Shown here one piece after another: positions 1 through 38,102 of a stretch of 38,102 bases of DNA. The notes below the pieces were generated by a model that was given only the letters and a program-made list of their open reading frames with translations, ran no database searches and was not told the origin of the DNA. The DNA is from Daejeonella sp. (GTDB lineage Bacteria; Bacteroidota; Bacteroidia; Sphingobacteriales; Sphingobacteriaceae). Within the stretch, counting starts at the first letter, position 1. Each line of letters starts with the position of its first letter. The stretch covers positions 1 to 38,102 of the forward strand of contig NZ_JAUYSS010000059.1 in assembly GCF_030695525.1 (NCBI RefSeq). The letters are read 5' to 3'. The translations under genes were made by a program, and so were the position numbers.

Positions 1-141
1 CGAACTATCTATCTTCTGGGGTGGTCAATTTGCTCCGGTTTACCCTGGTCAATTTGCTCCGGGATGGGGTGGTCAATTTCAACCGGGGAAGGTGGTCAGT
101 TTACTCCGGTTTAGGTGGTCAGTTTACTCCGTTTTTTCCAA
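1..141. mobile_element. Terminal repeat region of an IS21-family-like insertion sequence (right end only)
   Basis: Five imperfect copies of a unit close to GGTGGTCARTTTRCTCCGG follow one another at about 19-38, 45-62, 67-88, 91-109 and 113-131. Multiple short transposase-binding repeats inside the ends are a hallmark of IS21-family elements, and this wording is familiar from Bacteroidota members (recalled, not searched). Read on the minus strand, the end could begin with TGG at about 138-140, which would put the boundary near 140. The istA and istB genes would lie left of the window and are not seen. The element appears to interrupt the ATPase gene that follows. The exact end and the target duplication cannot be fixed without the other end. 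Confidence 0.7.
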
Positions 142-790
142 TATGCGAGCCAATAGTTGAAATTTCAACATTCGGATAGTCGAAAATATAGGCAAATGCT
201 CTTTCAACATCTTCATTTACTCTCTCTGCTTGAGCCAGCCCTATTTTCCTCATTAAACTGTTTGAAGTGTTTCTTGCAGGCCCTAGCCTTTCTAAATCAA
301 TAAAACGAACCTGTCTGTTTCGTATCTGTGCATTTATACGCGTTAAGTCTGAACTTGCCTTACCTACACCTGTCCAAGCTTGTGTTGCAGGATTTCTTTT
401 AGCAATTCCATCCCTATTTGAATTACCAATTCTCCAAAACAGTTTATAAGTATACTCTCGGTTTGTATTCTCATGATTCGTAAATGGCATAACATCTCTC
501 CATGTATGACGTCTCAAAATTGTTTCAGGTTTTGTAGAATCATTTCGCATAAAGTCATAGTGGCTACAAGCTAGTAGCAAAAGCAAGCTCGTCTTTCCAA
601 TCTTATTTGTACCTGTTAGAACTGTAATTGGGTGGTCAAAGGATAATTTTAAGTTGAGAATGCTTCTAAATTCATCAACTTCGATCCTGTTAACGAAATT
701 CACAAAGCTATTATCTACATTATGAAATGTCGTTGGATCGTAATGTAATAGTCGATTCTTAGTTTCAATTATGTTTTGAAGATTGAGCAT
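119..790 (-). pseudogene. N-terminal fragment of a RecF/SMC-like AAA ATPase, cut by the IS end
   Basis: The 223-residue reading frame has a Walker A motif, GTNKIGKT, at residues 60-67 after a beta-strand region typical of RecF/SMC-like ATPases (EFRSILNLKLSF). No ABC signature, Walker B or D-loop is present, so the C-terminal ATPase half is missing. The frame runs into the transposon repeats and its last few residues (about GKNGVN) are probably encoded by the IS. Full-length relatives are usually several hundred residues and often belong to defence or repair modules, but the partner genes are not visible. The start at 790 is the first ATG of the frame. The truncated product is probably not functional. 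Confidence 0.7.
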
Positions 791-1251
791 TTTATGTTAA
801 ATAAAATCAAACTAATTGTATATAATGCAGACAAGACTACCATAAGTTCATGAAATAGTAATTATTATGGCAATTTTATTGCATTCACTTAAATATCTTC
901 ATTATCAACGAGGTATCCTAAAACAAATCAAAAATATTGAGCGAAATACGGATGAAGCAATTGGCTTTCATAGTTGCGACCGAATGCGACTGAACAAAGG
1001 TCACTGGAGTAAAACTCGCAGAGTGATCCAGTGATATTTTTTCCATTCAGAAGATACGAAGCTTGGCAGAATTATTGATCCAATAGGCATAAGCATAGGG
1101 AAATTCAATAATTCTGATAAGTTGAAGCCTTAAGGACAAAGCATTTCACCCTGCTAGACAAGCAATAATATTAGACTTAGTTACTTTTTGAGAAATCTGC
1201 AAATGAGTTGTCCTTTATAATCCAGCCTTTTAATTTTTCAGTGTTATTTTT
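791..1251. other. Gene-free stretch with a diverged copy of the structured element
   Basis: No convincing coding sequence is seen on either strand. The middle part, about 973-1060, is homologous to the structured element at 1745-2095 and is listed separately. The remainder is AT-rich and carries no recognisable promoter or terminator that I can defend. Confidence 0.5.
973..1060 (+). ncRNA. Diverged, probably decayed copy of the structured RNA-like element
   Basis: GTTGCG (973-978), GAATG (982-986) and AAAGGTCAC (996-1004) occur in the same order as in the element at 1745-2095. They are followed by a hairpin of identical layout: 5' arm 1001-1008 (TCACTGGA), five unpaired bases, inner stem ACTC (1014-1017), loop GCA, GAGT (1021-1024), GA, and 3' arm 1027-1034 (TCCAGTGA). 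Within the eight pairs shared with the other copy, six differ yet stay complementary. The partner for the long-range closing stem of the other copy is not found here, so this copy may be truncated. Strand is inferred from the G-U pairing in the fuller copy and is not certain. Confidence 0.45.
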
Positions 1252-1716
1252 TTACATCATTCCTTCATCCGCAAAACTTAGGTAACCATCCTTCGTCAGG
1301 ATAATATGTTCAATTACTGGTAAGTCTAGGAACTGTCCTGCTACTTTTAATTTCCTTGTAAGCTCTATATCTGCCTGGCTGGGCTTTAGATTACCTGATG
1401 GATGATTATGAACCAAGATAATACTTGCAGCATTACATTTGAGTGCTGAAACGAAAATAACTTTAGGGTCTGCTATTGTACCTGCCGTTCCACCAACTGA
1501 GATTGGCATAATACCTAAAATTCTGTTTGCTCGATTAAGTAGAATGATCTTAAATTCTTCAAGAAACTCAATAATTTCAAAATTCCAATTTTCTTTCAGA
1601 ATATTATATACTTCAATTGATGTGTTAATCTGAGGTCTATCTGAGATTCTATAATTCAGATTGTAAACCAGTTTCAATTCAGTAACCTGATTCAGGTTGT
1701 TAATAGTTTTTTTCAT
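1252..1716 (-). CDS. RadC-like JAB/MPN domain protein
   Basis: The 154-residue protein is a JAB-domain RadC homologue. It shows the metalloprotease-like signature HNHPSGNLKPSQAD (about residues 102-115) preceded by the EEF...LNRANRILG strand that carries the conserved Glu. The N-terminal helix-hairpin-helix region of full RadC proteins is absent, as in the many short RadC copies on Bacteroidota mobile elements. Despite the name, a role in DNA repair is doubtful, and the biochemical function is unknown; metal-dependent hydrolysis is inferred from fold only. It stands alone on the minus strand between two copies of a structured repeat. The ATG at 1716 fits the usual length for this short form. 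Confidence 0.88.
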   Translation of the reverse strand: MKKTINNLNQVTELKLVYNLNYRISDRPQINTSIEVYNILKENWNFEIIEFLEEFKIILLNRANRILGIMPISVGGTAGTIADPKVIFVSALKCNAASIILVHNHPSGNLKPSQADIELTRKLKVAGQFLDLPVIEHIILTKDGYLSFADEGMM

Positions 1717-1744
1717 GTTTATTGGTTTGAAGGAGGTTAAATTT

Positions 1745-2095
1745 CGGGCCGTTGCGGGCGGAATGAAAGGTCACGGCAGAGGAGTCAGCATGACGATGCC
1801 GGGATATCTTCGTAGAAGACAAAGCCTGAAAAAGTTATTGTTGTTAGGGACAGTGTTGAGGAACAATAAGTTGTGACAGGCTGCAGCCTGAATGACAAGC
1901 AGGCCCGCAAAACTAGAGAACCGTTTGGATTTTCAGGGTTTTCCTGATAATACAAGGGAAGGTTCTATGAGGATGATTGAATGAGCCTAGAATCATGCCA
2001 GGTTGAACGAAGTGACCTGGAGTGATTATGGAGGGAATGATTGAAGACGAATGCCTTATAACCGCTCTCGGATAGTAAGTAAAGACAGCGGATGG
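1745..2095 (+). ncRNA. Candidate structured non-coding RNA of unknown family
   Basis: The stretch between two minus-strand genes has no ORF but many perfect stems. A long-range stem pairs TTGCGGGC (1752-1759) with GCCCGCAA (1903-1910). Inside are 1775-1800 (GGCA/TGCC around GTCA-GCA-TGAC), TCTTC-GTA-GAAGA (1807-1819), TTATTGTT (1835-1842) with AACAATAA (1862-1869), and the 14-bp palindrome CAGGCTGCAGCCTG (1877-1890). Downstream are AGAACC (1917-1922) with GGTTCT (1961-1966) enclosing TCAGG/CCTGA (1933-1947), AATCAT/GTGATT flanking CCAGGT/ACCTGG (1991-2027), and CCGCT/AGCGG (2062-2091). A U-G pair in the 1991-2027 stem favours the plus strand. If instead it is read on the minus strand it would be the leader of the radC-like gene. 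It is not recognised as a known riboswitch, group I or group II intron. Confidence 0.55.
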
Positions 2096-2100
2096 GTAGA

Positions 2101-2865
2101 TTAGAATACTTTCTTTTTCGGCAATTTGTTCCGTAATTCCTCATTGAGGGAATATCTTATGCTCATACTACAATCACGTTGCAATTTGTCTGTTATCACC
2201 TTATACTTTTGTTGAGCATAATTATAGCTCCTCATTGATGTATTTTGTTCTACGTCAAAGCTAATATCTAATCCTTGAGGTGTTGTCCATATTTTACTGA
2301 TTCTTTCATATTCACCCAATATGGTACTATTCTGAACTGTGTCCAACCTTATAGGCTCACCGTATAAATTTCCCAACATTGTTTTAATTTTGGTTTCAAC
2401 ACGAAATCCTGATGGATACTCATAATCAACTACATGTAATGTATCCTTAATACCAAATGGCATATCGTGAACTTTAAACTCATAATCCTTATAAAAAAAG
2501 TAATACATATTATACCAATTGGTAATCTCGGCAGGCTTAAAGAATGGGGGATTATCCAAGTCTGTTGATAAAAAAACAGTCACAGAAGTAACAAATCCAT
2601 TTTGTTGCTCATATACAGGGAAAAAGTAGTAATAGTTTTGATTAAAATTATCCACCATAATTCTTGTGTGATACAAATTGCCATTCTTATCGGGAACTAA
2701 TGTTTTATTCTTTTTTAGACTGTCAATATAAGTTTCTAAAGATTTCAGCTGTACACCTACTGGAATTCCCAAGAATCCTTCTAAATGGATCTCCTTTTTG
2801 TCTTTACAGGAATAAAAAAATAGAGATATTGAAATTATAATTAATCGTGTAATTAATTTTTTCAT
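2101..2865 (-). CDS. Putative lipoprotein, function unknown
   Basis: The 254-residue product begins with a lysine-containing n-region and a hydrophobic stretch ending in FFYSC, with the lipobox Cys at residue 20, so it should be processed by signal peptidase II and anchored in a membrane. The rest is soluble, rich in aromatic and charged residues, with no domain I recognise. It is divergent from the XRE regulator gene and shares with it a 96-bp control region containing a perfect palindrome, so it may be regulated by that protein. The ATG at 2865 is supported by the signal peptide. It is a real gene by codon pattern and signal peptide, but I cannot name a function. Confidence 0.75.
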   Translation of the reverse strand: MKKLITRLIIISISLFFYSCKDKKEIHLEGFLGIPVGVQLKSLETYIDSLKKNKTLVPDKNGNLYHTRIMVDNFNQNYYYFFPVYEQQNGFVTSVTVFLSTDLDNPPFFKPAEITNWYNMYYFFYKDYEFKVHDMPFGIKDTLHVVDYEYPSGFRVETKIKTMLGNLYGEPIRLDTVQNSTILGEYERISKIWTTPQGLDISFDVEQNTSMRSYNYAQQKYKVITDKLQRDCSMSIRYSLNEELRNKLPKKKVF

Positions 2866-2911
2866 GTTGACGGCATTTGAGATTAAACTTAGATGTTAAA
2901 TATAAATAAAT

Positions 2912-2927
2912 ACCCAATATATTGGGT
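2912..2927. promoter_or_regulatory. Perfect 16-bp palindrome between divergent genes; candidate operator
   Basis: ACCCAATATATTGGGT is a perfect inverted repeat. It lies 34 bp before the start of the XRE regulator gene and 46 bp before the lipoprotein gene. Small XRE proteins commonly bind such symmetric sites in their own promoter, so an autoregulatory operator is a reasonable inference. Confidence 0.5.
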
Positions 2928-2961
2928 GGTATGAGATTTATGATACAGTGAATTTAGCTGT

Positions 2962-3186
2962 GTGATAAACAACAGAGATCCTTTAGTCCTTAAAGAGTTT
3001 GGTAATAACTTACGCAAGCTGAGAAAAGAAAGAGGATTTTCTCAGGAGAAGCTTTCATTGCAAGCAGGTATATCTAAAAACCAAATAGGAAACATAGAAC
3101 GTGGAGAGGTCAATATTACTCTAGGTACGCTAGCTGTCTTAGCTAAAACCTTTAACATATCTTTAAAAGAGCTATTTGATTATTAG
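2962..3186 (+). CDS. XRE-family helix-turn-helix transcriptional regulator
   Basis: The 74-residue protein is almost entirely one HTH_3/XRE domain. GNNLRKLRKERGFSQEKLS forms helices 1-2, LQAGISKNQIGNIERGEVN holds the turn and recognition helix, and ITLGTLAVLAKTFNISLKELF is the C-terminal pair of helices. It is the size of the dimeric regulators found on plasmids and integrative elements and acts by binding DNA. The frame starts with GTG at 2962; no in-frame ATG precedes the HTH. The palindrome at 2912-2927 is its likely site. Its last 15 bp overlap the end of the convergent small gene at 3172-3414. Confidence 0.85.
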   Translation: MINNRDPLVLKEFGNNLRKLRKERGFSQEKLSLQAGISKNQIGNIERGEVNITLGTLAVLAKTFNISLKELFDY

Positions 3187-3414
3187 GGAAAACGATTTAT
3201 AAGAAACCCACACCCCTAATATTCTATATAATATTTTATCTTCTTTACCTTCTGCTACTGCCTCCACATACACAAGTGTATTGATCTTTAGATTCTCAGT
3301 GGGTAGAATACACCTAACCTGAAAAGGTGTTCTTAGGAGTCTCAATAATCCTTTACTAGTTACAACTATCAGAGTATTTTCATCATAAAATCTGATCTTT
3401 CTATTAAAATCCAT
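3172..3414 (-). CDS. Small conserved-type protein of unknown function (80 aa)
   Basis: The 80-residue protein starts MDFNRKIRFYDENTLIVVTSKG and has no signal peptide, membrane segment or recognised domain. Proteins of this size and N-terminal pattern occur on Bacteroidota accessory regions, to my recollection next to a partner like the 115-aa gene just upstream; this was not searched. It overlaps the convergent XRE gene tail by 15 bp. It lies 72 bp downstream of the 115-aa gene on the same strand, with a short hairpin between them at 3444-3472. Function unknown. Confidence 0.6.
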   Translation of the reverse strand: MDFNRKIRFYDENTLIVVTSKGLLRLLRTPFQVRCILPTENLKINTLVYVEAVAEGKEDKILYRILGVWVSYKSFSLIIK

Positions 3415-3443
3415 AAGGTTTAAGCTTTAAATCTGGTAGGTTT

Positions 3444-3472
3444 AAAAGGGCAGCTCTTAAGCACACCCTTTT
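3444..3472 (-). terminator. Weak hairpin between two small minus-strand genes
   Basis: AAAAGGG (3444-3450) pairs with CCCTTTT (3466-3472), giving a 7-bp stem with a 15-nt loop. Read on the minus strand it is followed by only a short run of T's, already part of the stem. It could be a partial terminator or an RNA processing site between the 115-aa and 80-aa genes. Confidence 0.3.
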
Positions 3473-3486
3473 TACACAATCTGGGG

Positions 3487-3834
3487 CTAGACTGTTTGTC
3501 GTTCCACCAACTTCATGTCTCCAAGAACACCAGTACTAACAGAGCCCTGGTACTCATAAGTGTAATCAAGCATCATAGTCTCACCTGTGGTTTTATTGGT
3601 GAATTCATAAGGCTCCGTTTCCCGTTTCACAATTTCTCCCTGCATCTGTGTACCAACTAATAATTTAGCTGTGTCTTCATTAAATGTGCAGGGGAGGCTG
3701 CAACGCTTGGTGGTTGCATAAAACTTGCCTGTCTGATTGCTTTGGACAATTTCCAAACCTCCTTGTAATTCCAGACAGATAAATGATCTACCTTCTTTTG
3801 TTTCTCTTACTGCGTAAGATGCTACTGTTACCAT
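3487..3834 (-). CDS. Small conserved-type protein of unknown function (115 aa)
   Basis: The 115-residue soluble protein (MVTVASYAVRETKEGRSFIC...) is predicted to be mostly beta-strand and has no signal peptide or recognised domain. Two cysteines sit in KRCSLPCTF. It precedes the 80-aa gene on the same strand and the two resemble a pair I recall from Bacteroidota mobile regions. The ATG at 3834 is followed by a plausible beginning, and the codon use resembles neighbouring genes. No function can be assigned. Confidence 0.65.
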   Translation of the reverse strand: MVTVASYAVRETKEGRSFICLELQGGLEIVQSNQTGKFYATTKRCSLPCTFNEDTAKLLVGTQMQGEIVKRETEPYEFTNKTTGETMMLDYTYEYQGSVSTGVLGDMKLVERQTV

Positions 3835-4165
3835 GATAATGATTTTAAATGGGGTTAATAATAATTGTTTTTCTGTACGGGGGGGTACATACTTTCAAAT
3901 TTTGAGGGGGGTAGTTTGATTGGAAAATGCGAGAGAGCCTAAAATGTCAATAAAAAAATTTAGGGGTAATTTTAAAAAAAATAGAAAGGATAAATCTGAT
4001 TGATGGCTTCCTGTTATAGCTATTAACTTTATATTATTTAAGGTTGATATGATTTAACGCTCAGAGAGTTATCCATACAAAAGGATATATAGGGCTCACT
4101 ACAGACATTAATGAACGAAGATTTGTAGTAAATAGGTTTTGTGTACCCTAATTTGTACCCTAATA
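3835..4165. other. Gene-free border of the accessory region with GTACCC repeats
   Basis: No gene is seen. GTACCCTAA occurs twice in direct orientation, at 4143-4151 and 4155-4163, 40-60 bp from the tRNA 3' end, and an inverted GGGTAC core lies at about 3893-3898. Short spaced repeats beside a tRNA 3' end are typical arm-type sites of tyrosine integrases, so this may be one attachment end of an island. No integrase gene is in the window. Confidence 0.35.
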
Positions 4166-4167
4166 AT

Positions 4168-4201
4168 CAAAAAAGCCCCATACAACTAAGTACGAGGCTT
4201 T
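4168..4201 (-). terminator. Intrinsic terminator of the tRNA-Phe gene
   Basis: On the minus strand a 12-bp stem (two G-U pairs) is formed by 4190-4201 and 4172-4183 with the six-base loop 4184-4189. It is followed by a run of T's (4174 downward). It lies 3 bp after the encoded CCA of tRNA-Phe. Confidence 0.8.
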
Positions 4202-4203
4202 CT

Positions 4204-4279
4204 TGGTGGTACCAGCTGGAATCGAACCAGCGACACAAGGATTTTCAGTCCTTTGCTCTACCAACTGAGCTATGGTACC
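4204..4279 (-). tRNA. tRNA-Phe (GAA)
   Basis: A complete cloverleaf is encoded on the minus strand. The acceptor GGTACCA pairs with TGGTACC, the D-arm is GCTC-AGTTGGTA-GAGC, the anticodon loop is CTGAAAA with anticodon GAA (positions 4246-4244), the T-arm is GCTGG-TTCGATT-CCAGC, the discriminator is A, and a 3' CCA is encoded. The length is 76 nt including CCA. Its 3' end faces the accessory region 1-4200, which is the side where tRNA-targeting integrases insert. Two decayed copies of this gene lie to its right. Confidence 0.97.
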
Positions 4280-4478
4280 AGACCATACCCGTTTTGTTCG
4301 GGACTGCAAATGTAGTGTCTTTTTTCGTTTAAGAAAATAATATTTGAAAATTTCTAAAAGGTTTAATTTCTAGTGTTAAGCATTTATTTGGATGATCTGA
4401 ATTGAATAGCTACAATTGTCTGAATATCAGTTTAAAACGTTAAGCTAAATACTTTGTGTAGATCTTTTGTCTTTTCAT

Positions 4479-4556
4479 CTGGTCCCGATAGCAATCGGGG
4501 CGAACCAGCGACACAAGGATTTTCAGTCCTTTGCTCTACCAAAGAGCTATGGTACC
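4479..4556 (-). pseudogene. tRNA-Phe pseudogene with palindrome inserted in the T-loop
   Basis: The 5' acceptor strand, anticodon arm and 5' half of the T-arm match the intact tRNA-Phe. The D-loop is one base shorter (TTTGGTA), the three T-loop bases ATT are replaced by 18 bases containing the palindrome CCCGAT-AGCA-ATCGGG (4484-4499), and the 3' acceptor strand is gone. It cannot fold as a tRNA. Confidence 0.85.
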
Positions 4557-4746
4557 AGACCATACCCGTTTTGTTCGGGAAGCAAATGTTTGTCTTTTTT
4601 CGTTTAAGAAAATAATATTTGAAAATTTCTATTTGGGTATATATTCAGGATTTAATGATTGTTTTCAGGATCGGGCACAATAAACTGTAAAAGACTGAGC
4701 ATCAGTTTACAATGATATGTTAATTACAGTCCTTTGATATTTAGCA

Positions 4747-4797
4747 GTACCAGCTGGTCCCGATAGCACTCGGGGCGAACCAACGACACAAGGATTT
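4747..4797 (-). pseudogene. 3' remnant of a third tRNA-Phe copy with the same palindrome
   Basis: This fragment keeps the anticodon stem 3' side, T-arm and TGGTAC of the acceptor strand of tRNA-Phe. The T-loop contains the palindrome CCCGA-TAGCAC-TCGGG (4759-4774) at exactly the same place as in the copy at 4479-4556. The 5' half of the tRNA is missing. Confidence 0.8.
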
Positions 4798-5155
4798 GCC
4801 TAAATTCTAAACTCTAATTTTTTCAATCAACTCTCCATTCTCCATTCTCAATTCTCAATTAAACAGATCTCTCCTCGCGATAAAAAATCCTTTAAACTGA
4901 AAATCCTTTTCGCTTATCGAGATTACGGTGAATGAAAAACACCCTTTAATAACCATCAATTCTGCTAATAGAAATATTTAATAATGTAAAGCAGGATTCC
5001 AATTTGCTCATTTTCTAATTTTCAAATTTGCTAATTCACTACTACCCCTGAAGCCTATGCTTAAAATTAGAACAGGATACCCAGGACTTCAATTTTAGTT
5101 TTTAAACCACCGCATTATTTTAATATTTTCACAATATTATTTTGTAGCATTACAA
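4798..5155. other. Intergenic repeats before the ZIP gene
   Basis: No gene is seen. The stretch has CTCCATTCTCCATTCTCAATTC-type tandem microrepeats (about 4826-4860), a 70-bp dispersed repeat (4861-4932) that recurs at 7208-7280, and GCTAATTT-like microrepeats (about 5005-5040). No clear promoter can be named for the ZIP gene. Confidence 0.6.
4861..4932 (+). repeat. Dispersed repeat, copy 1
   Basis: It begins ACAGATCTCTCCTCG and ends near CGAGATTACGGT. Beginning and end match the copy at 7208-7280 in the same orientation, with a more variable AT-rich middle. The outer parts are weakly inverted (CTCG against CGAG). Confidence 0.55.
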
Positions 5156-5968
5156 ATGAATATCAGCTGGTTACTTGAGTATAACCCCATATTTTTAGCC
5201 TTCATGGCCACGCTTTTTACCTGGGGCGTAACTGCATTAGGAGCCTCATTAGTCTTTTTCTTCAAAACAATAAACAGAAGAGTTCTGAATTTAATGCTGG
5301 GTTTCGCTGCCGGGGTGATGATTGCTGCCAGTTACTGGTCGCTCCTGGCTCCTGCGATTGAAATGGAAAAGGATTCTCAATACCCCTGGCTACCCGCTGT
5401 TACCGGCTTTTTAGCAGGAGGCGCATTTATTCTGCTGATTGATAAAATATTACCACACTTACATTCCAGATTGCCCATTGATAAGTCGGAAGGAATTAAA
5501 ACCACATGGGACAGGAGTATTTTATTAGTTCTGGCTATTACCCTGCACAATATCCCCGAAGGATTGGCCATTGGAGTGGCCTTTGGAGCCTTAACCCATA
5601 ATCCGGATTTGGGTGTACTTACGGGCGCTGTTGTTCTGGCTATTGGCATTGGCTTACAGAACTTTCCTGAAGGTACTGCAGTTTCAGTTCCATTACGACG
5701 GGAAGGTTTGTCAAGGAGAAAAGCATTTTTCTACGGACAATTATCAGGAATGGTAGAGCCTCTGGCAGGTGTACTTGGTGCTTACCTGGTGGTTACCATT
5801 ACCCCCTTACTTCCTTATGCTTTATCCTTTGCTGCCGGTGCAATGATTTTTGTAGTTGTAGAAGAATTGATTCCGGAATCACAAACCGGTGGCGAGACTG
5901 ACCTCTCAAGCATTGGGGTGATGATTGGATTTGCATTAATGATGCTGCTGGATGTTGCTTTGGGGTAG
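5156..5968 (+). CDS. ZIP-family divalent metal transporter
   Basis: The 270-residue inner-membrane protein has about eight hydrophobic segments and the two ZIP metal-binding helices: HNIPEG at residues 131-136 and QNFPEG at 168-173. EELIPE is at 236-241. The length fits the bacterial GufA/ZupT branch, which moves Zn2+ and other divalent cations into the cytoplasm. Metal specificity cannot be read from the sequence. No metal-regulator gene is adjacent. The ATG at 5156 gives a first transmembrane segment of normal position. It appears monocistronic. Confidence 0.93.
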
Positions 5969-6080
5969 ATTTCCTCCTTTATCCTTAAGATTTTCAGATT
6001 TTAACCTTTCTAAAGCGCAAAGTGCTACAGACCTTTTTATATGACATATTTCGCGTCTCTGCGTCTCTGCGAGCGCTTTT

Positions 6081-7064
6081 TTACATTTTCAAAAGCTCTT
6101 CCCAAATCCTCTCTTCCACCGGAATACCATGCTTTTCATTAAATCGGCGCGTTGCCAGCGTATTTTCCCCTGGATAATAAATACTTCCTCCGGGTTCTGC
6201 CGGAGAACTTGATTTTGTATACCGGATGATCTCTTCAATAAGCATTTGATTGTAATCACTCTTGTGCAAACAGAGGAAAAACTGAGATACCCCTGATTCT
6301 TTAACCGTGGAATTAATGGCGGCGGTAGACTTTCCCCCACTAATCGCTGTGAGCAAAACATCCAGAACAAATGCCAAACCTGATCCTTTCCAATAGCCTA
6401 TGGGCAAGGCTCTTCTGGATTTTATTATTGCTAAAGGATTTTTAGTTAAATTTCCTTCCATATCATAGCCAGCGAAAACCTCCATTTCCTCATTATTAAA
6501 TCTGCTTTGCTGTAATTTACCATAGGAGAATTGGGTCATCGCCATATCCAATACAATATGACCCTCAGTACGGGGAACTGCAATAATTAAAGGATTGTTT
6601 CCCAATCGGGGTTCTTTGCCTCCCCAGGGTGGCATATTGGCCATCGTATTTGTAAAGCAAATTCCGATACAGCCTGCATCAGCAGCCTGCCAGCCATAGG
6701 TTCCACCACGCATCCAATGATTGGTGTTTCGCATCGCAAGGCAGCCAATTCCATTGCTTTTAGCGAGATCAATTGTCCTGTTCATCGCCTTTGTTGCATT
6801 GTACATCCCTGCACCCGAATTGCCATCCCATATCTCAATCATACCATAGGATTCAACAAATCCAGGCTCCGCATGTATATCAACTTCCCCTTCTTTTACT
6901 GCGTTCACAAAAGCAGAAAAACGGTTTAAACCATGGGAATACACCCCATCTCTGCTATTTCCCGCAAAAATATCGGCACATAATTCGGCTTTCTCCTCAG
7001 TAAATGACAGGCTGAGTAAGACTCGTTTAAACTCCTTTTTAAGATCTGCAAACGGAACTTTCAT
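6081..7064 (-). CDS. yiaK: 2,3-diketo-L-gulonate reductase-like oxidoreductase (Ldh_2 family)
   Basis: The 327-residue protein belongs to the malate/L-lactate dehydrogenase (Ldh_2) family and resembles E. coli YiaK/DlgD closely along its length. DGVYSHGLNRF holds the catalytic His at residue 44, RNTNHWMRGGTYGWQAA (112-128) is the cofactor/substrate signature, and MPPWGGKEPRLGNNPL and PIGYWKGSGLAFVLD are further matches. It should reduce 2,3-diketo-L-gulonate with NAD(P)H in the cytoplasm; the substrate is inferred by similarity. No other ulaosonate or ascorbate-degradation genes are nearby. An in-frame ATG exists at 7169, but the extra 35 residues are read through a TTGGTTAG microrepeat (QLTNQPTNQP), so the start at 7064 (MKVPFADLKK, matching YiaK) is chosen. 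Confidence 0.88.
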   Translation of the reverse strand: MKVPFADLKKEFKRVLLSLSFTEEKAELCADIFAGNSRDGVYSHGLNRFSAFVNAVKEGEVDIHAEPGFVESYGMIEIWDGNSGAGMYNATKAMNRTIDLAKSNGIGCLAMRNTNHWMRGGTYGWQAADAGCIGICFTNTMANMPPWGGKEPRLGNNPLIIAVPRTEGHIVLDMAMTQFSYGKLQQSRFNNEEMEVFAGYDMEGNLTKNPLAIIKSRRALPIGYWKGSGLAFVLDVLLTAISGGKSTAAINSTVKESGVSQFFLCLHKSDYNQMLIEEIIRYTKSSSPAEPGGSIYYPGENTLATRRFNEKHGIPVEERIWEELLKM

Positions 7065-7520
7065 AATTTCATTATTTACCCCCCTCCAGCAAATTTGCAG
7101 GATTTTTATGAATAATTTAGGTTGGTTAGTTGGTTGGTTGGTTAGTTGGTTAGAAAATTCCCAGTTCATTTTAAATTATCAACCCGATAGCTATTGAGTG
7201 TCAATTGAAACAGATCTCTCCTCGTGCAAGATTCTCCTTAATTAAAAAATCAGTTTCGCTCGTCGAGATAACGGTATATGGTTGATTTTTAATAGTGGCT
7301 TCAGATTTCAATTCCCTACTCCCCATTCACTTATTTGCTAATTTGCTAATTTCTTCCCCAATCACGAAGACGAAATCTTCTTTCCGCTCGCCCAGGTGAT
7401 TTCGTAAATCTTTAGCGCATTGACAAATCGACAAATCAACTAATCGACAAATCCATTCCATTTGCTAATTTGCTCATTTACTAATTTGCTCATTCCCATT
7501 TCATTTCCTTATTTTGCCTC
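7065..7520. repeat. Intergenic block of tandem microrepeats and dispersed repeats
   Basis: No gene is seen. From left to right it holds a TTGGTTAG microrepeat (about 7118-7153), a palindrome-like CCCGATAGCTATTGAG (7183-7198) related to that in the tRNA pseudogenes, the second copy of a 70-bp repeat (7208-7280), GCTAATTT repeats (about 7330-7352), GACAAATC repeats (about 7430-7453), and more GCTAATTT/GCTCATTT repeats (about 7461-7495). Confidence 0.75.
7208..7280 (+). repeat. Dispersed repeat, copy 2
   Basis: It starts ACAGATCTCTCCTCG and ends at CGAGATAACGGT, matching the copy at 4861-4932 at both ends with a diverged centre. Confidence 0.55.
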
Positions 7521-8402
7521 ATGATCGTTTATAATCCGAAAGACTGGTTCTACTCCACCTTTTATCTTCATAAATCTGATACAGCACGAAAGCTATTTCC
7601 TCTAATAATTGTTCTGGCGCTGTATTCAGCAGGAATTGCTTATCTCGAGCTTGAATACATCAATCTCTCGGATGTTATCTGGGTTAAAAATATCACCATT
7701 GTCCATAACCTTTTAGGCTTTGTGATGTCTATCCTGCTCGTATTCCGCACCAACACGGCATATGACCGCTGGTGGGAAGCTCGCAAACAATGGGGAACAC
7801 TGACCAATGTAAGCCGGATGCTGGCCATAAAGATGAACGCAATTCTTAAACCTGATGATCGCGTGAACCGCAGTTTCTACAAAAAAGCAATCCCATTATT
7901 TGCCGATACCTTATTCGATCATCTTCGCTCCAACAGAACCCGGTTCATGCTGGATGAGGTGGAGCATCCGGAATTTGAATCCCTGGATGTGCAAAAACAT
8001 GGCCCCAATCAGGTCGCCTCGATGATCTTTAGCCGCAGCAATAATCTGTATCAGGACAGGGTCATCAGCGGTGATCAGCTGATCGTGATCAACACTGAAA
8101 TGAATGCCCTGACCGATGTATGCGGGGCATGCGAGCGTATCAAGAATACACCTATACCAATGTCTTACAGCTCCTTTATTAAGAAATTTATATTCATCTA
8201 TGTACTTACACTTCCGGTGGGTTTTGTATTCTCAATGGGCTATTTCGTCATCGCAGCCGTTCCCTTTATCTTTTATGTAATGGCTTCCCTTGAATTGATC
8301 GCCGAATCTATTGAAGACCCATTTGGGACTGACCCTGACGATTTACCTATCGACAAAATAGGCGAAAATATTAGAAAACATGTCTCTGAAATCATTCATT
8401 AA
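7521..8402 (+). CDS. Bestrophin-family (UPF0187/YneE-like) ion channel
   Basis: The 293-residue membrane protein has the bestrophin-like signatures of bacterial YneE-type proteins: LLVFRTNTAYDRWWEARKQWG at about 72-92, the second core region around KNTPIPMSYSSFIKKF (about 211-226) followed by paired hydrophobic helices, and the acidic EDPFGTDPDDLPID near the C-terminus. Bacterial homologues form pentameric ion channels in the inner membrane; reported examples conduct cations or anions, so selectivity is left open. The gene stands alone between repeat-rich spacers. The ATG at 7521 fits the family N-terminus (YNPKDWF). Confidence 0.92.
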   Translation: MIVYNPKDWFYSTFYLHKSDTARKLFPLIIVLALYSAGIAYLELEYINLSDVIWVKNITIVHNLLGFVMSILLVFRTNTAYDRWWEARKQWGTLTNVSRMLAIKMNAILKPDDRVNRSFYKKAIPLFADTLFDHLRSNRTRFMLDEVEHPEFESLDVQKHGPNQVASMIFSRSNNLYQDRVISGDQLIVINTEMNALTDVCGACERIKNTPIPMSYSSFIKKFIFIYVLTLPVGFVFSMGYFVIAAVPFIFYVMASLELIAESIEDPFGTDPDDLPIDKIGENIRKHVSEIIH

Positions 8403-8509
8403 TTGATATTAAATCATTGGTTTATCCGATTATTTTATCAATAGATTTCCACTCTTTTTTTTAATTTAGACCCATTCTCTGAGGAATTTCAGAGTATTAC
8501 TTTTTTTCT

Positions 8510-10684
8510 GTGAGATATTTATTCCTGTTTATACTTTGTGTTCTTTCCGGCACCCGACTTTATTCTCAAAAAATAAACAGCGCCTACAAACTTCACATTA
8601 CTGAAACCAAACTTCCTATAATAATCGACGGTCTCATTGATGAAGAAGCCTGGAATGTAAGCGATTCGGCTGTTAACTTTTTCATGGTTAGTCCGATGGA
8701 TACCAGCTTTGCAAATCTCAAAACTACCGTCCGCATGACTTATGATCAGAATAACCTGTATATATCTGCCATATGCTATGAACCCAGGCCGAATACAGAT
8801 TATGCTGTTGAATCGCTTAGGAGGGATTTTGCCTATACCAAAAACGATAATTTTCTGCTTATTGTGGATCCCTTCGACGACCAAACCAATGGCTTTACCT
8901 TTGGCGTGAATGCCGCAGGTGCACAATGGGACGGGCTTATATTCAATAGTAACGGCTATGACCTCAGCTGGGACAATAAATGGTATTCGGAAGTGAAACA
9001 TTATTCCGACCGATGGGTTTTTGAGGCCGCTATTCCCTTTAAATCAATCCGGTATAAAAAAGGTATACAAACCTGGGGAATTAATTTCAGCAGACTGGAC
9101 ATCAAAGTACCTGAAAAATCGGCCTGGGCGAAAATTCCAAGACAGTTTAATGTGGCCTCACTCGCCTATACCGGAAATCTGATCTGGGATAATCCACCAC
9201 CTGATGCCGGGACCAATATTTCTGTAATCCCTTATGTATTAGGTGGATTCACCAGGGATTATGAGAACAATACAAGTACTAAATTTAAAAGGGATATAGG
9301 TGCAGATGCTAAGGTCGGAATCACCTCCTCACTGAACCTGGACCTGACAGTAAACCCGGATTTCTCACAGATTGAAGTGGATAAACAGGTCACAAACCTT
9401 GATCGGTTCGAACTATTCTTCCCCGAACGGCGGCAATTCTTTCTCGAAAATGCAGATCTCTTTGCCAATTTCGGCTACTCTACAATCAGGCCATTCTTTT
9501 CACGAAGAATCGGATTAGGTGTACCCATTGAATTTGGAGCACGCCTTAGCGGAAGCCTGAATAAGAAATGGCGTATCGGAGCAATGGATATGCAGACCAA
9601 GAGTATGGATGACACTGGCCTACCCGCTCAGAATTTCGCGGTTCTTGCCCTGCAGCGAAGGGTATTCTCGCGCTCCAATATCCGCTTCATGTTTGTAAAC
9701 AAACAATCCCTTAATTATGATCCGGCACAGCATCCCGGGAAACCAGTCTTTAATGCCTTTAACCGGAATATCGGACTGGAATACAATCTGGCTTCAACCA
9801 ATAATCTCTGGACAGGAAAATCCATGTTTGTCAAGTCATTCGGACCTGTTAAAAACAGTGATGATCTGGTGCATGCCGCCAATCTGCAATACAGTAGCAA
9901 AAAATGGCTCCTGAGCTGGCAGCATGAATATGTGGGCGAAAATTATACCGCAGAAGTTGGTTATGTACCCCGCATCAATTACATTAAACTGAATCCGAAA
10001 CTGAGTTATTTGTTCTTCCCGAAGGGGGGTAATATATTGAACCATGGACCGATTTTGAGCTCCACACGCTATTTCAACAAATCTTTCAGTCAGACTGATA
10101 ATGAAACCTCATTCAACTATAAATTCACACACCGGAACCAGAGCACTTTTGAGGTCTGGACTTCTGATAATTTTATCCGCCTGCTCAGACCATTTGACCC
10201 ATTAAATACAGGAAAAGGCAATTTAAGTACCGGAACCGAACATTTATGGAATACCTGGGGAGCAAATTACTTCTCCAAGCCACAGAAACTATATACCTAC
10301 TCCTTTTCCGGACAATATGGTGGCTATTTTGCTGACGGAACCCGTTTGAATCTAACGGCAGATCTTGGCTACCGCTTTCAGCCCTATGTCAATATAGCCA
10401 TGAGTACGAGCTATAATCATATTGTATTAGCTCAACCCTGGGGAACAAGCAATTTGTGGCTTGTTGGTCCGAGGACTGATGTTACCTTCAGTAATAAACT
10501 GTTTTTTACCACCTTCATACAGTACAATAACCAGCAGAAAAACCTGAATGTGAATACCCGCCTTCAGTGGAGGTATAAGCCTGCAAGTGATCTTTTCCTT
10601 GTATTTACCGACAATTATTACCCATCTCCTTTTGCCATCCGGAATCGTGCTTTGGTGCTGAAGTTCACATATTGGTGGAATTAG
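8510..10684 (+). CDS. DUF5916 protein: CBM9-like domain plus outer-membrane beta-barrel
   Basis: The 724-residue protein has a Sec signal peptide (RYLFLFILCVLSGTRLYSQ, residues 2-20), then a CBM9-like beta-sandwich (about 30-215, with IDGLIDEEAW and VRMTYDQNNLYISAICYEP). A long beta-strand-rich region of DUF5916 type follows, including LDLTVNPDFSQIEVD and FFPERRQFFLENADLF. It ends in LKFTYWWN, a C-terminus with terminal aromatics as in outer-membrane barrels. It likely sits in the outer membrane; the substrate is unknown. Starting at GTG 8510 is required to keep the signal peptide, as no ATG lies between it and residue 58. It is 107 bp after the bestrophin gene on the same strand, but no shared function is evident. 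Confidence 0.88.
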   Translation: MRYLFLFILCVLSGTRLYSQKINSAYKLHITETKLPIIIDGLIDEEAWNVSDSAVNFFMVSPMDTSFANLKTTVRMTYDQNNLYISAICYEPRPNTDYAVESLRRDFAYTKNDNFLLIVDPFDDQTNGFTFGVNAAGAQWDGLIFNSNGYDLSWDNKWYSEVKHYSDRWVFEAAIPFKSIRYKKGIQTWGINFSRLDIKVPEKSAWAKIPRQFNVASLAYTGNLIWDNPPPDAGTNISVIPYVLGGFTRDYENNTSTKFKRDIGADAKVGITSSLNLDLTVNPDFSQIEVDKQVTNLDRFELFFPERRQFFLENADLFANFGYSTIRPFFSRRIGLGVPIEFGARLSGSLNKKWRIGAMDMQTKSMDDTGLPAQNFAVLALQRRVFSRSNIRFMFVNKQSLNYDPAQHPGKPVFNAFNRNIGLEYNLASTNNLWTGKSMFVKSFGPVKNSDDLVHAANLQYSSKKWLLSWQHEYVGENYTAEVGYVPRINYIKLNPKLSYLFFPKGGNILNHGPILSSTRYFNKSFSQTDNETSFNYKFTHRNQSTFEVWTSDNFIRLLRPFDPLNTGKGNLSTGTEHLWNTWGANYFSKPQKLYTYSFSGQYGGYFADGTRLNLTADLGYRFQPYVNIAMSTSYNHIVLAQPWGTSNLWLVGPRTDVTFSNKLFFTTFIQYNNQQKNLNVNTRLQWRYKPASDLFLVFTDNYYPSPFAIRNRALVLKFTYWWN

Positions 10685-11379
10685 AATAATAAGCTTCATC
10701 TGAAATACTATTTTCCTGAGTTCGATGTTAGGAAGGTTAATAGATAGGCATATAATTATTCATATATTCTCTGGAGCTAATTAATTTGATTTTGAAAATC
10801 AATGCCTGTCTGTTATAGGCTAGTTCAGCCCTTTCCTCCGGTGTTATCCGCCAAGAAATCGCGTTCCCCTCTGGTCGGTGTTATCACCATACCAAGCACA
10901 ATCACATCATTGGTCGGTGATAACACCTACCACAGGGAAATAGCCGGAAGCTACATCCTCCGGCAAGGTTTATTTTACCCGGTGCTGTTTTTCATTGGGA
11001 CGGCAGCCCGGCAAAAGGACCATTTGCCATTGGGAATAAACCCGGGTGGAAGCTCTAGCTTTTTTGCTTATCGAATTTCATTATATCTATTAAATCTGTT
11101 GCAAAAAACTAGGGCAGAACACGGGACTGGCAGGACCGAAGAGGCACAAACCCTGCTTTCTAAAATAAAATCTTCAATGCAAATAGTAATTAGGCAATAT
11201 TTTATGTCGAACCTGGTTTAATAAACTTTAATTTTTGGGGGCCATACCCATTATAAAAGCAGAAAGCTAAAAGCAGAAAGTTAAAAGCTAAAAAATGAGC
11301 AAATAAAAATAAAATATTATGCTTGCATAGTAATTGATTTAAAGGATAATGTTTATTTTTACCTATTAACCTAAACAAT
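10685..11379. other. Gene-free stretch with a structured repeat element
   Basis: A G+C-richer block (about 10838-11060) has inverted repeats and is listed separately. The 139-codon open frame across it has no protein-like features. From about 11258 to 11296 lies an AAAGCAGAAAGCTAAAAGC-type microrepeat. The last 80 bp before the next gene are AT-rich. Confidence 0.6.
10838..11060. repeat. Structured inverted-repeat element, possibly dispersed or MITE-like
   Basis: Imperfect arms 10867-10894 and 10911-10937 are complementary over about 27 bases with few mismatches, around the perfect core GGTGTTATCACC (10877-10888) and GGTGATAACACC (10916-10927). A third half-copy GGTGTTATC is at 10840-10848. 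A second hairpin pairs GCCGGA (10943-10948) with TCCGGC (10959-10964). The base composition is richer in G+C than the surrounding spacer. It may be an RNA structure or a non-autonomous repeat; nothing in it codes for a protein. Confidence 0.55.
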
Positions 11380-12681
11380 ATGGTTCTACAAATCCTTTTT
11401 CTGATTATTGCAGCAGCAGCTATCGCACTTTTCAGCCTGAATGTGCGCAAGATCATCCGGAATATTAATTTAGGAAGACCTCTTGATCGTTCAGACCGAC
11501 CATCCGAGCGATTGGCAATTATGCTAAAAGTCGCTTTCGGTCAGTCAAAAATGGCTAAACGTCCGGTAGCTTTTGTCCTTCACCTGTTTGTCTACATCGG
11601 CTTTATAATAATTAATCTAGAGGTACTCGAAATCATTATTGACGGAATCTTTGGAACGCATCGCATTTTTGCAGCCCCATTAGGCGGACTATACAATGTT
11701 TTAATTGCCTCTTTCGAAGTGTTGGCAGCATTAGTACTGATTGGAGTCATCGTATTCTTTGCACGAAGAAATATTGTTCATGTAAAACGTTTTAGCGGCA
11801 TAGAAATGAGCAAATGGCCCCGTTCTGATGCCAACATTATTTTGATCGTGGAGGTTTTATTAATGAGTGCATTTTTAACGATGAATGCGGCTGATTATAA
11901 ACTTCAGCAATTAGGGGCTTCAAATTATCTAAGTGCGGGATCCTTTCCTGTCAGCAGTTTTCTTATTCCGCTCCTGCCCGACTCCGAAACAGCATTGATT
12001 GCCATTGAACGATCCTGCTGGTGGTTCCATATCATTGGGATATTTGCATTTCTGAACTACCTGCCCTATTCCAAGCATTTACATATCGTTCTGGCTTTCC
12101 CAAATACCTATTATTCAAATCTGGAACCTAAGGGCGAATTAACTAATATGGCAAGTGTGAGTAATGAGGTTAAAGCGATGCTTGATCCCACATATACCCC
12201 TGAGCCAGTACCTGAAGGTGGACGTTTCGGTGCTAAAGATATTGGCGACCTGAGCTGGAAAAATTTAATGGATGCGTATACCTGCACCGAATGCGGAAGG
12301 TGTACCTCGGTATGCCCGGCGAATATTACAGGAAAGCTGCTTTCTCCGCGTAAGATCATGATGGATACCCGTGACAGGATGGAGGAAATTGGAAAAAACA
12401 TAGATAAGCACGGCAAGGATCATCAGGATGGAAAATCCTTACTGGATTCTTATATTTCAAGAGAAGAAATATGGGCCTGCACCACCTGTAATGCCTGCAC
12501 TGAAGCCTGTCCGGTAGATATTGACCCACTTTCCATTATCGTAGAATTGAGAAGATTTGCGGTGATGGAAGAGTCGCAAGCTCCTGCAAGTATCAATACT
12601 ATGCTCTCGAATGTAGAGAATAACGGTGCACCGTGGAAATATGCAGCGGTGGATAGAATGAATTGGGCGGAAAACGATTAG
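11380..12681 (+). CDS. Membrane-bound (Fe-S) oxidoreductase subunit, HdrE/HdrC-like fusion
   Basis: The 433-residue protein has an N-terminal membrane part (about residues 1-235, five to six hydrophobic helices) resembling the NarI/HdrE cytochrome-b-like domain. A cytoplasmic domain with two 4Fe-4S motifs follows: CTECGRCTSVCP (Cys 302, 305, 308, 312) and CTTCNACTEACP (Cys 367, 370, 373, 377). With the CCG-domain protein encoded next, it probably forms an HdrDE/GlpC-like complex that passes electrons between a soluble donor and the quinone pool. The physiological donor is not shown by the sequence. It is separated from its partner by 234 bp of repeats, unusual for an operon. Confidence 0.9.
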   Translation: MVLQILFLIIAAAAIALFSLNVRKIIRNINLGRPLDRSDRPSERLAIMLKVAFGQSKMAKRPVAFVLHLFVYIGFIIINLEVLEIIIDGIFGTHRIFAAPLGGLYNVLIASFEVLAALVLIGVIVFFARRNIVHVKRFSGIEMSKWPRSDANIILIVEVLLMSAFLTMNAADYKLQQLGASNYLSAGSFPVSSFLIPLLPDSETALIAIERSCWWFHIIGIFAFLNYLPYSKHLHIVLAFPNTYYSNLEPKGELTNMASVSNEVKAMLDPTYTPEPVPEGGRFGAKDIGDLSWKNLMDAYTCTECGRCTSVCPANITGKLLSPRKIMMDTRDRMEEIGKNIDKHGKDHQDGKSLLDSYISREEIWACTTCNACTEACPVDIDPLSIIVELRRFAVMEESQAPASINTMLSNVENNGAPWKYAAVDRMNWAEND

Positions 12682-12915
12682 GCAATTTGTCGATTCGGCA
12701 ATTTGATGATTTGTCAATTGATTGGCTTTTAGTAGAATATGCTGATTTCAAATTGATAAGGCTTAATTTTTTACAACAAATTTCAATTTATCACCTAATA
12801 CCATTGACAAATAGACAAATCAAATAATTGACAAATCAGTCAGGCTGCAATTGACAAATAGACAAATCGAATAATTGACAAATCAAATAATCGAATAATT
12901 GACAAATTAGTACAT
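12682..12915. repeat. GACAAATC microrepeats between the two Fe-S genes
   Basis: The left part (about 12682-12722) contains ATTTGTC-type units and the right part (about 12803-12905) about eight GACAAAT units in the opposite sense, so the RNA could form a long imperfect stem between the two genes. Confidence 0.7.
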
Positions 12916-13707
12916 ATGGAAAAATTAACAGTTCCAACAATGGCCGGAATGGCTGCAAAAGGTGAAAGTCCGGAGATTTTATTCTGGGTTGGATGTGCAG
13001 GCAGCTTTGATGAAAGGGCGCAGAAGATCACGCGTGATATCTGCAAGATATTGCAGCATGTGGGGATTAAATTTGCGGTACTTGGTACGGAAGAAAGCTG
13101 CACCGGGGATCCCGCAAAACGGGCGGGAAATGAATTCCTTTTTCAGATGCAGGCAATGAGCAATATTCAGGTATTGAATGGATACGATATAAAAAAAATT
13201 GTAACCGGATGTCCACACTGCTTTAATACCTTAAGAAATGAATACCCGGGTTTGGGCGGCAATTATGAGGTGATCCATCACTCGCAGCTCATACAGCAAC
13301 TGATTGATGAAGGTAAATTGAAAGCCGAAGGAGGAGAATCATTCAAAGGAAAAAAAATCACCTTCCACGACCCCTGCTACCTAGGCCGCGCCAATAATGT
13401 ATATGAGGCACCCCGGAAGGCTCTTGAAATTCTGGATGCCGATCTGGTAGAAATGAAGCGTTGCAAATCAAACGGCCTCTGCTGCGGTGCCGGGGGTGCC
13501 CAAATGTTTAAAGAACCTGAAAAAGGAAAAAAGGATATTAATATTGAAAGAATCGACGAGGCATTGGCACTGAAGCCGAATATAGTAGCATCCTCCTGCC
13601 CCTTTTGTATGACTATGCTGAGTGATGGGGTAAAAAACTATAATAAAGAGGAGGAAGTAAAAGTGCTTGATATTGCCGAAATTACTGCAAGGGCAAACGG
13701 ACTTTAA
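12916..13707 (+). CDS. CCG-domain (Fe-S)-binding oxidoreductase subunit (HdrB/HdrD/LldE-like)
   Basis: The 263-residue soluble protein has two cysteine-rich CCG domains. The first uses Cys27, Cys62 and GCPHC (Cys99, Cys102). The second uses HDPCYLGR (Cys154), LCCGAGG (Cys189, Cys190) and SCPFC (Cys228, Cys231). Such domains bind noncubane or [4Fe-4S] clusters in heterodisulfide reductase HdrB, succinate dehydrogenase E and LldE/LutA. Together with the membrane Fe-S protein upstream it most likely forms a quinone-linked oxidoreductase. Lactate-utilisation genes (lldF, lldG) are not present, arguing against a plain LutABC system. The ATG at 12916 follows directly after the repeat block. Confidence 0.92.
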   Translation: MEKLTVPTMAGMAAKGESPEILFWVGCAGSFDERAQKITRDICKILQHVGIKFAVLGTEESCTGDPAKRAGNEFLFQMQAMSNIQVLNGYDIKKIVTGCPHCFNTLRNEYPGLGGNYEVIHHSQLIQQLIDEGKLKAEGGESFKGKKITFHDPCYLGRANNVYEAPRKALEILDADLVEMKRCKSNGLCCGAGGAQMFKEPEKGKKDINIERIDEALALKPNIVASSCPFCMTMLSDGVKNYNKEEEVKVLDIAEITARANGL

Positions 13708-13782
13708 GTTTTGGATACAATAAAAAAGCTAATTTAAACAGCAAAGCACCTTTGATATTAATTAACGTTAACCAATCTATAC

Positions 13783-14283
13783 CTACTTATTTCTATCTAA
13801 GAGCCGCTTCATTTCAAGCAGGTCATTATGAAGAGCTACCATATCTTCGGCTTCAAGGATGCTCACTGGAAGCCGAAAGTATGTAGCCATCGAATCGACA
13901 TTCCCATTACGGTCATTAAATGTTTGAACGATCACATCATCTTCATGAGTTTGAATGGACAATTCTCCGGATAAGTTATTCCCCAGGTAATTAATGGCAC
14001 TGATTCGCATCAGATTGAAAGAATAATATTCCTGTTTACCGTTAACATAGGTTCGTCGGTATCTCAGGAAACCTTCATCGTTCAAAAGCAGCTCAAATTG
14101 CCTGATCTTTAAAAATCCTGACTCAGCATTATGAAGTGTGTTTAGCTTAAGCTGAGTACGCAGAGCGAGTTGATGCAATTCTTCCTCTGTCCCTGCTGTC
14201 GCACTGATAAAAACCAGGAGCCATCCTGTAAGAATAAGGGAAGGACAAAGCTTCTTTAAACCACTTTTAAACCCAGTATACAT
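13783..14283 (-). CDS. Exported protein of unknown function (166 aa)
   Basis: The 166-residue product has an N-terminal hydrophobic segment (LCPSLILTGWLLVFISATAG, about residues 12-31) preceded by lysines, consistent with a signal peptide and possible cleavage after ATA. The mature part is predicted as beta-strands followed by an amphipathic helix at the C-terminus (VALHNDLLEMKRLLDRN). No known domain is recognised. It is convergent with the CCG-domain gene and divergent from the glucan synthase gene. A longer form is chosen from the ATG at 14283, as the signal sequence needs it. Confidence 0.7.
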   Translation of the reverse strand: MYTGFKSGLKKLCPSLILTGWLLVFISATAGTEEELHQLALRTQLKLNTLHNAESGFLKIRQFELLLNDEGFLRYRRTYVNGKQEYYSFNLMRISAINYLGNNLSGELSIQTHEDDVIVQTFNDRNGNVDSMATYFRLPVSILEAEDMVALHNDLLEMKRLLDRNK

Positions 14284-14585
14284 GAATCAGAAACAAATTC
14301 AGCCTTAAATTAATAAGTATTGTCAAATTTTTAACAAAAATCAATTATAAGAGTTATCCGGGATATAATCACTGGATTACACTTATTTAAACAAATTAAG
14401 GCAAAATACAAGTAAACTGAAAAATTTACATAAATTGTGACATTGTGACTCTCTAAAGGGCTATATGACTCACAATTAGACTTTCACTTACATCCAGTCC
14501 AATTAAGATTTACATTTTTAAATTTTTCGAATTATGAGGTATACTTTCAAACTAATAATCCGGTTCAGTTTAAAATACAATTGAG
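14284..14585. other. Intergenic region before the glucan synthase
   Basis: No gene is seen. AATTGTGA (14433-14440), ATTGTGA (14442-14448) and TCACAATT (14470-14477) form a direct plus inverted repeat about 110-150 bp before the start codon, a possible regulator site. No match to the phylum's TAnnTTTG box is convincing. Confidence 0.4.
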
Positions 14586-17500
14586 ATGAAGGTTAAAAGT
14601 ACTAGCGTTTTTGAAATGCTATCCCGCATGCGTGAATATTTTCAAACGGGTAATTTCTCTTTGAATTCTACTCCAACAGATCCTATACGCTCAGAATTAT
14701 ACAATTTCGATCAAATGAAAGCCCATGCTACTATAGTGGCGCGGTCTCATAAAATTTTAAAAGGCAAACGGACTGACAAGCTTTTAAAAAGATTGGATGA
14801 TAATGAAGAGACTCTGGTGGAGGTACGAAATCTACTCGTTGAAGGTATTCAATCCGGACAGGCAATAACACCTGCTGCAGAATGGCTTCTGGATAACTTC
14901 TATTTAATTGAAGAACAAATTGTTACTGCTAAAAAACACCTGCCTAAAAAATACAGTGAAGGCCTGCCCTATCTGACCAATGTTAACTCTGAAGGTATTC
15001 CCAGAGTATATGATATCGCTCTTGAAATAATTGCACATAGCGATGGCCTCATTGACCTAAAAGAATTAAAGGGTTTTGTATCGGCTTATCAATCAGAAAA
15101 AATTCTAACACTGGGGGAGTTATGGGCAATCCCAATTATGTTAAAACTTGCTGTTATTGAAAATCTAAGAAGGATTGCTGAAAAAATAGCACTTGACAGG
15201 ATTGACAATAACCTGGCAGATTACTGGAGCGAGCAAATGATCGAAACAGTGAGGAAAGACCCTGCAGATATGGTTTTGACCATTTCTGATATGGCCAGAT
15301 CCAAGCCTGTTTTAAATAGTCCGTTTGTAGCCGGATTCACCCGAAAACTCCAGGGAAAAGGCCCGGCATTTGCTTTACCCCTAAGCTGGTTGGAACAACA
15401 ATTATCGCGGCAGGGAATATCCGTTAATGATCTGGTTTGGCATGAAAACCAAAAACAGGCTGCTGATCAGGTATCTGTTAAAAACAGTATCGGTACAATG
15501 CGATTCATCGGCTCAGCTGATTGGCGCAAATTTGTGGAGTCCTCAAGTATAGTTGAGCAAACATTTCGGAGTGATAATACAAGTATTTATCCTCAAATGG
15601 ACTTTGCTACACGTGACAGGTACAGGCATGTGATTGAAACTATTGCAGCAGGCAGTCAGCTTTCTGAAACAGAAATTGCAAAAAAAACAATAGAATTAAC
15701 AAAAAGACCCGGATTAGCTGAAAGACAAAAACATGTAGGATATTACCTGATAGATAATGGCTTTGATCAATTAAAAGAAGCTGCTCAGATGCGCTTTAAT
15801 GCAAGGCAAAGTCTGACAGATTTCATGGAAAAAAGGCCAACTTTTATCTATCTTACTTCAATTTCTATTCTTACACTAGTCATCGCTTTCGGTATGTTTC
15901 TGGTTGCCTGGCTCTATGGAGATTTCAGCTGGCAATTTCTGATACTGATAGCTTTGTTATGTATTGCTGGTGCTGCTCATTTGGCTATTTCCTTTACCAA
16001 CTGGCTTGCAACTATATGGCTTAGTCCTAAAATTTTACCCCGGCTAGACTTTTCAAAAGGGATTCCCGATGAATACCCCACTCTGGTAACTATTCCCTCA
16101 ATGCTTTCAAGCAAAAATGAAATTGAAGAGAGTGTCGAAGCGCTCGAAATTCGTTTTTTAGCTAACCGGGAAAAAAATCTATACTTCAGTCTACTGACAG
16201 ATTTTACGGATGCAGACTCAGAAACAATGCCGGATGATCGTTCCTTTCTCAACCTGGTGAGTGAAAGAATTCAACAGTTAAATGAGAAATACAATAAAGC
16301 CGGACATCCGGATATTTTTTATCTATTTCATCGTCCGAGAAAATGGAACCCGAATGAAGATAAATGGATGGGATATGAGCGAAAAAGAGGAAAACTCTCT
16401 GCTTTAAATACGCTGTTAAGAAATGAAGGCAGAAATGAATTTAGCCAGATTGTAGGAGAATATAGAGATCTGAAAAATATAAAATATATAATCTCACTTG
16501 ACTCAGACACCCAACTTCCAAGAGATGCAGCATGGAAATTAATAGCCACTATGGCGCATCCCTTAAACCATGCAGTATATGATGAAAGAAAAAAACGCGT
16601 AGTACAAGGATATGGGATTTTGCAGCCGAGAATTGCATCAGACTTTCCCAGAGGTAAAACTTCTCTTTATTTACGTTTACAAGGGGATATGAAAGGCATA
16701 GACCCTTATACCCGGGCCTCCTCTGATGTCTATCAGGATATTTTTCAGGAAGGCTCTTTTATAGGGAAGGGCATCTATGACCTGGATATTTTTGAAAAGG
16801 TTGTGGGCAAAATTTTTCCAGAAAACCGTATCCTTAGCCATGATTTAGTAGAAGGTTGCTATACACGCTCTGGCTTGTTAAGCGATGTTGTATTATATGA
16901 AAACAATCCTTCCAATTATGAAGCAGATATAAAACGCCAGCATCGCTGGATCAGGGGTGATTGGCAAATAGCTACATGGATATTGCCCTTTATTTACACT
17001 GAAAATAATAAAATGGTAAGAAATCATCTTTCCATTTTATCCCGTTGGAAAATAGCAGATAATCTGCGCAGAAGCTTGCTGCCTCTGTCGCTTTTATTAA
17101 TTTTTATCCTGGGGTGGTCCGTTTTACCCAAACCCTGGTTTTGGACCCTTGCAGTAACCATTATTATATTATTACCCGTAATGGCAGCAGCATTTTTGCA
17201 GTTATTCCGTCGTCCTGAAGATTTAGATTTAAAAGCCCATGTTGCCGAAGTCAGTAATTCTGTTAAGGAAGTTTTATTGCGCTTTATGTTTGGAATAGCA
17301 GTATTGCCATACGAAGCCTATCGGTTTACAGATGCAATCATTCGAACCAATTGGAGAATGCTTGTGAGCGGTAAGAAGCTTTTGGAGTGGACTCCATCGG
17401 CCAGCGCTTCTGGCCTGTCAAAAAACAGTCTCTGGTTCATTTACCAAAAAATGTGGATTGGCCCGGTATTGGCCTTTCTTTGTCTTATATTATTCTTATA

Positions 17501-20500
17501 CACGAATTCACCCGCCTTCTTAGTTTCTGTCCCTATAATTGGGTTATGGTTTGTTTCACCCTCCATTGCCTGGAGTTTAAGTCAGCCGGAAAAAGAAGAA
17601 GTACCCGAGCTTAACCAGACAGAAGAGTTATTTCTTCACAAGCTGGCCAGAAAAAAATGGGGCTTTTTTGAACAATTTGTGAATGAAGGAGAAAACTGGC
17701 TTCCGCCCGACAACTATCAACAAGAGCCTGATCCGGTGATCGCACACCGTACATCACCTACCAATATTGGCCTTTCTTTGCTGGCTAACCTTACTGCATA
17801 TGATTTTGGGTATATTACCATGTCTGAAATGGTTTTGAGATGCAATAACACGCTCAAAACATTACATAAAATGGAACGTTACAAGGGCCATTTTTACAAC
17901 TGGTATGATACCCGTGACTTATCCATTCTGGTACCGGCATATGTATCATCAGTAGATAGCGGTAATCTGCTGGGACATCTGCTAATTTTACGGCAAGGCA
18001 TCTTAGCGCTTAATTCTACTCCAATATTCAATACTGAAAGCTATAAAGGACTTCGATCTACAACCGGAATAATACAGGATTTATTGAAGGATGGAAACAT
18101 CGAAAAGATAAAGAATTTACTGGATAATGCTATTCTTGAAAAAGGCAATTCCTTGTCTGTAATAAAAAGAAATTTAGATACTCTAAAGACACTCAGCGAC
18201 AAAATAACCGGTATTGATGAAAATACGGTAGCCAGTAAATGGCTGTTAAAATTAAAAAATCAAATCGAAAGTACACGGGAAGAATTGTATCAGGAAATTC
18301 CATGGCTTAGTATGTTACCCATTCCTGAGTCTTTTGCCGGTTTATCAGAACTCGATTTTAATCATTCTCTTCTCTCCATTCAGGAAACAAATAATGGTTT
18401 GCTACAGAGGATTGATCAATACAAGAGAGAAACAAGTCTTGAAGATGAAACTAACTGGCTGGTAAAATTAGAAACTACTTTAAAAACCGGATTAGATTTT
18501 ATTCCTGAAAAACTCACCTGGTTCGAAGAATTAGCCGAACAACTTGAGCAATTGAGCATTGTAGACTATGATTTTCTGATGAATAAAGATACTTGTCTTC
18601 TTTCAATAGGCTATAATGTTGATGAATTAAGAAGAGATGACAGCTACTATGATATGCTTGCTTCTGAAGCAAGAATGGGTATTTTTGTGGGCATTGCACA
18701 GGGCTTGTTACCCCAGGAAAGCTGGTTCTCATTAGGCCGTTTACTCACCGATTCGAAAGACGGGCCTGTCCTACTGTCGTGGAGCGGATCAATGTTTGAA
18801 TATCTGATGCCACAATTAGTAATGCCCACCTATGAAAATACCCTATTGCATGCGACCAATATTGCAATGGTAAAACGGCAGATAGAATATGCAAAACAGC
18901 GTGATGTTCCCTGGGGCATTTCAGAATCTGGCTATAATAATGTGGATACCAGTCTGAATTATCAATATCAGGCTTTCGGCGTGCCCGGATTAGGATTAAA
19001 GCGTGGATTAGAGGAAGACCTGGTCATAGCACCATACGCTTCCATGCTTGCTTTAATGATTGCTCCCAAAAAAGCAGTAACGAATTTAATACATTTATCC
19101 GAAGAAGGTTTTGAAGGTGAATATGGCTTATTTGAAGCCATTGATTATACCAAATCACGAGTACCTCGTGGCCAGGACTACGTAATCATCAATTCCTATA
19201 TGGCCCACCATCAGGGAATGGGATTATTATCCTTTGCCTATGTTTTATTAAACAAGCCTATGCAAAATCGATTTGCTAAGGAGTTGCGCTTTCAGGCGAC
19301 CCTGCTACTACTGCAGGAGCGAATTCCAAAGAAATCAATTTTTTATGCACACACGGCAAAAGCTACTGATATACAAAGAACTGCAGGAGAATCACAATTA
19401 AGAATTATCAATACGCCAAATACTCCCATACCAGAAATACAATTACTTTGTAATGGAAGTTATCAGGTAATGGTAACCAATTCTGGGGGAGGATTCAGCC
19501 GCTGGAAAAATTTATCAGTAACCAGATGGAGGGAAGATGTTATAAAAGATAATTATGGAATCTTTTGCTATATAAAAGATGTCAATACCGGGAATTTTTG
19601 GTCTAATACCTACCATCCTACTCTTCAGCCTGCCACAAATTATGGAGTTATATTTTCACAGGGTACAATCGAATTTCACAGGCAGGACTTCGGTTTTGAA
19701 ACTAAAACACTAATTGTGGTATCTCCTGAAGATAATGTAGAAATAAGGAAAATCAAGATTACAAACCGTTCCCAATCCTCAAAGGTTCTGGAAATTACCA
19801 GTTATACAGAGATTGTCCTGGCTACGCAGGCCTCTGATGAATCGCATCCGGCATTCAGTAACTTATTTGTTCAAACAGAGATACAGCCAGAATACAATGC
19901 AATATTCAGCACAAGAAGGGCCAGGTCTAAAGATGAAATGCCCCCTCACTTATTCCATTTAATGGACGCTTATGGTGCACAAGTGGAGGACGTATCCTAC
20001 GAAACAGATCGCATGCAATTTATTGGAAGAGGAAGAACATTAGCCAACCCGAAGGCGCTGGATGCCGGCAGATTAGCCGGTAATCAGGGAGCTGTTTTGG
20101 ATCCTGTAATGGCCACCAAATTCCGTATCACCATTAAGCCTTATAGCACGGCTACCGTCGACCTTATCTACGGCATTTGTAATAGTCGTAAAGAAAGTGA
20201 AGCCCTTATGCATAAATATAGGGATAAGAATCTTAAAAAACGGGCACTGGATCTTTCATGGACACATAGTCAGGTTTTATTAAGGCAGATTAACGCGACA
20301 GAAGCAGATGCACAAATATTTGGGAAATTAGCCTCCTCGGTTATTTATTCAAACCCGGCCTTTCGTGCCAATGACACAGTAATCAAAAGCAATTACAGAG
20401 GCCAGTCGGGACTTTGGAGCCATTCTGTCTCTGGCGACCTGCCTATTGTACTGCTACAAATTTTTGACCTGGGAAATCTGGATTTAGTAACCCAAATGAT

Positions 20501-23258
20501 TAAGGCACATAGTTATTGGCAATTAAAGGGATTGACCGTAGATCTAATGATATGGAATGAGGATCATGGTTCTTACCGGCATGAATTACAGGACCAGATT
20601 TTAGGAATGATTTCAGCAGTAAACATTTTAACTGCACATATTCCCGGAAGAATTTTTGTAAAATCAACTGATCAAATATCTGCAGAGGACCGCATCTTAT
20701 TTGAAAGTGTTGCGAAAATAATTATTACCGATAATAACGGTTCCTTATCAGAGCAATTATCAGGACACTACAGGGAAATAGGCTCATCCCCATTATTGGA
20801 AGTTAAACCACAGGCTCCCATAAAAATAAGTCCTGAAAATCTGGTGATGCCTCCGGATCTTAAATTTTTCAATGGAACAGGAGGCTTTACTGCAGATGGA
20901 AAAGAATATAAGATATTAATTGATAAAAAAGGAACCACCCCTGCACCCTGGGTGAATGTCATTGCAAATCCTATTATCGGAACAGTGGTTTCTGAAAGTG
21001 GCGCAGCGTATACCTGGGCGGTGAATGCACATGAATACCGCATAACTCCCTGGCATAATGATCCGGTAACCGATACCAGCGGTGAAGCTTTTTACCTGCG
21101 CGATGAAGAAAGCGGACTATTTTGGTCGCCGGCGCCATATCCTGCAAAAGGTGAAAGTAATTATATCACAACACATGGATTCGGATATACCAGTTATGAA
21201 CATATAGAAAACGGCATATATTCCAAAATGAAGGTGTTTGTTGACAAGGAGGCACCTGTTAAGTTTGTAGTGCTTACACTAAAAAATAAAACAGAGAGAA
21301 TACGAAAACTCTCCTCTACAGGCTACCTGGAAATCATTTTAGGCGATGTCCGCTCCAAAACCAATATGCACATTCTTTCAGACCATGACGTGCAGAACGG
21401 TGCCTTATTCTTTCGAAACAGGTACAATGATGCCTTTGCCAACCGAGTGGCATTTTTTAAAATTATTGGTGCGGGTAAGTATAGTTATACCACCGACCGG
21501 TCGAAGTTTATTGGCAGGAACAGAAATCTTTCCAATCCCCAGACTTTACACCGTCAGGATCTTAGAGGGAAAATTGGTGCCGGACATGACACCTGCGCCG
21601 GTTTGCAGGGAAAATTTAATTTGCTGGCAGGAGAAGAAAGAGAGATTGTTTTCCTGATTGGCAGTGCCGAAGACACGGACAACGCAATTATGCTCACTCA
21701 GAAATTTTCAGATCTGAATTCAATTAATCATTCTTTTGACCAGATAAATGAATACTGGAATGAAATAGTAAGTACAGTTCAGGTTCAAACCCCCGATAAA
21801 GCATTAGATCTTTTGGCCAATGGATGGTTAACCTATCAAACCATCGCATCCCGAATATTTGCCCGCAGTGGATTCTATCAATCAGGGGGAGCCTTTGGTT
21901 TTAGAGACCAGATTCAGGATGTTTTATCCCTATTACACAATAAACCTGAATTTGCCAGGAAACAAATACTTTTAAATGCTTCCAGGCAGTTTAAAGAAGG
22001 AGATGTTCAGCATTGGTGGCATCCCCCTGAAGGAAGAGGTGTACGTACAACATGTTCCGACGATCTCTTGTGGCTGCCATTTGCCGTTTATAGATATTTG
22101 AATGCTACTGGTGATGTTGATATCCTGAAAGAGCAAGTCGGGTTTTTAGAATCCAGGCTTCTGGATAAAGGAGAAGACTCCCTGTTTGATTTACCGATGA
22201 GTGGAAGTTTAATTGCTGATCTGTATCACCATTGTTGTCTCACTATAAAACATAGTCTCCGTTTTGGAAAACATGGCTTGCCTTTAATGGGGTCCGGCGA
22301 CTGGAATGACGGCATGGATCAGGTTGGAAATGAAGGCAAAGGAGAAAGCGTTTGGCTGGCATTTTTCTTTTATGATGTTCTTTCCAATTTCGAGAAAGTA
22401 GCTATTGAATATGGAGATCCTGAATTTGCGACAACCTGTAAAAATGAGGCTATCCTATTACAATCCAATATTGAAAAATCTGCCTGGGACGGTGAATGGT
22501 ATAAACGCGCCTGGTTCGATGATGGAACACCTCTTGGATCAAAAATAAATGAAGAATGCAGTATTGATGCTATCTCCCAAAGTTGGTCTGTTCTGACTAA
22601 AGCTGCTCCGGAAGAAAGAAGAAATCAAGCCATGAATTCTTTAAATAAATATCTGGTTAAAAGAGATATGAAAATAATCCAGCTTCTTGATCCCCCCTTT
22701 GATAAATCTGATTTGAATCCGGGTTATATAAAGGGATATGTACCAGGGGTAAGGGAAAATGGAGGGCAATATTCCCATGCAGCCATCTGGACCTTAATGG
22801 CCTTTGCAGCTCTTGGCGACAGGAAGACAAGTTATGAGCTCTTTAGTATGATACAACCTGTAAATCATGCTCTTATACAGGAAGATGTTCAGATTTACAA
22901 AGTTGAACCTTATGTGATGGCTGCCGATGTTTACGCCAATGAAACCCATCAGGGCCGTGGTGGATGGACCTGGTACACTGGTTCTGCAGGCTGGATGAAT
23001 CAATTTATTATCGGCTCTTTGTTGGGTATGGAATTAATGGTAGACCATCTTAAATTCACACCTTGCTATCCTGAGGACTGGCCTTCAGTTACAATCAACT
23101 ACCGATTCAAAACCAGCACCTATAATATCACAGTATTTCAGGAGAAAAATATTGAAGGATCTTGGTGGAAAATGGATAATGAGCAAGGAAATGGAAATAA
23201 ATTCCTCCTTCAGGATGATGGTATGCTACATGAAGTTGAAATTCATATTTTGATTTAG
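14586..23258 (+). CDS. ndvB: Cyclic beta-1,2-glucan synthase (NdvB/ChvB type, GT84-GH94)
   Basis: The 2890-residue protein has the layout of rhizobial NdvB/ChvB. After an N-terminal region come membrane helices (about 420-475) and a cytoplasmic GT84 glycosyltransferase (about 480-820) with LDSDTQLP (DSD at 639-641) and QHRWIRGDW (785-793). More helices follow (about 820-1030), then a glycoamylase-like domain (about 1300-1560, SESGYNNVD and HHQGMGLLSFAYVL). The C-terminal part is GH94-phosphorylase-like with two beta-sandwich modules (about 1590-1900, 2090-2390) and a catalytic barrel containing GSGDWNDGMD (Asp2572, Asp2575). It should polymerise UDP-glucose into beta-1,2-glucan on a protein-linked intermediate, trim it by phosphorolysis and cyclise it. 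No NdvA-type exporter is adjacent. The length agrees with the family's 2800-2900. Confidence 0.93.
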   Translation: MKVKSTSVFEMLSRMREYFQTGNFSLNSTPTDPIRSELYNFDQMKAHATIVARSHKILKGKRTDKLLKRLDDNEETLVEVRNLLVEGIQSGQAITPAAEWLLDNFYLIEEQIVTAKKHLPKKYSEGLPYLTNVNSEGIPRVYDIALEIIAHSDGLIDLKELKGFVSAYQSEKILTLGELWAIPIMLKLAVIENLRRIAEKIALDRIDNNLADYWSEQMIETVRKDPADMVLTISDMARSKPVLNSPFVAGFTRKLQGKGPAFALPLSWLEQQLSRQGISVNDLVWHENQKQAADQVSVKNSIGTMRFIGSADWRKFVESSSIVEQTFRSDNTSIYPQMDFATRDRYRHVIETIAAGSQLSETEIAKKTIELTKRPGLAERQKHVGYYLIDNGFDQLKEAAQMRFNARQSLTDFMEKRPTFIYLTSISILTLVIAFGMFLVAWLYGDFSWQFLILIALLCIAGAAHLAISFTNWLATIWLSPKILPRLDFSKGIPDEYPTLVTIPSMLSSKNEIEESVEALEIRFLANREKNLYFSLLTDFTDADSETMPDDRSFLNLVSERIQQLNEKYNKAGHPDIFYLFHRPRKWNPNEDKWMGYERKRGKLSALNTLLRNEGRNEFSQIVGEYRDLKNIKYIISLDSDTQLPRDAAWKLIATMAHPLNHAVYDERKKRVVQGYGILQPRIASDFPRGKTSLYLRLQGDMKGIDPYTRASSDVYQDIFQEGSFIGKGIYDLDIFEKVVGKIFPENRILSHDLVEGCYTRSGLLSDVVLYENNPSNYEADIKRQHRWIRGDWQIATWILPFIYTENNKMVRNHLSILSRWKIADNLRRSLLPLSLLLIFILGWSVLPKPWFWTLAVTIIILLPVMAAAFLQLFRRPEDLDLKAHVAEVSNSVKEVLLRFMFGIAVLPYEAYRFTDAIIRTNWRMLVSGKKLLEWTPSASASGLSKNSLWFIYQKMWIGPVLAFLCLILFLYTNSPAFLVSVPIIGLWFVSPSIAWSLSQPEKEEVPELNQTEELFLHKLARKKWGFFEQFVNEGENWLPPDNYQQEPDPVIAHRTSPTNIGLSLLANLTAYDFGYITMSEMVLRCNNTLKTLHKMERYKGHFYNWYDTRDLSILVPAYVSSVDSGNLLGHLLILRQGILALNSTPIFNTESYKGLRSTTGIIQDLLKDGNIEKIKNLLDNAILEKGNSLSVIKRNLDTLKTLSDKITGIDENTVASKWLLKLKNQIESTREELYQEIPWLSMLPIPESFAGLSELDFNHSLLSIQETNNGLLQRIDQYKRETSLEDETNWLVKLETTLKTGLDFIPEKLTWFEELAEQLEQLSIVDYDFLMNKDTCLLSIGYNVDELRRDDSYYDMLASEARMGIFVGIAQGLLPQESWFSLGRLLTDSKDGPVLLSWSGSMFEYLMPQLVMPTYENTLLHATNIAMVKRQIEYAKQRDVPWGISESGYNNVDTSLNYQYQAFGVPGLGLKRGLEEDLVIAPYASMLALMIAPKKAVTNLIHLSEEGFEGEYGLFEAIDYTKSRVPRGQDYVIINSYMAHHQGMGLLSFAYVLLNKPMQNRFAKELRFQATLLLLQERIPKKSIFYAHTAKATDIQRTAGESQLRIINTPNTPIPEIQLLCNGSYQVMVTNSGGGFSRWKNLSVTRWREDVIKDNYGIFCYIKDVNTGNFWSNTYHPTLQPATNYGVIFSQGTIEFHRQDFGFETKTLIVVSPEDNVEIRKIKITNRSQSSKVLEITSYTEIVLATQASDESHPAFSNLFVQTEIQPEYNAIFSTRRARSKDEMPPHLFHLMDAYGAQVEDVSYETDRMQFIGRGRTLANPKALDAGRLAGNQGAVLDPVMATKFRITIKPYSTATVDLIYGICNSRKESEALMHKYRDKNLKKRALDLSWTHSQVLLRQINATEADAQIFGKLASSVIYSNPAFRANDTVIKSNYRGQSGLWSHSVSGDLPIVLLQIFDLGNLDLVTQMIKAHSYWQLKGLTVDLMIWNEDHGSYRHELQDQILGMISAVNILTAHIPGRIFVKSTDQISAEDRILFESVAKIIITDNNGSLSEQLSGHYREIGSSPLLEVKPQAPIKISPENLVMPPDLKFFNGTGGFTADGKEYKILIDKKGTTPAPWVNVIANPIIGTVVSESGAAYTWAVNAHEYRITPWHNDPVTDTSGEAFYLRDEESGLFWSPAPYPAKGESNYITTHGFGYTSYEHIENGIYSKMKVFVDKEAPVKFVVLTLKNKTERIRKLSSTGYLEIILGDVRSKTNMHILSDHDVQNGALFFRNRYNDAFANRVAFFKIIGAGKYSYTTDRSKFIGRNRNLSNPQTLHRQDLRGKIGAGHDTCAGLQGKFNLLAGEEREIVFLIGSAEDTDNAIMLTQKFSDLNSINHSFDQINEYWNEIVSTVQVQTPDKALDLLANGWLTYQTIASRIFARSGFYQSGGAFGFRDQIQDVLSLLHNKPEFARKQILLNASRQFKEGDVQHWWHPPEGRGVRTTCSDDLLWLPFAVYRYLNATGDVDILKEQVGFLESRLLDKGEDSLFDLPMSGSLIADLYHHCCLTIKHSLRFGKHGLPLMGSGDWNDGMDQVGNEGKGESVWLAFFFYDVLSNFEKVAIEYGDPEFATTCKNEAILLQSNIEKSAWDGEWYKRAWFDDGTPLGSKINEECSIDAISQSWSVLTKAAPEERRNQAMNSLNKYLVKRDMKIIQLLDPPFDKSDLNPGYIKGYVPGVRENGGQYSHAAIWTLMAFAALGDRKTSYELFSMIQPVNHALIQEDVQIYKVEPYVMAADVYANETHQGRGGWTWYTGSAGWMNQFIIGSLLGMELMVDHLKFTPCYPEDWPSVTINYRFKTSTYNITVFQEKNIEGSWWKMDNEQGNGNKFLLQDDGMLHEVEIHILI

Positions 23259-23281
23259 GAAATGTTCTGGTTTTAAAAATA

Positions 23282-23313
23282 AAATGCCGGATTTTTCTTA
23301 AAATCCGGCATTT
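23282..23313. terminator. Bidirectional terminator between the glucan synthase and a convergent gene
   Basis: AAATGCCGGATTTT (23282-23295) and AAAATCCGGCATTT (23300-23313) form a perfect 14-bp stem with the loop TCTT. The A- and T-rich outer parts let it work in both directions, serving the convergent genes ending at 23258 and 23332. Confidence 0.9.
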
Positions 23314-23331
23314 ACCATGTTAATAAATGGG

Positions 23332-24087
23332 TTAGAAACGTATTCCAAGACATAGGCCGGCTCTCAAACCTGCCCATGGCCCTTTTATGTCCAATCTGGC
23401 ACCATTGGCATCAACGGTTGTTGTTGTTTCCGCAAAGGGAATTTCTATATCCTGAAGTTCGTTTCTAAGTTCCTGTTGCTCCTGAGCATTCAATGCTTTT
23501 TTTCCGTCAAGCAATCCATTAGAAGAACCATACTGCGGGCCAAGCATCCACCAGTCCAGATAAACTTTTCCTCCAAGCTTCCATTGCGCACCCAGTAATA
23601 AACCTCCGGTGAAGGTGTTCAGTTTTCCACTTAAAGGCATTGTTTGAGTCACACCATTCACATCAAATTCAAATGGCATTTCTGCGGTATAGCTACTGAT
23701 ACGGGCAAATGGAGCAAGATAAAAACCTCTCATCGCCTGTTTTCCCATATAGAACCGGATCTCAGGTGTAAAAGCCACATTGCCAGTTTTGAAATTATCC
23801 AGTTGTCTGTCAGTATCCGGATCATCAATTAAATTTGAAATTGAAGATCGCATTGGTAGTCCTCCCTTGGGCATAATGCGCAACCCTAATCCGGCAGTTA
23901 CTTTCCTGCCGATCTTATGCTCATAGGCCAGAGAAAAATTTCGTAATGGTAATGAAAGGAGGTTCAGCTTCACCAGGCTGTTCCCGGAATCTATACTTAC
24001 ATTCCTGCTTTCCACTGAATCTTTATCCTGTGCGAAACCATAGCCACTCAGTATTAAGAGTACGAGCAAAAAAAATAATTTCTTCAT
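23332..24087 (-). CDS. Outer-membrane beta-barrel protein, DUF3575-like
   Basis: The 251-residue protein has a typical signal peptide (KKLFFLLVLLILSGYGFAQ) cleaved after residue 20. The mature part begins with a charged linker and then NSLVKLNLLSLPLRNFSLAYEHKI, the pattern seen at the first strands of DUF3575-like small barrels. Amphipathic strands with Gly and Tyr continue to a C-terminal LGIRF, where the final Phe is the usual insertion signal for outer-membrane proteins. Ligand and role are unknown. It is convergent with the glucan synthase gene and shares its terminator. Confidence 0.82.
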   Translation of the reverse strand: MKKLFFLLVLLILSGYGFAQDKDSVESRNVSIDSGNSLVKLNLLSLPLRNFSLAYEHKIGRKVTAGLGLRIMPKGGLPMRSSISNLIDDPDTDRQLDNFKTGNVAFTPEIRFYMGKQAMRGFYLAPFARISSYTAEMPFEFDVNGVTQTMPLSGKLNTFTGGLLLGAQWKLGGKVYLDWWMLGPQYGSSNGLLDGKKALNAQEQQELRNELQDIEIPFAETTTTVDANGARLDIKGPWAGLRAGLCLGIRF

Positions 24088-24288
24088 AATTTTGATTTTT
24101 TATAGAGCTTTAATTTTACTTATTTAAAATTAACGACATATTTTTATTTTTTTAATTATTTGAATTCGATTCCCGAAAATACTATCAGCATTTGAGAGCA
24201 AATACCTGCAGATAGTTATTTTCATCAGGATTTTGTAAACCTTCAAGAAAAAGGTATGTGGTATACCATGAATTCGTAATTTTACGAT

Positions 24289-24762
24289 ATGAAAATTTCA
24301 GAAAATGCCAGGGTTTGGATATATCAGTCAGACCGCCGCTTCACAATGGATGAAGAACAGGCGATACAGAAGATATTGAACGATTTTACAAGGGAATGGC
24401 AGGCACACGGACATGCCCTGGCTGCTCTCGCTGAAATCTATCATAATCAGTTTATTGTACTTTCGGTTGATGAGCAAATTGCCGGTGCTACCGGATGCAG
24501 CATTGATAAGTCCGTTCATCTGATGAAAGAAATAGAATCAAAATTTAACATCAATCTGTTCGACCGTTTCAGAATGGCCTACAGATCGGATGAAGAGATT
24601 ATCACTTGCAGCCGTGATGAGTTTGAAGAGCAGATCAAAAAAGGTATTGTTGATGGTCAGACTCTGGTATTTAATAATCTGATCAGTCGGCGAAAAGAGC
24701 TGGAAACTGCATGGAATATTCCATTGGCAGAGAGCTGGCATGCTAAGGTATTTTCGTTTTGA
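24289..24762 (+). CDS. Conserved Bacteroidota protein often labelled 'ABC transporter ATPase'
   Basis: The 157-residue soluble protein (MKISENARVWIYQSDRRFT...) belongs to a small conserved Bacteroidota family that databases often name ABC transporter ATPase. It has no Walker A, Walker B or signature motif, so that label is not supported. GCSIDKSVHLMKEIE and FDRFRMAYR are its most family-like parts. Function is unknown. The ATG at 24289 has no alternative nearby. Confidence 0.82.
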   Translation: MKISENARVWIYQSDRRFTMDEEQAIQKILNDFTREWQAHGHALAALAEIYHNQFIVLSVDEQIAGATGCSIDKSVHLMKEIESKFNINLFDRFRMAYRSDEEIITCSRDEFEEQIKKGIVDGQTLVFNNLISRRKELETAWNIPLAESWHAKVFSF

Positions 24763-24849
24763 TCAAGAGCCAAGAACCAAGAATCAAGAACCAAGAACCA
24801 AGACAAGTTAAATTGAATTGGTACCCCAATCCTGTTAACTCTTATCTCA
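24763..24849. repeat. CCAAGAA microrepeat
   Basis: Five imperfect units of about AAGARCCAAGAATC occupy roughly 24763-24803, between convergent genes. The complementary wording CTTGGTTCTTGA recurs at 31538-31563. Confidence 0.7.
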
Positions 24850-25536
24850 TCAAAAAGGCAGTTTCTTCAAAGCCCTCATATTCCTTAAGATCAGGCCTTG
24901 TTTATAATAAACAAATCTTGTTGGCCTTGTAGGATTCCAGCGTAAAGGATTGGGTAATACCGCAACCAGGAGCGCTGCCTGCGACTTGCTCATGCTGTTT
25001 GCTGATTTGCCCCAGTAATTCTGAACAGCAGCTTCAGCACCGTAGATACCATCCCCCATTTCGATCACATTCAGATAAACCTCGAGAATACGCTCTTTAC
25101 CCCATAACAGCTCGATAAGAACGGTAAAATAAGCTTCAAAAGCTTTACGGATATAGGATCTTCCCGGCCAGAGAAATACATTTTTTGCTGTCTGCTGACT
25201 GATTGTACTCCCTCCTCTGACTTTTTTACCTTTTTGATTCTTTTCAAATGCAGTCTCCATAGCCTTAAAATCAAAACCTCTGTGATTCAAAAAATTCACA
25301 TCTTCCCCTGCAATGGCTGCTTTCTTCAGATTATCTGAGATATCTTCTATCCTTAACCATGATTTATCAATTCTTAATTCTTTACCCTCAAACTTGCGTT
25401 CAACAGCACGTTGCAGCATGAGATAAGTAATTGGCGGGTTGATGAACCGGTAGATAAGTACCCATACTAATGAAATAGCAAGAAACCAAAAAATTACTTT
25501 TTGAATCAGTCCGATGATTATTTTGAAAGTGTTCAA
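24850..25536 (-). CDS. mtgA: Monofunctional peptidoglycan glycosyltransferase
   Basis: The 228-residue GT51 enzyme polymerises lipid II into glycan strands at the outer face of the inner membrane. One N-terminal transmembrane helix (about 8-30) is followed by the GT51 motifs: AGEDVNFLNHRGFD (77-90) with the catalytic Glu78, RGGSTISQQTAKN (107-119) and KERILEVYLNVIEMG (147-161). No transpeptidase domain follows, so it is the MtgA form rather than a bifunctional PBP. The length is normal. It lies downstream of the ribosomal-protein operon terminator on the same strand. Confidence 0.95.
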   Translation of the reverse strand: MNTFKIIIGLIQKVIFWFLAISLVWVLIYRFINPPITYLMLQRAVERKFEGKELRIDKSWLRIEDISDNLKKAAIAGEDVNFLNHRGFDFKAMETAFEKNQKGKKVRGGSTISQQTAKNVFLWPGRSYIRKAFEAYFTVLIELLWGKERILEVYLNVIEMGDGIYGAEAAVQNYWGKSANSMSKSQAALLVAVLPNPLRWNPTRPTRFVYYKQGLILRNMRALKKLPF

Positions 25537-25584
25537 TTTTTAAAATACAGGAGATTATATTTCTAAATTATCTTAAAAAAAAAA

Positions 25585-25608
25585 TGCCTTCTGAAAACTC
25601 AGAAGGCA
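25585..25608 (-). terminator. Intrinsic terminator of the rpsF-rpsR-rplI operon
   Basis: TGCCTTCTGA (25585-25594) and TCAGAAGGCA (25599-25608) form a perfect 10-bp stem with a four-base loop. On the minus strand the stem is followed by about ten T's (25584 downward). A second hairpin lies between it and rplI. Confidence 0.9.
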
Positions 25609-25634
25609 ATAAAAATATAATTTTTTTCCTGATT

Positions 25635-25658
25635 TTTTCCCGCAATAAAACGGGAAAA
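25635..25658 (-). other. Second hairpin downstream of rplI
   Basis: TTTTCCCG (25635-25642) pairs perfectly with CGGGAAAA (25651-25658), 6 bp after the rplI stop codon. It is not followed by a good T-run on the minus strand, so it may protect the mRNA 3' end or assist the terminator at 25585-25608. Confidence 0.55.
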
Positions 25659-25663
25659 GGAAA

Positions 25664-26107
25664 TTACTCTGCAATAACTTCAAAAGGAACTTTAACCTTT
25701 ACTTCTTTGTGCAGGTTAAGGTTTGCAGTATACTCACCTACAAATTTAGGCTCAGTATCGAAAGTGATGCGACGACGGTCAACGTCAAAGCCTTCTTTCT
25801 TTAAAGCATCCGCAATCTGGATCGTGTTAACAGATCCAAAGATCTTACCACTCTCACCAGCTTTTGCTCCAATAGAAAGTTTAACACCTTCCAGTCTGGC
25901 AGCAATTGCATCTGCATCCTTTTTAATTTTATCCTGCTTAAAAGCAGCTTGCTTCAGGTTCTCAGCTAATACTTTTTTTGCTGATTCAGTAGCCAGTGTA
26001 GCATAACCCTTTGGAATAAGGAAATTACGTCCAAATCCAGGCTTTACATTCACCACATCATCTTTCTCTCCGAGATTCTTGATGTCTTGTTTTAAAATTA
26101 GTTCCAT
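25664..26107 (-). CDS. rplI: 50S ribosomal protein L9
   Basis: The 147-residue protein starts with the L9 signature: MELILKQDIKNLGEKDDVVNVKPGFGRNFL, the N-terminal 23S-rRNA-binding domain (1-50) with its GxGRNFLIPxG core. A connecting alpha-helix (about 50-80) and the C-terminal domain (about 80-147) follow. It is the last gene of the rpsF-rpsR-rplI operon, 16 bp after rpsR, and two hairpins close the unit. Length and order are standard. Confidence 0.98.
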   Translation of the reverse strand: MELILKQDIKNLGEKDDVVNVKPGFGRNFLIPKGYATLATESAKKVLAENLKQAAFKQDKIKKDADAIAARLEGVKLSIGAKAGESGKIFGSVNTIQIADALKKEGFDVDRRRITFDTEPKFVGEYTANLNLHKEVKVKVPFEVIAE

Positions 26108-26123
26108 TTCGCTTATCTCCCTC

Positions 26124-26387
26124 TTATTTTAATGAATCAGTAACATAAGGTAATAAACCGATATGACGCGCACGCTTAACAGCCTGTGCAACTTTACGCT
26201 GAAATTTCAGGGAAGTACCGGTCAAACGACGTGGTAAAACCTTACCCTGATCATTGATAAACTTCAACAAAAAGTTTGCGTCTTTGTAATCGATGTATTT
26301 AATACCGTTTTTTCTGAAACGGCAATATTTTTTACGGCTCTCGTCAACCTTGGGAGCGGTAACATATTGGATTGTATCTTTTGCCAT
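26124..26387 (-). CDS. rpsR: 30S ribosomal protein S18
   Basis: The 87-residue protein binds S6 and 16S rRNA in the platform of the small subunit. The core [52 protein letters not shown] is characteristic (given by residues about 29-80). Its start codon overlaps the stop of rpsF by one base (TAATG), implying translational coupling that keeps S6 and S18 equimolar. In many other phyla ssb lies between these two genes; here it does not. Confidence 0.98.
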
Positions 26388-26755
26388 TATTTCGCTACCT
26401 CCTCAATTTTAGTTTCTTGTTTTTTGTTGAAAGCTCCGCTACGCTTCTTCTCACTGAATGCAAGTGCATGCTTATCCAGAGAAACAGTCAGAAAACGCAT
26501 GATGCGTTCGTCGCGCCTGTATTCAACTTCAAGTTTGTTAATAAACTCACCCGGAGCTTTGAATGTAGTTAGGTGATAGTATCCTGTTGTCTTCTTTTGA
26601 ATCGGATACGCTAGTTTTTTCAAACCCCAATTGTCTTCATGGACAATTTCGGCTCCGTTATCAGTCATAAGCTTGTTGAATTTGGTTAATGCCTCTTTCA
26701 CTGCTTCTTCAGATAACAACGGGGTCAGAATGATCACTGTTTCGTACTGTTGCAT
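26387..26755 (-). CDS. rpsF: 30S ribosomal protein S6
   Basis: The 122-residue protein opens with [16 protein letters not shown], the first strand of the S6 ferredoxin-like fold. [19 protein letters not shown] and [13 protein letters not shown] are further family hallmarks, and there is a lysine-rich C-terminal tail. It is first in the rpsF-rpsR-rplI operon. Upstream lie a consensus promoter and a leader hairpin that may be the S6:S18 binding site used for autoregulation in other bacteria. Confidence 0.98.
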
Positions 26756-26787
26756 TGTTGCTTTTTGTTTTTTTTAAATTTATTAAA

Positions 26788-26822
26788 CCACAAAGCCTGT
26801 AAATCAGGCTTTAAAGCGGGAT
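26788..26822 (-). promoter_or_regulatory. Candidate S6:S18 leader motif in the rpsF mRNA
   Basis: On the minus strand CCGC (26816-26819) can pair with GTGG (26788-26791). Inside, AAAGCCTG and CAGGCTTT (26805-26812 and 26792-26799) form a perfect 8-bp stem with a five-base loop. A hairpin next to a CCG trinucleotide close to the RNA 5' end is the kind of motif described for S6:S18 autoregulatory leaders. The start codon is 33 nt further on. Assignment is by resemblance only. Confidence 0.45.
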
Positions 26823-26823
26823 G

Positions 26824-26854
26824 CAAAAATAGACATAATTTTCTATTTATCAAA
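26824..26854 (-). promoter_or_regulatory. Promoter of the rpsF operon (Bacteroidota type)
   Basis: On the minus strand TTTG (26854-26851), 19 bases, and TATTTTTG (26831-26824) match the Bacteroidota consensus TTTG-N19-21-TAnnTTTG fully. Transcription would begin near 26817-26819, just before the leader hairpin. Confidence 0.75.
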
Positions 26855-27232
26855 TGGTTTTAAGAGATTCAGGACAGAATGAGTGAATGCCCGCATTAAG
26901 GATACTAATTCAAAATAATATTCATATAAAATTTTGAATAATACAGTTGCATAAAGGGATAGATAAATACTTAGCCCTGTTAATTACCTTGTATTACTTC
27001 TTATGACGTAAGCAATAAATCCAATGGTAAATTTTAAAAAATTATTAAATGATTTCATTATTGTATTCTGGCGCAAATATCACACTTAATCAAATATAGT
27101 GCCATACCTATAAATAGGTATTTTTTAAAGTTTAATTAATAATTCATATATAATTTCCCCGAATCCGGAGCTGTGAAGAAAAAACTTGATCTAAGTTTGT
27201 TTTAACCCATTCCTCTTTATAATTTAGTCCCG
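26855..27232. other. Divergent intergenic region between rpsF and dnaX
   Basis: Beyond the rpsF promoter no gene, RNA or strong hairpin is seen in this AT-rich stretch. The dnaX promoter cannot be placed with confidence; TAATTTAG just before the start codon is one base off the -7 consensus but leaves almost no leader. Confidence 0.5.
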
Positions 27233-29059
27233 ATGGATAATTTCATAGTATCAGCAAGAAAGTACCGGCCTGCGACCTTCCAAACTGTTGTTGGTCAGCA
27301 ACATATAACCGGCACCCTGAAAAACGCCATCAAAAATAACCAACTGGCCCAGGCATTTCTTTTCTGCGGGCCGAGGGGTGTTGGTAAAACCACCTGTGCA
27401 CGGATCCTGGCCAAGACTATCAATTGTCAGAATTTAACAGCTGATGCCGAAGCCTGCGGGGAATGCAATTCCTGTATCTCCTTTCAAAATGGGAATTCCT
27501 TTAACTTTCATGAATTGGATGCTGCTTCCAATAACTCAGTAGAAGATATCCGCAACCTGATTGAACAGGTTCGTATCCCGCCTCAGGCAGGAAAATACAA
27601 GGTCTATATCATTGATGAGGTACATATGTTATCACAACAGGCTTTTAACGCCTTTCTGAAAACATTGGAAGAACCTCCTCACTATGCTATCTTTATTTTA
27701 GCGACTACTGAGAAGCATAAAATTTTACCTACGATCTTATCCCGGTGTCAGATTTTTGATTTTAACAGAATCCGGGTTGAGGATATGGCTCAGCACCTCG
27801 CAGAAATCGCCGATAAGGAAGGCATTGCCTATGATCAGGATGGCTTGCATATGATTGCTCAAAAAGCCGATGGTGGATTACGGGATGCCTTGTCAATGTT
27901 TGATCAGATTGTCAGTTTTTCGAACAAGAACGTCAATTATAAAGCAGTAATCGACAATCTGAATATTCTGGATTATGATTATTACTTTAAACTAACCGAT
28001 GCAATCCTCTCAGAAGATGTGTCTGGTTCTCTCCTGATCTTTGATGAAATTCTAAGCCATGGATTTGATGGAAATCATTTTATTACCGGTCTTGCATCCC
28101 ATTTTAGAAATTTACTGGTTTGCCGGGACAGCTCAACCCTAAAACTTCTTGAGGTGAGCGAGGGAATCAGGCAGAAATATCAGTTACAGTCGCAAACTGC
28201 ACCACTTTCTTTTTTAATTTCTGCACTAAATATCAGCAATCAATGTGATCTTAATTATAAGACCAGCAAGAATCAGCGATTACAGGTAGAGCTGGCATTG
28301 ATCAAACTTTGTCATATTCCGGCAGTCATCAATCTTTCAGCCGCAGGAATGCCCCAAATACCGGAAGGGGAAGTAAAAAAAAAACTTAATCCTGAGGTAA
28401 AAACTGAAATTTCTGTTAAGCCAGACTATCCTTTCCATGAAAAGGAAATAACACCAGGCATACAGACGCTTGAAGAACCGAAAAAAATTACCGCATCCGC
28501 GGAAGCGCCGGCCACAGAATTTCAAAAAAGTAATCTCAAGCCAGAAGCTGATGCGAAAAAGCCGATTGTCAGTATGCCAAGGCCTTCCCTGAGTCCAAAT
28601 AGTGCATTCATTCCAAATCTTAATGATCTGGAAGCAAATTACACCAAAAAGGAGGAAGAAAGACCTGAGTACCTGAGTGGTGACAGTAAATTGGATTTTA
28701 GTGCAGATTCACTACTCCGCTTCTGGAATACCTATGCCGCTAAAATAAAAAATGAAGGCAAGATCAATATCTTCACGATTATGACATCCTATCCTCCCCG
28801 TCTCCTGCCTGAATATATCATTGAACTGGACATAGAGAACAAACTTCAGGAAGAATTGTTGCATTCCGAAAAAGTTGAACTACTAAACTTCCTAAGAACT
28901 GAACTTAAGAATTATAGTATTGACCTCCAAACAAAACTACTGGAGCAAATTCAGAAGAAACGTTTGTATACCTCCAATGAAAAATACCAGCATATGCTTG
29001 AAAAAAACCCAAATCTGGAAGAGTTCAGAAAGCGATTTAACCTCGATCTGGATTTTTGA
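27233..29059 (+). CDS. dnaX: DNA polymerase III subunits gamma/tau
   Basis: The 608-residue protein is the ATPase of the clamp loader. It has Walker A GPRGVGKT (46-53), zinc-binding cysteines (Cys65, and Cys75, 78, 81 in CGECNSC), Walker B IIDEVH (126-131), sensor 1 ATTE (157-160) and the SRC arginine-finger motif (170-172). Domain III for oligomerisation follows to about 360. The C-terminal part is a low-complexity linker (about 370-480), then a tau-type domain (about 490-608). No slippery poly-A/T site with a nearby stem stands out, though an A9 run around 28376-28384 (encoding KKK) is worth noting. It is divergent from the rpsF operon. Confidence 0.97.
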   Translation: MDNFIVSARKYRPATFQTVVGQQHITGTLKNAIKNNQLAQAFLFCGPRGVGKTTCARILAKTINCQNLTADAEACGECNSCISFQNGNSFNFHELDAASNNSVEDIRNLIEQVRIPPQAGKYKVYIIDEVHMLSQQAFNAFLKTLEEPPHYAIFILATTEKHKILPTILSRCQIFDFNRIRVEDMAQHLAEIADKEGIAYDQDGLHMIAQKADGGLRDALSMFDQIVSFSNKNVNYKAVIDNLNILDYDYYFKLTDAILSEDVSGSLLIFDEILSHGFDGNHFITGLASHFRNLLVCRDSSTLKLLEVSEGIRQKYQLQSQTAPLSFLISALNISNQCDLNYKTSKNQRLQVELALIKLCHIPAVINLSAAGMPQIPEGEVKKKLNPEVKTEISVKPDYPFHEKEITPGIQTLEEPKKITASAEAPATEFQKSNLKPEADAKKPIVSMPRPSLSPNSAFIPNLNDLEANYTKKEEERPEYLSGDSKLDFSADSLLRFWNTYAAKIKNEGKINIFTIMTSYPPRLLPEYIIELDIENKLQEELLHSEKVELLNFLRTELKNYSIDLQTKLLEQIQKKRLYTSNEKYQHMLEKNPNLEEFRKRFNLDLDF

Positions 29060-29240
29060 CTCTGCTCATTACGAGTTTCTTATACCACAATCAGGTAACC
29101 ATCCTGATTTCAATCAATTCTATCTATATTTTTACGTTTGAACGAAACCTGAATAGCAGCCAATTTGCGGCAGATTACTAATCCAAAGGTTGTATTTCTA
29201 ACTATCAAAAGAATTTAGCTGAATTTTCCTCCCTATCAGA

Positions 29241-29271
29241 TTTTCAGGTGTATTCAAAATTCCTATCTTTG
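29241..29271 (+). promoter_or_regulatory. Promoter of icd (Bacteroidota type)
   Basis: TTTT (29241-29244), 19 bases, then TATCTTTG (29264-29271): the -7 box fits TAnnTTTG exactly and the upstream element is one base off TTTG. The start codon is 31 bp downstream. Confidence 0.6.
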
Positions 29272-29302
29272 TCAAAATTCCAAAAACCTCATTATTAAGT
29301 AT

Positions 29303-30538
29303 ATGTCAGTACAAAAAATTAAAGTTGCAAATCCGGTAGTCGAATTAGACGGCGATGAAATGACCAGAATTATCTGGAAGTTTATTAAAGATAAACTGAT
29401 TACCCCATACCTGGAACTGGATATTAAATATTACGATCTTGGAATGGAATACCGGGACGAAACGAACGACCAGGTAACCATCGACGCAGCAAATGCGATC
29501 AAACAATATGGCGTTGGTATCAAATGTGCAACCATCACTCCTGATGAGGCACGTGTTACCGAATTCAAACTGAAACAAATGTGGAAGTCACCAAATGGTA
29601 CAATCAGAAATATTCTTGATGGAACTGTTTTCCGTGAGCCAATTGTGATGAGCAATGTGCCGCGCCTGGTGCCAAACTGGACTGCACCGATCTGTATCGG
29701 TCGTCATGCATTTGGTGATCAGTATCGTGCAACTGATTTCCTTACTAAAGGAAAAGGTAAATTAACCATTACTTTCAGTCCTGAAGATGGCGGTGAAACC
29801 CAATCATTCGAAGTTTATAACTTCAAAGGTGACGGTGTTGCCCTGGCAATGTATAATACTGACGAAAGTATCTATGGTTTTGCCCGTGCCTGCTTTAATC
29901 AGGCATTGTCAAAAGGATGGCCATTATACCTATCTACGAAAAATACAATCTTAAAGAAATACGATGGCCGCTTCAAAGATATTTTTGAAGAAGTTTATCA
30001 GAATGAATTCAAAGCAGCTTTCGATAAAGCAGGCATTGTTTATGAGCATCGTCTGATTGATGATATGGTTGCATCTGCATTAAAATGGAACGGTAACTTT
30101 GTATGGGCTTGTAAAAACTATGACGGTGATGTTCAGTCGGATACAGTTGCTCAAGGTTTCGGATCATTAGGATTAATGACTTCCGTTTTGATTACACCTG
30201 ATGGTTCTACGATGGAAGCGGAAGCAGCACACGGAACAGTAACCCGTCATTACCGTGACCACCAGGCTGGAAAACCAACTTCAACCAATCCAATTGCCTC
30301 CATTTTCGCATGGACCAGGGGTCTTGAATTCCGCGGTAAACTGGATAATAACCAGGCATTAATCGATTTCTGCCATGCTTTAGAGCAGGTTTGTATTGAG
30401 ACCGTAGAAAGCGGAAAAATGACTAAGGATCTTGCTGTTTGTATCCATGGAAACAAAGTTAGTCATGGGGATCATTACCTGTATACTGAAGAATTCCTGG
30501 ATGCTATTGACCAGAATCTGAAAGCAAAGCTGTCTTAA
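29303..30538 (+). CDS. icd: NADP-dependent isocitrate dehydrogenase, homodimeric eukaryote-like type
   Basis: The 411-residue enzyme converts isocitrate to 2-oxoglutarate with NADP+ in the TCA cycle. It is of the type II (eukaryotic-like) subfamily: [14 protein letters not shown] near the N-terminus, [20 protein letters not shown] (about 93-112) for substrate binding, metal-binding DDMVA (about 252-256), and [12 protein letters not shown] for the nucleotide. The length fits the subfamily (about 400-410). A consensus promoter precedes it and a strong terminator follows, so it is probably monocistronic. Confidence 0.97.
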
Positions 30539-30560
30539 TATCAATTTTAATTTTATTGAT

Positions 30561-30592
30561 AGCCGCCATTTAATTATGGCGGCTTTTTTTTT
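30561..30592 (+). terminator. Intrinsic terminator of icd
   Basis: AGCCGCCAT (30561-30569) and ATGGCGGCT (30576-30584) form a perfect 9-bp, G+C-rich stem with loop TTAATT, followed by nine T's. Confidence 0.96.
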
Positions 30593-30660
30593 GCTTAAAT
30601 GAGACAATCGTACTAAATATGGAGTGGTCTTAGTATTACTGATTATTAGTAAATTGCATC

Positions 30661-31503
30661 ATGAATACTTCAACCAGAATTTGGCTCATCACCGGTGTTT
30701 CCGGCGGACTAGGAAGAGCATTGGCAAAAGAAGCAGCCCTGCAAGGAGAAATCGTTTACGGTACTCTCAGAAAACCTGAACAGATCACTGCATTCAATGA
30801 ATTAGTACCGGGTAAAACCTTCGGACTTGAACTGGATGTAAATAATCACGGACAGATAAAGTCAGTCGTTGAACAAATCATGGCTAAGTCTGGCCGTATT
30901 GATGTTCTGGTAAACAATGCAGGGTACGGATTGTTTGGAGCAATCGAAGAATTAAGTATGGATGAGGCCAGAATGCAAATGGAAACAAATTTCTTTGCGG
31001 TGCTGGCAATGACTCAGGCAGTATTACCCATTCTGAGAAAACAAAGATCAGGTCATATCCTCCAGATTTCTTCAATGTCGGGATTACGTGCCAATTCAGG
31101 AACAGGCTTATACAATGCCAGTAAATTCGCCCTTGAAGGGATGAGTGAAGCATTGGCATTAGAACTTCAGCCACTTAATATTCATTTAACCCTCGTCGAG
31201 CCCGGGCCATTCCGTACCGACTGGGCAGGTACATCCTCAGTAAGCGCCAAAAATAAAATTGAAGATTATGAGCTAAGTTCCGGTGCAAGACTCCGCCTGC
31301 TTCAAAGTACCAGTGGAAAGCAACCGGGAAACCCGGCCAAAGCGGCCAAAGCAATACTTCTTGCAGTAAATTCAGATCACCCTCCGCTTCGTCTGCTATT
31401 AGGTAAAGTGGCTCTCGATGCCGTACGTGATAAATTTAAAACTGTAGAAGAGGAATTCTCAAAATGGGAGGCTGTCAGTCTGGATACTTCGTTTGAAGAG
31501 TGA
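30661..31503 (+). CDS. Classical short-chain dehydrogenase/reductase
   Basis: The 280-residue enzyme is a classical SDR with the Rossmann dinucleotide motif TGVSGGLG (11-18), NNAG (about 84-87), a catalytic Ser in ISSMSG (about 138-143), YNASK (Tyr about 153, Lys 157) and PGPFRTDW after the active site. It resembles the SDR type often annotated simply as oxidoreductase, which carries a C-terminal extension with a helical lid. NADP(H) preference is possible but not settled, since no acidic residue follows strand 2. The substrate is unknown. No pathway neighbours help. Confidence 0.92.
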   Translation: MNTSTRIWLITGVSGGLGRALAKEAALQGEIVYGTLRKPEQITAFNELVPGKTFGLELDVNNHGQIKSVVEQIMAKSGRIDVLVNNAGYGLFGAIEELSMDEARMQMETNFFAVLAMTQAVLPILRKQRSGHILQISSMSGLRANSGTGLYNASKFALEGMSEALALELQPLNIHLTLVEPGPFRTDWAGTSSVSAKNKIEDYELSSGARLRLLQSTSGKQPGNPAKAAKAILLAVNSDHPPLRLLLGKVALDAVRDKFKTVEEEFSKWEAVSLDTSFEE

Positions 31504-31535
31504 TAAATTAAGTTTCAAATGAACCAAAATTTAAT

Positions 31536-31566
31536 CTTGATTCCTGGCTCTTGGTTCTTGACTCAG
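31536..31566. repeat. CTTGGTTCTTGA microrepeat
   Basis: TCTTGATTCCTGGCTCTTGGTTCTTGACTC is complementary in wording to the CCAAGAA block at 24763-24803. It lies between two convergent genes. Confidence 0.6.
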
Positions 31567-31580
31567 AGAAGGTATCAGTA

Positions 31581-32312
31581 CTAAAAGCTCTCGAACCGTT
31601 CCCAAAACCCATCCTTTGGTAAGGGAGCAAAGATATTGACCGGTTCCTGTTTTACAGGATGCATAAACTGTAACCTTCTGGCATGCAGGCATATGCTTTT
31701 TTTGAGACTGCCGCGGGGATAACCATACTTATTATCTCCAACAATCGGGCAATTCATTGTTGAAAGCTGGACCCGGATCTGATGGGGACGACCGGTTATC
31801 GGATCTACTTCTATCAGATAATAACCACCAAGTTCTCCGATTAATTTATAATGAAGTTCTGCCCGCTGACTTCCGGGAACCTCCTTTTCGTAGGCCTTGG
31901 TTACGTTTTTCTGAGGGTTTTTCACAAGCCAGTGTATCAGGGTACCCTGTTCAATAGCCGGACGGTTTCTTACAACTGCCCAATAGGTTTTGTGCATATC
32001 CCTGCTCTTAAACATTTTATTGATGCGATCAAGGGCCTTACTGGTCTTGGCGAATAAAATTACCCCACTTACAGGCCGGTCGAGACGATGCACCACCCCT
32101 AAAAATGCACCATTGGGTTTATTGTACTTTTGGGCGATGTATCTTTTAACTTTCTCATCCAAAGACTCATCACCCGTATCATCAACCTGAACGATATCAC
32201 CTGCACGCTTGTTTACTGCAATCAGATGATTATCTTCAAATAAAATATCTTTATCAGTAATATCTGCCTCCAGGACAGGGAATTTAGCCTTCTTATATTC
32301 AGGAGCAGCCAT
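31581..32312 (-). CDS. RluA-family 23S rRNA/tRNA pseudouridine synthase
   Basis: The 243-residue enzyme isomerises uridine to pseudouridine in RNA. The catalytic motif HRLDRPVSGV is at 75-84 with Asp78 as nucleophile, and GRPHQIRVQLS with the VGDNKYG sequence is in the C-terminal half. No N-terminal S4 domain is present, so it is of the short RluA/RluC-like group, and the target position cannot be told. It follows panB after 13 bp on the same strand, so the two are co-transcribed. Confidence 0.95.
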   Translation of the reverse strand: MAAPEYKKAKFPVLEADITDKDILFEDNHLIAVNKRAGDIVQVDDTGDESLDEKVKRYIAQKYNKPNGAFLGVVHRLDRPVSGVILFAKTSKALDRINKMFKSRDMHKTYWAVVRNRPAIEQGTLIHWLVKNPQKNVTKAYEKEVPGSQRAELHYKLIGELGGYYLIEVDPITGRPHQIRVQLSTMNCPIVGDNKYGYPRGSLKKSICLHARRLQFMHPVKQEPVNIFAPLPKDGFWERFESF

Positions 32313-32325
32313 TAATGGGATTTAA

Positions 32326-33141
32326 TTAATATTGTTCCTTTTCATTCGGGAAATCACCCCTTTTTACATCCTGAACATAGGACTGTACAGCGCCATTAAT
32401 CTGATCAAACAAGTTGAGGTATTGCCTCAGGAAGCGTGGTTTAAACCCTTTGGTTAATCCAATCATATCATTAATAACCAATACTTGTCCATCACAATGA
32501 GGCCCTGCACCGATACCTATTGTGGGAATTTTTATAGAATCTGTTGCCTCCTTAGCCAGTATTGCAGGTATCTTTTCAAGCACTACCGAAAAGCAGCCTG
32601 CATCCTGCAGAACCATGATATCCTGTTTCAGCTTTTCGGCTTCGGCTTCTTCTTTAGCCCTGACAGTATAAGTGCCAAATTTATAAATCGACTGTGGTGT
32701 TAAACCCAAATGTCCCATTACCGGAATTCCTGCAGTAATGATTCGTTCAATGGATTCACGAATCTCGAGACCGCCCTCCAGTTTTACTGCATGAGCACCC
32801 GATTCTTTCATGATCCGGATTGCCGAATTCAGCGCCTCTTTTGAATTTCCCTGATAGGAACCAAAGGGAAGGTCAACCACAACTAGGGCGCGTTTCACAG
32901 CCCTCACTACCGACTGGGCATGATAGATCATCTGATCCAGTGTGATTGGCAAGGTTGTTTCATGTCCGGCCATTACGTTTGAAGCTGAATCACCCACCAG
33001 AATAACGTCAACACCGCCTTCATCCACAATGGTAGCCATTGAATAATCGTAAGATGTCAGCATAGCGATCTTTTCGCACTTTTGTTTCATTTCCTGGATC
33101 GTATTTGTAGTGATCCGCTTTACCTCTTTGTGTACAGACAT
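32326..33141 (-). CDS. panB: 3-methyl-2-oxobutanoate hydroxymethyltransferase
   Basis: The 271-residue enzyme makes ketopantoate from 2-oxoisovalerate and methylene-tetrahydrofolate, the first committed step of pantothenate and CoA synthesis. Signatures are [10 protein letters not shown] near the N-terminus, [20 protein letters not shown] (metal-binding Asp), [17 protein letters not shown] (catalytic and metal residues) and [21 protein letters not shown]. The length is typical (about 265-275). It heads a two-gene unit with the pseudouridine synthase; panC and panD are not in the window. Confidence 0.97.
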
Positions 33142-33163
33142 GTAGCAGGAATTTATGTTTGCT

Positions 33164-33171
33164 CAAAGTTA
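33164..33171 (-). promoter_or_regulatory. Possible -7 box upstream of panB
   Basis: TAACTTTG on the minus strand fits TAnnTTTG, 22 bp before the start codon. No clear -33 element accompanies it. Confidence 0.35.
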
Positions 33172-33246
33172 GGATTAAATGAAACAATCCTCCCATAATA
33201 TTATATGTCAGGTATTGAAAAGATTATAAATTTTACTCTTAATCCC

Positions 33247-33277
33247 TTTTAATTTTAGTAATTATTCACTAATTTTG
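33247..33277 (+). promoter_or_regulatory. Promoter of carA (Bacteroidota type)
   Basis: TTTT (33247-33250), 19 bases, TAATTTTG (33270-33277), matching TAnnTTTG. A leader of about 110 nt follows, with short hairpins (GAAGT/ACTTC and GGAA/TTCC). Confidence 0.5.
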
Positions 33278-33392
33278 TCTCCTGTGATAAATGAAGTAAA
33301 AAACTTCAGTGTTCAAGCCTCAGCACAACGGAAAATCTTCCGGAATCTTAGCTTTTCAATCGATTTTCAAATCTCTTTTCAATATTTAATAA

Positions 33393-34493
33393 ATGAATAA
33401 TTACATCAAATTACCTGCTATTCTCTTACTTGCAGATGGTACGGTTTACCACGGAAAAGCGGCGGGAAAGATCGGTACAACAACCGGTGAAATTTGTTTT
33501 AATACCGGTATGACCGGATATCAGGAGATCTTTACTGATCCATCCTATTTCGGACAAATTATGGTAACCACGAATGCCCATATCGGTAATTACGGGATTC
33601 ATAATGAAGAGATTGAATCAGATAATATCAAAATTTCGGGACTGGTTTGCAAAAATTTTAACATTACCTATAGCAGAAAGATGGCCGACACTTCCATTCA
33701 GGATTATTTTCTTGAAGAGAAAATTGTTGGTATATCTGATGTAGATACCAGGTCTCTGGTAAGACATATCCGTGATAAAGGTGCAATGAATGCAATCATT
33801 TCATCAGAAATATTGGATATTGATGTGTTAAAAGAAAAATTGGCTGATGTTCCATCAATGGAAGGCCTCGAGTTATCCTCACAAGTATCAACAAAAGAAT
33901 CTTATGAGTATGGCGATGAAAATGCACCAAAACGTGTTGCGGTTCTGGATCTTGGTGTAAAGAAGAATATTCTCAGAAATTTTGATAGCAGAGGTGTATT
34001 TTCAAAAGTGTTTCCGGCAAAGACTTCATTCGCTGAAATGGAAAAATGGAACCCGGATGGCTATTTTATCAGTAATGGTCCCGGAGACCCTTCAGCAATG
34101 CCATATGCTATCGAGACCGTCAAGGCAGTTTTGGAATCAGGTAAACCCCTCTTTGGTATTTGTCTTGGCCATCAATTACTCGCCTTGGCTAATGATATCC
34201 GGACTATGAAAATGTTCAACGGGCATAGAGGTTTGAATCATCCGGTAAAAAACATCATCATCAATCATTGCGAAGTTACTTCACAGAATCATGGCTTTGG
34301 TGTCATTCCGGAGGATGTCCGAAATTCAGATAAAGTGGAAATTACCCATCTAAACCTAAACGATCAGTCCATAGAAGGAATCAGGGTTAAAGGAAAGAAA
34401 GCATTTTCAGTTCAATTTCACCCGGAATCATCTCCCGGCCCGCACGATTCAAGGTATCTGTTTGATGATTTTGTGAATCTGATGAATAGTTAG
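33393..34493 (+). CDS. carA: Carbamoyl-phosphate synthase small (glutaminase) subunit
   Basis: The 366-residue protein hydrolyses glutamine to supply ammonia to CarB for arginine and pyrimidine synthesis. The N-terminal CPSase small-chain domain (about 1-150, with NTGMTGYQEIFTDPSY) precedes a class I glutamine amidotransferase. Its nucleophile is Cys257 in FGICLGHQLLA and its His343 and Glu345 are in FHPESSPGPHDS. The length is normal. carB is not next to it; eno follows 107 bp downstream. Confidence 0.97.
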   Translation: MNNYIKLPAILLLADGTVYHGKAAGKIGTTTGEICFNTGMTGYQEIFTDPSYFGQIMVTTNAHIGNYGIHNEEIESDNIKISGLVCKNFNITYSRKMADTSIQDYFLEEKIVGISDVDTRSLVRHIRDKGAMNAIISSEILDIDVLKEKLADVPSMEGLELSSQVSTKESYEYGDENAPKRVAVLDLGVKKNILRNFDSRGVFSKVFPAKTSFAEMEKWNPDGYFISNGPGDPSAMPYAIETVKAVLESGKPLFGICLGHQLLALANDIRTMKMFNGHRGLNHPVKNIIINHCEVTSQNHGFGVIPEDVRNSDKVEITHLNLNDQSIEGIRVKGKKAFSVQFHPESSPGPHDSRYLFDDFVNLMNS

Positions 34494-34540
34494 TTTAAGT
34501 GAAGCACTTGAAAATGACAATTTTTTTTAAAATATAATAT

Positions 34541-34561
34541 ATAGTGTATAGGATACACTAT
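34541..34561. promoter_or_regulatory. Inverted repeat upstream of eno
   Basis: ATAGTGTAT (34541-34549) and ATACACTAT (34553-34561) are perfect 9-bp inverted arms with the spacer AGG, about 40 bp before the eno start. It may be an operator or an mRNA hairpin; no protein is known to bind it. Confidence 0.5.
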
Positions 34562-34594
34562 GCAATCAGAATTTATACATTTCTTAATTAATAA

Positions 34595-35893
<1,299 letters not shown>

Positions 35894-35954
35894 GAACCGT
35901 GGAAGATAGAAAGCCCGGATTCACAACAATTTGTTAATAAGTTGATAATAAGCG

Positions 35955-35999
35955 AAACAAAAACATCCCTGGATGGTGAATCCAGGGATGTTTTTGTTT
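35955..35999 (+). terminator. Terminator of eno with a 20-bp perfect stem
   Basis: The arms 35955-35974 and 35980-35999 are perfectly complementary over 20 bp with loop GGTGA. The centre CATCCCTGGAT/ATCCAGGGATG is followed by T-rich sequence. It ends just before a TATATTTG box of the next gene. Confidence 0.95.
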
Positions 36000-36007
36000 T
36001 ATATTTG
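36000..36007 (+). promoter_or_regulatory. Possible -7 box directly before the FtsB-like gene
   Basis: TATATTTG fits TAnnTTTG exactly but ends 5 bp before the ATG at 36013, so a transcript from it would be leaderless. No -33 TTTG is found at the right distance, where the eno terminator lies. Confidence 0.3.
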
Positions 36008-36012
36008 TATTG

Positions 36013-36318
36013 ATGTACCGTTTTTTAGATCTTATTCGTAACAAATATTTCATTGCAGGTGTAGCATTTCTGACCTGGATGCTATTTTTCGACCGAAATG
36101 ATCTGATGTCGCAATATGAGTACCGCACTCAACTCAATAAACTTCAGGCTGAAAAAGAATTCTATCTCAAAGAATCGGCAAAAGCGGTCAAAGACCTCAA
36201 TGAACTGACTACAGACAAGGCAAAGCTCGAGAAATTCGCCCGCGAAAAATATCTGATGAAAAAAGAGAATGAAGATGTTTTTGTGATTATTACACAGGAA
36301 GCTAAGAATAAACAATAG
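36013..36318 (+). CDS. FtsB/DivIC-like septum formation protein
   Basis: The 101-residue protein has one transmembrane helix near the N-terminus (about 12-26, FIAGVAFLTWMLFF) and then a coiled coil (about 35-75, QLNKLQAEKEFYLKESAKAVKDL). A final EKFAREKYLMKKENEDVFVI segment is characteristic of the DivIC/FtsB family. It should join FtsL and FtsQ in the divisome, facing the periplasm. I start it at the ATG at 36013; the TTG codon just before would add one residue. In many Bacteroidota this gene follows eno, as here. Confidence 0.92.
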   Translation: MYRFLDLIRNKYFIAGVAFLTWMLFFDRNDLMSQYEYRTQLNKLQAEKEFYLKESAKAVKDLNELTTDKAKLEKFAREKYLMKKENEDVFVIITQEAKNKQ

Positions 36319-36409
36319 ATTCCAATCCCCTGGAATTAATTTATTCACCTATTTAACACATTTTCATCACCTCGATAATTTTAGATAAATAGATAATCTT
36401 CCAAAACCA

Positions 36410-36862
36410 CTATTCAACAAACAAGAAACCGAATAGATTATAGGATGAATGCAATACAATTGTTAATAAAACCGCAATAAGTTCATTTTTGTTCTTGTAA
36501 ACGCATACATAAAAATAATTTAGAAATAATCCACTAACAAATGCAGCAACTACATATAGCCAATGATACCAATGGACTTGTGAAAATGCAAATGACATCA
36601 GCACGATAATAATTAATGAATTATGTATCCCTATTTTATTTAATAGCCTAAAAAGGACTAATTGAAAAATCAAAGTCTCGATTATTGGAGAAAGCACTAC
36701 CGCCATAAAAAGGATTTCCTTCTCGGATAATTTTTCAAAAATTAAATTGTCAAGCTTAAAATAAGTATGGTTAATGTAAGTAAATACATAACCATTGATA
36801 ATTTTTAACAGAACTATCAGAAAAAACAATTGAACAATTTTTTTGTCTGCTAACTTAATCAT
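36410..36862 (-). CDS. Short CPBP (Abi/CAAX-like) membrane protein with variant motif 1
   Basis: The 150-residue protein has about four hydrophobic helices. The CPBP motifs are recognisable: motif 1 is ETLIFQ (in SPIIETLIFQ) instead of EExxxR, motif 2 is FSQVH (FxxxH), and motif 3 is HSSYN (HxxxN). Family members are putative glutamic-type intramembrane proteases and in bacteriocin loci act in immunity or peptide processing. With Thr for the second Glu and Gln for Arg, catalysis is uncertain. It follows two GG-leader peptide genes on the same strand. A 12-bp hairpin stands directly before the start, and one arm can pair with codons 4-6. Confidence 0.82.
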   Translation of the reverse strand: MIKLADKKIVQLFFLIVLLKIINGYVFTYINHTYFKLDNLIFEKLSEKEILFMAVVLSPIIETLIFQLVLFRLLNKIGIHNSLIIIVLMSFAFSQVHWYHWLYVVAAFVSGLFLNYFYVCVYKNKNELIAVLLTIVLHSSYNLFGFLFVE

Positions 36863-36873
36863 ATTCCAATTTG

Positions 36874-36902
36874 TTAGCAGACTATATAAAATAGTCTGCT
36901 AA
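36874..36902 (-). promoter_or_regulatory. Perfect 12-bp hairpin before the CPBP gene
   Basis: TTAGCAGACTAT (36874-36885, plus strand) and ATAGTCTGCTAA (36891-36902) form a perfect stem with a five-base loop. TTAGCAGAC also occurs on the minus strand at 36854-36846, codons 4-6 of the CPBP gene, so the arm at 36874-36885 could pair with either. On the plus strand it is followed by TTTTT and could serve as a terminator. Confidence 0.7.
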
Positions 36903-36912
36903 TTTTTACATT

Positions 36913-37086
36913 TTACTTATATACCATTGGATTCCCGTAATTTGGATTACCACTTAGTGAATCAGAAAGGTCCAATGCAAAACGAAATGCCCTTGAAGTT
37001 ACATAACACATATCATAAATTAAGTTTCCAAGGCCACCCCCTTCAATATTCATCAACTCATCTGTTGTTAATTCTTGTAGTTTCAT
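36913..37086 (-). CDS. Double-glycine-leader bacteriocin-like peptide precursor, peptide B
   Basis: The 57-residue precursor starts MKLQELTTDELMNIEGGG, a classical double-glycine leader with the hydrophobic pattern L4...L11...I14 and cleavage expected after GG at residues 16-17 (or 17-18). The mature part is about 40 residues, has one Cys and a hydrophobic helix (NLIYDMCYVTSRAFRFALDL), and ends SGNPNYGNPMVYK. Such precursors are exported and cut by C39-peptidase ABC transporters, which are not in the window. A longer in-frame ATG at 37227 reads through the preceding gene and is rejected because the leader defines the start. It lies 13 bp after peptide A. Confidence 0.82.
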   Translation of the reverse strand: MKLQELTTDELMNIEGGGLGNLIYDMCYVTSRAFRFALDLSDSLSGNPNYGNPMVYK

Positions 37087-37099
37087 AATAATTTGTTTT

Positions 37100-37282
37100 T
37101 TAATATTTATTATTATAAGTCCCATTCCATCCATCAGAGATTCCCGCTTTAACCGCGTCCCAATTCGATGCGATCTCGTAAGCAATGGTACCCCAAATGG
37201 AAGCTCTAAGCCAATTTCCACCCTCAAAATTGATTAATTCTTTAGAATCAAGTTCAATTACATTTAACCGATTTAAATCCAT
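37100..37282 (-). CDS. Double-glycine-leader bacteriocin-like peptide precursor, peptide A
   Basis: The 60-residue precursor has the leader MDLNRLNVIELDSKELINFEGG (residues 1-22; the pattern L6, I9-L11, L16-I17 fits GG leaders) and a mature part of about 38 residues rich in Trp, Gly, Ala and Asn (NWLRASIWGTIAYEI...WNGTYNNKY) with GxxxG-poor amphipathic helix character. It lies next to peptide B on the same strand, as in two-peptide class II bacteriocins. Antimicrobial or signalling action is inferred. The start is the ATG at 37282. Confidence 0.85.
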   Translation of the reverse strand: MDLNRLNVIELDSKELINFEGGNWLRASIWGTIAYEIASNWDAVKAGISDGWNGTYNNKY

Positions 37283-37722
37283 ATTTTTTAAATTTTAACT
37301 GACTAATAGAATTCAGAATTTGCATTTAGTACTTGATTTCAAAGTGTCTATCTTAATATTTTTGAATTATTGCCAGCAAGGTCAGTGCGAATTTACCATA
37401 CTTGAATATCGGTAATTGCCCATAAAAGCCTCCTGTACACAACGACTCATTAAAGCTTAATTTGCTTTAAGTCCAAAATAAAATTCAAAATCTTACCTAT
37501 TAATTCAATATATTTTCACCTACTCTTTACAGGCTTTTCGGTTTCTGCCTTTTGTTGTACAACATCGATCGCGATAGTCTAAGTAAAACATCTTCAGTGC
37601 AAAAAAACTATAGTGTAGGAAAATATTTAAAAAAAAAATATCTGACAATAAGTACATTAAAATGAATTGTACAGAACGATTCGCATAATCAAGAATGATG
37701 CGATAGGCCATTGAGACCAATA
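37283..37722. other. Stretch without an accepted gene in the peptide locus
   Basis: AT-rich sequence with a low-quality 66-codon minus-strand frame (37520-37720) and a 22-codon frame (about 37385-37453); neither shows a leader, start context or domain. A decayed peptide gene is possible. No terminator is clear. Confidence 0.45.
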
Positions 37723-37845
37723 TTATTTAGGTACAGAATTATATCCATCCCTAAAACCTCTTGCCATATCTTCCCCGTAAAAAATAACTGCCAAAACAAT
37801 TAAAATCAGGACTGAAAGCCAGATTAATTTAGAATACTTTTTCAT
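37723..37845 (-). CDS. 40-aa single-helix membrane peptide of the peptide locus
   Basis: The minus strand encodes MKKYSKLIWLSVLILIVLAV at residues 1-20 and then IFYGEDMARGFRDGYNSVPK. A lysine-rich start, one strong transmembrane helix (about 7-23) and a charged C-terminal tail with GFRDGYN are seen. The start and stop are clean (ATG at 37845, TAA at 37723). It is too short for usual gene finders. A role as a small immunity or helper peptide beside the two GG-leader peptides is an inference from position and form. It lies 440 bp upstream of peptide A on the same strand. Confidence 0.6.
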   Translation of the reverse strand: MKKYSKLIWLSVLILIVLAVIFYGEDMARGFRDGYNSVPK

Positions 37846-38102
37846 AGGTAATTGAATTTATTATTTGATTAAATAGAAATTATAGATAAAATAATCATAT
37901 TTTTCTATAGGTAGAATTATTGGTGCTATGAATGAGTGAACGGTAATTGAGGTTCAATAATCATTGCTGTCCGGTTAAATTCTGTACCGGGCATAATATC
38001 TCTATAAAGGTTTAACAGACTCACATTCTAGCTAATTTCAAAATAAGAGGCCCCCTCTCAACCTTTCCTCCCTCCATTGCCAGGGGGCGATTTCCTTTTG
38101 AA
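37846..38102. other. Right end of the window, small hairpins, no gene
   Basis: No coding sequence is supported. GTCCGGT/ACCGGGC (about 37968-37992, with one wobble) and GCCCCCT (38050-38056) with AGGGGGC (38082-38088) can form stems. The latter resembles common G+C-rich repeat palindromes and may continue to the right. Confidence 0.4.

Follow-up and report, generated by a model that had tools for sequence, protein, structure and literature searches.

A probable family of large structured RNAs on tRNA-integrated, RadC-carrying islands of Sphingobacteriaceae

The nearest described system to the one analysed here is that of the IntY/RadC genomic islands of Pseudomonas (PNAS 2025; PMC12595487), for which the matched passages report a tyrosine integrase, a tmRNA target, RadC and a helix-turn-helix (HTH) protein among the shared genes, and defence cargo. 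Our islands resemble them in the tyrosine integrase, in the use of an RNA gene as target (tRNA in our case), in RadC, in the HTH protein and in the defence cargo, but they come from another phylum and carry a structured RNA, whereas the passages on the Pseudomonas islands name none and the word "noncoding" is absent from the text of that paper (PMC12595487). No description of our RNA stands in the matched passages of PMC2864571 or PMC12595487, and the literature searched by related terms yielded none in the parts covered; candidate lists outside Rfam lay beyond that search, so an earlier sighting is possible.

Several known RNAs and DNA sites also invite comparison. Pedo-repair (RF01715) is a structured RNA described from Pedobacter, in the same bacterial family, and bears a repair-related name, but its sequence and structure are other than those of the island RNA. 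The immunity RNA of P4-type satellites, the c4 antisense RNA (RF01695), is noncoding and acts in the circuit that controls an integrative element, much as proposed below for our RNA, but ours has no Rfam match and differs from c4 in size and structure. Large structured bacterial RNAs are, to our knowledge, few, and most were puzzling when found. GOLLD, ROOL, HEARO and OLE are hundreds of nucleotides long, contain many helices and often lie on mobile DNA; the island RNA shares the large size, the many helices and the mobile setting, but it matches no Rfam family, these included, and is tied to integrase/RadC islands. Integron attC sites, finally, are folded single strands that stand in more than one copy beside variable cargo genes, as our element does, but they are several times smaller, whereas the island element is conserved in primary sequence and loops and no general recombinase partner for it was found.

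Two copies of the element in the window

The window, the whole stretch of 38,102 nucleotides of Daejeonella sp. that was analysed, contains two copies of the element with a gene between them (Table 1). The first-pass annotation of this DNA had proposed two copies of an unknown structured RNA, at 973-1060 and 1751-2095, around a RadC-like gene. The gene is indeed RadC, encoded on the minus strand, and both elements are real, homologous and folded. Their coordinates had to be revised: element 2 ends near 2063 rather than 2095, and the true size of the unit, ~330 nt here and more elsewhere, had been missed, as had the integrase island with its defence cargo.

Table 1. Features of the window, with positions counted from its first base
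Feature	Position	Strand	Basis
Element 1, probably a shortened copy	950..1223	+	outer limits GGAT/ATCC placed by eye
Short RadC, 154 aa, JAB domain	1252..1716	-	PF04002 E 5.1e-37; PDB relative 2qlc E 3.7e-19
Element 2, full unit	1735..2063	+	closing stem GGTTA (1735-1739)/TAACC (2059-2063), from sequence
Hairpin P2 of element 2 (helices 7 and 8), includes the hairpin first annotated	1774..1804	+	covariation
Cro/CI-type HTH regulator, 74 aa, cluster F9	2962..3186	+	HTH_3 E 4.7e-16
Conserved 115-aa island protein, cluster F10	3487..3834	-	4 of 33 regions carry it, each time (4 of 4) on the strand opposite the RNA
tRNA-Phe	4204..4279	-	ARAGORN and Rfam

Both copies show GTTGCG, GAATG and AAAGGTCAC, followed by a stem, a 5-nt bulge, a second stem, a GCA loop and GA on the 3' side, just as first described. 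The six changes on both sides among eight base pairs that had been counted between them were also found (GGCA/TGCC versus TGGA/TCCA, two of four pairs; GTCA/TGAC versus ACTC/GAGT, four of four), although the supposed outer stem of 4 bp proved to be the inner portion of helix 7, which comprises 7 bp. The motif GAATG-N(0,10)-AAAGGTCAC occurs twice in the 38,102 bases, while 100 shuffled versions contained it 0.01 times on average and never twice.

The limits of element 2 (~1735-2063) and element 1 (~950-1223) were set from homology together with closing stems placed by eye. A covariance model of the 5' domain, R1 (170 positions, 30 pairs), was built from 19 of 22 aligned sequences, leaving out L149, L157 and L158; it includes element 2 but not element 1. 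R1 matched element 2, one of its own members, at 1744-1910 (E 1.4e-30) and element 1 at 978-1152 over model positions 1-170 of 170 (E 6.5e-20). Since element 1 was absent from the sequences behind R1, the latter match is an independent confirmation. A full-length nucleotide profile, of which element 2 is also a member, matched that element at 1742-2070 (E 3e-46) as its sole hit in the window at E 0.1; the 5' domain of element 1 (978-1152) is certain, and its 3' half is thus unconfirmed. At the contig start (window 1-140) there are several tandem copies of GGTGGTCA(A/G)TTT(G/A)CTCCGG, which resemble the repeated ends of an IS21-type insertion sequence.

The earlier view that the family is not a known one held up against Rfam 15 (4227 models), in which neither element gave a match at gathering score. 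The gathering matches in the whole window were two tRNAs and DUF805b, none of them at the elements; 800-2300 returned four sub-threshold matches only (E 2.4-3.7), and nine other homologue loci returned none at E 0.05. The DUF805b RNA (RF02914) lies at 37517-37551 on the minus strand, above its gathering score. We rejected a tRNA or tmRNA identity, as no such gene lies at the elements, and a HEARO or IscB-type RNA, given the absence of an Rfam match and of any nuclease recurring among the gene clusters of 33 regions. Pedo-repair was also set aside: neither the window nor the nine loci yielded a hit to it, and its model found nothing at E 0.01 in the window genome and matches in 4 of 122 genomes at that threshold, none above the cut-off. 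Conversely, R1 gave nothing above chance level at Pedo-repair loci, its best score (E 0.019) falling elsewhere in L348. Three Pedo-repair relatives (L345, L346 and L347), from three genomes of three genera (g14, g17 and g16), scored 92-105 bits against a gathering score of 150, and the Rfam model of Pedo-repair seems too narrow.

Covariation and distribution of the homologues

We assessed the fold on 68 distinct sequences from 69 R1 matches. Standard pairs made up 93.1% of 1,900 base-pair cells compared with 71.6% in shuffled alignments, changes on both sides occurred in 25 of 30 pairs (19.7 when shuffled) and in 403 cells (109.4 when shuffled), and the covariation score was 0.494, as against 0.146 for shuffled and at most 0.101 for slid controls. 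This alignment was fitted to the R1 structure, but a MAFFT alignment of 22 sequences that was not so fitted gives the same main helices. In hairpin P2, which includes the hairpin first noticed in the window, every one of the 11 pairs in helices 7 and 8 covaries, the seven of helix 7 among them, with 96.5% and 95.8% of cells paired, respectively.

In the consensus fold, a long stem pairs GCUCGCC...CUGC with GCAGGCGAGC and encloses three hairpins; 3' of it follow a hairpin containing GGAUUUU and a stem that pairs the UGACAAAC segment with GUUUGGCG. RNAalifold returned this full architecture with lax settings and the best helices only with default settings, and a further model, R2, caught nearly no structure and was not used. 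The conserved blocks are GAAGCCTGAGCGAT-NN-GCAGGCGAGCC, GCGGTTGGATTTT and, at the 3' end, GGAATGCCTTATTNCC, as seen in a reoriented alignment of the 22 sequences and the truncated L160, which was left out of the fold set. The ends pair as GGTTA/TAACC in the window and as GGTAAA/TTTACC in the copies of genomes G004 and G046, and longer elements include GC-rich forms and Flavobacteriales forms.

A protein-coding explanation was rejected: the homologues have no reading frame in common, and in 21 of the 22 the longest run free of stop codons takes up 32-71% of the element, L162 being the only one with an antisense frame open over its full length. Many covarying homologues were found, and we regard a real structured family as practically certain. 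The two elements are best explained as members of a single new family of large structured RNAs that fold on the plus strand and measure ~330 nt in the window and up to ~700 nt elsewhere.

With element 2 as query, blastn found matches in 14 of 201 genomes of the family, the window genome included; six of the 13 other loci were inspected, of which L002 and L003 were clear relatives and L004-L007 were without sign of the element. Querying with L003 instead gave matches in 20 of 301 genomes, again including the window genome. R1 reached further. At E 0.0001 it matched at least 41 of 121 Sphingobacteriaceae genomes in at least 15 of 25 genera, with up to six copies per genome; at E 0.001 it matched at least 8 of 20 genomes of the window genus, with three copies in the window genome; and in a sample of the phylum it matched at least 5 of 296 genomes, all five from the window's family. 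These figures are lower bounds, with 9 (phylum), 23 (family) or 140 (genus) candidates scored per genome and stricter filters applied above 40 genomes.

Weaker relatives of the RNA exist elsewhere in Bacteroidota. A motif scan of named genomes gave 76 loci, in 56 of which R1 produced 60 matches at E 0.01 (five cut off by an end), but the scanned motif is part of R1, so that weak E-values among them are inflated. The matches were strong in Sphingobacterium and Solitalea, clear in Draconibacterium and in MAGs assigned to Fluviicola, Flavobacteriales and Bacteroidetes, and weak in other Flavobacteriales and in records whose titles name Chitinophaga and Chryseobacterium. The 20 loci without an R1 match include all ten titled outside Bacteroidota together with several Brumimicrobium and other Flavobacteriales loci. 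A phage-borne element was considered and rejected, the motif pattern appearing in 8 viral contigs of which R1 matched none (0/8), and blastn in plasmid and phage records gave no match to the element. First, looser motif patterns were discarded because they hit coding sequence (five viral contigs) or, among the matches listed, lacked support from the nucleotide profile at E 0.1. Upstream of the element in L254, L255, L256 and L266 we observed a second repeated structured segment (…CCCTGCTTCGGAG…GTTCCCCC…CC…GG…) common to two genera.

Setting of the element in tRNA-integrated islands

The proposed tie to accessory elements and to RadC was supported and sharpened by tRNA-integrase islands and by a strand rule. 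With the window RadC as tblastn query, a short RadC turned up in 24 of the 63 regions searched, which cover 749 kb in addition to the window. Genes with the PF04002 domain occur in 118 of 122 genomes, where they number 1-8 each; a total of 749 kb should therefore contain one or two of them even at the highest density. Element and RadC lay on opposite strands in all 26 pairs, which involve 24 different RadC genes; the same held for 23 of 23 in the gene clusters of 33 regions and for three further RadC genes in the named loci. Most of the 33 regions were chosen for an already known RadC, and G084 and L165 are one place, so the gene frequencies among them are not rates, but the strand rule is unaffected by this choice. 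RadC was absent from the stretches analysed around the G004 copies (L249-L252) and the G025 copies in L254-L256, and the loci examined in named genomes outside Sphingobacterium showed no relative of RadC, F1 or integrase. RadC is thus not an obligate partner of the RNA.

Across the 33 regions the gene order is, with variations, tRNA, integrase, F1 or F54, cargo, RNA, cargo and RadC. The integrases F2 and F5 are tyrosine recombinases, and F54 carries BT4734-like N and AAA_25 domains. F1 is a 600-aa island protein found in 15 of 33 regions (e.g. L183 8086-9966 and L260 4691-6523); four members had no family match in Pfam except for one sub-threshold DEAD match, and the L183 member had none in Pfam, PHROGs or NCBIfam. 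By eye, its segments LLDESHT and SATP look like DExH-helicase motifs. F1 lay opposite the RNA in 14 of 14 cases and F54 in 2 of 2, while the F9 regulator shared the RNA strand in 4 of 4. F2 was opposite in 8 of 9, three of the nine being more than 13 kb away, and F5 in 3 of 4; the exceptions, the F5 of G108 and one of the distant F2 genes, in G127, are on the RNA strand. For comparison, 131 other open reading frames of at least 120 aa within 5 kb of the RNA were opposite and 76 on the same strand, as called naively rather than by a gene finder. The F10 protein of the window had no match in Pfam, PHROGs or NCBIfam.

A tRNA boundary beside a tyrosine integrase was found in G029, where the island lies between two tRNA-Pro genes 98.7% alike and 19.6 kb apart, in G111, between two identical tRNA-Phe genes, and on contig C30 of the window genome, where the order is RNA, F1 (sharing 37% identity with the L183 protein), integrase and tRNA-Val. 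Since related islands sit at tRNA genes, the tRNA-Phe of the window is probably the integration target at that island end. The contig starts at window base 1, so the tRNA end alone is visible, the other end and the island's own integrase lying out of view. A second, partial tRNA-Phe at 4486-4556 (39.8 bits, Rfam) agrees with the complete one up to the T arm and was not called by ARAGORN. We consider it very probable that the RNA is a recurrent island component in Sphingobacteriaceae. What is new here is its setting in tRNA-integrated islands with a tyrosine integrase, a helicase-like protein, a short RadC and variable, often defence-like cargo.

The genes behind the RNA differ between groups. 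In Sphingobacterium (g17), a same-strand gene starts within 100 nt of the 3' end in 13 of the 14 loci with a located 3' end (11 from the neighbour count, with L177 and L175 added from their coordinates; the L175 gene begins with TTG), and this often defence-like gene begins 13-84 nt behind the RNA. Outside g17, such a gene follows 2 of 37 located elements; 18 of the 69 elements lack a 3' motif that could be recognised and did not enter the neighbour counts. In the window and in L163, L165, L178, L181, L182 and L183 the next gene is convergent. Six of the 13 downstream genes match defence-type families (SIR2-STAND, GmrSD, Schlafen-AlbA, AriA/PtuA-like ATPase, NACHT and PDC-S28 helicase), two more fall in the same clusters, two were scanned without a PADLOC match and three were outside the scan. 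PADLOC at E 0.001 matched 8 of 10 hand-picked genes, two of them not directly behind the RNA, a figure that is not a rate. Gene families also recur directly behind the RNA (C20 in L166 and L167, C25 in L172 and L179).

Other copies have other neighbours. Those of G025 in L254-L256 are surrounded by RHS-type genes, ORF6N, tyrosine recombinases and a CHC2/Toprim protein. Clusters of tyrosine recombinases beside RHS-type genes and the element span L254 2396-5961 and 9280-12750, L255 5546-9591 and L266 74-3405; in L255 the cluster includes the CHC2/Toprim (DnaG-like) protein, and a 7-kb tandem duplication has one element per unit. In 5 of 16 loci examined, the opposite strand encodes a 140-aa protein upstream of the element, which was DUF6943 by Pfam in the two tested, but three of the five loci carry the motif and miss the R1 threshold. 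Proteins of this type occur at Flavobacteriales-type loci, at L340 474-893 and L289 5446-5868, and also in L325, L337 and L343.

Nature and possible role of the folded strand

To distinguish the strands, we compared G-U with A-C combinations at 17 well-varying pairs. Among 50 non-redundant sequences there were 20 G-U and 3 A-C (one-sided p 0.0002), and among 31 sequences below 70% identity 13 and 2 (p 0.004), an excess which indicates folding of one strand. When the fold was derived from 22 sequences with G-U pairs disallowed, the counts were 8 and 9, respectively, with no strand asymmetry. Together with covariation far above the shuffled and slid controls, the G-U excess supports the original suggestion of selection on a folded strand.

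A folded DNA strand would also be expected to show a G-T bias over A-C, and the main rival reading is a single-stranded DNA site serving island excision, transfer or replication, or a cassette site like integron attC. Its setting among integrase and primase-helicase genes, the fixed strand relative to integrase, F1 and RadC, and the genes that abut the 3' end in both directions fit such a site, as does the promoter search: a Bacteroidota-type promoter before the 5' domain gave no signal on the RNA strand (1 of 69 versus a shuffled mean of 2.6), while the opposite strand gave 10 of 69 versus a shuffled maximum of 8. However, attC sites are smaller than this element, which at 330-700 nt combines several domains with long stretches of conserved unpaired sequence, and the only recombinase right beside copies, in G025 and G041, has a strong full-length relative in just 2 of 122 genomes (6 of 122 at E 1e-20), for which reason we rejected a general dependence on it. 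In our judgement, the size, the several domains and the long conserved loops favour a folded RNA; the functional molecule is likely RNA, and a DNA site is improbable.

Still less probable is a mobile RNA-bearing element, HEARO-like or a small non-autonomous transposon, moved into accessory islands by enzymes acting in trans. G004 has four dispersed copies (L249-L252) that are 89-92% alike, and the sharp ends and pairing termini of the G004 and G046 copies, the high copy number of some genomes and the presence of two or more copies in several regions would suit such an element. Yet no nuclease or transposase recurs beside it in the gene clusters of the 33 regions, random landing would not yield the strand rule for RadC (26/26) and F1 (14/14), and the G004 copies in L250 and L251 also have an upstream gene in common, suggesting that these copies were duplicated together with flanking DNA. 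As a leader regulating in cis (attenuator or riboswitch-like) the gene that follows, in most cases a defence gene, the element would account for the close same-strand genes of Sphingobacterium and the families recurring there, but this is the least likely of these readings, since such genes are rare outside that genus and the next gene is convergent in the window and six other loci.

The best explanation as a whole, to which we give a probability of roughly one half, is an RNA family of integrative islands that helps in their control. Sphingobacteriaceae harbour a kind of island with a tRNA target, a tyrosine integrase, either F1 or a primase-helicase of the BT4734-like/AAA_25 kind, cargo that varies and includes defence genes, and a short RadC, in which integrase, F1 and RadC occupy one strand and the RNA and, where found, a Cro/CI-type regulator the other. 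Transcription of the RNA, as a noncoding molecule, would start from the strand of the regulator, and the RNA may help to control the island, for example by binding a factor of the island or of a helper phage, or by holding the strand of integrase, F1 and RadC silent; in Sphingobacterium, the often defence-like gene behind it may also use it as a leader. This specific role is tentative and is modelled by analogy on the immunity RNA of P4-type satellites.

An RNA absent from Rfam but common across a single bacterial family, with strong covariation and a strict strand relation to RadC, is of interest also for the role of RadC on mobile islands. We think it conceivable, if speculative, that a large and complex RNA serves as the controller or scaffold that decides between island silence, excision and release of the defence cargo, and that it has been reused in other mobile DNA of Bacteroidota (DUF6943-linked loci of Crocinitomicaceae-type genomes). 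The sequence of the RNA marks islands of Bacteroidota that carry defence genes, and two of its hosts, Sphingobacterium and Solitalea, can be cultured.
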